From NCBI RefSeq assembly GCF_001625215.2, contig NC_030384.2, positions 42,132,390 through 42,196,389 of the forward strand: 64,000 bases of DNA, given 5' to 3'. The translations under genes were made by a program, and so were the position numbers. Positions 1 to 64,000 of this stretch are shown here, in pieces (positions within the stretch are counted from its first letter, which is position 1; every line of letters starts with the position of its first letter). The notes under the pieces are model-generated. The model worked only from the letters and a program-made list of their open reading frames with translations. It searched no databases and was not told where the DNA came from. Source of the stretch: Daucus carota subsp. sativus. Its lineage: Eukaryota > Streptophyta > Magnoliopsida > Apiales > Apiaceae.

Positions 1-57
1 TTCTCTTAGTTTTGAAGTATTTAGTTAGACAAATATATTATGGTATTATCTGGGCAG

Positions 58-2036
58 GTTGTAAAGAAAAACAGAGATCCGAAATGGGATGAGGAGTTTC
101 AGTTCATGCTGGACGAGCCACCCAGTGATGACAGGATTCATGTAGAAGTTGTAAGTACTTCAAAAAGGATGGGTCTTCTGCATCCCAAGGTAATCACAAA
201 AAAATTCATATTATTATTACTATGTTAAACTAGCTTTTAGCCCGCGGTCGTGCTAGCATATAAATTAATATATTTTTATCCAAAAATATATAATTTATCC
301 AATATATTAATACCAGCATATAAACCGTGCAATGCATGGCTGGTTTATAATATTTATTCTTTATCATATATGTTTTAATATCCCTTACAAAAATTATATA
401 TATGTTTTAATATCTAATTTTTTGCTGAAGATATATTTCTATTGAAAATAGATTTTTAAATAATAATAGACATGTTTAAGTTAATATATTTTTAGTGAGA
501 GATTTTTAATATTCAAGCTCGTCTAAACATTTATAAATAAATGTCTCAGAGATATATATTTTAATGAGGATGTTTAAATGTGTTTTAGATATAAAAAAAG
601 AATATGTTAAAACATTTTATAAAATAAAAAACGTCATTGACCGGCCAAAACTCTTAATGCTTAAGTTGTAATAGTATTGTATAGATATTAATATTTCACG
701 TTTAATTTTACAAGAATGGATTCTCTCTTTTTTCCCTTCTTTTTTGCTCAAGGGGTGAGCATAAAAATCTGAAAGTCGGATTGTCTGAATTTTCAGTTAA
801 AAAAAAATCCAAAAAACCATATATTTAATTAGGAAAATTGGACCGGATATTCAATCCGTATTTCTTGCATAAATTTAGATTCAGATATGGATCACTAATT
901 TTACAAAATCGAATGTCCAGATCCGTTTTTGATCTCTATTAAAAAATTTATTTATAATGACCGATAAACTTATTAAAGATAAATAGTGCAATAGATTACA
1001 TATTAAATAAATTAGTAAGTAATTCTTCATATAGTTATTTTTGTTTATTTTTTTTTGAACGATGATTTATATTAGGGATTACAATATATTAGAGATGTGA
1101 AATAAAGTAAATGAAAGATTATTGATGTTCTAGATTATGTTTTTATTTTAAACTTATAAATTTGAGAGCTAGTATGTTATTAATTTTCTTTAAATATCCA
1201 TTGATATGAGAGTAACGATACAGACACTAAATTGGACAATAAAAGTTATATCTAAATGATCTAATATTGGTGACATGTCAATTTGTAATATCATAATTGG
1301 TGATATTAATGTGAATATAGGATAATTTAATATTTTTAATTGAATAAAGTCAATTATATAATCACATGTCATTTATGAGAACCACTATGAGATTCAATTG
1401 TATTTTCTATTAGATTAAAATAAAATATAAAAGGAAAAGGTTTATAGGTGCTAAAGTCCAAAACTTTGTTTTTAATACGACACTAATCATTGATAATTCT
1501 TAAAATTATTTAATTATAGTGAATAAAAATATAATTAAATTGAATAATAATCTATAAACTAAACTTAAATTTTCGTAACTACTTCGGATTCGCATAATCC
1601 TGGTTCTTTTTCCCTAATTAAAGCGAATATCTGAATTCCAGGAATCCAATTAAAACGGAATAGATATTTCATGATCTCGAAAACTGAATATCGTGTTTAT
1701 GCATTAAAAACCGGACCGGATATCCGGTTTTGCTTTTCCTGGTGTTTTCACATAAATATGTTTTCTATTGGGACCATTGTATTTACTATTCAAATAACTA
1801 GCATGGCATTGCCGCATTGTCCGTGTGAACCTTGATGTTGAGACACGTGCATGGTACTATAGTTTCTTTTTTCTTTTCTAATGAAAAGATTTTTATGTTG
1901 GCAGGATGCTCTGGGGCATGTGGATATCTCCCTTGCAGATGTGGTTAACAACAAAAGGATTAACGAGAATTACGAACTTATCGATTCAAAGAATGGTACG
2001 GTTCGAATTGAAATGCAGTGGAGAACTTCATCCTAA
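58..2036 (+). CDS. Synaptotagmin-type C2 domain protein, 3' end (partial)
   Basis: Two final coding exons at 58-189 and 1905-2036, each 44 codons and in phase 0, joined across an intron with GT at 190 and AG at 1903-1904. The window starts inside the preceding intron (acceptor cag at 55-57). The translation reads VVKKNRDPKWDEEFQF..., then DALGHVDISLADVV and ends NGTVRIEMQWRTSS. The 'NPKWDEEFQF' turn and the C-terminal GHVDI...L..V pattern are those of the last C2 domain of plant synaptotagmins (SYT1 group), which tether the ER to the plasma membrane and bind lipids with calcium. The N-terminal anchor, SMP domain and first C2 domain lie upstream, outside the window. The last intron (1.7 kb) carries a Helitron-like insertion. 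Family assignment is firm; the exact SYT member is not decided. Confidence 0.82.
230..685 (-). mobile_element. Helitron-like non-autonomous element in SYT intron
   Basis: Read on the minus strand the element starts TCTATACAATACT with an A before it, and ends in CTAG followed by T, as Helitrons do (insertion between A and T). A GC-rich, partly palindromic segment lies about 10 nt inside the 3' CTAG end, with a second degenerate GTGCAATGCA hairpin near 329. It matches the end structure of the clearer element at 46426-46818. No coding capacity. Lies wholly inside the last intron of the synaptotagmin gene. Confidence 0.5.
686..1904. other. Rest of SYT last intron, AT-rich, no gene
   Basis: AT-rich intronic sequence with no supported ORF. 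Short stretches resembling diverged repeats (several near copies of 'ccggatat' around 840-920 and 1705-1725) are visible but no element ends could be defined. Confidence 0.5.
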
Positions 2037-3688
2037 GACTCCGTAGTTATGTATCCTCAGATCATTTTTTTATCTTTATGCGTTACCTGTATGGTCATCA
2101 AATATGCCTGGATATGTTTCAACTGGAGTTTCCGCACATGAAGTCATTCAATAAGGCTTTAAAGCAGCTTCATCGGTCCTTGCCCAAGTATTACTAAAAC
2201 ACCTTAAGGTTCTGATCCATCAATAGCTGGTTAATTTAATATAGTTGCTGCACGCTGTTATGCACTGATGACAGAATAATGCACAAACTGAAGATTAATA
2301 TAAGCTTACATGCTGATTTCAGGACTGAACAAGTTTTTAGAACTTGAGCGTTGAATGCATCTTGCTTTGAGTTTTGAAGCTGTCAGCTGCTTTTGTTTTT
2401 GTTTTTTTTTAAAGCCAAGTATGTCCACATGGTTTAGAAATCAGGACACAGAACTGAGAACCTATAATGAACTTATTTAGCATGTACAGTATTGTGCTCA
2501 AATCAGTAGGAATAATTTATACACCACTGTCCAGTCTGTCCCTGATGACTGCTTACTGCTCTCTCTTCTTTTTGGTTTCACAGAATTGATTATATAATTT
2601 TTATGATTAAATTGTATTAATTGGTACATAAATATTTTGCTCTGTGACTTCTTTTGTATTGCATATTATTTTGACTACCTCTTGTTAGAATTTTTTTTAT
2701 GAAAATAAATATACTTAGATGAAGGTTTAAAGAAGTATAGACTGTTTGTTATATCACAAGTCCCGCATAATATGCAAAATATTCTACTTATTGTACTGAT
2801 ATTTTATTGAAAATGATGATTAATGAAAATTCCGCAGTTTATAATTTAGTCATCAATAACAATTTTAACTGGATTAACAACAAAGAAATTGAACTGAAAA
2901 CACTGAATGGGACGAGTAGTATTCCAAGTACACAGACCCAGTAAAAGAGGTCAATTCGCTGATCTGCATGAAAGTTTCTAGAGAGAGAAAGTAGTGCTCG
3001 CACACCAGTCTCCAACTCTCTCTCTCTAACTCTACAGGTTCGTTCTCATTTCATCGCTTAGATCTATTCAAAACTCAAAGATCTGTTATGTATTCTACAT
3101 ATTCACTATGTTATGATATGTATGTGTTGTTTCGGTGCTTGAGGTTTGGATTTAGCTTTTGAAATGTTCATCTGCTTGCGATCTGTTGTTCGATCTGATT
3201 TTGTTTGTTTTGATGCTGTTAATACGCTTGTGATCTGCTGAAATACTGTGTAATTTTGTTATTTCGTGTTGATTTAGTTGATTTTATTTATTGATCTGCT
3301 CTGTTTGCTGTCGTTTTGTGCTTTTTTGAACAAGTGAATATCTGGATCTTGATCGTAATTTAGAGCTGTTATTGTTTCGATGTAATTCTGCTTTGAGATT
3401 GCTATTGCAACTCTGTTTTTCAGATATCTCTTCGTTTTTTTATTTGTTACTTTCATTTTCTGATTTATTTTGAGTGAAATTGCGAAAAAGTGTTGATTTT
3501 AATCTTGTTTGTTTGTTTAATCCTTGTATTTTGTTTGGTTTCGGTGTTTTTGGCGATTTTTCGTGTTACAAATGAGACGCTTCATTGTTCGTTTCGCATA
3601 CGACGAGGCGATAGCTGTGGAGGCCGATGATGGCGGCGACGGCGGTTTCAGGACGGGATCCGGTTTCAGAAAGGAAAACACTAATTGT
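2037..3688. other. 3' flank of SYT, then leader-like segment
   Basis: About 2037-2700 is probable 3' UTR and downstream flank of the synaptotagmin gene. At 2980-3040 a CT-rich stretch of the kind found in plant 5' leaders is followed by ctacag/gttcgt, which looks like a splice donor, and by T-rich intron-like sequence to about 3560. A short GC-rich ORF (3572-3706, starting MRRFIVRFAYDE) follows. No complete gene can be built here; it may be the 5' end of a truncated duplicate. Confidence 0.3.
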
Positions 3689-3895
3689 GCCTTAATTGAG
3701 GCGTAAATTGTGCCTCGTAATTGAGGCTCGTATTTGTGCCTCGGGCGTTAATTTTGCCTCGTAATTGAGGGCGTAAATTGTGCCTATTTATTGAGGGCGT
3801 AAATTGTGCCTCTTTATTGAGAGCTTTAATTGTGCCTTAATTAAGGACATTAATATCTTATTATTATGCCTTAATTAAGAGCTTAATTGTCTCAA
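3689..3895. repeat. Degenerate tandem repeat, about 25-bp unit
   Basis: Six to seven imperfect copies of a unit like 'tgcctcgtaattgaggcg' plus 'taaattg', each itself partly palindromic (GCCTC...GAGGC / TTAATTAA). Copies become more diverged toward the right end. Directly visible; no known function. Confidence 0.75.
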
Positions 3896-4515
3896 TCATG
3901 AGTTATCATGATTGTGGGAATATTTTAATTTAATCTGTTAAATATATCGACTTATATTCTTCTTGTTTCTCTTGTTTTATTATTTTCAAGATTCTTGGAA
4001 GAAGACCGGTTTTTCTTTTCGGACATTAAAGTTTTATTGTCTAAATTTCCCCGGTCATCTTGCATGTCCGACGGTTAGATAATAAGCTTTCTTGAATGAA
4101 AGAATTATCACGGTGAATTGCCGATGCTCGTTGAGATTTATTCTCATTTTCAAAAAAAAAAAAAAAAAATTGAACTGAAATAAAGAAAAAGAAGTGAGTC
4201 ACATGACAAATGACAATGACAATAGTATAAGCTTTCATTTTCTTTCACTTTCACCATTTCTCCACTTTGTTTTCTACAGGGATATATTCAATAAGTATAA
4301 GACAATCATGTCCTTTGTTTCTGAATTATACAACTCCTTTTTTTAGAATTTTGGTTATAAAGTATTATGGATTCCACTTAGAACTTGAATATGCCAAATT
4401 CATACAAAACTTAAATTAAGTTACCGGCAATGTGACCTCTTGCTTTTCCAATTATATTCAATTATGGTACATATTTATAAGAGCATATTAGAGAGAATAA
4501 TAATTTCTAATATAA
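3896..4515. other. Gene-free stretch
   Basis: AT-rich DNA with a poly(A) run near 4151-4170. Short ORFs here have no family features. Nothing further recognised. Confidence 0.5.
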
Positions 4516-4650
4516 CTAGCTTTTAATCCTGTAGTGATATTTTTTTAATATATTATTTAACATATATCAATTTTGTAATAAAATTTAGTAATACATATTG
4601 TAACTATTCGATAATAATATTTATGAAAATTAATATTACCTGTATTATTA

Positions 4651-5136
4651 TTTTTTTGATAATCCATAGAAATAGCATTAAAAATAAAATTCGAGTCGGC
4701 TTTACAACGAACTAGCCAAGCTCGAGGGAAATCCACAACCACCCAGAAACTAAAAACAACACAGCTAGCAAATAAACAGAAAACAGATAGAAACATGACT
4801 GCAGGTTTTATAGGCCATCCTGCATAAAACCATAGAAAAAAACCAAAGACTACTTCCATCTCCCATTTTAACGACCAACTCCCAAGGCATCTTTACGGAT
4901 CAACTCCATCATCCTCTGAAGACAATTCGATAGTTGGAGGGGCATCCAACATTTCACCCTCACCAAAATTCGGCTGCACTTCCAAAAACTCAGCATTTGG
5001 ACCGAAACCCATGTCCATCTCCAAGCGCTCCTGCAATTCTTCAAAAGGCACTGCAACTTCCACCAACGAGCTGCAGTTTTCCATCCCGTATTGAGCCATA
5101 CATAAAGCTGCTCTGTTCTTGGATGCATGCACCGAT
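4651..5136 (-). mobile_element. Retroposed insertion with poly(A) tail and 22-bp target duplication
   Basis: A 486-bp insert is flanked by identical 22-bp direct repeats (4629-4650 and 5137-5158). The left edge begins with a T7 run, so the inserted strand (minus) ends in A7. Long target duplications plus a 3' A-tail are the marks of target-primed reverse transcription, so this is either a 5'-truncated LINE or a processed retrocopy. The minus strand carries a 79-residue ORF (4893-5132, MHASKNRAALCM...) with acidic, proline-containing C-terminus, followed by 3'-UTR-like sequence. The parent gene or LINE is not recognised. Confidence 0.7.
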
Positions 5137-5173
5137 ATTAATATTACCTGTATTATTAATTTAGTTTTTTTCT

Positions 5174-5240
5174 TAATACAAAATAAAAGAATTTAGGTTT
5201 AATACAAAAAAATAAAAGAATTTAGGTTTAATAAAAAAAA
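5174..5240. repeat. Short tandem duplication
   Basis: Two adjacent copies of a unit of about 29 bp ending in 'aaaagaatttaggttt', followed by a partial third. Replication-slippage type repeat in AT-rich DNA. Confidence 0.6.
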
Positions 5241-5829
5241 ATCTAGTTAGATAGAAAAATAATGTTCTTGGGGTGAGACACTGAAGTTTGTGATAATTTT
5301 CATGGAAAACAGCTTTTTTCAAAAAAAAATAATCCGTTTTTTCTAAAATTAGCTAACTTCATTATATTATTGCTGTAACAGTATGACATAGATACGTGCT
5401 ACAAATATTAATAGAAATATATTGTTTCAAAAAAAAATTAATAAAAATATAAAATTACAACACTTCAATTCTTTATTTCTCAGATTAAATGATTTACCCA
5501 ATGATGTTATATTAATTATATTTATCGAAGTAATATTCACTTCACATGTACCTATATTCACTTCACATATACCTTCTTCCTCTAAGACAGATCTTTACAA
5601 CGTTGTCATTATATATTTTTCGTCAACTAATTTATATATTGCAAATGTGCAATGCTAAAATAGTAAAATGTACGATGCGAGCACAAAAAACGTGCACTTG
5701 AAAAAATCCAATTTAATAAAAAAATCGGAAAAGTCACGGGCCCGTCCCGACCGGACTTTGGGCTTCAAACGGGCCTACACGAGTCGTTAATTAAAACACT
5801 AAAATATAAACAAAGGAAATAGAATAGAA

Positions 5830-8800
5830 GAAAAAAGAACAGAGGAGAGCATTGAAGAAGTACAGCTTTGTTCCATGGTCGAGAAAAGGACACACACAAA
5901 CGTAAGGTAACTTCTGTAACCCTGACACCAAAATTTAGCTGATATAGATATAGAGAAACATTGTTAACACAGATATGTTTTTTATACATGGACAGAGGTT
6001 GTAGTAATACAAGTATTGATTCAAAGTTTCAGACAGAGTCAAGAGAATTAGTTCTCGGCTTGTCAACACCAAGACATTTGTTGGATTTAAAGCTCTGTCT
6101 TCTGGGCGCTGTTAAGTCTTAAGGTTTGTTTTCGAGGAAATTCACTGTCTTTTAAATCTTAATTTTTGTAAAGTTGTTGTGTTGGGGGATCTTTTTCATG
6201 TTTTTCTATTAATTGTGATTGAATTCTAATTTACCGATTCAAACCCTAGTTTTCAATTCTAGTATTCTGTTAATTTGCTGGTGTTATTTTTTTAGATTCG
6301 TTATTGCCTTTTAGACTTGTTTGCACTGTTGAATTAATTACCCTTGGCTGATAACACTTAGATTAATAAATCGCCATTCTTGGCCTGGGTTCGAATATTG
6401 ATTGCGTCGGGTTTATGATTTTGGTAGCTGTTTTGGTGTTTCTCGGTCTTAATAGATATGTTTGGGTTGATATTCATCATTTCCTTTTCTATTGTTTTCA
6501 GGGTTGACCGTCTTTTGGCGCAGTTTAGATTATACTTGTAGCGTGACGTTGAAACAATTGGTAATTTACTATTACAAACAGATTTCATGATAGTGGTTGC
6601 TGCGTGTCAATGTGTTTTTGTCGGTTTTTGTGTTCCTCTGAACTTTGCAACTAAATACTTTGCATGATTGGTTCATTTGTAGGACAATTATATCTATAAT
6701 CTTTTACATATATATGCTGGGGGCATAATTACATATAAACCTGTGAATTTTGTATATTCGTTGCTATTTTGGTTTCCCAATTTATCGTGTAGAGTATTTT
6801 GATCAAATCCCTTGTCTATCTTGTATTACAATCAGTTAGTTTGCCACCATGAATACAACGTTTCTACAGAGAGCTAGTTAGTGCTTAAGTAAATATCATC
6901 ATACATGTCTGCAAATTAATGTTTGGACCATCCTTTTGTTGTCTCATTCTACTGCTAATGTGACAGTGTTCTCTTGTTGCTAAAGCATGACTAACATTGA
7001 GCTAGATAGAATTGCACAGTTCACTATATAAATTGATTCATCACAGCTTACTGTGTTTTCTGCCTTTCAATTGTTCATGTACTTTGACTGAAAAAAATAT
7101 TCAAGTTGTATACTCTAGTTAAAATTTGAAACTAGCTCTTCCTGATATATGAAATTATAACTAACCACAAGCACTTGTGATTAATCAATCTACTAAGAAA
7201 ATCATGCCAAAAATGTGGTGTAAACTGTAAACATGGCTTTTCCTTGCGCCCTAGAAAAGGATTACTCACTCATGCTAGAAGTAAAAGAAACATAAACAAT
7301 CATGAAAGCCATATAGAGAGAATATGTAATACCTTAAACTTGTATTAGTGAAGAACTCAAGATCCAATGTGAAAGAGAAGACGATAAAACCTAGCTAATC
7401 CCCTCTAAACTAATAATAAAACTAAAAATTAATATTTTCTCGTATTCCTATAATAATAATATTTTTGATGTTTTAAAATCAATATACAAAATAGAACTCC
7501 AAAACAAAGTAGGGTTAGTCTTCAAAATTCGCAGCTTTCTTTTCTTTTCTTCTCCGTTTCTGGGCTTTTCCAGTTGGATTTTGCTTATTGAATCATCTCT
7601 GAATTAAAGAAAATTTCCTAAGATTCGTGCGGACTGTAAAATCGTCCAAATTTGACATCTGGAACTCAAGATATGGCCCAAACAATGCAGAAATCGAGTA
7701 GAGATTAACAAATCCGATTTTCCATAGAAGTTAGCCCCAAAATAGCTCTTTTTGCTCAAATCCTTCTTAACTTAGTACTTCTTTATTTTCCTATAATAAA
7801 ACATTGAAATCTATTGAGTAAATATCCAAATCAATGCAACATACAATTAAAGATGAGAATTAAATCATATAAAACATAGATAAAATATATTCTATTACTT
7901 CCCATGGTGTGTCCTGAAGATCCTTCCATGACTTATGTAAGGATTATTTATATAATTTGATAAATTGTGTAAATCCCAGAATAGCAGTGATAATAAATAT
8001 TCAAAGATACCTACTTTCATGTTTTTAAGCAAGAATGCTTAGTTCCCTTAAGTTTGAACCACATGATCACATATTGAAGATTATTCCTTCATGCTAACAC
8101 GTTAGCATATTTTGGCATGCCATTATTACCTAAACTGATCAAAATGTTAAAAGGTCTAGTAAGGTGAACAACCACGCAAGTCTATACGATATGATTAGTT
8201 CACGTTTACATATTAGACATTTATTGTGTGCTTAAGTTTCTTACAAGTGATATTAATTAAAGTGATATGATGTGGTCTAGCTCATTGTATGTTTTGGATA
8301 TCTTTCGCTTGTATGTGTCTTGGAAACCCAGTGTACACAATAAAGTCAAGAATACTGGTCTAAAACAAATTAAACTGTAATGTCATGATGCATTTCAAAT
8401 TTCTGTCTTCCAATTAGGTGGTAAACTTACCAGTATTGTAAAATAAATGTCTTTTCTAGATTACAGTACATGTTTCTTGGACCATTAGTATATCTGGCTT
8501 GATTCTTGCTTCCAGTGTTAGTCTTCAACCATTACAATAAATTTCTTTCTCTTCCTGATTATTCAATGATTCAGCCATCTGCTTTTCTTGCCTTGTCGAA
8601 GGAAGAAAAGCTGCTATTTTATGGAGAATATTGTATGCAGGATATATTTGACTTTAATGTCAAAGCAATGTGTTACGTGACTTCTGTATTTTACACTGCA
8701 CTTAACTTGGTTGTTGGTCATTTTCTTTGTCAAGACATATCTCAAGTGAAATCTTGAGTAGAAACATTGGCATCAAGTCATCAACAAATATAACATAACA

Positions 8801-9309
8801 TCACTATTAGCACTAATAGTAACAAGAGGTAGGTTTCAAGCCTTAATTGAGGCACACGCATGACGGCCGCGTGTATCTGAAATTTCTGTTATTGGCCTTA
8901 ACTAAAAAAGAAACAAGATATAATATAAAATTGGTATTGAATTATTTTCTTTATGCAGCTGTTTTGTACTTTACCTTAAATGTGTTTCTGTCCAATTTTG
9001 GATAGACCACAGATACAAGTCATTTACGTAACAGAATACAAAAGCGTGTTTTAATATGGAAATGGAACTCCATTGGAAGTGTGGATACGTGTCCACGTGT
9101 CAGACTTGACAATTTAATGAAAGTTTTGCATGTTTTTGTCCACAATGAAGTATCAATTCAACGTGTATTGATTGTGATATTTGCAGTTTAATGTGCAGAT
9201 CATTCAATCATCTGCTGTTTAGGTCTTTTAAATGAAAGAACTTAAGCTACAGCTGGACCCGGATTCCAATAAATACTGTAAATCCAAGTTGCTGTACTAA
9301 AGTCTAAAT
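5830..9309 (+). other. 5' leader exons and introns of TFIIS-N gene copy 1
   Basis: Inferred untranslated exons: about 5830-6123 (donor gtttgt), 6502-6560 (acceptor ttttcag, donor gtaatt), and from 9199 (acceptor gtgcag) to the start codon at 9310. The second exon and third acceptor align with the same parts of copy 2 (16725-16807 and 17414), which supports the model. The 2.6-kb second intron (6561-9198) is much larger than its 0.6-kb counterpart in copy 2; the extra 7150-8800 part is AT-rich and repeat-like and contains an ORF at 8506-8757 with no recognisable family. A stop codon at 9298-9300 closes the frame upstream of the ATG. Confidence 0.55.
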
Positions 9310-12300
9310 ATGACTCTCGAGGACTTCTTCACGTTAACTGAGATGAGAGAAGGGCTGACAGCTCCTGCTCGAGTAAAGGAGCTGATTAATGTTTTGCAGA
9401 AAGACAAACACAATACTGTGAAGAATGATGTTTATTCAAACAGACAGTGGTCTACTGTGGCAAGAACTATAGCAGCAACTGAGAACAAAGACTGTCTTGC
9501 TCTTTTTCTCCAGTTAGATGGACTCTGTTATTTTGATACTTGGCTTAAACATGGCCAGAAGTGTTTACAAGAAACAGGTGACGGCTTTATGGAAGAAGCA
9601 ATGATTGAACTGTTGGGAGCAATTGAAAAGCTGCATAAAGACGAGCAGAAGCCAGTTATTTCGGATATCATGCTGACAGTTAAAGATCTTCTTAGTAACA
9701 AAAGTTCCAGAGTTCAAGATAGGGCCAGATCCTTATATAGTATCTGGAAGCAAAATAGTGAGAGTAATGCGGTCTACATGGATGTTGATAAAGACAAGGC
9801 AGTAAGTGATAATCTTGTGGGTGTGAATGAAAACTGTAACCATGACCAGCCCGAATGTTCTTTACAAGATATTTCTACTTCCAGGGTTGATAATAACGAA
9901 GAGAAGAATTTAGAACCAGCTTCTAGTTATATGACTCCAACAGTCTCCCCTGAAATTATGCAAACTGAAGTAGTTGTAGACTTGGCTCTTCCGATATCCG
10001 ACAAAGATTTTGGCCATGCATCAATAAATGATGGACCCCCAAATACTGTCCAGTCTGATACATTAAATCTAGTCAGTGAAACCAGACCTGATTTAGGAAA
10101 CCGCTCAATGCATCAGTTAGAAGCAACCACAGGAATTAAAAGTCCTGGATCTGCTGTACCAGGACAAAGGACGCTTGAAGGGCAGTCAGATGTTGCCAGC
10201 TCAAATGAGCATGATGAAGCAAAACAGATGCCGCATATCAGGAGCTCTAACAACTTAGGTGTAACTGAGACTTCTTTTTGTGTTGACTCTACAAATTCTG
10301 TGGAGTCTAAAGTAGGTGATAACAATGAAAAGGATGTTGATGTCGGAAAAGAGGACCCTTGTATTAATAAAAGTCCCTCTGGTGATGTTAGAAAGGAGTT
10401 GTCTGAGGGTAATGGTGAAACGTTTGATAGCAGACCTTCAAATCCTTGCACTAATTTATCAGCATTTGACAGTACAGCTTCAGCTAATGTTTTGCAAGGT
10501 TCTCCTGCACATGAGATTATGGCAAAGAATGAGCAGCTGACTGCCATTTTATCAGAGGAAGTAGACACAGAGGCGAATAAAGAATCAAATGTTCAAAATT
10601 TTTCAGACAAAGATGAAGTTGATTTGGGAAATGAGGATCCAACTACAAATATTTCAAGTAAAGAAGACAGGGAGACGATTGATGGATCAAATGGTCAGAA
10701 TGTTCCTGAGAAAGCTGGGTTTGATTGTGAAAATGAGGTTATAACTACATATTTATTGAAGAAAGAGGAGACAGAGGCAATTGAAAAATCAAATGGTCAA
10801 AATGTTTCTGACGAAATTGGAGATCTAACTGTGAATTTATCAGGGAAAGAGGACTCGGAAGCGATTGAAGGATCAAGTGGTCAAAATGTTTCTGACGAAG
10901 ATGAGGTGGTTAGAAAAAATGATTATGATCTTTCCATGTCAGGAGCCGATGTTAAACATTCTGTTGCAAAGAAGTCTGATTTTGACATGTTTGATCCGTT
11001 AGAGGTTGCTCGACAAGTTGCCATGGAAGTGGAGAGAGAAGTGGACTGCAGAGAACCGAGTTTTAGTTCTTCTGAGAGAATGTCTGGTGATGGAAAAGTA
11101 GAAAGTTCAGATTATCTAAAGGAAAAAAACATCATAGGAATCCATTGCTCATTTAATGATGTGTCAACTGGACCAAATCATTATGCTGTTGGAGGCAAGG
11201 ATTTTGTACAAACCAAAAACATTCAGAGGAAAAATTGTACAGTTAATATTGAGCCCACGGAGTCTAGTGAGATGGCTCAGGAAAAAGAACATGAGGAAGA
11301 TAATAACGTCTGTGGTTTTGATCTGAACAAAGATGTGTTGTCTGATATTGATGCTGATAACCTAATTAACCCAGTCACTACTCCCAATATGGTTGTTTCT
11401 GCTTCAAGGGATGTGTCAACTTCTGGATTGCCCCTGTCTGCTTTGCAAATTGAGGGGACTGTTGAATGGAAAGGATATGCTGAAGCTAGTGCTTTTTGTC
11501 CACCTTCAACGTGCAAAATCTCCAAAGGTGAAAGTTCTACCTTTGCATCAGGGAGTAGTACCAACTTGTTTAGGCGGAAGGAATACCTTGACTTTGATCT
11601 AAATGTTGCTGAGGGCGAAGATAAATTAACAGACTTTCCACCCACTAGGGAGATCCCAAATTCAACTCGGCGGTCTTCAGAAAACTGTTCTTTTGAAGCT
11701 AGTCCAAAAAAATCTGACTTGCTGCAGCTGGATCTGAACTGTGTTAGTGATAATGGTGATGCTCCAGTATCATACTGGAGGAAGGAGGAGAGAGTTTTAC
11801 CACATTATAATGGTCAACTCAGTCCATCTGCTTCCTCTTCATCATCGTCAATGCAGCCTGCATTGAAAAAATTTGATTTAAATGATCAGCCATCTCCTTT
11901 TACTGAATTTTTGCATCCTGCTTTGACTGTTAGGTCATCAACGAATGTATATACTTCTGTTGCTGGAGGGTTTAAAACAGATGAATCTGTAATTTCCCTC
12001 ATGGGATCCAGAGTTGAGGTCAGACAAAAAGATAATGTTCCTCAGACAATTCCCCTATTTAATGGCAGCATTGGGGATCCTGCAGCGGATGCTAGTATGA
12101 CAAGAAACGACGGTGTTATGGGGTCGGCGTTATCCCTGCAATATGCGCATTCTTTCATGTATGGGTACAATGGCCCATTATCTGGACCTACTGTACCCTA
12201 TTCCTCAGCCATTTATGGACATGGAGGTCAAATCCCTTTTATGGTGGATTCAAGAGGAACCCCAGTTGCACCACGAGCTTTAAGTCCCGTGCCTGCTCTT

Positions 12301-12609
12301 CCTCCTTCCTTTCCGCAACCATTGTTTTTTGAGAGTTTGGCTGCTTCACCTGCTGACTCCAATGGGCTTGTGCCTACAAGGCATGGTCTCGATCTGAATC
12401 TAGGGGTAATGACTGAGGGGAGAAGCCGAGATGTTGGAAATATGCTGCAGCTGTTTAATCCTGGTCAAGGAATATCAAAGGATGAACAGATGAGGGCCTA
12501 CTCACAAGCGGCCTCTAGTTCTGGTGTCGGAGGAAAGCGCAAAGAACCAGATGGTGGATGGGACCCCTCTTCATTTAACTACAAACACCATCAGCCACCA
12601 TGGAAGTGA
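9310..12609 (+). CDS. TFIIS N-terminal domain protein with DLN/EAR motifs (copy 1, complete)
   Basis: Single coding exon, 1099 aa. Residues about 20-150 form a TFIIS N-terminal (LW) domain: helical, with WSTVARTIAA and the end NKSSRVQDRARSLYSIWKQ, a fold that docks on transcription elongation and Mediator partners. The middle is acidic, Ser-rich and disordered, with diverged repeats of a unit ending SNGQNVSD (about residues 420-540). Five DLN motifs follow: FDLN at 670, FDLN at 762, LDLN at 807, FDLN at 855 and LDLNL at 1027-1031; the last is a textbook LxLxL EAR repression motif. The C-terminus GGKRKEPDGGW...KHHQPPWK is a conserved family ending. Likely a nuclear transcription regulator related to the plant TFIIS-N proteins, without the BAH domain of the SUO group. 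Start chosen because an in-frame stop precedes it and copy 2 shares ATGACTCTCGAG. Confidence 0.88.
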   Translation: MTLEDFFTLTEMREGLTAPARVKELINVLQKDKHNTVKNDVYSNRQWSTVARTIAATENKDCLALFLQLDGLCYFDTWLKHGQKCLQETGDGFMEEAMIELLGAIEKLHKDEQKPVISDIMLTVKDLLSNKSSRVQDRARSLYSIWKQNSESNAVYMDVDKDKAVSDNLVGVNENCNHDQPECSLQDISTSRVDNNEEKNLEPASSYMTPTVSPEIMQTEVVVDLALPISDKDFGHASINDGPPNTVQSDTLNLVSETRPDLGNRSMHQLEATTGIKSPGSAVPGQRTLEGQSDVASSNEHDEAKQMPHIRSSNNLGVTETSFCVDSTNSVESKVGDNNEKDVDVGKEDPCINKSPSGDVRKELSEGNGETFDSRPSNPCTNLSAFDSTASANVLQGSPAHEIMAKNEQLTAILSEEVDTEANKESNVQNFSDKDEVDLGNEDPTTNISSKEDRETIDGSNGQNVPEKAGFDCENEVITTYLLKKEETEAIEKSNGQNVSDEIGDLTVNLSGKEDSEAIEGSSGQNVSDEDEVVRKNDYDLSMSGADVKHSVAKKSDFDMFDPLEVARQVAMEVEREVDCREPSFSSSERMSGDGKVESSDYLKEKNIIGIHCSFNDVSTGPNHYAVGGKDFVQTKNIQRKNCTVNIEPTESSEMAQEKEHEEDNNVCGFDLNKDVLSDIDADNLINPVTTPNMVVSASRDVSTSGLPLSALQIEGTVEWKGYAEASAFCPPSTCKISKGESSTFASGSSTNLFRRKEYLDFDLNVAEGEDKLTDFPPTREIPNSTRRSSENCSFEASPKKSDLLQLDLNCVSDNGDAPVSYWRKEERVLPHYNGQLSPSASSSSSSMQPALKKFDLNDQPSPFTEFLHPALTVRSSTNVYTSVAGGFKTDESVISLMGSRVEVRQKDNVPQTIPLFNGSIGDPAADASMTRNDGVMGSALSLQYAHSFMYGYNGPLSGPTVPYSSAIYGHGGQIPFMVDSRGTPVAPRALSPVPALPPSFPQPLFFESLAASPADSNGLVPTRHGLDLNLGVMTEGRSRDVGNMLQLFNPGQGISKDEQMRAYSQAASSSGVGGKRKEPDGGWDPSSFNYKHHQPPWK

Positions 12610-14559
12610 GGTTTTATTTCCTGTATGGAGTTGAGGAACTGATGAAGTATGTTGGTGCTTCTGGGATCAGTTCCACAGACTGAAGGTGAGCAAAATGAAT
12701 ATAGCAGGAAGGAAGAAACAGATAACTGAATAACGTGGAATTATAGATGTTATGTTGCTAAAGATACAAAGATTAGGGCTATAACTATAAACTGATTTTG
12801 TTTCTTGTTCTCCTTGTTGCAAGCAGGACATTACTACATTGTAGAAATGACCGAACTTGTAACAAACGATTTTTTTTATAATGGAGCCGAATTTTTAAAT
12901 TTGTACCGTAAACGACTCCAAGTAGTGTTGGAGCACATCTTGCTGCAAGCTCATCGAAAGACAAAATTGAATTTCAGCTGAGCTCTTTCAGGCATAAACG
13001 CATATGGCATATTCGCGGTTATGAGTATAGCTAAACCACTTTATTCTCCTAAACAGCTAGATTATAAAACAATTAATCAATTATGTTAACTTAGGGCTTT
13101 TTATCTCCTCGGTGTGTGCTGCCCAGTGCGTATCGCTCGGAGGTCTGGTCTGTGTGCTATGTTTTGTGAATCCTAGAATCCTAGCATCCACATTAACCAT
13201 AATTTAACACTTAAAAGGAGATCCGTGAAGTGTTAACATGAATTCAACATGTAATGAAGTATCTTACTCGCACAGAGCAGTATTACTCCCAAAAAAAAAA
13301 AAATTACAATCACATTGTTGTATTCTATACTCAGTATTCCTAGTAAAATAGTACGGCAAGATCTCTATAAATTTAGGTTATCACATATGTTGATTGTTTT
13401 AAAAATGATTTCTCAATAAACATATTAATATTTATTAATTGAAATTAAAAAAATGGATATTGTTTTTACAAGTTAAGTATTCTACATATTTATTTATCCC
13501 GGTTAAATACTATATATTTTTACCTTAATTTGTCAATCGGTAATCCGTTGAATGTCATTATATTAAAATTTACTCATATTTAGTAATTCAGATATTATTA
13601 ATTATTATATTAAAGAATAATTAATATTAATAAACTAAGTATTACTATTGATTTGTAAGTTTGAATTTCACTTCTCATCAATAACATTTTTATTAAAATT
13701 GATTAATTAAATATTAATATCGTTATTTAAAAATATAGATAGTTAAATGAAACTTAAATATTATTTTATAACCGTTTGAATATTTATAGAAGTTTGGGCC
13801 GCGAGGTAAAAATCCAATCATGACATGCTTTCTACAGTTTGGGCCTGCGAGGTCAGAAACCAATCATGACAGGCTTTTGATGGTTTGGACTTGCAGGATT
13901 AAAATCCAACCATGACTGGGGACAGACTTTTGATAATTAGGGCCTGTAGTTACAATGCAACAGGCCATATGATCGGGCCTTTGGATTTTGTTTATATTCG
14001 GTTCACATGCATGCCGTATGATCTTATAAAATCATTTTAATAATCATATCTGTTCAAAAAAATTAAATAATAATAATCATATAATTAATTTTTGCTCATG
14101 TGTTTTTATAGGATTTTAATTATAAGAAAAATTAATCAAAATATGGAAATGACTTCTAATTTAAATTGAAATTTTATTTGGAATATATTATCTTATTGTT
14201 GGTTTGATATTGTAATATTTTCTTAAAAATTATTTAAGATATGATACGTATGCATCGAATATACTGATAAATATTCTGGCACATCGTGCATAGTTCAAGT
14301 AAAAATCTTTTTTTCCATTCCAATACAGATCTTGTAGCTAAATTGTAAATATAAAATCTTTCCAAAACAATATCCGAGTGTACGCAGAGAATTAAAGTAA
14401 AATAAATTATGAAAAAAAAAGTAAAAAATAAATTAAAACGCGGGCTTGGAAAGAAAAACAAGAAAAGAAATATTCTCCTGTGGTTCGGAAAAGTACACAG
14501 GTAAACCGGAAACGTGAGCGGTCCCGTCTGTTAAAACTTAAACCGGAGAGACCAAAATT
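12610..14559. other. 3' UTR of copy 1 and intergenic region
   Basis: About 12610-12900 is probable 3' UTR; the rest is AT-rich intergenic DNA (notably 13380-13790) without supported genes. A short GC-richer repeat lies at 13791-13990 and is listed separately. Confidence 0.55.
13791..13937. repeat. Degenerate tandem repeat, about 47-bp unit
   Basis: Three to four copies beginning 'agtttgggcc' at 13791 and 13836, then a diverged copy at 13883, each containing 'ccaatcatgaca'; a further degraded copy may continue to 13990. Upstream of the copy 2 promoter. Directly visible. Confidence 0.7.
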
Positions 14560-17413
14560 TTAGTATATATAGAGATATATACATTGTACTATTGCAGTAG
14601 TTGATATATACGAGGAAGGAGTGAAATTAGCGGAGAGTAAGAATCCGACAGAGTCGAGAAAATTGAGAATTCACTAAAAGGGGCTAGCTTTAGGCTTGTC
14701 TACAACGAGACAGCTTAAAGCTCCTTCTTTTTTCTTCTCGACGGTGATCTTCTGCTAAGGTTTACTCTCAGGTAATTCCGTGTCTTTTAATCTCAATGCT
14801 TCTGTGTTTTGTTAATTGTAATAGAATTACCATGTGTTAAAACCTTTCGAGTTATTGTCTTGCTGGATCTTTTTCATGTTATTTGATTATCGTATCTGAC
14901 TCATTTCTTAACCTTTTGTGATAAACCCTTGTTTCGAGTTCTTGTTTGTTTTTTCGATTTGAATTTTGGGGTTATTGTTTTTCGATATGTTATTGCCGTT
15001 TTACATGCTTTGTGTAGTTGAATTATGTTGGATGATTGATCAACTGATATCCTTTTTTGTGGTTTTTTCCCGTATATCAACTGTGTATGTTTTATGATAG
15101 TGGTAGCTGTTTAGTAATTCCCTGTCTTTGCATTTTAATGCTTCTGTGTTTTGTTCATTGTGATAGAATTACCATGTATTAAAACCTTTTGAGTTATTGT
15201 CTCGCTGGATCTTTTTCGTGTTATTTAATTATCGTATCTGACTAAATTTTAACCTTTTGTGTTAAACCCTTGTTTCGAATTCTTGTGTTTTTTTCGTTTT
15301 GAATATTAGGGTTATTGTTTTTCGATATGTTGTTGCTGTTTTACCTGCTCCGTGTTGTTGAATTATGTTGGATGATAGGCCCTTGGATGAATGATCAATT
15401 GATATCCTTGTTTTGGCTTTTTTTCGTATATCAACCCTGTCTGTTTAAAGATTGTCGTAGCTGCTTAGGGTATTTTTTGATGATTGTGGTAGCTGTTTAG
15501 TAATTCCCTGTCTTTTGATTTTAATGCTTCTGCGTTTTGTTAATTGTAGTAGAATTACCATGTATGAAAACCTTCTGAGTTATTGTCTCACTGGATCTTT
15601 TTCGTGTTATTTTATTATGTTATCTGACTTAGTTCTTAAACTTTTATGTCCCTTGTTTCAAATCCTTGAATATTTATTTGAATTTTAGGGTTATTGTTTT
15701 TCGATATGTTGTTGCTGTTTCACCTGCTATGTGTTGTTGAATTATGTTGGATGATTGATCAATGGATATCCTTTTTTTTTGGCCATTTTTCGTATATCGA
15801 CTGTGTCTCTTTAATGATTGTCGTAGCTGTTTAGGGTTTTTTGATGGTTGTGATAGCAATTTAGTAATACCCTGTCTTTTGATTTTAATGCTTCTGTGTT
15901 TTGTTAATTGTAATAGAATTACCATGTATGAAAACCTTTTGAGTTATTGTCTCGCTGGATCTTTTCGTGGTATTTAATTATCGCATCTGACTCAGTTCTT
16001 AACCTTTTATGTTAAACCCTTGTTTCAAATTCTTGTGTCTTTTCGATTTGAATTTCAGGGTTATTGTTTTTCGATATGCTATTGCTGTTTTACCTGCTCT
16101 GTGTTGTTGAATTATGTTGGATGATAGGCCTTTGGATGATTGATCAATTGATACCTTTTTCTTTTTTTTTTTTGCCTTTTTTTGTATATTGACGGTGTCT
16201 GTTTGATAATTGTCGAAGCTGTTTAGGGTTTTTTTTATGATTGCGGCAGCTGTTTAGTAATTCCCTGTCTTTTAATTTCAATGCTTCTGTGTTTTGTTGA
16301 TTGTAATAGACTTACCATGTATTAAAACCTTTTGAGTTATTGTCTCGCTGGATCTTTTTCATGTTATTTAATTATCGTATCTGACTCGGTTCTTAACCTT
16401 TTATGTTAAACCCTCGTTTCAAATTCTCGTGTCTTCGATTTGAATTTTAGGTTTATTTTATTCGATATGTTACTGCCTTTTTACCTGTTTTGTGTTGTTG
16501 AATTATGTTGGATGATAGGGCCATGGATGATTGATCAATTGCTATCCATTTTTCTGGCTTTTTTTCCGTATACCGACTGTGTCTGTTTTATGATTGTGGT
16601 GTCTGTTTTCTGATTGTTGTAGCTGTTTAGGGTCTCTTATGATTGCGGTAGCTGTTTAGGGTTTCTCAGTTATAAGAGCTGTGCTTGTGCTGATACTTAT
16701 AATTTCCTTTTCTGTTGTTTTCAGGGCTGACCCTTCTTTGTTTGACGCTGTCCGTCTCGAAGAACTGCAATTAAGATTATACTTGTAGCGGGAAATTGAA
16801 CTAATTGGTAATTACTATTCTGAATAATATTGATGTCAGTGTTTGATGCATGTCACTGTGTTTTTGTCGGTTTTCGTTTTGTTTGTTTTTCCGTCTCTGA
16901 AGTTTGTAGCTAAATCCTTTGCATGATTGTTTCTGAGCAAGGATGATTTATGCACATTCAACTTATATAAATTTTATACATTTTACTTTCAAAAAAAAAA
17001 TAAAAATTTATACATTTATATACTGCTACCTAATATTAATATATATGAATCAGTAAGTTTTGCTGGTTCTTTGCAATTATGTTCTTAGAAAAGATTCCTT
17101 GCAATATAATCGATTTCATAGATACCTAGTATCATTTAAGAAGAGGCTGAGGGTTCAAGCCTCACCAGACAGTGTTGATATATAAAATTTCTGTAATTGG
17201 CCTAAACAAAAGAGGAAAAGTTATAAGAATATAAGATAAAATCATTGTTAATAATATTTGAATACAGTTGTATGCATATTACCTTCAATACCCTAACCCT
17301 ATTTGAAGCCTAGTGTTAGAGTTGACAATTTAATGGAAAGTTTTGCATGTTTTTCAACTCCTACAACAATATTGTAGACTAATTTATTGTGACCTCTGAT
17401 GCTTAATGTGCAG
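14560..17413 (+). other. 5' leader and introns of TFIIS-N gene copy 2
   Basis: A TATA-like stretch sits at 14563-14583. Inferred untranslated exon 1 ends at 14771 (ctctcag, donor gtaatt at 14772) and exon 2 is 16725-16807 (acceptor ttttcag, donor gtaatt). The next acceptor gtgcag ends at 17413, seven bases before the ATG. The sequence of exon 2 and its flanks is clearly homologous to 6490-6570 of copy 1. Intron 1 is filled by the tandem array annotated separately. Confidence 0.6.
14772..16660 (+). repeat. Five tandem copies of a 340-400 bp unit in the leader intron
   Basis: Units start at 14772, 15114, 15500, 15864 and 16257, each opening with GTAAT(T/A)CC and sharing landmarks such as 'aatgcttctg', 'gagttattgt', 'gctggatctttt', 'aattatgttggatgat' and 'agctgttta'. 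Copy 1 has a single equivalent segment (6124-6480). The first GTAATTCC is the presumed splice donor, so every unit start repeats a donor-like sequence. Confidence 0.9.
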
Positions 17414-17420
17414 ATCAAAT

Positions 17421-20210
17421 ATGACTCTCGAGGCAGTATGTGATGATGTTGATGTCAATGGATATCCTGGTAGTAAGCATGAACAGCCAGAATGTTCTTC
17501 ACAAGATATTTCTAATTCCAGATGTATTAACAGTGAAGAGAAAACTTTAGAACCAGCTATGGATGAAATAACACCAGCTATCCTTCCTGAAGCTGTGCGA
17601 ACTGAAGTAGGTGGAGACTCAACTATCCAACCCTACGACGAAAATTCAGACCATGCATCCCCAGATCCTGTCCACTCTTGTAAGATGAAGCTTCACAGCG
17701 AAAACAATTCTGTTTTGGGAAACCCCTCAAAACAACAATTGGAAGCAATTTCTGGAATCCGAAGTCCTGGATCTGTAGTTACAGGCCCAAGGACGTTTGA
17801 AGGGCAGTTTGATGTTGCAAACTCAAATGAGCATGACAAAGAAAAGCCGATGGTGCAGATCAGAAGCTATAGCATATCTCCAATTCCTTGCAGCAAAATA
17901 CCAGCATCTGACAGTGCAGCCCCAGTTGATACTTTGCAAGGTTCTTCTGTGAATGAGCTCAATATGGGGAAGAGTGAGGGTGTAACTTCAAGTTTATCAG
18001 GGAAAGAGGACTCAGAGATGATTAAAGAATCAAATGGTCAAAATGTTTCCAATGAAGTTGAAGTTGTTTGCAGAAATGAAGTTGAACTTGTTTCCAGTGA
18101 AGTGTGTGATAGCATATCTCCAAATCCTTGTAGCAAACTATCAGCATCTGACAGTGCAGCTCCAGCTGATGCTTTGCAAGGTTCTTTTGCAAATGAGCTT
18201 GATCTGGGGAAGAGTGAGGGTGTAACTTCAAATATATCTGGGAAAGAAGACACAAAGGTGACTGAAGAGTCAAATGCCCAAAATGTTTCCAGTGAAGTTG
18301 AACTTGTTTGCAGAAATGTGGATTTAACTGCAAATTTATCAAGGAAAGAGGGCACAGAGGTGACTGAACTATCAGATGGTCAAAATGTTATGGACAAAGA
18401 TGAGGTTACTACAGGAAGTGAGGATATAACTACAGATTTACTAAGGAAAGAGGATGTCAAGGTGATTGAAAAGCAGACCGGTCAAAAAAATTCTGGCAAA
18501 GATGAGGTTGTTAGGGGAAATGATCCTGGATTTTCCATGTCAGGAGCCGATTTGAATCATTCTGTCCAAAAGACGTCTGATTTCAAAATTGATTATGACA
18601 TATTTGACCCACTAGAGGTAGCTCGGAAAGTCGCCACAGAATTGGAGAGAGAAGTGGACTGTAGAGAACCAAGTCGTAGTTCTTCTGAGAGAGCGTCAGG
18701 TGGTAGAATCCGACTTCCAGAAAGCCCAGATCCTATAAAGGGAAAAAACAGCATAGTAGCCCATCACCCATGTAAGGACATGTCAACTGGAACAAATCTT
18801 ACTGCTGCTGTAGGAGAAAAGGTTCTTGTTAAAGCCACAGCCCTACCAATTGAAAGGGAGACTTGCATAGTGGACAGTGAGGTGGCCCAAAATATAGAAC
18901 CTGACGAAGATAAACTCGTCTGTGGTTTTGATCTGAATGAAAATGTGTCTGATGATAATATGGATAACCAAACCAATTCAGTCACTGCTCCCATCTCGCT
19001 TGTTACCGCTTCAATGGCCGCAACCACTTCTGATTTGCCTTTGTCTCCTTTGCAGTTTGATGTCACTCATGGATTCAAAGGATCTGCTAAAACTAGTGCT
19101 TTTTGTCTGGCTCCGATGCACAAAGTCTCTGAAGGTGAGAGCTCTATCTTTGCTACAGGGAGTAGTAGCAGCTTGTTTCGGAAGTCGGAACACCTTGACT
19201 TTGATTTAAATGTTGCTGAGAGTGAATATTGGAAAATTTCAGACTTGCCACCGAGCAAGGAGACCCCAAATTCAGCTGCCCGTCCTTCTGGAGACGCTTC
19301 CTTAGAATCTTTTCCAAAAAGATCCAACTTGTTACAGCTGGATCTGAATTGTGCTAGTGATAGTGGTGATGCTCCATCATCATACTGGAGGAAGGATGAA
19401 CGAGTTTTACCACATTTCACTGGTCAATTTAGTCGATCTGCTTCCTCTTCATCGTCATTAATGCAGCCTTCATTGAAAACCATTGATTTGAATGATCAAC
19501 CATCTTATACTGAATTTTTGCATCCCGCTTTGACTGCCAAGTCATCTACTTCTGTTTCTGGAGGGTATAATACAAATACATCTGTAATTTCCCTCATGGG
19601 TACTCGAATTGCGGTCAACCAAAAAGACGATGTTCCTCAGACATTTCCCTTTTTTAACGACAGGATTGTGGACCCAGCACTGGATGCTAGTATGCCAAGA
19701 AGTGACAATGTTTTGGGGTCTGCATCTTCCTCGCTATATGCACGTTCTTACATGTATGGGAACAATGGCCCACCATATGGATATGGACCTACTGTACCAG
19801 AGTCCTCATCCATTTATGGACTTGGTGGTCAAACCCCTTACATGGTGGATTCAAGAGGATCACCTGTTGGTCCACAAGTTTTAGGTCGTTTCCCAGCTCT
19901 TCCTTCCTTCACGCAACAACCATCTTTTTCTGAAGGCCTGGCTGCTGCACCTGCTGACTCTATTGGCTTTGTGCATTCGAGGCATGGTTTTGATCGGACT
20001 TCCAGTTTAATGTTTGAGGGGAGAAGCAGGGATGCTGGATATACAAGGCAGCTGTTGAACCCTGGTCAGGATATACCAATGGATGGAGAAATGAGGGGCA
20101 ATCCACAATCCACTTCTAGTTCTGGTGTTGGAGGAAAGCGCAAAGAAATGGATGGTGGCTGGGAACCCTACCCATATAGCCATAAACATCACCACCCAAT
20201 GTGGAAATAA
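17421..20210 (+). CDS. TFIIS-N paralogue lacking the TFIIS domain (copy 2)
   Basis: Single coding exon, 929 aa from the ATG at 17421. An ATG 15 bases earlier (17406) lies upstream of the gtgcag acceptor ending at 17413, so it should be intronic. The protein begins MTLE like copy 1, then jumps to the equivalent of copy 1 residue 154 (AV...DVD...HEQPECSSQDIS), so the whole TFIIS N-domain is missing, yet the frame is kept. The rest aligns along its length with copy 1. An 80-residue segment is tandemly duplicated (17871-18110 and 18111-18350; SISPxPCSK...). Four DLN motifs remain (FDLNEN, FDLNVAE, LDLNCA, IDLNDQ), but the C-terminal LDLNL is replaced by FDRTSSL. The conserved end GGKRKEMDGGW...HHPMWK is present. 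Long intact frame argues for function or very recent loss; its role without the domain is unknown. Confidence 0.85.
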   Translation: MTLEAVCDDVDVNGYPGSKHEQPECSSQDISNSRCINSEEKTLEPAMDEITPAILPEAVRTEVGGDSTIQPYDENSDHASPDPVHSCKMKLHSENNSVLGNPSKQQLEAISGIRSPGSVVTGPRTFEGQFDVANSNEHDKEKPMVQIRSYSISPIPCSKIPASDSAAPVDTLQGSSVNELNMGKSEGVTSSLSGKEDSEMIKESNGQNVSNEVEVVCRNEVELVSSEVCDSISPNPCSKLSASDSAAPADALQGSFANELDLGKSEGVTSNISGKEDTKVTEESNAQNVSSEVELVCRNVDLTANLSRKEGTEVTELSDGQNVMDKDEVTTGSEDITTDLLRKEDVKVIEKQTGQKNSGKDEVVRGNDPGFSMSGADLNHSVQKTSDFKIDYDIFDPLEVARKVATELEREVDCREPSRSSSERASGGRIRLPESPDPIKGKNSIVAHHPCKDMSTGTNLTAAVGEKVLVKATALPIERETCIVDSEVAQNIEPDEDKLVCGFDLNENVSDDNMDNQTNSVTAPISLVTASMAATTSDLPLSPLQFDVTHGFKGSAKTSAFCLAPMHKVSEGESSIFATGSSSSLFRKSEHLDFDLNVAESEYWKISDLPPSKETPNSAARPSGDASLESFPKRSNLLQLDLNCASDSGDAPSSYWRKDERVLPHFTGQFSRSASSSSSLMQPSLKTIDLNDQPSYTEFLHPALTAKSSTSVSGGYNTNTSVISLMGTRIAVNQKDDVPQTFPFFNDRIVDPALDASMPRSDNVLGSASSSLYARSYMYGNNGPPYGYGPTVPESSSIYGLGGQTPYMVDSRGSPVGPQVLGRFPALPSFTQQPSFSEGLAAAPADSIGFVHSRHGFDRTSSLMFEGRSRDAGYTRQLLNPGQDIPMDGEMRGNPQSTSSSGVGGKRKEMDGGWEPYPYSHKHHHPMWK
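17871..18350 (+). repeat. 240-bp in-frame tandem duplication inside copy 2
   Basis: 'agcatatctc' begins at 17871 and again exactly 240 bp later at 18111; both units encode the same 80-residue pattern (PCSK, ASDSAAP, ALQGS/TLQGS, GKSEGVTS, SGKED, QNVS). Copy 1 has only one diverged equivalent (around 10437-10620), so the duplication followed the gene duplication. Confidence 0.9.
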
Positions 20211-22188
20211 TGAAATATTTAATTTAACTCCCTTTATAGAGTCTAGGAACAGGTGAAGTAGCTAGCGCTTCCGGAGTCGCAGGCTTGCAGATTGAAGCTA
20301 AGCAGAATGATTCAGCGGGAAGAAACAGGTAACATAATAAAGGCACAGGAGAAACTATAGATGCATCATGAGGTTGATTGCTATAGATACAAAGATTAGG
20401 ATTATAACTTAAAAGTTCCTTATTTCTTGGTTTTTTTGCTTTTATTGAACGTAAAACTTTGCTTTTGAGTTGGGATGGCAGAACTTGTTACAAATAGCAA
20501 ATGATTTGGTTCTTTCATTTTTCTAAGTGAATTCTTTCTTCTTTTTTAATAATTCTGATTACTTTTTAATTGAGTCAATTTTAATATAATTGACTCCCAA
20601 GCTTCTGTAGCAATGAGCTCATCTGAAGATGAACTTATTCTAGCTGAGCTCGAGCTCGAGCTCTTTCAAGGGGCAAACCCATGGTAATGGTCTGCCATGA
20701 GATGTTTTGATAGCGTTCGTGATCCGTCCTTAATTTCCGAGTCAGAAGGACATGACCAGAACTTCTGTTGCTGTTGTATATACATTTTTATCAATATAGT
20801 TAGTTGCATTATGAATAATCTCTGTACCTTCTGTCTGCATGGTAAAGATGAGAATAATAGACAAGACTTTCTTTGCAGCAAAAGAGGGCTTAAATCGGTC
20901 TTTGCCCAAATTTTGTGGACACGTGACTAATTTTAATTTGTTTCGAGAGTAATGCTACGTGACCCAAATTTTGTAGACAGATGACTAATTTTAATTGGAA
21001 GATTATGTGCATAGAAGGACTCTCATTATTATCAGTGTCAGTGGAAGCAGTCTTATATTACCAATTAGATTTGGAAAAAGTTTTTGAGAGCATTTTTCTT
21101 GTTATATAATATACAGTCAAGTTTTGGGTATTCAGCATTTTTCTTGTTTTAATATACAGTCAAATTATATGTGTTGTACAGTATTTTAATATGATGATTT
21201 ATGTACATAAGTGGAACCAATGCCATATTGCCATCTAATATTCAGGAAAAAAGATCGAGAACATATATGTGGTACAATAATTATGTACACAATATAAATG
21301 GAACCAGGAACACTTTTCATTTTAATATTAGTGCAGTAAAATCATCTGGTGTCATGGTGTGTTGTGGATGGGCAAGGAGGTGCGTGCTGCATATTTGCCT
21401 TCCGGAATAACATGCTTCTTCCGTCTTTTAATAATTTTCATGTATTAAACTATTCATAAATACGAATCCAACAAAACCACTCATTACTATATTTAATCTT
21501 ACAAATTAGACGTAAATTAGTAATGTATCATGTTATAATTATTGCCGACATATCAAACAAGAAATGTTTTTAGAGACGGAGAAAGCATGACATAAGAATT
21601 GGACCGGAAAAGGAAATGAAATTTATAAAGATCTGTCCATAACCTAATTCAAAATATGTTAATGAAATAGGATTGACGCAGAGGCCGAGTACGTTACGTA
21701 TGTTAAAGAAGTGTGAAGGCTTGCATAGGCCTGATTTTAAACATGATACACAGTAAAAATGGTAGACGGGTGTTGAACTGTTGATGTAATATATCAATAT
21801 GATTTACTGTGAACATCACCTTTTTTCCTTCCATACTGGGTTGGTGTTGTCAATCTCTTCTTTTCTCCTCTCCTTTCTCAACTCGGGTGCTCATTGTCAA
21901 AGTTGCAAAATGTCCACGAATAATGGGGAAGTAGTTTTGGGTTATGAAAGGCAGTTTTCTACAGTTTAATCTAGACAGAATTATATTAGCTTTAAATCGC
22001 CATTCACAACACTCGTAAACTATAAACACTACACTATTCACAGAATTTAGGTGATCGGATATTATCATATCACTATTCTCTGAACTCTGAACTGGAACAA
22101 GTCGAAAACACCAGATTTTGTTTTGTGTACATGTACGACCCAAGCCCAACAAAACACAGATTTCTCAAATGATCCTGTGCAGCTTGAT
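20211..22188. other. 3' UTR of copy 2 and intergenic region
   Basis: Probable 3' UTR to about 20540, aligning in part with that of copy 1 ('agatacaaagattagg'). A palindromic GAGCTC-rich spot lies at 20646-20662. A short direct repeat pair ('caaattttgt.gacac.tgactaattttaatt') is at 20907-20938 and 20966-20998. No gene found. Confidence 0.5.
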
Positions 22189-22420
22189 CGGGCATGTTTG
22201 GATTGAAGAAGCAGAAGTTGTTTCTGGCTTCTGCTTTTCTTGTCCCGTTTGTGTAAATAAGTAGAAGCACTTTTAAGAAGCTGAAAGTGCTAGCTTTTTT
22301 CTCACAGTTTCTACTTCTTTTCCAAACACTTTATTAACTTGTTTACTTCTCACTTCTACTCCACTTCTTTAATTTAAGTAAGAAATCACTTTTTTTAAGC
22401 TAGCTCAAACGGCCCCGATA
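22189..22420. mobile_element. MITE, GTTTGG-ended family A
   Basis: Terminal inverted repeats of the form GGGC(A/C)(T/G)TTTG at about 22189 and 22418, with internal 'aagtagaagcactttt' and 'ttaagctagctcaaacggcc' segments that recur in the element at 31032-31274. About 230 bp, no ORF. The exact ends and target duplication are not resolved. Confidence 0.55.
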
Positions 22421-23815
22421 TATCATTCTTTGTTTCGCAGTTACTGAGAACACAATATTTAATCTAGCATTTAGTTTAGGTCTCCCTTGAGTCTTGCCCA
22501 GTTTATGGTAGAAACAAAGCAGCGCACTTGTTCGGCAAGACTCGCTTTAAACCAAAAGTAACCCCCTCTCAAAATCAATAAAACTTGAATTTGATGCTGC
22601 AAAAATTTCACTCAGTCTGCAACTACTCCTTCCTTCCTTCGTCCTTAGGAAGGGACAGTCGTAGCTGCGCTTTCTATGATAACGATGATACTGCCATCCA
22701 TGGACAATGATATAATGAGATGCAGTGAATATCCTTGAGTCCTTTCTGAGTATAATTTTACATATAGTATTACCTACCACCCAGCTGGTCTAAAGAAAGG
22801 CCTTCACATCATATAACTTGTTACAGTTTATCAGCCTGAGATACAACATGTAAACTCTTTGCTGCATCACTTTGCCAAAGGACAAACACCATACAAATGA
22901 GGACGTAACGTTTCACGTGTTTTAACAAGGAAGAAATGATAGAGATCATATAAATTGCCAGACATGAGACAACACTAAATCAAAGCAGTCTAAATGGAGT
23001 AATGGACATAGCATTCAAGATTTTTGATACAAGAACCTATATGTACTATCATCCATTACTGTTTGTTGCCAAAAAAGAAAAAGAAATAAAATGCTAATCA
23101 AGCCATCACTTGTTCAACAGAAGTAGCAGCCATAGTTGGCATCACTGTTTACTAATTAATTTAAGGATGTGCATGTCTCACAATTTCTAACTAATTCTTT
23201 CAAGTAGTATGCATGGTACACAAACTTCCTTCTATAGTGGTTCAAGCTCATTGCCCATCTGTGATACTTATGCATTATGCTACAAATACACAACCAGTTC
23301 ACATCCAATGCGATAAATATGAAACTATGAAAGAACCATATGAGTTGTCACAAGGATATATTTGATTATGATTCTTACTTCTGATGAAGTGCTTGCTCAT
23401 GAATGCATATGTATGATTACTTACACTAGTTACATTTCCATAACATCCCTACAGATATAATTAACCATTCCGATCGAACATGAACTGATTTCTAACCATC
23501 ATTATCAGTAGGGTAAACCAAGCCATGTTTTATTATAGAGCAAATCCATACAAGAATGTACACAACTGATTGCAATGACAGAACAAAAGCATGCTTACTA
23601 AAAGACCTAATAGTTCAGAGCATATAATATAGATCTCCCACATAAGGTGGCAGTGCATCCCATTTCAAAAGTAAAACAAAAGCAAAACAAGCTCCGGTGA
23701 ATAAAATCCATTATATACATTGCAAAAGAACATAATTCAAAGTAAAACATTATTTGACTACTAGTTGAAATGTAAATTGACGGATTTAAAAGAAATGCAT
23801 AAAGCCATAATTAAA
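22421..23815. other. Intergenic region, no gene seen
   Basis: Low-complexity to moderate sequence with no supported coding frame. The last few hundred bases before 23816 are probably the 3' UTR of the minus-strand RING gene. Confidence 0.5.
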
Positions 23816-25051
23816 CTACTCTAACCCAGGAATATAATCAGGGGAGCTTGACGATCCACCAGCACCACCCGATAAACTCTTCTTCTTCTTCCCCTCTTCG
23901 TAATCAGGATCACTGGTGGGTAACTCAAACCTGCACACCGGACAAGTATTTCTCGAAGCTAACCAAGGCACTATACAATCTCCATGGTAACCATGTCCAC
24001 AAGGCAATTCCTTAGCAGTCTCTCCCACATTCACCATATCTTTGCATACAGCACAGAGCAAGGCTTCTTTCTCGGACTTGATCTCGACAACTTTAAGCAA
24101 TGCCACTGCTGATTCAGCCGCAGGTGGCGCTCCTCTTCTTCCACCACTATCAGTATCAGCTAAATTACGCAACACGGCTTCGTATCCAGCTGCATCGACA
24201 TAGTCCCCTGGATTACCGACATAACCAGGACCTCCATGTAATCGAAATTCAATCGAATTATCCTCGAATCCCATTAAAATATCCGCCCAATCAAGAATCC
24301 TCTCACGGCGACTAGTCCCTCGTGTGGCGAAATCTCGGAGACGCTGGCGAAGGCGATCACGCCGTGCCCTACGCAACTCCTCATCGCTTTCGACACGATC
24401 GGGATCCTCATCATCATCAAACCGTTCTTCACGATTCTGATCAACCACTTCATCTTCATCATCATCTTCATTATCCTCATCGTTGTCATCATCTTCGTTA
24501 TCCTCCTCCTCATCTTCTTCTTCCCACCCGTCCAGCTCAATCCGGAGATAGTCATCATCCACGCGCTCCGGAGGGGGAGACGGAGGCGCGTCATCCACAC
24601 GCGCCACCTGCGCGAGTAAGTTCAGAACCTGAATGAACTGGTTACCTAGAGACGGATCCAGTGGCGGATCTGACTATGAAATTAAGGGGGGTCAATTTTT
24701 TTGTAAAAAAAATTAAAAGGGGTCACAAAAAAATTAAGGGGGGTCAATTTTAATTTTACAGCCTAAAAATATGTATAATATTAACAAACAAAAAAATTAA
24801 GGGGGGTCAGTTGCCCCCTCTTGCCCCTTCTAAGATCCGCCTCTGGACGGATCGGACGGCGGATCGGCAGCGATGGACTCAACGAACCCGCACTTACAAT
24901 CAACACACACTATTTGAGGAGGATCGACGAGTGCTTCAACGTTGACTCGCTTATCGCACTGATAACACCAGTACTCAACGTTCTGGTCTGACTCAGTGGA
25001 GGGAGCGAGTTGAGGCGGCGATGGTGGTGGGTGAGATGGTGACTCGGCCAT
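23816..25051 (-). pseudogene. RING-H2 E3 ubiquitin ligase gene interrupted by a hAT MITE
   Basis: Two frame-compatible halves. The 5' half (25051 down to 24846) starts MAESPSH and has a zinc ribbon (YWCYQCDKRVNV...VCVDCKCGFVESI). The 3' half (24650 down to 23816) continues with the family segment LGNQFIQVLNLLAQ, a long acidic D/E stretch, and a RING-H2 finger (CAVC...CGHGYHGDC...CPVC) before the end PDYIPGLE. This order (zinc ribbon, acidic linker, RING-H2) is that of plant CIP8/RDUF-type E3 ligases, usually intronless. Between the halves sits a 187-bp MITE plus an 8-bp duplication: 195 bp, a multiple of three, but it brings a TAG stop six codons after the junction. Without it the protein would be 346 aa. 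Both halves are otherwise clean, so the insertion looks recent. A shortened product, or splicing across the element, cannot be excluded. Confidence 0.85.
24659..24845. mobile_element. hAT-type MITE in coding sequence, 8-bp target duplication
   Basis: 13-bp terminal inverted repeats CAGTGGCGGATCT / CAGAGGCGGATCT (one mismatch) bounded by perfect 8-bp duplications GACGGATC at 24651-24658 and 24846-24853. Inside are three copies of 'attaaggggggtca'. The 8-bp duplication and CAG...CTG ends place it with hAT elements. No ORF; mobilised in trans. Confidence 0.93.
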
Positions 25052-25863
25052 GGATATGTGAGAACCGACTCGCTGATGACTCGGTTGATAAGAGAGTAGA
25101 CAGATGAGAGAAAAACAAGGGAAGAAAAAGGAACAGATAGGGTGCGCGAGGTTTTATGGTTAGTGTATGCTTGCTTTATGACCGTACGATTGTGTAAGAA
25201 GCTGCTGATGTGGCAACCCTGGTTTGATCCAACGGCTGGTATTGTACAGTAGAAAAGTTTGGTCAAGGATGTGCTACGGGGTAACAGTAAAGAAGTTTAG
25301 CTAATGCTTTATGCTCTACAAAGTAAATTCAAAAACATGTCCAGCAAAATTAATTTGCCTAAAAAGTGTTTGTTTTGATATATATGTAATCATGATTAAA
25401 TTTGAAAACTAAATAAAAAGGTAATTAGGTAATTAAAATTTTATTATTTATAAATTAGATCACCTAATTATAATTTTATTATTTATAATTAGATCTTTAA
25501 ATAATCTGCTACAAATCTTAACACATTACATCAAGTTCTCTGAAAATTGTTTTTATAAATTAAAATCAGCTATAACTTAAATCTTAATAGCATAAAATTC
25601 GATACATGACCTTTTTTTACAAAAAATACACCCTTTCTGATTTTTTATTTTTTATAAACTCTTGTTATGCAATTAAATTATTGAAGTACTGAACCTTTTG
25701 CGACGGACAGAAGTAGTTGATACACTAGTTACAAATAAATCGATGAGCAAAAGTCAAAAATTCTTAAAAAGACAAAAGTGGTAATTACAAGAGCCTAAAA
25801 CTAGTAAAACAGCCCTATCTAGCCTTGCTTTCCGTTTCTTTTTACTCTAACCGTCATCTTTAT
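25052..25863. other. 5' flank of RING gene and intergenic DNA
   Basis: Promoter and leader of the minus-strand RING gene up to about 25250, then AT-rich sequence with short repeats ('attttattatttataa' at 25437 and 25472). No gene seen. Confidence 0.5.
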
Positions 25864-26241
25864 TTACATACGAAGATTGTTGTTTGCTTGATCATTTTGC
25901 AAGAGTCTGAACCGGAGCTGAGACGCCGGCGACCTGACGGCGACACCGTGCCAGCAGATGCCACCTCGACATACAGGATGATCATGCCCCTTATCTTCAT
26001 AATCAGGCATCAACGCATACGTGGCCTTGCGAGAAACATCCCACGTCAGCGTGGCAAGCAATATAGCCAGCACCACCACCGTGGATATCATTAGCACAAA
26101 CCCGCCGGCATAACTCCGGCCAGTTGTCAAACCATAAATTTTAACACCGGCTATAATCACCAAGTATAAGATAGTCAAGTTCCGCCCTACCACATCAGAA
26201 ATCGCCATAAGAAAGACGGGACGAAAATCCTGTTCCGCCAC
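25864..26241 (-). CDS. Small two-helix plant membrane protein
   Basis: 125-aa single-exon ORF starting MAEQDFRPVFLM. Two hydrophobic segments are visible: about residues 21-41 (NLTILYLVIIAGVKIYGL) and 46-66 (GGFVLMISTVVVLAILLATL), joined by a short TTGRSYA turn. The C-terminal tail carries CRGGICWHGVAVRSPASQLRFRL, a Cys-containing amphipathic stretch that looks conserved rather than random. I recognise the overall pattern from uncharacterised plant transmembrane proteins but no function is known to me. Codon use and the clean hydrophobic layout support a real gene. Topology and organelle are undetermined. Confidence 0.7.
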   Translation of the reverse strand: MAEQDFRPVFLMAISDVVGRNLTILYLVIIAGVKIYGLTTGRSYAGGFVLMISTVVVLAILLATLTWDVSRKATYALMPDYEDKGHDHPVCRGGICWHGVAVRSPASQLRFRLLQNDQANNNLRM

Positions 26242-27339
26242 TGCTTATCACGAAATATTGGCAATTGTGTAAGATATTTGTGGAAAGAGTAGAAATATTG
26301 TAACATAAAAAAGAAACTTTTCGAGTACTTATCTTGTTTCGTTTGTTAATTAATTAAAGTTTGTTGGGTATGTAGTTGAAACTTGAAAGCAAAATTAAGG
26401 TGGTGACGGGTGACCGGTAACTGGTGACTGCTGGTGAGTACTATGACCACTGCCTTCGGTCATATGCGCATAACAATCCAATTGAGTGTCGACACATTTT
26501 TGCAGACACTGTGAATTTGCATACGTGGCGTTACCATATTTTATAGGACGAAAAGATAAAGACGTGTTATTCTCCCTCTTGGTGCTGCCGCTGTTGGGAT
26601 TAATTGTATCGAGAAAGCCAGAGTGTAGAAATTAGGGGTTCCATTCTTCCGGTATTATTATACAATTGTTTGGTGTTGGTCTGAAAGCTACTTATCACCG
26701 ACCCTTTGTTTTTCACTCCCTCGGTCTCCATTACATGTCTAATTTTAAAATAAATTTTATCTCTACATGTTCATTATTATTACGCAGTAACAAAATAACA
26801 GTAATTTACACAGTCTGGTACTAATTTATTATTTTTATACAAATAACTGTTGCTCGAAATTTTAACACTATTAAAACCTACATGATAATTGATAATTAAT
26901 GTTGATTGCTAAATTCAACTTAATATTGTTTCATTTAGCAGTAGAAACTATATATGAAATAACTCTTAATATAAATAATTGTGTGTTAAATCCATGTCAG
27001 ATATATTTCTGACCAGATCGTTCACGGATCAAATTTTAAACAGATCTTTGTACTGAAATCGCAGGGTACTACACAAGTTCATTCATGTGGAATGTCCAAA
27101 AATTGTGTCAAGATATGATTTTTTGTGATAAAATAATGTCTTAATTTGTCGAATCAGGACTTGGGACAAGATAGGATAAACACTTAACTACCTACTTAAC
27201 TACCTAGATTATCCCATCATTCTATACACCGGTAAACATTGCCCTTACGGACAAAAAATGAGCACCCTCAGTATAAAACATTAGAGAGGTTAGAATAAAG
27301 AGAAGGGATTATAATCCCCTTCCACGAAGGCCAGCCCAA
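26242..27339. other. Intergenic region with a MITE-like fragment
   Basis: 'actccctcggtctccatta' at about 26717 is the sort of terminal motif seen in common plant Stowaway/Mutator-like MITEs, but no matching right end was found, so it is a fragment at best. 27190-27339 is likely the 3' UTR of the glycyl-tRNA synthetase gene. Confidence 0.4.
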
Positions 27340-30300
27340 TTAAGATGAATGGGTTGGGTATTTGCACAGTACATCATTCCACGTGCTCAGACCCTCAGTC
27401 ACCGCCTTCACCACAGATGAAGCCTCCTCTATGCTCACACGGATCTGCTTCTTGCTATCCCTCTCCCGTATTGTCACCGAGGTTGTTGAATCTACTGTAA
27501 TGGCAAAGGGGACACCTAGTTCATCTGTTCTGGCATATCGCCGACCTATCGATGTACCTAAGACATAAAATGTACAAATATTCACTTCTGCATTTAAATT
27601 ATAATATATACAAGTTCCTGCAGTTAATTTTTTGAACTGTTTGGAATAATAATTACAAAAATAAGTCTATACTAGTCCAAATTTTCATAATTCAAGTTCT
27701 CCAACAACTTAAACAACCTACTCATGACTTGAGAGTTGAGACATCAGTAAATGGAAAATTATATGACACAACTAAAGATCATCATTGATATAATTGCATC
27801 CTACTGGAAGTTCATACCTGTTGCATCAATTGTATTAAGTATCCCAGCAGCTTTCAATGACTTGGCAATGCGTCGAGCAACTTCCTCATATTGTTGATTC
27901 TGAACCAAGGGGAAAACAGTACACTTTATAGGTGCTACCAGTGGCGGAAAACGAAAAACATTCAACTGTTCAACCCCATCTCTACTTGGTCTTGTATAGA
28001 ACGAGTGCTCATACAAACAGTAGATTATCCTTCCAATACCAAAGGATGGTTCAATCACAGAAGGGGTGAAGACCCTTTGATGTTCTTTTTTCTTTTCCTT
28101 GGAGATTGTCAACATGTTCATCCTTATAGTGACATCCTTTTCGAGAGTGCATACATGGAAATCCACCTCTCCTTTGGACTCCAAAGCAGCTTTCATTTCC
28201 ATTGCTTCTTTTTCCCCCATGGCCTATACACAGAAATACCTTATGCATAAATCAATCATTCAGGGAACACGGACATGTATTCTTTCTCAAACAGATGGAG
28301 AAGTTAATATCGAATTTTGTGTAAACATTTCTTCCTATATGTTCTGTCCTTAGAAATCGATATCCTACAGCGCAATGGATACCACAGACAAGTTGAATAC
28401 ATATTTAAACAAGTATAACTTTGTTTGCCTACCTCCAGTGCTTCCACCACCATCTTCTGCTTCCCCTTAAATGCAAGGCCCAACTCCTTCTTAATTGGAG
28501 TTATAACAAGTTTCTGGAAGAATACAGCATACGATGAAGAACACTGTTATAAGATGGGGAAACGGGAAGGGAGGGAAAAATAAAGAATAGACCTCCACTT
28601 CTTTAGGTTCTGCAAATTTTTCATGAGCCACAAGAGGTACGCCACTTTTATCCTGCAACAGAATGGTGGTTCTGTGACTAACACAGAAATTGCATATGTA
28701 AACAATAAAGATTAAAGGACCAAGAATAACCGACACAAAATGATGTATTTGTTCTTTTTTAAAATATAAAAAGAGAAAAAGGAATCTATAATATATCTCA
28801 AATTTCAAGCTCCTTTCCCAAGATAAGAAAAAACTGTGTCGTTCGGTGTCACTTTCAGCAAAATCCATCCACTTTATCCATATCAATTAAGCAGGATGTT
28901 TTTTTCATCCTCCCTCTAATTTTACATAATCCCTTAAGAAAATAAAGGTGTTTCTGAGATTGCAGAGACTCTTCAGGACTTCGGAAAATATGGTCTTGGA
29001 CGTTTGAAACATGTAGGATTTAAAAAGAAAAAAAAAAGTTGTGTGTTTAGCCATTAGGCCCGTTACCATATAAATGAGCCTAAAGGTATGAGTATGCATT
29101 CCAAGTTAGTCGACCAAAGTTGTATTAGTGCATGATGTCATTTTACGAGCGAGGGGCTGCAATACCAACCACAATCATTGTATTATTTATAATATCCAAG
29201 TCAACTACAAATTTGTATGACAGATGACTTATTCCTATTAGGTTTAAGCTACCAGGACTGGTGGTTCACTGGTTCTTCATTATAATGATCTTATATAGTC
29301 ATGTATCTGGTCTAGGTGTCAATATTTATGTGTACTGGTTGTCACTAAGTTATCAAGACAAATTCGTGATTAGAAAAAGAAAAAAAATAATCTCTGACCT
29401 ACTTCTATATTTTCAGTATTACTGTATGTCATCATTGGTTGCATTCTAGTGTCCATGGAATTATTTCGTCAAACAAATTCAACTTGACAAACCTAGACGA
29501 AGCTAATGGTGATAAAACCATCAGAGCGCAGCTACATATCATCTACTTGACAATATTTTATACTAGAAAATATATGATTGGAGGGTATTTGAAGGTTTGC
29601 AAGGTATTGTAATACACTTCTGTTGCTGGGTATACTAGTAATAGACAGAGCTTTGCATATTATCAAAATCCTGTATAGTCGAAGTACTGGTCAATAATTC
29701 TGATGTGAAATCCTTTCATGTTAGCTTGAGTTACTTGCTAGAGATATGAAGGTTCTTACTTCCAGTCAAGAGGTTCTGAAGAAATTGATATTAGATATAT
29801 CTTATCAATATAATTAGTTCCACTTGGAGATTTAGATCGATTATTTCCACAATCGAGAAGTATAATGGTAAGTATTGCATTCATTATAAAGGTATTATAA
29901 AAGGGTCATCAGCGCCTTCACGAGTTCTAGTTTGTCAAGTATGAGGCAGGCTTTGGACTAAAAGTAACTTCGACCATTTGCAGATAGCTAAACAATTGTT
30001 ACGGACTCTGTAATGGTACAAAACAGATTGAACTTATGGTAGAGTATTAACCTTAGGAAGGACTACAAGAGAAGTACAAGTGTCCATGAAAATATTTGTT
30101 AAATGAGGTGATACTCATTTACATCGTTTAATGGGAAATCATTGCATAAAGGAAGTCAACTATGAATATGCAGGAAGTGAGGTACCAGAACTGTTCTTCA
30201 CTGTTACATGATTCCATTTAAAATTGCCAGATTCTGGGGGCAGAATCTCTTTAACGGGCGAAGAATGTAATAACCAGACTCTAGGAAGAATGAGCGTGGG

Positions 30301-33300
30301 TGCGGGAGTGCAAAACGAAGATACAGGAATTCAACAAAATCAAAAATATGGGGATACGGGTGCAGGGGCGGGTAAAGGTCCGCCCAATTTTCATTTGTAC
30401 ATATAGGACAACTGCTTCCATTACCACTTCTTTTTGTTATGACCCCCTTTTTTCAACTTTTATTTGATTCTCATGCATATTAATTAAAATTACTTGATTG
30501 ATTTAAGAGTTGAGATGGCTTCTCTTTATAAAAAGAAACCTTTTATGATACAAATAGTAATCATAGATCTATTTCCAATTGGGCTCTTTCTAAACAGAGC
30601 CTGGATACTTCAGTTTTATACTTCCACTAAGCTAACCATAAATAGTAATCTGGATTCCCCCCAAAATGGATCTAATTTCACTTTGCGCTCCAAATCTTTT
30701 TATGATTCAATTAATATTTCTTGGGCGAAATAGAGGATATCTCGATCGGGGGAGAGAAAAGGGAAATCCCATATGACCCAATATATCTGACAAATATTAA
30801 AAATTATAATATATATACATTACACACTCACAAATTATACAAGTATAACTGAGTGCAGAGATATACAACTTATATAAACACACGAGCAGATATATATACA
30901 GCTTATATACACACGAGTAATCGTAGCTTTTTTTAAGTACTTCTTGACTTCTTACACAAACGGTACAAATAAGTGCTTCTAACTTATAAATCTAGAAGCT
31001 GGGCTTATAAGCCCGTGCCAAACACCCATGGTGGTGTTTGGCAGGCGTATATAAGCCAACTTCTGGGATTATAAGTTATAAACACTTATTTGTACCGTTT
31101 GTGTAAAAAGTAGAGAAGCACTTAAAAAAAGTTAGGATTACTAGCTTTTGTTTCAGGACTTCTGCTTATTTGCCAAACAGTTTAATCACTTATAAGTCTT
31201 AACTTGCTTCTGACTTCTACTTCACTTTTTTATTTTAAGCAAAAAGCACTTATTTTAAGCTCACCCAAACGGCTTATTTTTAATTAATTAACCTTTTTTA
31301 ATTGTGTAAAGTAGTTTTTTAAGAAGTTGCTGGAAATTGCGAAAAATTACCTCTGACATATCCCCACACCCCCTCTTACATATCCCCGTCTCTGACATCA
31401 GCGATACGCCACGTGGCATATTCCGTACGTATCCCGCCACACTCCCACACTGCGAAGTATCCCCTATGCAGTTTTTCACCCTTGTGTAGGATCCCTGCTA
31501 TCTAGACCAGACTTATTATTTTATTTTCTGACAATTTTTTTATATAATAGGTTGCATTTGTTTTTGCCTTGTAGATATTTCTCATTGTCTCGAGAAATAC
31601 GAGTTTATTGTTTTTCTTTCACATGGATTCAATTATTAAGTTATTGGAATTCATCATTATTTCAAAAAAGGTATTATGTGATATTTAACCTGAATGGCCT
31701 ATTTTAATTGTTTAGATTTATAAAATTATAGTAATTAAAATATTGGAGTTACTGGAGAATACTTTTATGTGTGTCACTTACATTTTAAGAGATATACAAG
31801 TGACGGGGGTTAATACTCGTCAACTTAAGGTAATGGGGTTTGTATTTTTCTTCACTATTCTAGAATTATAAGGGAGGAATATAAAATATTTTTTATTTTT
31901 AAATTGGTAGTATTCATGTTGAGCATTAGTTTTGCTCATTCTTGAACTTGTCAACATCAAAGATGATGAAAGACTTCATATCGTTGGGAAAGCATTATGG
32001 CTGCAATGGCTTAGTAGAGTTTGGATTGAAGGTAAGCAATATTATATTGACGTGTAATATTTTGTTATATATTTTCAAAGATAGTATAAACGTGTCGACC
32101 CGAGTACGTGTCAGCAGATTTGGGGCGTAATAGAATATTCAATGGAGTACAATTGAACAGGGTAATTATTTGGTTTTCTGGATGGACATAAGATACAAAG
32201 AGAAGAAAATATCAAAGAGATAGAATAAAAAATAAAAGATGAAGTACCGTTTGGTTTTAAGCTTAGGGAAGGAGCCTGAGATATATCTCAGGTTCCCTTT
32301 TCTCATATAAAAATTCCTAATACATAATTACCTTTTCATGCGACCCAAAAAAGATTGTAAAATACCAGAAAATACTAGCATTATAAAATACCAAAAATGC
32401 CCCCAAACATTAAAAAAACTCACCATATGGGCACGCAAATCATATGCAGATCTATCAGCGATACCAACACATTCAATCCAGCCATAAGAAGATTCAATCT
32501 CAGCATCCCAACAGTCTGCAGCATAATGTGCCATCTCATTCGCCAAATGTTGTCGGAAACGTAACCGGTCTTTATCAATTCCCAAGTTAGTCAGGAACAG
32601 ATATACTCTCCCTATAAAGTAGCCAAGTGTTTCATTGTTGACAATTCCCTGAAGAGAAGAAACATATATTTAAAAAAAAATAAAATCAAGATCTATGGTG
32701 CTATAGTTAGTATACTCATGAAAGGGATCAGGAGCCAGATACTAAATCAGATCAGTCAACCCAACCTGAGCAACTGCTTCACCAATGACTATTCTCCTTG
32801 CAGACTGTCCAGACACTTGGTCTTCCCTTGGAAACATCAAGAACTCTAAGCTTGCAACTTCAGAAAATTTTGGGTGAGACTTGTCTTCAGGGTCAACAAA
32901 ATGTTCAATCTCAGCCAGAGTGAACTCACGAACCCTTAGAAGACCTTGGCGTGGTGATATCTGCAACACGTAAAATTCATCTCAATCAAGATAGATAATT
33001 CCTCTAACAATTAGGCTAAACTTATTCATGCATGCAATTAAATTTAGATGATTTGCTACCTCATTCCTAAAAGCTTGACCAATTTGAGCAGCAGCAAATG
33101 GAAGCTTGCTCCCATTGTGATAGTACAAGTCCTTGAAGTTAACAAAAATACCTTGAGCGGTTTCAGGTCGCATATACCTGCAGCAAGTTATTAAAGAGAT
33201 TTAACCAATTGAAAGACTTGGGGAACTTAATAAAGTTTCTAAAAGACCTAATCATTGATGATATATTCACGTAAAACCAATTATTGATGATATCCCTACC

Positions 33301-34096
33301 CAGGAGTCAGACCAGATGGACCTATTGAAGTCTGAAACATCAAGTTAAAAGGATAGGGAGCAGAGAGTGGGTTGTTGGTGTCTGGAGCAGTAATCCCATA
33401 TTCCTGAATCTTTGCACCTATTTCTTCAGGTGAAAGATCATCCAATGCAGCAATAACATGTCTGAACTCTGCTGTCTTCTCAGCAGTGAGGCTAGCATCT
33501 CTTTCAAGCCTGTGTTTGCAATAATCCTTGATCAAATGATCAGCACGGTAACAGGTGCCTGTTTTTTCGTCCTTGACCATCAGGTCTGTGAACTTGTCAA
33601 CATGACCAGATGCCTTTAGCACAACCTCTGGTGTCACGCAAGGACAGTCTACTTCTAGCATGTTTTCTTCGAGAATAAAATGCTGAAATATAACAGCAGA
33701 TAAACAAAACCCATTAGACCACATAACAAGTCATGTATATGATCATGCAATTGAAATATAGTCAGCTATATTCTGTTGATTGACTACTTATATTGATTTA
33801 ATACATTAGACCACATAACAAGTCATGAATATTGATATCATACCTAGTGTGTAATCGAGCCAAATCAGTAAAAGAATATGAACAATTGATAAGCATATAC
33901 TAATATAAACATAAATTCACACCTGACGCCAAAAGGCCAAAACATTGGCCTTGACTGCACAACCCGGAGGGCCATAATCGAAAAACCCAGCAACACCTCT
34001 GTAGATCTTGAACGATGGCTTGTAAAAAAAATGTCGTTCAAGAGTATTCAACACAGCTTGACGAAACTTTTCGCGATTTTGCGCCTCTTGTGCCAT
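27340..34096 (-). CDS. Glycyl-tRNA synthetase, catalytic-core form
   Basis: Nine exons on the minus strand: 33923-34096, 33300-33682, 33060-33177, 32766-32960, 32424-32648, 28593-28652, 28433-28513, 27818-28223, 27340-27557. All junctions are GT-AG and phases agree; total 1860 bp, 619 aa. It charges tRNA-Gly (class II, alpha2 type). Seen: the FDYGPPG region of exon 1, motif 2 around FRNE (residues 222-225) into [12 protein letters not shown], motif 3 at FGIGR (about 474-477), and a C-terminal anticodon-binding domain ([26 protein letters not shown]). Plant dual-targeted enzymes are about 690-730 aa with a presequence and a WHEP domain; here the protein starts directly at the core ([15 protein letters not shown]), so the N-terminal extension is absent. 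An upstream exon was looked for and not seen. Intron 5 (28653-32423) is 3.8 kb and holds inserted sequences. It shares a divergent promoter region with the GRP94 gene. Confidence 0.92.
30490..30785. other. Possible plastid-derived segment (NUPT), uncertain
   Basis: Differs in texture from its surroundings: 'aatagaggatatctcgat' followed by 'gggggagagaaaaggg' and 'cccatatgacccaatatat' is reminiscent of plastid intergenic sequence, and the stretch is free of the usual local repeats. It carries a 79-codon ORF (30494-30733) with no family I can name. The assignment is by impression only. Confidence 0.3.
30927..31145. repeat. Long inverted repeat (foldback hairpin)
   Basis: Left arm about 30927-31027 is the reverse complement of right arm about 31033-31145, meeting at a near-palindrome GCCAAACACCC-ATGG-TGGTGTTTGGC. 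Arms of about 100 bp with few mismatches would form a long hairpin if transcribed as part of the intron. It is formed by head-to-head ends of the MITE at 31032-31274. Confidence 0.8.
31032..31274. mobile_element. MITE, GTTTGG-ended family A (second copy)
   Basis: Starts TGGTGTTTGGCAGGC and ends with GCTCACCCAAACGGC, with internal 'agagaagcacttaaa' and 'ttttaagc...aaaagcactt' segments shared with the 22189-22420 element. About 243 bp, in intron 5 of glycyl-tRNA synthetase. A partial inverted copy lies immediately to its left. Confidence 0.6.
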
Positions 34097-34752
34097 TGCC
34101 GGGATCTGGGTTTATGCTGGTTAACGCGCAAAACCCTTCTTGTCCAACCCTAACCTGCTTGTCAGCGCCGCTGAGTACACGTTTCTAAATTAAGGTATTT
34201 ATAGCCTCCGTCTTTTTGGCTTTAACTTTCAGGAATTTCTTTTTTTTTTACAATGCAGGAAGGATTGTTATGATAATTCTCGGCGCCTGAGTTATGGTCG
34301 AACCCGATTGTCCTAAATGTGGCTTAATATTTATTTCATCGGTGAAGAATAAATTTTTTTAATTTATTTGTTTGAATAAATTTTCTATATTTATAATTTA
34401 TCAGTTATAAAAATTTATACATTCAATAATAAATTATTATTTTAAAATATATTTTAAAATAATCCTGTATATTTTTAAAACCAAATTTTTAATATAAAAA
34501 TAAGTCTTAAAAAATTAGAATTTTCAATTTCTCAGATTTTCAAAAATTGAATCATTAATTTTTCACATCAACGATACACATCGTAAAAAATATTCAATTT
34601 AGCAAAAAAGATATTGTAAAAAAAAATCCGGAGGTGAACAATATAAAAGACCGGCACTGCAGTACTGCACCCAAACAAATCCTCGGGTCTTTCGAAATAG
34701 AGGCTTCCAGAAACCCATTTTCGTAACTCCACGTCTTGTTAACAAATCTAAA

Positions 34753-34771
34753 CCAATAACAAAACGCCACG
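34753..34771 (+). promoter_or_regulatory. ER stress response element (ERSE) of the GRP94 gene
   Basis: CCAAT (34753-34757), exactly nine spacer bases, then CCACG (34767-34771): the canonical ERSE arrangement bound by NF-Y plus bZIP factors (bZIP28/bZIP60 class in plants). It lies 207 bp upstream of the GRP94 start codon. Further CCACG cores occur nearby at about 34728 and 34795, and a second CCAAT at about 34814. Predicts induction by the unfolded protein response. Confidence 0.85.
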
Positions 34772-34977
34772 TATAAACAATCCCCATACCCATTCCACGC
34801 TGGCAGATCCAAACCAATCAGAAGGCCTAGTTAAGAAGGCCGTGTTTGCTTACTCTACACTCACACACACTGTATACTATACCACAACTACAAAAGAAAG
34901 CGAAGCTAAAACCCCATAATCTCATTCATTTTGATCACTCACTCACACCCTTCACACCCGGTGGCAAATTCGTAAAT

Positions 34978-37900
34978 ATGAAGACGTGGACCGTCCCGTC
35001 CGTTGTGTTCCTTCTGTGCCTTCTCTTTCTTCTCCCAGATCAAGGTATTTTCATATGACACATCTTTGATTTTACAATATTGCATGATTTATGCTCTATT
35101 TTTACAGCTTTTAGTGATCTGTATGGTAATATATATTTTTATTTGTTCGATTTGATATCGTTGTGATTATTGTTGTATATGTGTTGTAATTTATACTTGT
35201 GATTATTGTTGTATATGTGTTGTAATTTATACTCTCCATGTTCGTAATTAGAGTCATTACTATACGTGATTTTGATGCTGAAATTTAGAACTAATTTTGT
35301 GTTTAGTTATCGAAAATAAATTAATCGAGTAAAGAACAAAAGTACAAAACTATGCGTAGAGATAGTTTACCGATTATATAAATGTGTTCTGTTTCGAGGT
35401 GAGAGAATGGAGAGGATGATGCGATGTGAGTGAGATTATGTTTGATTTTTGGTGATGTTTACGTAGGGAGGAAGTTACATGCTAGCGCTGAAGGTGATTC
35501 AGAGGAGTTGGTGGATCCGCCGAAGGTTGAAGATAGATTAGGCGCGGTGCCTCATGGTTTATCCACTGATTCTGATGTCGCGAAGAGGTTTGTGAGTAAT
35601 GAATGGGATTGATGATGTTTATGTGCACTCTGATTTGGATTAGTGGGCTTACTCTTGGATTTGTCTTGTTTCAGGGAGGCTGAATCAATGTCGAGGAAAA
35701 CACTCCGCAGTAATGCGGAGAGGTTTGAGTTTCAGGCTGAGGTTTCTCGGCTTATGGACATTATTATCAATTCCCTATATAGTAACAAAGATATTTTCTT
35801 AAGGGAGTTGATTTCCAATGCCTCTGATGTAAGCGTTTTACCTCTTGGTTATATGAATTTCGCAGTTGTAATAACTTATGTGATGGGATTATGTTTTGAC
35901 ATATGAATAATAAAATTTCAGGCACTGGATAAGATTAGATTCCTTTCACTCACTGATAAGGAGGTACTGGGTGAAGGTGATACTTCCAAGCTTGACATCC
36001 AGGTAGGTCTTTTGTGCTGTTTTTTTACTTGGTTATTTCTAAAGTTATAACAAGTATATGTGTAGAGCTTATTATGTGTATGATATGGTTTCCGTAGATT
36101 AAGTTGGACAAAGAAAAGAAAATACTTTCAATTCGTGACAGAGGTATAGGTATGACAAAGGAAGATTTGATAAAGAACTTGGGAACCATAGCTAAATCTG
36201 GAACTTCAGGTAATGCAAGTGCTAACGTCTGACTCATAGAATGAACATGCTCTACTTATATTGCTTTTATGTATGAGTGAACATGCTCTACTTATATTGC
36301 TTTTATGTTAAAACAGTGAACTAACTGTTTTTGTTTTTGTGTGTTTTAGCTTTTGTGGAGAAAATGCAGACAGGCGGTGACCTTAATTTGATTGGGCAGT
36401 TTGGTGTCGGCTTTTACTCAGTTTATCTTGTTGCAGACTACGTAGAAGTCATTAGCAAGCACAATGATGACAAACAGTATGATTTCGGGATCTTTACCGG
36501 ATTCTAGTTATCATACTTGTCTTTACCTTGGATGCTTATGCTACTCTCTTTTCTGCAGGTATGTATGGGAGTCGAAGGCTGATGGAGCATTTGCTATTTC
36601 AGAGGACACATGGAATGAACCACTAGGGCGTGGAACTGAAATCAGATTGCACCTGAGAGAGGAAGCTGGGGAATACTTGGAAGAATCCAAGTTAAAGGTG
36701 TGTATTCTTCTCTATAACTGTTTTATTTGTTGCGAATACTTGCTCATGAGAGAAGATCTGTACTAGTTTTATGTGGCTACAAAGTTTCATTGACTCTTGG
36801 AGTTTGAGTGTTGCGATTTGGCATAGATATAAGCAGCATAATATGACATGAAAGCTGAATTGCTAAACATTTTAGTCAAATAATCACAAAGTCCTTGTTG
36901 GTTTTTGTTCATTTGTGAACCAGCCATTCTTCCCTTTGAGTACCTTTCACAAGCACAAGTTATTAGAAAGGTATATATAATCAAGCACAGTAGATACACA
37001 TTTAAGTTTCAAAAAATGGTTGCAATCTTCTGTAGTTGTATTTCTGTTTCCTTCAATCATTAACAAGAATAAAAGGCGAGAAAACTTACTCTTGGTGTAT
37101 GACACTATAATTGAAAATGAAACCTAGAGTAATGTGTGAATAATTTGTTGACTTACTCACCCTTTCAGTTAAATACTGCAATGTCAAAACCTTGTTATAA
37201 TGCATGCTACCTGATTCACATATCTTCAAATGCATGATTGTGTTATTTATGCAGCGACTGTGTAGGTCATATATATTCAATTTTCTCCTGTGATAATGAG
37301 CATATATGTGTGTGTGTGTGTGTGTTGTTTGTATTGTTAATACCTTAAAAGTTTCATTAGGCAGTTCTATATAGCTGATTATGTATGTTAATGAGTACAG
37401 TGTTGGACATCTAACTGTATGTATTTCTCTGTAACAATATGTATCAAACATGTGTGCTTTGCGTTTCAACTTGAATTGCTGCAAATTGAGGAAAACGTTC
37501 CTTTAAATTGTTAAGTCTGAGCACACAGTGGAAGGCCCTACTTAATGATAGTTGACTGGGATCTGATTCAGGAATTGGTAAAGAAGTACTCTGAGTTTAT
37601 AAATTTCCCAATTTTTCTTTGGGCGAGCAAAGAGGTAGACGTAGAAGTTCCTGCTGATGAAGATGATTCTAGTGACGATGATGAGAAATGTAGGTCCACC
37701 TGGCATTAGTGTATCATTTAGATATTTTATAATTGTGAACAGCTTGTTCTTAATGTTATCATATTGTTTCCTTCCTGTGTACAGCTGAAACCTCTTCGGA
37801 TGATGATGGAGATGATGATGATTCTGAAAAAGGGGAGGAATCAGATGATGAAAAAAAACCGAAGACCAAGACAGTCAAAGAAACAACTTATGAGTGGGAA

Positions 37901-40196
37901 CTCTTGAATGATGTGAAAGCTATATGGTTACGAAGCCCCAAGGAGGTGACAGATGAGGAGTATGTAAAATTCTACAAATCCCTTGCAAAGGTAAGCTATC
38001 TCTTGTGTGTGCAAAGAGGTCAACTCCTTAAATTGTTTTAGCTTTTTCGTTGTTTGACACAGATTTTTGTTTCCAGGACTTTAGTGATGAGAAGCCTTTA
38101 ACATGGAGTCACTTTAATGCTGAAGGAGATGTTGAGTTTAAGGCTGTACTTTTTGTACCTCCAAAAGCTCCTCATGATTTGTACGAGAGTTACTATAATG
38201 CCAATAAGTCTAACCTGAAGCTTTATGTCAGACGGGTTTTCATCTCTGATGAATTTGATGAGCTTTTGCCTAAATATCTGAATTTTTTGAAGGTAAAACT
38301 TAGGTCTCTCAGGTTCTCCAATCATTCTTGGTATCTTAGCGACATGTGACCTCTGGCTGAGTTATTGATATAATTCTTTCTGATCAGGGTCTTGTTGATT
38401 CTGATACCTTGCCTCTAAATGTCTCAAGAGAAATGCTTCAGCAGCATAGCAGTTTAAAGACCATAAAGAAAAAGCTCATTAGGAAGGCCCTTGATATGAT
38501 TCGTAAGATTGCTGATGAAGATCCTGATGAATCTAATGACAAAGAGAAGAATGGTATGGGAATATTGAAGTTTTAATGATTTTATAAACTATAAAAGTCA
38601 GAAGTGACTTTTTTATAATATTGTTAGCTGTAGTTCTGCATCTTATAATTTGTATGTTTGTTAGGTGTTTGAAGTATCCTTTTTAGTTTTTATTGTCATT
38701 CAGTTAATACTGGTTCTGCCTTTCCACTCCCTTTTTTTTTCAAAGTAATTATTATGGTGCAGATGTTGAGGAATCCAACGAAAACAACGAGAAGAAAGGC
38801 CAATATACAAAGTTTTGGAATGAGTTCGGCAAATCAATAAAACTTGGAATAATTGAGGATGCAGCAAACAGAAACCGCCTTGCCAAACTTCTTCGCTTTG
38901 AGAGGTATATGTGTTGTAGTTTGTATGGATCTCCAAAGCCGTTGCATTTTAGAATTATGCCTAATTGTAAATTTATTGCTGCCTGCAGCACAAAGTCGAA
39001 TGGGAAACTAACTTCACTTGATCAGTACATTAAACGAATGAAATCTGGCCAGAAGGATATCTTCTACCTAACAGGATTGAGCAAGGAACAGTTGGAGAAA
39101 TCCCCGTTCTTGGAGAGACTGATTAAGAAAAATTATGAGGTCAGTTTGTGTTCATATCTTGTCACAGTATTAATCTTTTTTTGACTTGTGTTTCTAAATT
39201 GCCTCTCTCCGGGACCGTCTGTGCCTCAGTAGAAATGTGCATTTTCTGATCTTTGATTTCCTATCTTGCAGGTTATTTTCTTTACGGATCCCGTAGATGA
39301 ATACCTCATGCAATACCTAATGGATTATGAAGACAAGAAGTTCCAGAATGTGTCTAAGGAGGGTTTAAAACTTGGAAAGGATTCCAAAGTGAAGGAACTG
39401 AAGGAGGCTTTTAAGGAATTGACCAAATGGTGGAAGGGCATACTTGCTAGCGAGAATGTGGATGATGTGAAAATAAGCAACCGTCTGGCTGACAGTCCTT
39501 GTGTAGTTGTAACATCAAAATATGGTTGGAGCTCGAATATGGAAAGAATCATGCAGTCTCAAACTCTAGCAGATGCAAACAAGCAAGCATACATGCGTGG
39601 CAAAAGGGTTCTTGAAATTAACCCGAGGCACCCAATCATCAAGGAGCTTCAGGCAAGAGTTGCGAAGGACCCTAAGGTAACCTTTTTTTCTTTTGGGTTG
39701 GATTAATTACAAGAAATTTAAGTATTAATGCACACTTTTGTCTCGAATGGAACTTGAACCACTCAGATCCCTTGCTACCAAGGGTGCGGGTAACCTTGTT
39801 AAGTCCCCTTTTGACGACTAATTAAAGTTTGTGGATATATTTATTCAAGTTTAAGAGGGAAAAGGCTCTGTTATATTATTTTCAATAATCTCATTCCAAA
39901 CTTATTCTGGATCACTGCTGTACTTGCAATAAGCTTTGTACTTTTAACTTCAGGATACGAGCGTAAAGCAGACAGCTGAGCTCGTGTACCAAACAGCATT
40001 GATGGAGAGTGGCTTTGTTCTCAGTGACCCCAAGGATTTTGCATCCCGCATATATGGCTCTGTGAAGAACAGTCTTAAAATTAGTCCTGATGCTATGCCA
40101 GAGGAGGAGGAGGAGGTTGAGGAAACCAAAGCTGAGTCTAGTGTGCAAGATGATAGTGCCAAAGAGGATGACAAAGATGTCAAGGATGAGTTGTAG
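34978..40196 (+). CDS. HSP90-7: Endoplasmin / GRP94 (ER-resident HSP90, SHEPHERD type)
   Basis: Fifteen exons: 34978-35044, 35467-35587, 35675-35828, 35922-36002, 36098-36209, 36350-36476, 36559-36697, 37572-37689, 37785-37990, 38077-38292, 38388-38553, 38763-38904, 38989-39139, 39272-39676, 39954-40196. All GT-AG with consistent phase; 2448 bp, 815 aa, close to the usual plant length (about 820). An ATP-dependent chaperone of the ER lumen, needed for folding of receptors such as CLAVATA-type proteins. Seen: signal peptide [23 protein letters not shown] ATPase motifs ([18 protein letters not shown] split by intron 3, [26 protein letters not shown]); acidic linker rich in D/E between the N and middle domains; middle domain [13 protein letters not shown]-terminal dimerisation region; and the ER-retrieval end KDEL. 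The ERSE upstream fits stress induction. No anomaly found. Confidence 0.97.
37303..37326. repeat. TG microsatellite in GRP94 intron 7
   Basis: Uninterrupted run of about ten TG units after an 'atatatg' stretch. Likely length-polymorphic. Confidence 0.85.
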
Positions 40197-41341
40197 ACTG
40201 CTGCATCTTTGTACTATCTATCGTAATCAGAATTCTGCCTTTTGTTTACGTTCCCTCTTAGTCCTTCAAATAGAGTACCCCCAAAAAGTTGCAGTACATG
40301 CAAGCTCGATGTGAGGTTATGGAGAAGATGGATGATTTTAGAGTATTAAATTAGTTGATAGGTTTCTGTTTCCTAACTTCCAGATAATTATGTTTTGTAT
40401 TGAAGATCATCTGACTTGTTACTTGTTATATAAAATTGTGGCCATTTTTGTAGTCTGTAGAATTTTTAGTTTATGTGTGTGTGTTGGAACATTGTCTGTT
40501 CACTGGCAATTTAACAGATATGGCAAAGGAATATTATTTCAAATGATATGGCAGCATTCGCTATGATACTTGATACAAGATCCCCATGCAGTACTCAAAA
40601 GAGAGAGAAGTACCAAGCAGTAGAGAACGAGACTAATACTATAGCAGATGACATTGATAAAGTTCTGATTCGTGAAATTACAATACAAGAGCATTGTTCT
40701 TTCTTTGTGTGGGGAGCTGGAACCTAAACTAGACAAGCCTTATTCTATGGCTAAATGATGCCATTGCACATTTCGACGCATCCAGATGTGTTGTACTAGT
40801 TGGGGACTTGGAGCACAACCACCGCACAGCCAAGGCTTTTGATCGCAACCGACCATGATAATAATACATAAAAACAGGATCATTAAACAATGGAGGGCCT
40901 GCAGATGCAGGAGCCCTCAAATTTAGATAGGGAAAGATCCGATTCTTTCCCAACAAAGCAAACTAAACTAGTCTCTAATCTTTTTCAGAACATGGGGGGT
41001 TGGTGCCAAGGCCTTTTCCTTTTAATGTAGACAAATATTACCAGGTGTCGCCGTGTCGGTCACTGCTGATGCTTCTCCAGTCATGTAGAGCTGGATCATT
41101 CATATGTGTATGCGTAAAGTTAAGGTGTACTGTGTAGCATTCCTGTCAAAAAGAAACAAAAAAAATTATTACATTTGACTTTAAAATTGAAGTTACCATT
41201 TAGAGGCCTTCCTCGTAGCCCCGTAGTCTTTCCCATATATGGTGATTCTGTAAAGACACACCATATGTATACTTGGAATCCTTTCTTTAGATCAATCTGT
41301 TTGTGGTGAACAGAAAAGATATGTGTAAAGTTGGTTTGTTA
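40197..41341. other. GRP94 3' UTR and intergenic region
   Basis: Probable 3' UTR to about 40440. From 40530 to 41140 the sequence is less AT-rich and holds a minus-strand ORF (40729-40956) without recognisable features; it could be part of a non-coding transcript but I cannot support a gene. Confidence 0.45.
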
Positions 41342-41723
41342 GAGCATCTCCAAGAGACTCTTCATTTAGGCTCCTAACTTGAGATTTGAGGAGGGAGAGG
41401 ACAAATGTTGCTCCAAGAGACTCTTAAGTGGCTCTTAAATCACTAAGAGCCTCTTGTTTCTCTCTCCTCTCTCCTCAAAGTTAAGAGCCACCACATGGCT
41501 CCTAACTTATTTTTTCACATAAAAAAATCCTTCCCTCCAATTCACCTCCATCTTTCCCTCTCTTTTGTTATAGTGGAGCCCAATATATGAATAAAATATG
41601 AAATAGAGAAGAGATGTAGAGAGTATTGTTGGAGTTTACACTCTTAACTTTGTCCTAAATTACTAAGAGCCACATTTTTTATATTATATTTAGGAACCAA
41701 CAAGAAGGCTCTTGGAGATGCTC
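41342..41723. mobile_element. PIF/Harbinger-like (Tourist-type) MITE, TTA duplication
   Basis: Perfect 15-bp terminal inverted repeats GAGCATCTCCAAGAG / CTCTTGGAGATGCTC bounded by TTA duplications (41339-41341 and 41724-41726). 382 bp, no ORF. The 3-bp TTA duplication is diagnostic for the PIF/Harbinger group. Confidence 0.9.
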
Positions 41724-41726
41724 TTA

Positions 41727-42810
41727 GTTAGTAATGCATTGCATGTGTCTTTAAAGTTTAAAGAAGTAAAGTTTGGTGAGTCACATGAATGCATCTTCAG
41801 TATATTGATCTTGGATTCTCACTCACAACCGAACCGCTTAAACGCTTGTTAGGTTCTTTTTCAATCAACTAATTTAATATGCTTATATATCCAAAATAAT
41901 TAATCTGATATAGTTAAGAAATTGTATTCCATGTAAATTAATAGCCACATTTCAGTCGCTTTAACGAAATATTTGCTTATAAATAAAAACTGTGAAGTAA
42001 ATTCTTGAATTATGCGAAAAGAAAGCCCCCATTCAGTCGGCAGAAGCTTGGTTCAGACTTCAGAAGCTTGGGTAGATCTTCAAAAGAACTAAATTCATGC
42101 AATTTAAACAAAATTTGATTCTCTAACAAAAAATTGGTGTTTATTGTATGTGCTTTATGACTAGCATATCTGAGGATAATGTTACACCATAATTTTGAAT
42201 CAAAACAGGCTTATTTTAATGGGGACCTGTCCATGATAATGTGGCTCAGTTTCGAAGTTAATTTATGTTACACGCTGATACGAGTCTGGAGAAAGATAAA
42301 TAATGTTCAAGCTTATTTGAATTTATAATTTCATTGAAAAAGATAGGATTATACTATGTTATCTGTATCATGATTCGTGGCGGACACTATATATTTTCCT
42401 GTAAATTTTGGAACTATTCTAACTACCAATCTTCTATTTCCAGTAAAAAGTAACCACAAAAAAGAAAAAAATAAAGAACTTCCACCGAATCAGTTTAATA
42501 TTTCCAGAAGACACCATTCATTCTTTTCATTAAAGCAGAGCTTTACATTTCATCACCAGCTAATTATATGCAGTAACAACTTCTGATAGGAAGAATGTAG
42601 ATGTTATTTTTGGGTGTTAATTAGATATATCGCATTCGAGATTATTACAGAAGAAATATATTAGGAACTCGAATTCACAGATGTTGATTTAATCATATCA
42701 AAGAATTATCTACAATTTACAGATCGCCTCTGTCTTTACAAACTTGAGATCATACGGTTTACATCAGCATTTAAAATCATGCCAACCGTTGATGTGCACA
42801 AACAAATTAA
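41727..42810. other. Intergenic region
   Basis: AT-rich; no gene seen. The part next to 42811 is probably the 3' UTR of the thaumatin-like gene. Confidence 0.5.
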
Positions 42811-43925
42811 TCAAAACATGGAGATAAAAAGGAAAAAGCTGGCTAGGGAAGTAAATAACGTAAATTGCATGGCTAAATTTGAATTAGTCCTCGATGAATC
42901 TCCGATGGAAAAATCAGGAAACCATGAACTGCCTGGAGTTTCTTGTGACCCTGAACCCGAACCCGACCCCGAACCAGCTGACGTTGTTCCTGTATTCATT
43001 GGCATTGTCGATGAATCTCTCGAAGATTTCCGACTGCAAAAACAAAACCGCTTCAGAAAAACTCCTAGTAACGTTACTTCAAAATGCATCGTATATACAT
43101 TAAAAAGTTTTCGGGAGAAGTTAGATTGTAACTGTACGAGCTTATTTCTACATACCTAGGCGAAGAAGGGCAGAATGTGATGATATAATCCGCTCCCGTA
43201 CACGTAAAAGTACTCGTAGCATCGTCATAAGCATAGCTATAAGACCTCGGACACGCCGACTTGAAGATCTGCGAGTACACGGACGGCTTACAAGTGTCCG
43301 GAGAACCATACTCGCCACTGCAACAATACTCCGGGCTCCCAAACGCCTCACAAGCACTCTTGCACGCTTGTCCATCCCCGTCTTTCAGCTCATTCGGACA
43401 CAACCGGTTCAGATCAGTTATGCAACCGGTTGATCCACAAGCACCTGAACCGCCACTGGCCTCAATAATCATCGCCAAATTGTAGCCATCTACTAGGCTA
43501 ACATCGTAAAAGTCCTGAGTACTTGGGCCAGAATCCGAGCCTATTGTGAACTCAGCTAGAGTCGCGGGAGGGTTCGCTCCTGCGCCATTGCACTCCATCT
43601 GGTTCGATCCGCAGTCGCCTGTTTTGCAGGTTCCTTGGCCCGTGTTCGCGTCGAAAGTGCAGTCGGTTCGGCCCCAAAACCGGCCGGACCAGCCTGGTGG
43701 AGCCTGGAATGTTCGAGAATCGCCCGGTGTGAGCTGGAACCCGGTGCTGTCTAGCTTCGCGGTACCTGCATTGGCTAATATTCCGGGCCATACATTATAG
43801 TTGCACTTGTTTATCAAAGTAAATGTAGCTGCTGATACAACATTCGACCAGTTTGCCACATAAAAAACTAAAAGGATGAAATAAAGAACATGAGTACTAC
43901 AAGGTTTCAATAAAACTCGATCCAT
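42811..43925 (-). CDS. Thaumatin-like protein (PR-5 family) with GPI-anchor exon
   Basis: Two exons: 43156-43925 and 42811-43033, intron donor GTATGT and acceptor TTTTTGCAG, phase 2; 330 aa. Start at 43925 (MDRVLLKPC) is preferred over the longer open frame because it puts the hydrophobic signal peptide (FILLVFYVANWSNVVSA) at the N-terminus. The mature domain begins ATFTLINKC and has all 16 conserved cysteines of the thaumatin fold, the REDDD-cleft region (FYDVSLVDGYNLAM) and the end YIITFCPSS. Exon 2 adds a Gly/Ser-rich linker and a hydrophobic tail (MQFTLFTSLASFFLFISMF) after a small-residue site (DSSRTNSN), the layout of a GPI-anchor signal. So the protein is likely held at the outer plasma membrane or wall. 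If the intron were retained the frame would end 31 residues after the 16th cysteine without an anchor. PR-5 members act in defence and wall biology; this one's target is unknown. Confidence 0.88.
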
Positions 43926-44083
43926 CGAAAACAAATTAAAACAAAAAATGGTGGTTTTCTTGAAACTGAAGAAGGATAGAAGTTGCTGAGGAATGATGTT
44001 TGGTGGGAGAAAATGAGAGATTGGTGAGGGATATTGAGGTGGATAGTACACCCAAAACTACCTGTAAAACAACAAGTAGCTAG

Positions 44084-44094
44084 CTTTTTATATA
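44084..44094 (-). promoter_or_regulatory. TATA box of thaumatin-like gene
   Basis: TATATAAAAAG on the minus strand, about 160 bp upstream of the chosen ATG, consistent with a leader of about 130 bp. Confidence 0.6.
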
Positions 44095-45456
44095 GTGCTA
44101 AGTTGTTTTCAAGGACAAGCTCAAGTGGAAGAAGAATTAAGGGGATTTGTATGTCATGCTCACCGCTGATGAGTATCTAATTACCTTATTTTATTGCAAG
44201 AAAAGTGAGAAGGTATCTGCTAATTTTATATATCTTAATTCATACACACATGAATTAAACTGCTGTCGGTTTTTTAATTATAATCATTAGCATTTTGTAT
44301 GTAGCTTGTCTGCCAATTTTTAAGGTTAACGTGATGAATCACTGTCGCTTTCCCCAGTGAAAAATTATTAAGAGTAATAATTATGATAATTGTATGCAAT
44401 AATATGCGAACAGTTATAATATCTGGCTCACATGCATCCCTATTTTTGTAACATTGTGTTGGGAGAATTTGCATATTATGTCGATTTGTAAATTTAAAAA
44501 ATGATCACGTTGAACAAAATGATCAGTTGGGCTCAACTTGTTACATAATTATAAATATCTTAATTTAATAAATATCAATGATATTATTTCGACAACTATA
44601 TTTTTTTCAGATGAGGAAATTAATATTATTAACTTACATAATTTACATTAGTTAGTTATCCTTAAGTTGTATTAACTATTAGTCATATATAAACATTCTA
44701 TTTTATATATATTCTTTTTTATCATTCTTTGTATTCTGATCATATATTTTTTTTGAAATTTCAGAATAATATTTTTTTTGAAATTATTAATAGATTTATT
44801 TAGAGCTAAGTACACGTTATGGACCGTAATTTATAATTATTTAAAAAGTCCAACATTCAATTGATAAATTTATAACTTTACCTATTTAATTGATTGAAAA
44901 ACTATAATTACATATATTTGAGTAATAATCTAATAAATTTACGCGCTCAACTTATAGAACTTGACAAATTCACGCACTAAAAATGTTAATTTACCCGACT
45001 GAACTCTCGCCGACAAACGACGAACATGGATACATCATAATACTTGACTGTATTAGTTTTTAATCTTAAAGTTGATATAAAGACAATTAGTTTGAGGATA
45101 TGATTTAAAATTAATATTATGGGAAAGCAAATTGATCGGTAGAGACTAGAGAGTCTAGAGACGTAAAGTTGGTGGCATGCATGCATGGTTGACCATGTAG
45201 AAATACTATGCCTAAAATTAATGACGTGCAAAGTAGCCATGTCTACGCAGCAAAGCAACTTACTACTCATTCATGTGAGCCCATCTTACACGTACGTCCA
45301 TGCATGTTTATCTCTTTCCCATATTTAACTCTCTCTAGCTCATTTCAGATGTATGTAAATAGCTTGTAATTGTATCTGATTAATCTATGTTATTTGTACT
45401 AAATAAATTCTTATTATATAAAATAAGAGAAAAAGAACTTTTAAGAGAGATCTTAA
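44095..45456. other. Promoter flank and AT-rich intergenic DNA
   Basis: No gene seen. The first few hundred bases upstream of 44095 are the probable promoter of the thaumatin-like gene; 44480-44980 is very AT-rich. Confidence 0.5.
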
Positions 45457-45778
45457 GAGCAACTCCAATGGAGTGTCAAAAAGAGTGTTAAAGTGTCATA
45501 TGTCATGATGTGGCATGACATTCTTGTTGGCTCTATTAGAGTGGAATGAGTACCAAGCAAATTTGTCAACTTTTGATGCCCTTCTAAAAGGGGAAAAAAT
45601 GGTATAAATCACCCTAAAGTCATTTAGTTTCTTATGTACAAATATGTGGCAATTTTGGGTGTCAAACATTGGAGCAAATTTTTATGTAAAAGTTACCGAA
45701 AGAGAGAGAAAATAAAACAATAATATTTTTTATGATTTATCATTTTAAACAATTTTAGTTAGCACCATGGAGATGCTA
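45457..45778. mobile_element. PIF/Harbinger-like MITE, TAA duplication
   Basis: Terminal repeats GAGCAACTCCA / TAGCATCTCCA with TAA at 45454-45456 and 45779-45781. About 322 bp, AT-rich inside, no ORF. Ends resemble those of the 41342-41723 element (GAGCATCTCCA), so the two families are related. Confidence 0.65.
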
Positions 45779-45781
45779 TAA

Positions 45782-46425
45782 TTAGCTGAAACTTCTATTA
45801 GAATCTTAAATTCATAATATTTACGAGACTGATTTACGAGAACCGGAACCTCAGATTGTTGGTGGTTTTCAACTTTTTACTGTTCTGAAAGTTGTAGTCG
45901 TCAATTTTCACCCTGTGCACAACAAGTTGAGCGTTTTCTGTTATGCAAAGAAGATAAGATTGATGATGATGAAAATGCAAAACCTTTTTCTGAAATGAAA
46001 GCTACTGGTCCCTAATGTTAAAGGAAACTTGTTTTTACTAAAGATGAATGTAGTTAATCAATCTAAACATTAGACGTTTCAATGGACTAATTCAGCAATT
46101 AAATTTGGAACGTGCATGGAACATGTTATCTGTCGTGTAAAGAGCGCATCAAATCCTATCTTTTCCTTGTACTACAGATTCTCCCTGTTTGTATACATAT
46201 ATGCGTTGTTGTGTCTATATGTGGTGTATGCTCACAGATGCCACGTTCGTAGAAGTGATGTGCATATGCAGCTGAATCACACCGATATTTTACTCCTAAT
46301 AAAACGGGACAAAACTAAGCATATTAATTAATAACTTCGTTGTAGTGAAATAATATGTATTTCAAAAGCCGATACTTCCTTCCCTTGGTTCATTTTTTAT
46401 TTTTCTCTTTACTATTTAATATATA
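45782..46425. other. Intergenic region
   Basis: No supported gene. 'tacttccttcccttggtt' at about 46373 looks like a truncated MITE end. Confidence 0.45.
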
Positions 46426-46818
46426 CTAGCCTTTAACCCGTGCGAAGCACGGGCGGGTATAGAATTCGTAATTTATTAATTATAATTTATATTTTAACAT
46501 CAACTTATTAGGATTTTAGTATTAATGAATTAGATTTTAACCAGATTATATTTACCAACTTATTACATTTTTTGGAGTTTATTATAATATAATATATAAA
46601 CAATATATAAATTATATTTAAAAGAATAATGGTGGAGTTTTTTTATCTTGTATTACATCACAAGTGTTTGTAATTTGAATGGTATAAAACTCTTTAATAT
46701 TGTAAGAGTAAGAGAAGTCTACACGCGACAGACTTGTAGTTATAAAGGAGATGACCAAACCAAAATTTTGTACGACTACAAATTAAACCTATGTTGCCTT
46801 ATTATATTATAGTATAGA
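46426..46818 (-). mobile_element. Non-autonomous Helitron
   Basis: On the minus strand: 5' end A/TCTATACTATAATA; 3' end with a perfect hairpin CCCGTGC-TTC-GCACGGG (46437-46453), a short spacer, then CTAG and T in the flank. These are the defining Helitron ends (5' TC, 3' hairpin plus CTRR, insertion between A and T, no target duplication). 393 bp, no ORF. Confidence 0.8.
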
Positions 46819-48060
46819 TTTTAAGATGCATATAAAACTTAGTTCCATAACTTACGGTTAAACATTTTTTTTTGAACAATAAATTTATATACAAAAGAGA
46901 CAAATTTTAGAATAATTTTATAAAATTTTAAAATCATATAAGTTTTCAGTATAAAGTAATTTAGACATAAAATCATGATTAACATTCTATTTTCTTTCTC
47001 ATTTTCAGGAGGAGGAGAGGCCTAGTAATCATATAAGTTTATATTACAGATTTAGTACAGTAACTCTTGGGATATTGAAAAAGCTCAAGCAAAATTAAGA
47101 TTTAAAGAGTGAATTAAGCTAAAACAGATGCGAACTTTTGTAACGAACACCCGCACCCGGAGATGAGTATGGTCAGAAAAGTAACATTGCGTGGAGAGGA
47201 TATGGCAGTAAAAAGCGATGACGGAGAATGTCGTAAGCACTTTCAACTTTTACGTCGTGCATTGCATCGGATAAGATAGGCGCATTCACATTTCACGCAC
47301 TCGCGACCTTTTTATCACCATAAATCATAAATTATTTCAGTAGATGAATTTATATATTCTTTGGTTTTGTTTTTAATTCTTAACATCCACTACACTTGGC
47401 TTTTATCTTCTTAGCTAAGTTTCTTGTCAACTTTTTCGTCTTTTCTCGGATGTCACACGATAACTTCAAAATAGTAACATGTATACTTGCGCTTTGGTCT
47501 GTTGAAAGAAAAGGCAAAAAGGAAGGGATTGGATTAAATGCATAATTCTATATCGTTTTTTTATTCTAATTCTTGAAGCTGCTTGCCTGATCAACTGTAG
47601 TACCGAGACTGTATAAGATGATGTTAATTATTGATAGTATCCCGTCTCGGCAGATTATTGTGCCCGGCATCGTACTACTTTTTAACAACGGCGGTATGTA
47701 TATTTTATCACACAAATATTGTAACAGAAAGATTGCGGGTCAAGATGAACATTCCTGATAAAGGTGATAGTATCACTCTTTCTCACACATTGGCTCGTCA
47801 GTTCCTTTATAAAAGGATTCTCATCCTTGCGCCAAGTTACTACTTTCTTTGACACTTGAAGAGTATTCCTGTGAAAAGAAACTGTACAATAGTTTCTTCG
47901 TTAAATATCAAATGTATCAAGCAGTTTCTTCATTAAAATATAGTATAAAGTATTATCTCAAAAATAGTTAAAACGTATGGAGTAGTTTGCTCATTATTAT
48001 TTTCACAAATACAAAAACAAAGAAGTATATATGAGCAATCAGATGTTGCAGACTACCTTA
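46819..48060. other. Intergenic region
   Basis: No gene supported. A 73-codon ORF at 47631-47852 has no family features. A patch with higher GC at 47140-47290 is not recognised. Confidence 0.45.
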
Positions 48061-48424
48061 GGTACTGTTTGGGGTTGCTGTTGCAGACAGCAACAGCAGC
48101 TTTTTGCTGAAAAACAGGTGAAAAACTGTTTGGTAAATCGAAAAGCAGCTTTTCCGAACAGCAGTTTTTAGCTGAAAAGCTGCTGTTAGAAAAAGCAGGT
48201 GCTCCCATGCTTTTGGAAAAAGCTGTTTTTCAGCTTTTGCAGAATGCTGTTATAGATTTCATTATAAAACCTCACCAAAAACATTATTATTTTTTATATT
48301 ATAACTCAAATAAGTTAATATCAAAAAATTACCAAACAGTTATCTGATTTCTACAACAGCACTTATTTTACCAGCACTTATTCTGACAGCACATCAATTT
48401 TTAACAGCACTCTCAAACAGACCC
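48061..48424. mobile_element. PIF/Harbinger-like MITE rich in AGCAGCTTTT motifs
   Basis: Terminal repeats GGTACTGTTTG / GGGTCTGTTTG with TTA at 48058-48060 and 48425-48427. 364 bp. The left part is packed with inverted and direct AGCAGCTTTT / AAAAGCTGCT words, which would give strong secondary structure. No ORF. Confidence 0.8.
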
Positions 48425-48832
48425 TTACAAATTAACATAACTACGTATTTTCATACATAATTTATATGAAAATTTTAGAATATATGCTTTTATAAATACA
48501 TTTATAACAAAAGATAATCTCATATGTGATTAACTATGGAACTAGTAGGAAGATAGACGAACAAACAATACACCAGCCTCGGAATAGGTGGTACTAAAGA
48601 GTACTACTTGTCAAGTACTAGTTCCCAAACATCAGATAGATACAAACATCTTTCTTTTGTGCCAAATATTTCATATTTCACCACTTATCTTAATACTAAC
48701 ATTTTCAGGATATCGAAACAACTCTTCTTCTATCATACAATAATATCTGACTGCAGATAATGATATATACAACCGGATACAAAGCAAGTCATTTAAGGAA
48801 CAAATATAATTAAAAATATGTGATATACATGC

Positions 48833-51800
48833 TTAGCTTGAAAAAAGCTCATGTTGATCCATACCATCCAATATATCCAAAATGCTGGACTTTTGATGCC
48901 CCTGCTGCAAGAATCTTCTCGGAGAACTTCCAGTGCTCCTACTTAATGCCCAAACTTTTGTTGATCCCCTTCTGCCCATAACAAATTCTTGACTTTTGCT
49001 TCTCCCAGTAATCATTTTCCTCTGCTTCACCACCTCTTCTAACAAATTTCTGTCCTCCGAAGAAATTTTTTTGTCTTGGACTTCATACTTGTTGTCTAAT
49101 GACGATGGTCCTTGTGTCTCAATATGAGGAATTACTCCTCTGCTAGTGGGTGATCGAACTGGCAAAGCCTTGAATCCGTTGTCTCTGTAGCCAACTAGAT
49201 TAATCAGACGATGAAGGAAAACCACCAACTCAAGTATGTACTGATCCATCTTTTGTTTATCTGCATGGTACAATGTTTGTAGACGAATCACACTACTGTT
49301 CGCGCCAGTCTTCTTGCCACCAAAATCCATGCTGTCAAATGGGAACAATAGTATTAGTACTCACATTTATACTTGCAGGTAGAAGTACACACATGCAACA
49401 GAGAACTGTTCACAAACCCAGTATTTGCCCACTCTCCAACCCAACCAAAACCTTGATGCGCTCTGTTCAGTTTCCATCAGAACAACAAAAAAAAATATTA
49501 TAAAATTTGTGAAACAATCAAAAGTTGATAAAACAAGTAGCTAAGAACATAAAAGCTCCTTTATAATAGAAGTGGATCAAAGTTGGTTAGCGAGTGATTG
49601 GACTGATTGTACATACTTGGTAGTGTCTGCTGCAATTGGAACAAGCCACTGGAGAGTCTTCTCCATTTCAGCTTTAATTTGAGGAACTGTAAGCTGGTAA
49701 TCAGAATATTACGTATATAAGTAAGACATGACGAATACTAAAATGAGCACAGAAATATTAGTAAGAAGTCAGCTAAAAGGGACTTGGGGAGAGGGCACAC
49801 CTCTTCTTTCACATCAAATGCCTGTAACCTAGAACGCAATGCTGTCTTGACACTGATTGGCAACCCATTGTACAACCCATCTCGCGTATTAGGAGGGAGA
49901 GATGTAGGTCGACATGCCTGTATTCGGTTTAATAGAAAAACTTATAGTACATCAGCTCAATTACACAGCACCTACCACAAGCAGCTTACTCAGAAGGAAA
50001 GTAAATAACACTTACAATGTTATCTATTTGAGTGATTATATGAGCATAATGTAAAGCAAGACCAGCAACGCCTAGTCTTTCAGGTTTACTAGAAGGCTTT
50101 TCGGTAGGTATCACACCTGCCCAAGTCAAAATACATCGAATAAAGACCAAGAGCCAACTCACAACACAATTATCTAGTCCACTATGCACAATAACTTAAA
50201 AGCTCATGATTCACAACGCTGAAGGAACAATCACTTGAGAGTGATTCCCTCCATCACATTGTATATTCTACAAAAAGTTTTTTAATGAGTGAAGCAGATA
50301 ATTTCAATATGGTCCTACAAACTATTCATGGAACAAAGTGAATATCCGTGCCAACTGTGCTATATACTACCTTTATCTCCAAAAGCTTCCAGGATGTCTT
50401 GATGAATGAATGTCACTATATCAACGAGCTTCTCTACAATCTGCATTGATTAAAAACACGAGGAAATGTGTAAAATTTTGCTGTCGAGTTAAAGAGGTTT
50501 TTGACTCCAACTGTTAATTTTATTTAGTACAATGTGCGTTCATAATGATCAATACTGTGGGAATCCATTTACCAAAAATCTTATGGAGTACAATTTAAAC
50601 TATTAACTGATGTGAAACTTGGACAGAATAAAAAAAGATATTCTGGACAACATACTTCCTCCAGATTTCTGGACCAGAGAGATTTTTTTTGTAAGCTCTT
50701 CACAAGTTTTCTTTGATGCTTTAGCTCAGAATGTAATATCACCAGACCCTCTCCTATTACAACAAGACAAGAAATTGGTTATCAGGGAAATTCATCTCAT
50801 GGTTACAGATGTAAAGAAAGCAGTCAGATAATAAGCAACTATAACAATGCTAATGCAAACTTCTTGTTTAGACAACATGATAACAATATGAACATCACAT
50901 GAAAAATGCACTAGACCTAAGGGCAACTTTTAGTCAAGAAACTCAATACAATTTCACAGTACTAATAATGCCAATGTCTGCCATACAAGTATAAAACTTA
51001 ACCTAATCTCGTTATCAAAGATGAGCAACAAGTTCACATGAAGCCAGAAATAGTGTCCATCCAAACACAAGAATACAAATAACCATAACCATTACCCATA
51101 TTTGCTATTTACACAAGAGGCATCGAAGGTTTAAAACTAGGATTCAGAACAGAAGAAGAGGAATATCCAATTTTAAGGGTCTAACCTTTTCGAGGAAGAT
51201 GTAAAGACTCCACCTCCTCGAGCTTTCTTCGGTAATCTTGTTCAAATCTGTCTAAAGCATGTAACTCGTGATATAATTCCTGCACAATATATGTCCATGA
51301 GTTTGCTGTTGGCCTTGTGATCAAGTTGCCAGGAATATGTAAACACGGGCAAGTGACACGTCTAGTAAGTGCTCAAAATAATATTTGCAAAGGTGATGCC
51401 GAAATGGTAAAACCATGTTATATACTTATGCAATCACATGCATCTAAATTGCTCAAAGGAGTTAAAGCCAGAAATATATGCAATGCAAGTATATATCATA
51501 AATTTTCTATAATGAATCAAATATATAAACAGTAATTGGTCATTACAATGCCATAATCAATATTATATTGTCAGTTGACTCAGTTCCAATACAGAGGTAC
51601 AGAAGGTAAGCATCAATATACAATCCAGTAACACACAATCAACAAGTGCATATGCCACCAAAATTATTGTGGAAACCCAGAAGGTAGGTGTATCTGGGAA
51701 AGAACTAGCTTACGGAAGTGTGCTGAGCCAGATTGGTCAATTCTTGCATCGTCTTTTCTGCCTCTTCCCTAGGTTGTTTTTGTGTCGCAGGGTCCGTATC

Positions 51801-53926
51801 CAATCTGGCCATACAACAATTTATACGCTTGATCTCGACTCCGAAAGCAGATTATAAACTCTGAAGTGAGTTAATTATACTAAAAGCCTAGTTACCTGGA
51901 AAAATAACGTCCCAAATTGTGCCATTGTGGATCTTTACACAGATCCCCAAACCTGATTACTTCCCTAGAAAAGACGCTAAATTCCTCCCTACAATAATGC
52001 AGAATAGAAAAGACTAATTATAACCACTGCATGAAGTTGCTTAAAGCTACAGTTTTCAGTTTCATTAGGGTATGACTAACCTTTTATCACCAGCAGCAAT
52101 TCTAAGCAACTCCGTCATATCAGTAGAAACTAAAAGTTGTACTCCTTCAGAATGGAGTATTTCCTTTTTAAGGAATTGGACATTCTCTCCTGAAATAGAC
52201 TGTAACAAATTTGAACCTTTGGCGATGGTGTTAGCTACTTCAAATGCCAGAATATTTATTTTATTCCCTCTTGAAGCCATATTTGATACAAATCCACTTC
52301 CAGCATTTAAATTTGTCATGCTGCTACCTAGTGTATCCAGGACATCAACTGCCCTCTCCAAGCCTACAATGCCAGCTTTACCAAGAAATGAGCTCGCATG
52401 AGGTCCCTGCCAGGATAAAATAACATAATTCAGTCAAAATATGCCACATTAGCTTTCCACAATGAAATAATACCTATAAGAACAAAACTCTATACCAAGT
52501 TGGAATATAAAGTAGATTACTAACTAAAGCCTGGTATGAAAAGACAGTATGGGTAAACATCTCATATTATAGGGAGGATCTATTTTGCACAAGTAAGTCC
52601 ATATTATCAAACTCTAAGACTTCAATTTCACCACCTAAGAGGCACTTATGCTAGTGTACTCAAAATATAAAGGCCATGTTTGGAAGTTAGAGGTTTGGTA
52701 CAAAAACAGAGGTTTGAGCCATATTAGCAGTTTGACCATGTGAATAAGCTAATATTAGTGTTTGGTAGTTGGTGGACTGAAATAGCTTTTTGGACTCAAA
52801 AGGCTATTTTTCAAAACACTACTTGGAGGAGCTTTTTAGATTCGAGGATTGACATGTGTCTAGGTAAAATACAAAAAACTAATCATACAGATATTTACTG
52901 AACAGTTTCACACGAAACAGTTAATTAAATCAGCTAGTCAAAACAACTATTTCAATCCGCTAACCGCTAATTGCCGAACAGGGCCAAAGTGTTGCCAAAA
53001 TGGCTATTGCTAAGATATCTATTCTATTCCATAAAGTCTGCCTTCATACTGCGGGCACAAGATAGTTGAACAGTAGAGTTTCTCTAGAAAAACATATAGA
53101 TTTTCTACTACACTACTACATACACTAGAACCAATCTATTGTTGTAGGAAACATTGGTTAGAATGTGCGGTACACACACAAGCACAATATACCTCACTGA
53201 TGACTTACTCTCCGGACCATACCATTAGTTAGATTGTACCCTCTGTTTTACCATGTGGAATCCTAATCATGACCTAATAATCACAAGTCATCAAATGCTA
53301 AACCTATGCACATAATCTGTATCTCAAGTCCCAAACCAAAGCTCATACACAACTTGCACTCAATTACCACTATTTAACGTAATAACCATGTGATATATCC
53401 TTCAAACCTCCTAAATCTCTCCATTCCCTTGCACTCCACCCAACAAACACCTAAAATTTAGCTCACAAACAGCAATAACAAACGATCTAAACTACTCGTC
53501 CACCTGATCCCGAAAACAGACTAAACAACAAAACCTCACACACCGCAATCCAACACTCCAAACTAACTACAAAACAATTAAACACACAAATCAATTAGAA
53601 CCTCCATATACCTTGGCTGCGTGATTCCGAACAGGAGTCGAAGACGACTTCAATTCCCTGGAAATCGAGAAATGAAGCTCCCCGGAGTCGAAAATATGGT
53701 GCGTCTTCTTCCTCTCCGCATTCGCAACAAACGACGCCGAATCAACAACCTCATCACTGCCTTCACTATCCTTCCTTCTCTTCTGCTGCTTTCCCCCAAA
53801 GCTCTTGATCGATTTCAGCTTCCCGGAGAAGCCGGAGCTCGGAGTACTCGTACTCGAATCAGCTCTGTGCTGAAAATCAGGGCTCGTGGTCTGCTTAATC
53901 GTGCCACCTGTGCAAACGCCTCCCAT
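48833..53926 (-). CDS. PSK SIMULATOR-type protein (DUF3475/DUF668)
   Basis: Twelve exons: 53612-53926, 52081-52406, 51896-51988, 51714-51804, 51186-51279, 50656-50753, 50371-50440, 50016-50116, 49801-49917, 49617-49693, 49418-49462, 48833-49331. All GT-AG, phases consistent; 1926 bp, 641 aa. PSI proteins promote growth in the phytosulfokine and brassinosteroid pathways. Seen: N-terminal MGGVC, a likely N-myristoylation (Gly2) and palmitoylation (Cys5) site; basic Ser-rich region; DUF3475 beginning NILAFEVANTIAKG (about residues 156-170); helical segments RRKLEEVES and ELKHQRKLVKSLQKKSLWS; DUF668 beginning ERLGVAGLALHYAH (about 375) through TLQWLVPIAADTTKAHQGFGWVGEW; and a Ser/Arg-rich tail. 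Length is close to Arabidopsis PSI1. Intron 1 (1.2 kb) carries a MITE. PSI1 versus PSI2/3 type is not settled. Confidence 0.93.
52678..52988. mobile_element. MITE in intron 1 of the PSI gene
   Basis: Terminal inverted repeats GGCCATGTTTGGAA / GGCCCTGTTCGGCA (GGCCMTGTTYGG). About 310 bp without ORF. Target duplication is not clear, so superfamily (hAT or PIF/Harbinger) is left open. Confidence 0.65.
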
Positions 53927-54499
53927 TCTCAGCTAACAGAACCCTAACTGATTGGAGGAATTAATCAGGCGTGTTTGGATTGGTCAGATGAGCAAGGGGG
54001 GAATGATGGGAATAGCGCGTTAATTGTTGAGAATGGCAAACACGGTGTCTGTGTGAGATGAGAGAATGCTCAAGCACATTATTTGACTCCGTTTTTTTAT
54101 TTTTTTTATTTTTGTGTTTTCTGGGGTTTTGTTACGAATAGTCGGTCGACGGGGATGATGCAAAGTCGTGTTACGGCTGTTTTGGTCAAATTGGATCAAC
54201 TTGTTACTTTTATATACTTGATTGTTTGTTATACTTCGGGATCTTTTAGGAAATTACTTTATTTTTAAATTTCAGTATAAGAGTATATTTTTTGAATAAA
54301 GAATAGAGTAATAGCGAAACAAACATATTTTTGTTTGTTGTTTATAGTTTGTTGACTTTTGTCTTTGATGATGTCAGTGACAGGATTTAAAAGTACCGTC
54401 TTGCCCTCGCCCTCGGATCTGTCATCTCTCACCTATGTATGTCTAAAGCAAACAAATTATGCATTTATGTTACAATATAGTTTTATGTTAAGGGTTTGT
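53927..54499. other. Promoter flank of PSI gene and intergenic DNA
   Basis: Upstream region of the minus-strand PSI gene; no other gene seen. Confidence 0.5.
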
Positions 54500-54674
54500 C
54501 TAGTGTGTGCCCATGGGCACATTTTAAGCGCGAAGTTTTATAAGTTTGGGAGGTTTTGATTGGTGTGGTTGTTGCATTTGCAGGGGGGTCCACCATTATT
54601 AACATGCAAAAGCCAATCAAAACCTCCCAAATTTATAAAATTCCGCGCTTAGCATGTGCCCATGGGTATGTTAA
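54500..54674. mobile_element. Short foldback MITE, GTGTGCCCATGGGCACA family, copy 1
   Basis: Inverted arms of about 63 bp (54502-54564 and 54613-54673) enclosing under 50 bp. Each arm starts with a palindrome around GCCCATGGGC and includes 'gggaggttttgattgg' or its complement. No ORF. Confidence 0.8.
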
Positions 54675-55866
54675 ATCATGAAGAAAATAGAGAGAGACGA
54701 TTCTCGAGGTTGTAACGATATGAAGTATCGTGATCAAGCAGAATACTTTTGTCAAGTCCTCTGATATGAGTTCAAAAGTAGGATCATGACCCGTGCTTAA
54801 GAAAGATCCGAATTTCCCAGCAACTTACATTCCAGGCTAAATGATTAATTTTTTAGAAATAAGCGTTTGTTTCTGAGAAAAAAGCATAAAAAATATTAAT
54901 TTTTTCAAAAATAAATCATTATTTAATAGTCAAACAGACTCAATATTCTTTGTGGAAAATAAAATTACAGTATTTTTATTTATTGACATCGTTGTGGCTA
55001 CTTGTTCCTCTCCGTATCGATCTGACAACCAACAAGCAGAATGATTTCACGGAAAAGTTTAATTACTAGTGGTTGAAGTTGGGGATAGTCAAAATAATAG
55101 GAGCCAGGGAAATTTGATCGGTTTTGATATGGATTATGTATTATCGAATTTAATATAGCCTTTCGGTTTCATTTATTTTAATAGGATGCGAGCGTATTAG
55201 ATTTGAATTATGTGTAACGAATTATACCCCGTCCAAAATTCAAAACTCTGTTCAAACCCTATCAAGTCCGAAACTCAATCAAAACTTGATTAATTTATAT
55301 CACACATGTTACAAGTAAATCATATAGTTTTTAATTATAATGTTTTTATATTTGAACAATTTTTCATATATGATTGCTCATGAAACTTATTCATTAATAG
55401 TATTGTTTGTCTTACACTTATACAAATATATATATAATATCGGTTGCTTAAACATTAAAATATTATTTGTTTGTATCAAATGTAATGGACATTATATACC
55501 ATCTAGAAAATTAAATATTTAAGAAAGACATGATCCCGTATGATCCGAAATTGATGAATTGGAATTCAATTTTAAATTCTAAAATTATTTGGATTTAAGT
55601 TTGAATTTAACTAAATTCAATTCAAATACCGCCTATTATCATCTGTGATTATAGTGGGTATTAGAATATTGAAATACATGCCAAAATAAGGGGTTAAAAT
55701 TAGGAAAACGAAGACTGATGGGACGAAATTCGTTAATGATTTTAATTTGTAACTATTTTTAAAGAAAAATAATTTAATAACTTCTCTAAGGCGTAATGAA
55801 CTGATTCAATGTTTGTGTGTATCTAACTTAATGAACTACCTGCAATCTGCATACCATCATGGTCTT
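54675..55866. other. Intergenic AT-rich DNA
   Basis: No gene seen; 55200-55660 is strongly AT-rich. Confidence 0.5.
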
Positions 55867-56045
55867 TCTAATGTGTGCCCAAGGGCACACAATATGCACA
55901 AAATTTGATGAGTTTGGAGGATTTTGATTGGTTGAATTGATGTAAATGCAGGGGACCACCCATATTTATAATTACATGACCAATAAGAATGCACCAAACT
56001 TATAGATGTTAGCGCTTATTGTGTGCCCATGAGCACATCAGAGAA
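55867..56045. mobile_element. Short foldback MITE, copy 2
   Basis: Ends 'aatgtgtgcccaagggcaca' and 'tgtgcccatgagcacatc' in inverted orientation, with the central 'tgcaggggaccaccc' region shared with copy 1. About 178 bp. Confidence 0.75.
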
Positions 56046-56798
56046 AAATCGTACTATCAAATAAAAAGAGTAAACTTAACGAATCACCTCATTGACCACG
56101 ACTACATTAAAATAGTACTGACATTTAATGAGGTGTAAAAACACCCCCAGCAGCACTTAAGAAAACCAGTCAAATCATAATTTGCTGAAGACCAATTCAA
56201 TTTCTGTATTATCACTATCATACGAGGAGAGACTAAAGAGGAATAAGTAAAAGTTGTTCTGCCCGAAATATATTATAAATGCTCTATAACTTATGGCCTT
56301 GGCAAATTAAAATTTGAAAGAAAGCGACTGCTAAAGGTAAAATATAGTTCTTTCAGAAATCATGGGAATCAGATAAAAAAAATATATTTTACGGTATTTA
56401 AAAAAGATTAAAGACTTATGAATTCTTCATTTTCCTTTTAAGTTTTAACTCAACGGTGATAAATTTTGAGGATAAAAAAAAATATATATCAGAATAGTCA
56501 TTGCCGTGATATACCGGGACATACTAGTGAGTAGTGATATTCTCCACTCTTCACTGTTTGTACCAACCTTACTGGCCTCCTACTTTTCTGCTACCCAACA
56601 TTGAATGAGCTTAACTCTGCTCAAGCATCTCAATGTTATTATAGCATATTCTTTAACTTCGCATTCCGGTTCTAGTCTTCTAGAGAATGTTTCTGATTAA
56701 GGAGAATTAGAATCAAATTCATGTGTTTATATTTTAATTAACTATTTTGGACTATAGAATGGGTGACATTTGAATTAGTTGTTTTGAAAGGGTCTTTC
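56046..56798. other. Intergenic region
   Basis: No gene seen. Confidence 0.5.
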
Positions 56799-56946
56799 TG
56801 GACACACACTAACAACTAATTTTTGTTGAGATGAAGAGTTTTTATTGGTTATAGTTTTTGTGCATGCAGGGGTTCATGATTATTAATAAGACTTTAGTCT
56901 ATAGAATTTCCTCATCTAGTCAAAAGTTGGTTGTTAGTGTGTGCAC
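56799..56946. mobile_element. Short foldback MITE, diverged copy 3
   Basis: Inverted ends 'cacacactaacaac' and 'gttgttagtgtgtg' with a 'tgcatgcaggggttcatgat' centre like the other two copies. The left flank 'gggtctttctg' matches that of copy 2. Confidence 0.65.
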
Positions 56947-57551
56947 GTATTATAAAATCCGATTTTGAAATATGTAATAGGTACTCCATTCCCATTCGAT
57001 GGCTAAACCATTCATTCAACACTCCTTGAGATACTTATTCTCATACTCCTTATTATCATTCTCGTCTCCCATCCAAACGTCCTCTTAATATTTTCAATAA
57101 TGAGTTTAATTACTGTGTGTTATTAGTCCTGGTTTGTTTATTTTCTAGAACACAATATACATGTTAAAATTTTATTTTGAAAAGGAATTAAAAAATAATA
57201 TATACAAGTAGGGTGATACCCCACTACAAACCTCTTTTAGATTAAAAAGTAAAAATCAAAATAAAAAATTTATAAATCACATCGAAATATATTAAATATA
57301 GTATGGAAATTGATTGTTGGAAATGAAGAAAAATATAGTGAAGTCGGATTTCAAAAAAAGTGAACCGATTGGGGAAAACTAGATTAAAAACGGAGAGATT
57401 CCGTGAAATCATGTGTGGGAGGGTACAAGTGATGATTTATAGGGACCATTAAATTAGAGCAAGTCAAAAAATGTCTTAAATCAAAATTTGAGCGATTTGA
57501 ACCACATGATCAATATTCCAACAATGTACTAGTGGGGGCTCAAAACACTAG
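56947..57551. other. Intergenic region
   Basis: No gene seen; 57160-57440 is AT-rich with no definable element. Confidence 0.5.
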
Positions 57552-57860
57552 TGTTGTGTTTGGTTGGGGAGAATGGAATGGAATGGAATGCAATGAGTAA
57601 AAATACTTGAAACTAATAGAAATAAGAAGAAAGTTTTGAAAAAAAATTGAGGGAGGACAAAATTGCTATGATGAGATTTGTGAAGAAATTGAGGATAGGG
57701 GAGAATGGAGCATTCCATCTCAAATTGGAGGTGTGATATCTAGCCTATGATGTAATGAATGGAATGGAGGAAGGAATGAAATTTTTTAAAAATTGTGCAT
57801 AAGTTAGTTCATTTTTCATTCTATTCCTTCCGGAATCATTCACCCCAACCAATCACAACA
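57552..57860. mobile_element. MITE with TAG duplication
   Basis: Terminal inverted repeats TGTTGTGTTTGGTTGGGG / TGTTGTGATTGGTTGGGG (one mismatch in 18) and TAG at 57549-57551 and 57861-57863. 309 bp with GAATGGAATGG repeats inside both ends. No ORF. Confidence 0.8.
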
Positions 57861-58276
57861 TAGGATATTTAACAAATACCTAATCTTTGAGGCACCACTA
57901 TGCATGTCCTAAAACATTTCTATCAATAAAAATTATCTTTCCTCTCATCTCATCACATCTTATTTTAATAATAAGACACAATTATAAGGCATATTGTTGG
58001 AATTGATATATTAAGATGATATCTTAAATCATTAGAATACTATTTTTTATTATATTTAAAAGTCACTTGCTAGGACATTGTTGCTCTTATATTGATCTAA
58101 TGACTGAGATTAGTTTGTAGTTTGTGATTTATTTTTGATTTGTATTTTATAACTAATCTATACAAGTATTTTTTTTTTTTATATCTCAAATTAGTGTGTA
58201 AAAAATCAAATATAAAAAATAATTGAAATACTCAGTTTCTTACATATTATAGGATCAAAATAAAGCTATATAGAGG
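57861..58276. other. Intergenic region
   Basis: AT-rich, no gene seen. Confidence 0.5.
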
Positions 58277-58590
58277 TACAATAGAGAGAAGAGATTCCAA
58301 TCCCCTTCCACAAAGGCCAGCCCAATCAAGACGAATGGGCTGGGTATTACCACAGTACATCATTCCATGTGCTCCGAGCCTCAGACCCTCGGTCACCTCC
58401 TTCACCACAGATAAAGCCTCCTATTGCTGCTGTCTCTCTCCCAGTCTCCCGGACTGTCGCTGAAATTGTTGAATCTACTGTAATAGCCAAAGGGGACACC
58501 TAGTTCTGGCATATCGCCGACCTATTGATGTACCTGAAGCATAAAATGTGAAAGTATTAACTTCTGCATTTTAATTGTATCATACAAGCT
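58277..58590 (-). pseudogene. Duplicated, broken last exon of glycyl-tRNA synthetase
   Basis: Aligns along its length with 27294-27605 (last GlyRS exon plus about 25 bp of 3' UTR and part of intron 8). Shared text includes 'ccagcccaat', 'cacagtacatcattcca', 'gttgaatctactgtaat' and 'ggcatatcgccgacctat'. Because intron sequence is included, this arose by DNA duplication, not by retroposition. Small deletions (in the stretch coding for the Arg/Lys/Ile region and near 'acctagttc') break the frame. No other GlyRS exon is present nearby. Confidence 0.9.
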
Positions 58591-58972
58591 TCTTCGGTTA
58601 ATCAAGTCACAAAAAAAAAAAGAAACAGGAGTCAAATCATTCAAAGAATTTGGCCCGTTTAATCGGGTTGTCCCTCAATTATAAATAGATACTAAAATTA
58701 CAAATATTATAAATAAATCACCCAGTATAGCACGAATTATAAGTCAAACGAAACTCATTTTTCGGTCAAACGAAACTCATCTTCCCGAAAAATTAAATCA
58801 TCGGAAATTTTCCGGTCCACCCAAAACAAGCATACCAATCTCACTCATCTCCATCATATAATTTCATGTCTGAATATACTTCCCCATAATTAGCGAAATT
58901 GCGCTTAAGAAGAGACATACATAGGTAGAGGGATAAAAATACAGAGACACGGGGTCACTGGTCAGGTGGGCT

Positions 58973-59717
58973 TAGGGGTGAGCAAAACCGAACCAAAACC
59001 GAACCGAACCGTACAATTTCGGTTCGGTTCGGTTTCATTTTTCTGAAAATTTCGGTTATTTCGGTTTTTCGGTTTGAACCGAAAAGAAGTTCGGTTCGGT
59101 TCGGTTTTTTTTTTGATATAGTATTTCGGTTTAAACCGAAATAACCGAAATTTTTATTAAATCAAAAATAAATATATAATATATTACATATATACAGATA
59201 AGATAACCCCAGGAATTAGAATCTAATATCCCACTGGTCAGTTCTCTCATCTCCTGGGCTCTCCGACCCACCCAAACTCTAGCCTCCAACTCTCCATCAT
59301 GAAACAAATCTGAATCATAGTAACACGAATCTTCTCATCTTCATCTCCTGGAGGCAGTAACTCAAACTCCAAGTTTGTATTCTTCATCTCTAATCTAATC
59401 TAACTATCTAAGACTAGCTTCTATGTCGTGCAGATGCAGCTTGAAAATCTGAGATGGGAAGCATTTTATTTCTTTTTGAACTTCACTGTACTTTTGTAAT
59501 GTAAATCAGTAGATGCTAGACTGAGTTGTCCTATTTGTTTTAAAAATTTCGGTTTTTTCAAACCGAAACCGAAACCGAACCGAAATAATTCGGTCGGTTC
59601 GGTTCGGTCCAAAATAATAATTCGGTTCGGTTCGGTTTCAGAAAAAAGTCTTATTCGATTTTCGGTTTTTTCGGTTCGGTTCGGTTTTGAACCGAACCGA
59701 CCGAATGCTCAGCCCTA
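58973..59717. mobile_element. hAT-type element with CCGAA arrays and possible captured cargo
   Basis: 12-bp ends TAGGGGTGAGCA / TAGGGCTGAGCA bounded by perfect 8-bp duplications GGTGGGCT (58965-58972 and 59718-59725). Both subterminal regions (about 58985-59155 and 59545-59708) are arrays of CCGAA/TTCGG words in both orientations. The centre (about 59200-59530) is different: mixed-composition, leader-like sequence without CCGAA words. 745 bp, no transposase. Confidence 0.92.
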
Positions 59718-59725
59718 GGTGGGCT

Positions 59726-60158
59726 TTCAAGCCCACCACTTCCGAAATTTTAATTTAGAATTATTTATTCGTATTATTTGTATTTTACTTCATTTTTTTA
59801 CTTCAAACAAGAAACACTTATTAAATATTTTAATGTAATGAGAATTGAGAAAAAGAGGGGATTTTGATATTAACTAGATCTAATGATCTAGTGTCCTGTT
59901 CTTTCAGCAATTACTGTAGAATACTTCATAGGAGTACTCTATTTAACAACAATGTTCACTGCACCGAGCATAAATAGTTAGATTAACGCCACAGATTTTA
60001 TAATCGATCAATAACGATAATTCAGCAAATCGATAAACATTCTTCCAGAGATACAACAATAAACTGAAAACATCCAAATGTAATCATACAAATCGCCGAT
60101 ACTCCCCTCAGATTTTATTTAAAATAAAACATAGCAGCAGTAATTTTAGTTGCGAGAT
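59726..60158. other. Intergenic DNA and cyclophilin 3' UTR
   Basis: No gene seen; about 60000-60158 is likely the 3' UTR of the cyclophilin gene. Confidence 0.5.
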
Positions 60159-60677
60159 TTAAGAGAGCTGCCCACAATCAGCAATCACAACAGGCTTAGA
60201 GCACCTCCCTCCCGAAGATCCAACCTTCTCAATAGCCCTAACCACATCCATTCCCTCAACAACCTGTCCAAACACTACGTGCTTTCCATCGAGCCACTCG
60301 GTCTTCTCGGTGCAAATAAAAAACTGCGATCCGTTGGTTCCGGGCCCAGCGTTGGCCATGGAGAGGATTCCAGGCCCTGTGTGCTTCCTGACGAAGTTCT
60401 CGTCGGCGAATTTCTCGCCGTAGATGGATTCGCCGCCGGTGCCGTTCCCGGCGGTGAAGTCGCCTCCCTGGCACATGAATTTGGGGATGACGCGGTGGAA
60501 GGAGGAGCCTTTGTAGTGGAGAGGCTTGCGGCTTTTTCCGACGCCTTTCTCGCCGGTGCAGAGTGCTCGGAAGTTCTCGGCGGTGCGGGGAGTGGTGTCG
60601 GCGTAGAGCTCCATCACAATTCTCCCGGCCGGCGCTCCGCCGACGGTCATGTCGAAGAACACCTTAGGGTTTGGCAT
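60159..60677 (-). CDS. Cytosolic cyclophilin, peptidyl-prolyl cis-trans isomerase
   Basis: Intronless, 172 aa, the standard size of plant single-domain cyclophilins (CYP18/ROC type). It catalyses cis-trans isomerisation of Xaa-Pro bonds and binds cyclosporin A. Seen: start [14 protein letters not shown]; the plant-specific insert around KSRKPLHY; catalytic region [15 protein letters not shown] (Arg, Phe and Gln of the active site); [25 protein letters not shown] of [11 protein letters not shown]; end CGQLS. No targeting peptide, so cytosol or nucleus. The coding sequence is much richer in GC than its surroundings, as often seen for intronless, highly expressed plant genes. The plus-strand open frame over the same bases is a shadow. 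Confidence 0.97.
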
Positions 60678-60756
60678 AGTGCTTAAGAGAGTGTTGAATT
60701 GATGATAGATGAATAGATACAGATGAATTGCAAGTGAAGAAGCAGAGTTGTGTGTA

Positions 60757-60767
60757 TATTTATATAG
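60757..60767 (-). promoter_or_regulatory. TATA box of cyclophilin gene
   Basis: CTATATAAATA on the minus strand, 80-90 bp upstream of the ATG at 60677. Confidence 0.7.
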
Positions 60768-63369
60768 GCGGTGGGGAGATGGATATTATTAATTAGGGTT
60801 AGATGTAGCCGTTGGATGAGATGACTTTTAACGGATAAGGAGGAGACTCATGTCAGTCTTTCGGCTCCCACTTGCAGGTCACGTGACCTTTCACGATTTT
60901 CGAGTTGGCACGTGCCGCTACGCGACGAAAAGAGGTGGACGGCCTGGATTTATCGAAAACGGTAATATCTTGATTCGAATAATTAGACGTATATGCTTTT
61001 TTTCTTTTCCGAACGCTGGCCTCGTGTTTTAATATTTCTATTTTGTTGACGGGCTTTGTTAAGTGGGCTGGGCTAGTCACCTTGCTGTCTTGTTGAATTG
61101 GGCTAGTCACCTTGCTATCTGGGCTAACTGCGTCAAGTTTGTTATTTGTATTGTCTTGGAACTAAATTATGACCTTAAAGTGAGGTGATATGAACTTGTT
61201 GACTAGCTGCACACCAATCAAATGTTGCTAGTGTTTATTAATTCTTTTATTTTTTCACGTCGTTTTCTTTTTTTAATTCACATCAAATAATAAACTAGCC
61301 AAACAATCAACCAATATAAAATATCTTCTTTACAAGTATGAATGTCAAAATCTTACGATGAGGATGTTTTGGAAACAAGCTCTCCATTTTGATAGGTAAT
61401 AAAGTGGTGTATGATTGTTAGGTTTTGTATATTTGTGTATCAGCCAACTGGTATATATTGTTAGTGAGATGAAACGAAAGTGTTTGAACAATGAAAACTA
61501 ATTCCATTCAGAAATATCCATATGTTTTAATTTATAATTTTATGAAAAGAAGGAGAATTCCAGATCTTTTATTAGACTTAAGATTGTCCCTACAACAATA
61601 AACTAGTTAATAGAAGCTTAGTGCCAAATGAATAAGTTATGAAATGGCCGGCACTAATTTATTTAAAGCAAAACAAGAGACTGGGTATTTATATAAATAA
61701 TTTAAGCTGATTGAAAACATTTTGTTTGGTTTTAAATTATTGTATGTATGTCACCTGATTCAGTGCTTGCTATTCAACCCACTGTCCTCGATTGATCCAT
61801 TGACCAGGGCGCAGGGCACTTGTGCATGCTACAAGTTCATAGCCAGTTCTTTAACTTAGCTTTTTCTTTCTTGATCTAGAATAACAGAGTGAACTGTGTT
61901 TTGTATATTTGGAAAAATAGAAAATAACTACAACTGAAGAAAAAAGTCCCCAAGTTATTTCTTGTTATTGTACCCCTTCATGCATCAACAAGGACAATTT
62001 GTTACTTGTAGTTTCTTGCCTTTGGAAACAACTACAACTGAGATTATACTGGGAGCAATATCGTATATGCTTCATTTAACAAGTTACAAGAAAATGCGAT
62101 GACCTTTTTCCTTGATAATAATATTTCAACAACCAGAGAAATCCATGCATAAAAAGCCAGTTCTAAGCAAAATTTTAGCTGTGCTTCACAAGTATCAAGT
62201 CTTTTCCCTGCCAATAGTGACAGAAATAGTATTTTAGCTGGACTTGTAAATGAATAACAAGAGATGACTTGGTCCTTTGTTATATAACAAAAAACAAAAA
62301 CACATCTAATGTGAACTGAATTAAAATTTTAAGTAATGAATTCGAGCCTGATTAAAAAAAATGAGAGAGAGACAATTTCAATGATTTAGCCTTCATTTTA
62401 TTATAAAAACAATGTTGATCAAATGCTCTTTGTCTTTATTGTTGTTTAATGTGTATATATGTATGTGTATGTGTCAGCAGTAGTTGACTGATTGAGATAT
62501 TTGATGATCAAAGGCACAGCAAAAGCCGGCAGTTTTCAGCTTTCATAGGTCGGCAATTTCTTCTTCTCTGTGTTATCAAGAACATCCTCTTCAGGCTGCA
62601 TGTATGTGCAAATTTTCTGTTCCAAATTGGATGTTTGGATAGCTTATTGACTTGATTCTTCTGAAGGTCAGTTGTTTGCTTTCTCATGTCCAGATGTCTC
62701 AGTAGATTCTTAGTCAAATGAGCTAGAAAATAGCCGAAGGAGATAGAGATTTGGTTTATCTCCAATTTTGAGTAGCAACGACTATTCTAAATTCTACAGA
62801 AGTACATAACCATTGCACCACGATATGCTTACCTAAATGTTTTACTTGTTTGCATACTCTGTGTGGAGCTTATCTTTCACTACAACTCTATTTATGATAG
62901 CTTGCTGTTGCATACACTGTTTTACTGGTTTGCAGAATTGAAGACGTAAAACCAGGGCTTAAGTCCCTGTAGCTTACACCCCTGGGTATGAGGTTGATCA
63001 CTTGAAAATTTATCTATCTTTGATCCAAGAGGGAAAGCCCTTTAACAATAATTATTGACTTGAGTTGATATATTTATGACGTGAAAGTATCATCAATAAA
63101 ATGAATGAGTTCTTTTTAGTGAGAGGGCAGTGGGAGTGTGTGAGTGTGTCTGTCTGTCTTCCGTATGGAAAAGAAAAAAAAACGGATTTTAGCGACTGAA
63201 ACATCTCTGTTAGTTGTAGGCTTTTCCTTTATGCTCAAATCGAATACTTCTCCTGTCAGGGACATGTGAAATATAAAAGCTGATGTGTTGAACTTGAACA
63301 TTACTACTATATTTATTTGTCAGTTAAGTATATTATGTTTCTAAGGTTTCTGGAAACTACAGGTTTGCA
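60768..63369. other. Intergenic region upstream of LIN-type gene
   Basis: A direct repeat of 'gggctagtcaccttgct' occurs at 61067 and 61102. The remainder is AT-rich and holds no supported gene; 63060-63369 is probably promoter and leader of the gene that follows. An acceptor-like 'actacag' just before 63363 suggests a leader intron. Confidence 0.5.
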
Positions 63370-64000
63370 ATGGATCAAAATGATATAGTTAGATTCTTGC
63401 TCACCACTGTTGGAAGTTTTATTCAAGACCGGTTAATTGATAAAGAACAAAGAGCCCAGCAAAAGGAACAATGTGCTGAGAGATTAGAAGCTGAAGATGA
63501 AAAAACAGAAGTTCGGTACTCCGATCAAGCCGTGTTAGCGAATTTGGATTGGGGCATGGATGCTCTCGAAGAAGCTATAAATACATCAAATATTGAAACT
63601 AAGCTAGCACGACTAGACCATGCAGAGAAGATGTTGCAAGTATGTGCTATGTTAAATTCTAGCCAGAAAACTGCAGGTGTTCCTAATTTTTATCTGTCTG
63701 CCTGGGCACATCTAAACCTCTCTTACCTGTGGAAATTGCGAAACAATGTCCAAAATGCAGTTCATCATGTTCTTGAGATGTTCAGTGTTGACCCTTTATT
63801 CTCTCGAATTGATTTTGCTCCTGATCTATGGAAGACTTTGTTTCTTCCACATATGAGTTCAATAGTCGGATGGTACTCAGAGGAGAGACAAAAGATTGTG
63901 ATGGATGCAATTCCTGATTCAGCAGATATGTCTTTCACTGCTGATTTTGATCAATACTTCAATGAATCTTTAATATTTTCAGTGAGGCCTGATCAAGCAG
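63370..64000 (+). CDS. LIN/CERBERUS-type E3 ubiquitin ligase, N-terminal part
   Basis: Open from ATG at 63370 to the window end (210 codons), frame unbroken. The start MDQNDIVRFLLTTVGSFIQDRLI, then YSDQAVLANLDWGMDALEEAI, AEKMLQVCAML, YLSAWAHLNLSYLWKLRNN and LFLPHMSSIVGWYSEER are those of the helical N-terminal region of LIN/CERBERUS proteins. The full family has this region, a U-box, ARM-like repeats and C-terminal WD40 repeats; those lie beyond the window. LIN is needed for rhizobial infection thread growth in legumes and affects arbuscular mycorrhiza; non-legumes keep orthologues. The exon may continue past 64000. Orthology versus a LIN-like paralogue cannot be settled from the N-terminus. 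Confidence 0.88.
   Translation, partial: MDQNDIVRFLLTTVGSFIQDRLIDKEQRAQQKEQCAERLEAEDEKTEVRYSDQAVLANLDWGMDALEEAINTSNIETKLARLDHAEKMLQVCAMLNSSQKTAGVPNFYLSAWAHLNLSYLWKLRNNVQNAVHHVLEMFSVDPLFSRIDFAPDLWKTLFLPHMSSIVGWYSEERQKIVMDAIPDSADMSFTADFDQYFNESLIFSVRPDQA

Follow-up and report, generated by a model that had tools for sequence, protein, structure and literature searches.

Among plant TFIIS N-terminal (TND/Med26) long-tail proteins, Arabidopsis At4g24200 may be the counterpart of two full-length copies of the carrot (Daucus carota subsp. sativus) genome described here, c1 and c3. One paper places the Arabidopsis gene in a list of genes whose annotation is TFIIS or similar (PMC4585125). c1 and c3 share the layout of such proteins, with an N-terminal TND-like domain and then a long tail, whereas in c2, a copy lying in tandem with c1, the domain is wholly gone. 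In IWS1, motif-bearing disordered regions lie on both sides of a HEAT/TND core that is folded (modelled for residues 554-692), according to PMC13175633. c1 and c3 resemble IWS1 in their TND-type core, by a weak match of IWS1 to a domain profile (E 0.15) that concerns the domain only, and IWS1 differs in that it belongs to the core elongation factors of animals and yeast. MicroProteins are small proteins retaining an interaction domain; c2, with 929 amino acids, has kept the tail and lost the folded domain, and by size and domain content it is not one of them, the only recognised domain of the parent being the part that was lost.

EAR-motif repressors and adaptors recruit TOPLESS or SAP18 through the patterns LxLxL and DLNxxP, as defined in PMC6283911. 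Both patterns occur in c2, at residues 638 and 689; they are short, common sequence patterns, and c2 differs from these repressors in having no DNA-binding domain recognised by Pfam. PMC7318236 deals with truncated plant paralogues, e.g. truncated LRR-RLKs, and with how they may compete with the full-length protein; c2 is alike in being a duplicate with one domain lost, which may keep or alter the function of its parent or compete with it. Since truncated paralogues, competition included, have been discussed there for plants, c2 represents an event of an already known kind, and its truncation is real but an ordinary type of gene change. A preliminary description of this DNA knew of no described gene with such an architecture: this holds for the gene pair c1/c2, for which no description was found in the literature searched (most subscription papers lying outside its reach), but not for truncated paralogues as a class, which PMC7318236 already treats. 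What the locus offers is a clean natural deletion that parts a folded TND from an EAR-motif-bearing tail in a plant family that has received little study. Should the short c2 protein be made, the c1/c2 pair would be a ready test of the tail's own role; if it is not, c2 would be a case of ordinary decay of a duplicate gene whose frame is as yet unbroken.

The three copies and the segment missing from c2

The window, i.e., the whole stretch of 64,000 nucleotides that was analysed, corresponds to C4:42132390-42196389, and homologue searches were confined to its own genome (441 Mb, 11 contigs). Its features are collected in Table 1. In c1, the TFIIS-N-like domain, the DLN-motif tail and the stop codon all lie within one coding exon, as judged from the open reading frame. 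The third paralogue, c3, lies on contig C5 and encodes 1009 amino acids, with the domain present. A six-frame search with the domain (E<=0.001, a threshold that would miss more distant TND proteins) gave four matches in the genome, c1, c3 and two further loci, L003 and L004, which we take to be SUO-like genes. With the tail, the same kind of search (E<=0.001) gave five matches, from 12 candidates scored, which belong to the genes c1, c2 and c3, and no other tail paralogue was found in the genome at this threshold. Over the 817 columns common to the three copies, amino acid identity is 57.3% for c1-c2, 57.4% for c1-c3 and 56.5% for c2-c3.

Table 1. Features of the c1/c2 locus, in window positions.
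Feature	Positions	Strand	Details and basis
c1 leader segment (5') also missing from c2	9202..9305	+	104 bp; alignment
c1 leader uORF	9232..9300	+	22 codons, inside the 104 bp missing from c2; uORF scan
c1, full-length paralogue, CDS	9310..12609	+	1099 aa; ORF, weak Med26, alignment
Segment missing from c2	9322..9798	+	c1 codons 5-163, 477 bp; three-copy alignment, anchored scores
c2 predicted leader exon 1	14580..14771 (start approximate)	+	donor GT at 14772, no ATG
c2 predicted leader exon 2	16725..16807	+	no ATG; homologous to regions upstream of c1 and c3
c2 junction	17414..17433	+	ATCAAAT leader, ATGACTCTCGAG, first base of codon-164 equivalent
c2, domainless tandem paralogue, CDS	17421..20210	+	929 aa plus stop; ORF, alignment with c1/c3 tails
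c2 in-frame internal duplication	17869..18318	+	240-bp (80-codon) unit, 1.9 copies; tandem repeat finder
c2 LQLDL EAR-type motif, within LQLDLN	19332..19349	+	from residue 638; motif scan
c2 DLNDQP (DLNxxP) EAR-type motif	19485..19502	+	from residue 689; motif scan

The loss of the domain in frame, as given in the preliminary description, was recovered in our alignments, with a different extent. c2 keeps ATG ACT CTC GAG, after which its match to c1 picks up again at codon 164 (c1 9799, c2 17433), and the c1 segment absent in between (159 codons) holds the entire TFIIS-N-like domain, with the frame kept. The earlier extent, codons 5-153 (447 bp), placed the 3' edge at codon 154 (GCGGTC, 9769), which we rejected: anchored alignment of c2 17433 scored 58 at codon 154 vs 103 at codon 164, with 94 at codon 163 and 88 at codon 165, and the local BLAST match between c1 and c2 begins at 9797/17431. 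The true 3' edge lies at the second site of this kind, which reads GCAGTA and starts codon 164 at 9799. The stretch ATGACTCTCGAG, said to be common to both copies, was found so in the sequence and in the alignment, and c2 is open to 20210, 929 amino acids from 17421, as had also been stated.

Fifteen bases at the start codon (ATATGACTCTCGAGG) are common, in place, to c1 and c2, and their chance expectation in the region is far below 1 (4^-15 per site, by arithmetic); a shuffle control gave 0/2000, a weak control, since its 16-base string and c1 disagree at the final base. With the 104-bp leader gap, which the preliminary description did not mention, directly upstream, the start codon stands as an island of ~17 bp between two gaps, and we consider either two short deletions or one deletion repaired by ~17 bp of copied filler. 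AGG can be read at both edges of the missing segment in c1, which is consistent with a microhomology-mediated deletion of the domain segment. That c1 and the full-length c3 both carry the segment favours a loss in c2 over a gain in c1, and loss is the simplest reading, though three copies alone leave the tree unrooted. That the missing 477 bp would be an assembly error, from collapse of similar domain segments of c1 and c2, we judge very improbable, as the two copies are only ~75% identical at aligned codon sites, and the separate leader gap and the exactly kept frame also argue against it.

The lost domain is divergent. Pfam Med26 (PF08711) matches the c1 domain at E 0.0098 and c3 at E 0.00065, both below Pfam's cut-off, and L003, the one of the two SUO-like loci that was scanned, at E 4.9e-15. 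Profile-profile comparison of c1/c3 with L003/L004 (hhalign) gave E 4.8e-15, with 34% identity over 137 columns. A profile including L003/L004 matched 30 PDB sequences at E<=1, with best E values of 0.0013 for TCEA1, 0.0014 for MED26, 0.0023 for PNUTS, 0.019 for elongin A and 0.15 for IWS1; the two top matches were a designed repeat protein and are presumably spurious. With a profile of c1 and c3 only, five PDB sequences were matched, no TND among them. The placing of c1 among TND proteins is indirect, via the profile match to L003/L004, and weak from c1 alone, and on these matches we read the lost segment as a divergent TFIIS N-terminal (TND/Med26) domain. The match of c1 residues 1-153 to c3 is 71%, and c1-c3 omega is about equal in the domain (0.38, 160 columns) and in the tails (0.40). 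c2 has no match of any kind in Pfam or in the PDB at E<=1, and the segment is missing in the alignment.

Upstream structure of c2

The homology between the copies extends upstream of the coding sequences. By BLAST, c1 6413-6674 matches c2 16637-16933 (71.6%), and c3 matches both c2 16685-16933 (68.8%) and c1 6461-6682 (68.0%). The predicted third exon of c2 runs from 17414 on, with the acceptor AG at 17412-17413, and the predicted intron borders are GT/AG. This homology, which c1 and c3 share with c2 over exon-like and intron-like sequence (intron borders being predicted), rules out a processed retrocopy, and c2 is, as far as these predictions go, a tandem DNA-level duplicate of c1, leader introns included. 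Since both predicted leader exons are free of ATG, no AUG would precede the one at 17421. The uORF of c1 and its leader would be in the c1 mRNA only if the c1 acceptor is the equivalent of that of c2.

Predicted leader introns upstream of c2 leave room for a TND supplied to c2 by splicing from an exon further upstream or by read-through out of c1. We regard this as extremely improbable, since the c1 domain sits in the same exon as the tail and stop of c1, and the six-frame search placed none of its four genome matches between the copies or near c2. The lack of an upstream domain exon stands as far as that search goes.

Frame and selection on the c2 tail

There is no premature stop in the 929 codons of c2, all gaps in the alignment of the c1 and c2 tails are multiples of three (17/17) and all 2574 aligned nucleotides are in one frame. 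Neutral simulations (2000 each, from the c2 tail; the c1 tail as start gave similar values) accumulated 13.7 (d 0.174) and 16.8 (d 0.226) stops on average, and the probability of no stop was 0.146 at d 0.02, 0.0125 at d 0.05 and 0.0005 at d 0.10. We weighed these values against the reading that c2 was recently truncated and is becoming a pseudogene, its main function destroyed and stops not yet acquired. A short neutral time (d 0.02) leaves 14.6% of simulations without a stop, which counts against the reading preferred below. At d 0.05 only 1.25% are stop-free, and the stop-free frame, the 17 in-frame gaps and the intact start codon, acceptor AG and ATG-free predicted leader of c2 speak against decay. 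The internal repeat of c2 bears on both sides: c1 10427-10634 aligns to both of its units (BLAST), which differ from each other at 29/210 nucleotides with no stop, a divergence of the in-frame 80-codon duplication that argues against decay, but its omega of 0.62 is not different from 1 (2dlnL 1.15), as decay would have it.

Pairwise dS over the 817 columns is 0.49 for c1-c2, 0.685 for c1-c3 and 0.63 for c2-c3. A dN/dS comparison between copies had been proposed in the preliminary description as a check; in a codon model on a star tree, with a separate omega for each branch, over the 817 columns common to the three copies, omega is 0.49 for c1, 0.73 (0.726) for c2 and 0.35 for c3, such that c2 has the highest value and one that is not clearly below 1 (2dlnL vs omega=1 of 3.45, against 16.6 for c1), with a c2-branch dS of 0.226. 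This high omega agrees with decay, but the likelihood test fails to separate c1 and c2, because a shared omega costs only 2.44 in 2dlnL (11.8 when all three copies share one). In 40 bootstrap replicates, c2 omega had a 5-95% range of 0.58-1.00; it lay above the c1 value in 97.5% of the replicates and came up to 1 in 2.5%. Away from gaps (589 columns) it is 0.77 (2dlnL 1.55), and it is 0.78 in the first half of the tail (2dlnL vs 1 of 0.83) and 0.70 in the second (2.51).

We also compared the copies in the blocks conserved by the other two, where omega is 0.40 in c1 (2dlnL 9.4), 0.38 in c3 (19.8) and 0.815 in c2 (0.48); outside the c1/c3 blocks, c2 omega is 0.68 (2dlnL 3.1). In no data set that we used does the c2 value lie clearly below 1. 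Of the sites agreed by the other two copies, c1 keeps 153/195 inside blocks and 186/268 outside, c3 190/253 inside and 149/243 outside (32 of the latter being gaps) and c2 162/219 (74%) inside and 177/252 (70%) outside. The excess conservation inside blocks is smallest in c2 of the three copies, and its small size, with the omega of 0.815, counts for decay. Together, the values suggest that on the c2 branch the frame was guarded most of the time and amino acid constraint was weak; the guarding may have fallen mostly in the time when c2 was still full-length. By its frame c2 does not look like an obvious pseudogene, and we hold decay to be somewhat unlikely.

EAR-type motifs, possible roles of c2 and neighbouring genes

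The coordinates of both EAR-type motifs of c2 were calculated from residue numbers and read in the sequence. By motif scan, DLNDQP is present in all three copies and LQLDL in c1 and c2; an additional tail LxLxL (residue 1027) occurs only in c1, and c3 is without LxLxL. Each copy has five DLN sites, four of which are aligned in all three. The C-terminal DLN of c1 (1028) and c3 (939) is lost from c2, and the fifth site of c2 (377) is unique to it.

The reading that we prefer is that c2 is a frame-preserved, relaxed, tail-only paralogue, perhaps with a diverging side function, with a probability of about 0.5. c2 would have arisen by tandem duplication with leader introns, followed by loss of codons 5-163 and of 104 bp of leader. 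With start codon, frame and acceptor AG remaining, the first AUG would give a 929-aa tail-only protein, provided that c2 is transcribed and that its splicing follows the prediction. We infer that such a protein is made and may retain a domain-independent part of the family's job: its EAR-type DLN motifs, which are short motifs only, could bind TOPLESS-type corepressors or other shared partners, and it would lack the TND, by which the full-length protein would dock on transcription-elongation factors.

A different role, raised in the preliminary description, in which c2 acts as a natural competitor of the full protein and titrates the tail partners or corepressors of c1 and c3, or binds them uncoupled from elongation complexes, appears doubtful to us. 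It would agree with the tail being in frame and with DLNDQP, LQLDL and the four all-copy DLN sites being kept, and interference by truncated plant paralogues is a recognised possibility in PMC7318236, but the c2 tail has neither the LxLxL of c1 (1027) nor the C-terminal DLN common to c1 and c3, and its constraint is weak, both overall and in the shared conserved blocks. Because this weak constraint is not concentrated in the c1/c3-conserved blocks, c2 is unlike an expected faithful competitor, and a relaxed or diverging side function is likelier than a finely tuned inhibitor, since the c2 tail has been rather free to drift. A still stronger version, that c2 is an evolved, expressed and lineage-specific TND-free decoy drawing EAR-motif partners away from its full-length neighbours, its translation raised by loss of the uORF, is improbable in our judgement; if true, corepressor binding would be uncoupled from docking on elongation complexes.

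Among the neighbouring genes, the thaumatin-like gene is matched best, itself aside, on C1, and on C5 its match lies ~1.9 Mb from c3. For the adjacent RING gene (23816-24274), 150 matches were scored, and the best one other than itself is on C5, 3.3 kb past the end of the c3 match. The dS of this RING pair is 1.94 over 108 codons and 2.20 over 150 codons (the start being poorly aligned), and the value of 1.94 is at odds with the c1-c3 dS of 0.685. Because of this conflict, and because the thaumatin-like gene is unsupportive, we claim no date for the c1/c3 split, and homoeology rests on one neighbour. The RING match beside c3 has the same convergent orientation as in the window, which suggests a homoeologous block.

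Repeats and an upstream ORF at the tandem paralogues

Between the full-length paralogue (c1) and its tandem duplicate lacking the TFIIS-N-like domain (c2) we noticed a short repeat, and longer, divergent tandem copies lie within the predicted leader intron 1 of c2, portions of their unit being similar to c1 6172-6336 and to the region upstream of c3, the third paralogue. In the c2 tail, a unit is duplicated in frame. The upstream ORF located 5' of the c1 start codon falls within the c1 stretch absent from c2.

Location of the observed features
Feature	Position	Description
c1-c2 intergenic repeat	window 13791-13916	~2.8 copies, 46-bp unit
c2 leader intron 1 repeat	window 15090-16555	~3.8 copies, unit 364-393 bp
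c1 upstream ORF	window 9232-9300	22 codons
c2 tail repeat	window 17869-18318	80-codon unit
L003	C4:41444953-41448375	TFIIS-N gene
L004	C4:41503048-41506470	TFIIS-N gene
RING-gene series	C9 35.90-36.00 Mb; 36.79-36.89 Mb	~0.894 Mb offset

Paired loci elsewhere in the genome

L003 and L004, spaced by ~58 kb and 0.6-0.7 Mb distant from the window, are nearly identical (99% in their domain segments). Among the matches listed for the RING gene neighbouring c2, two series with equal scores were observed on C9, and this pairing of identical scores at an offset of ~0.894 Mb suggests a large, recent segmental duplication or else an assembly duplication.
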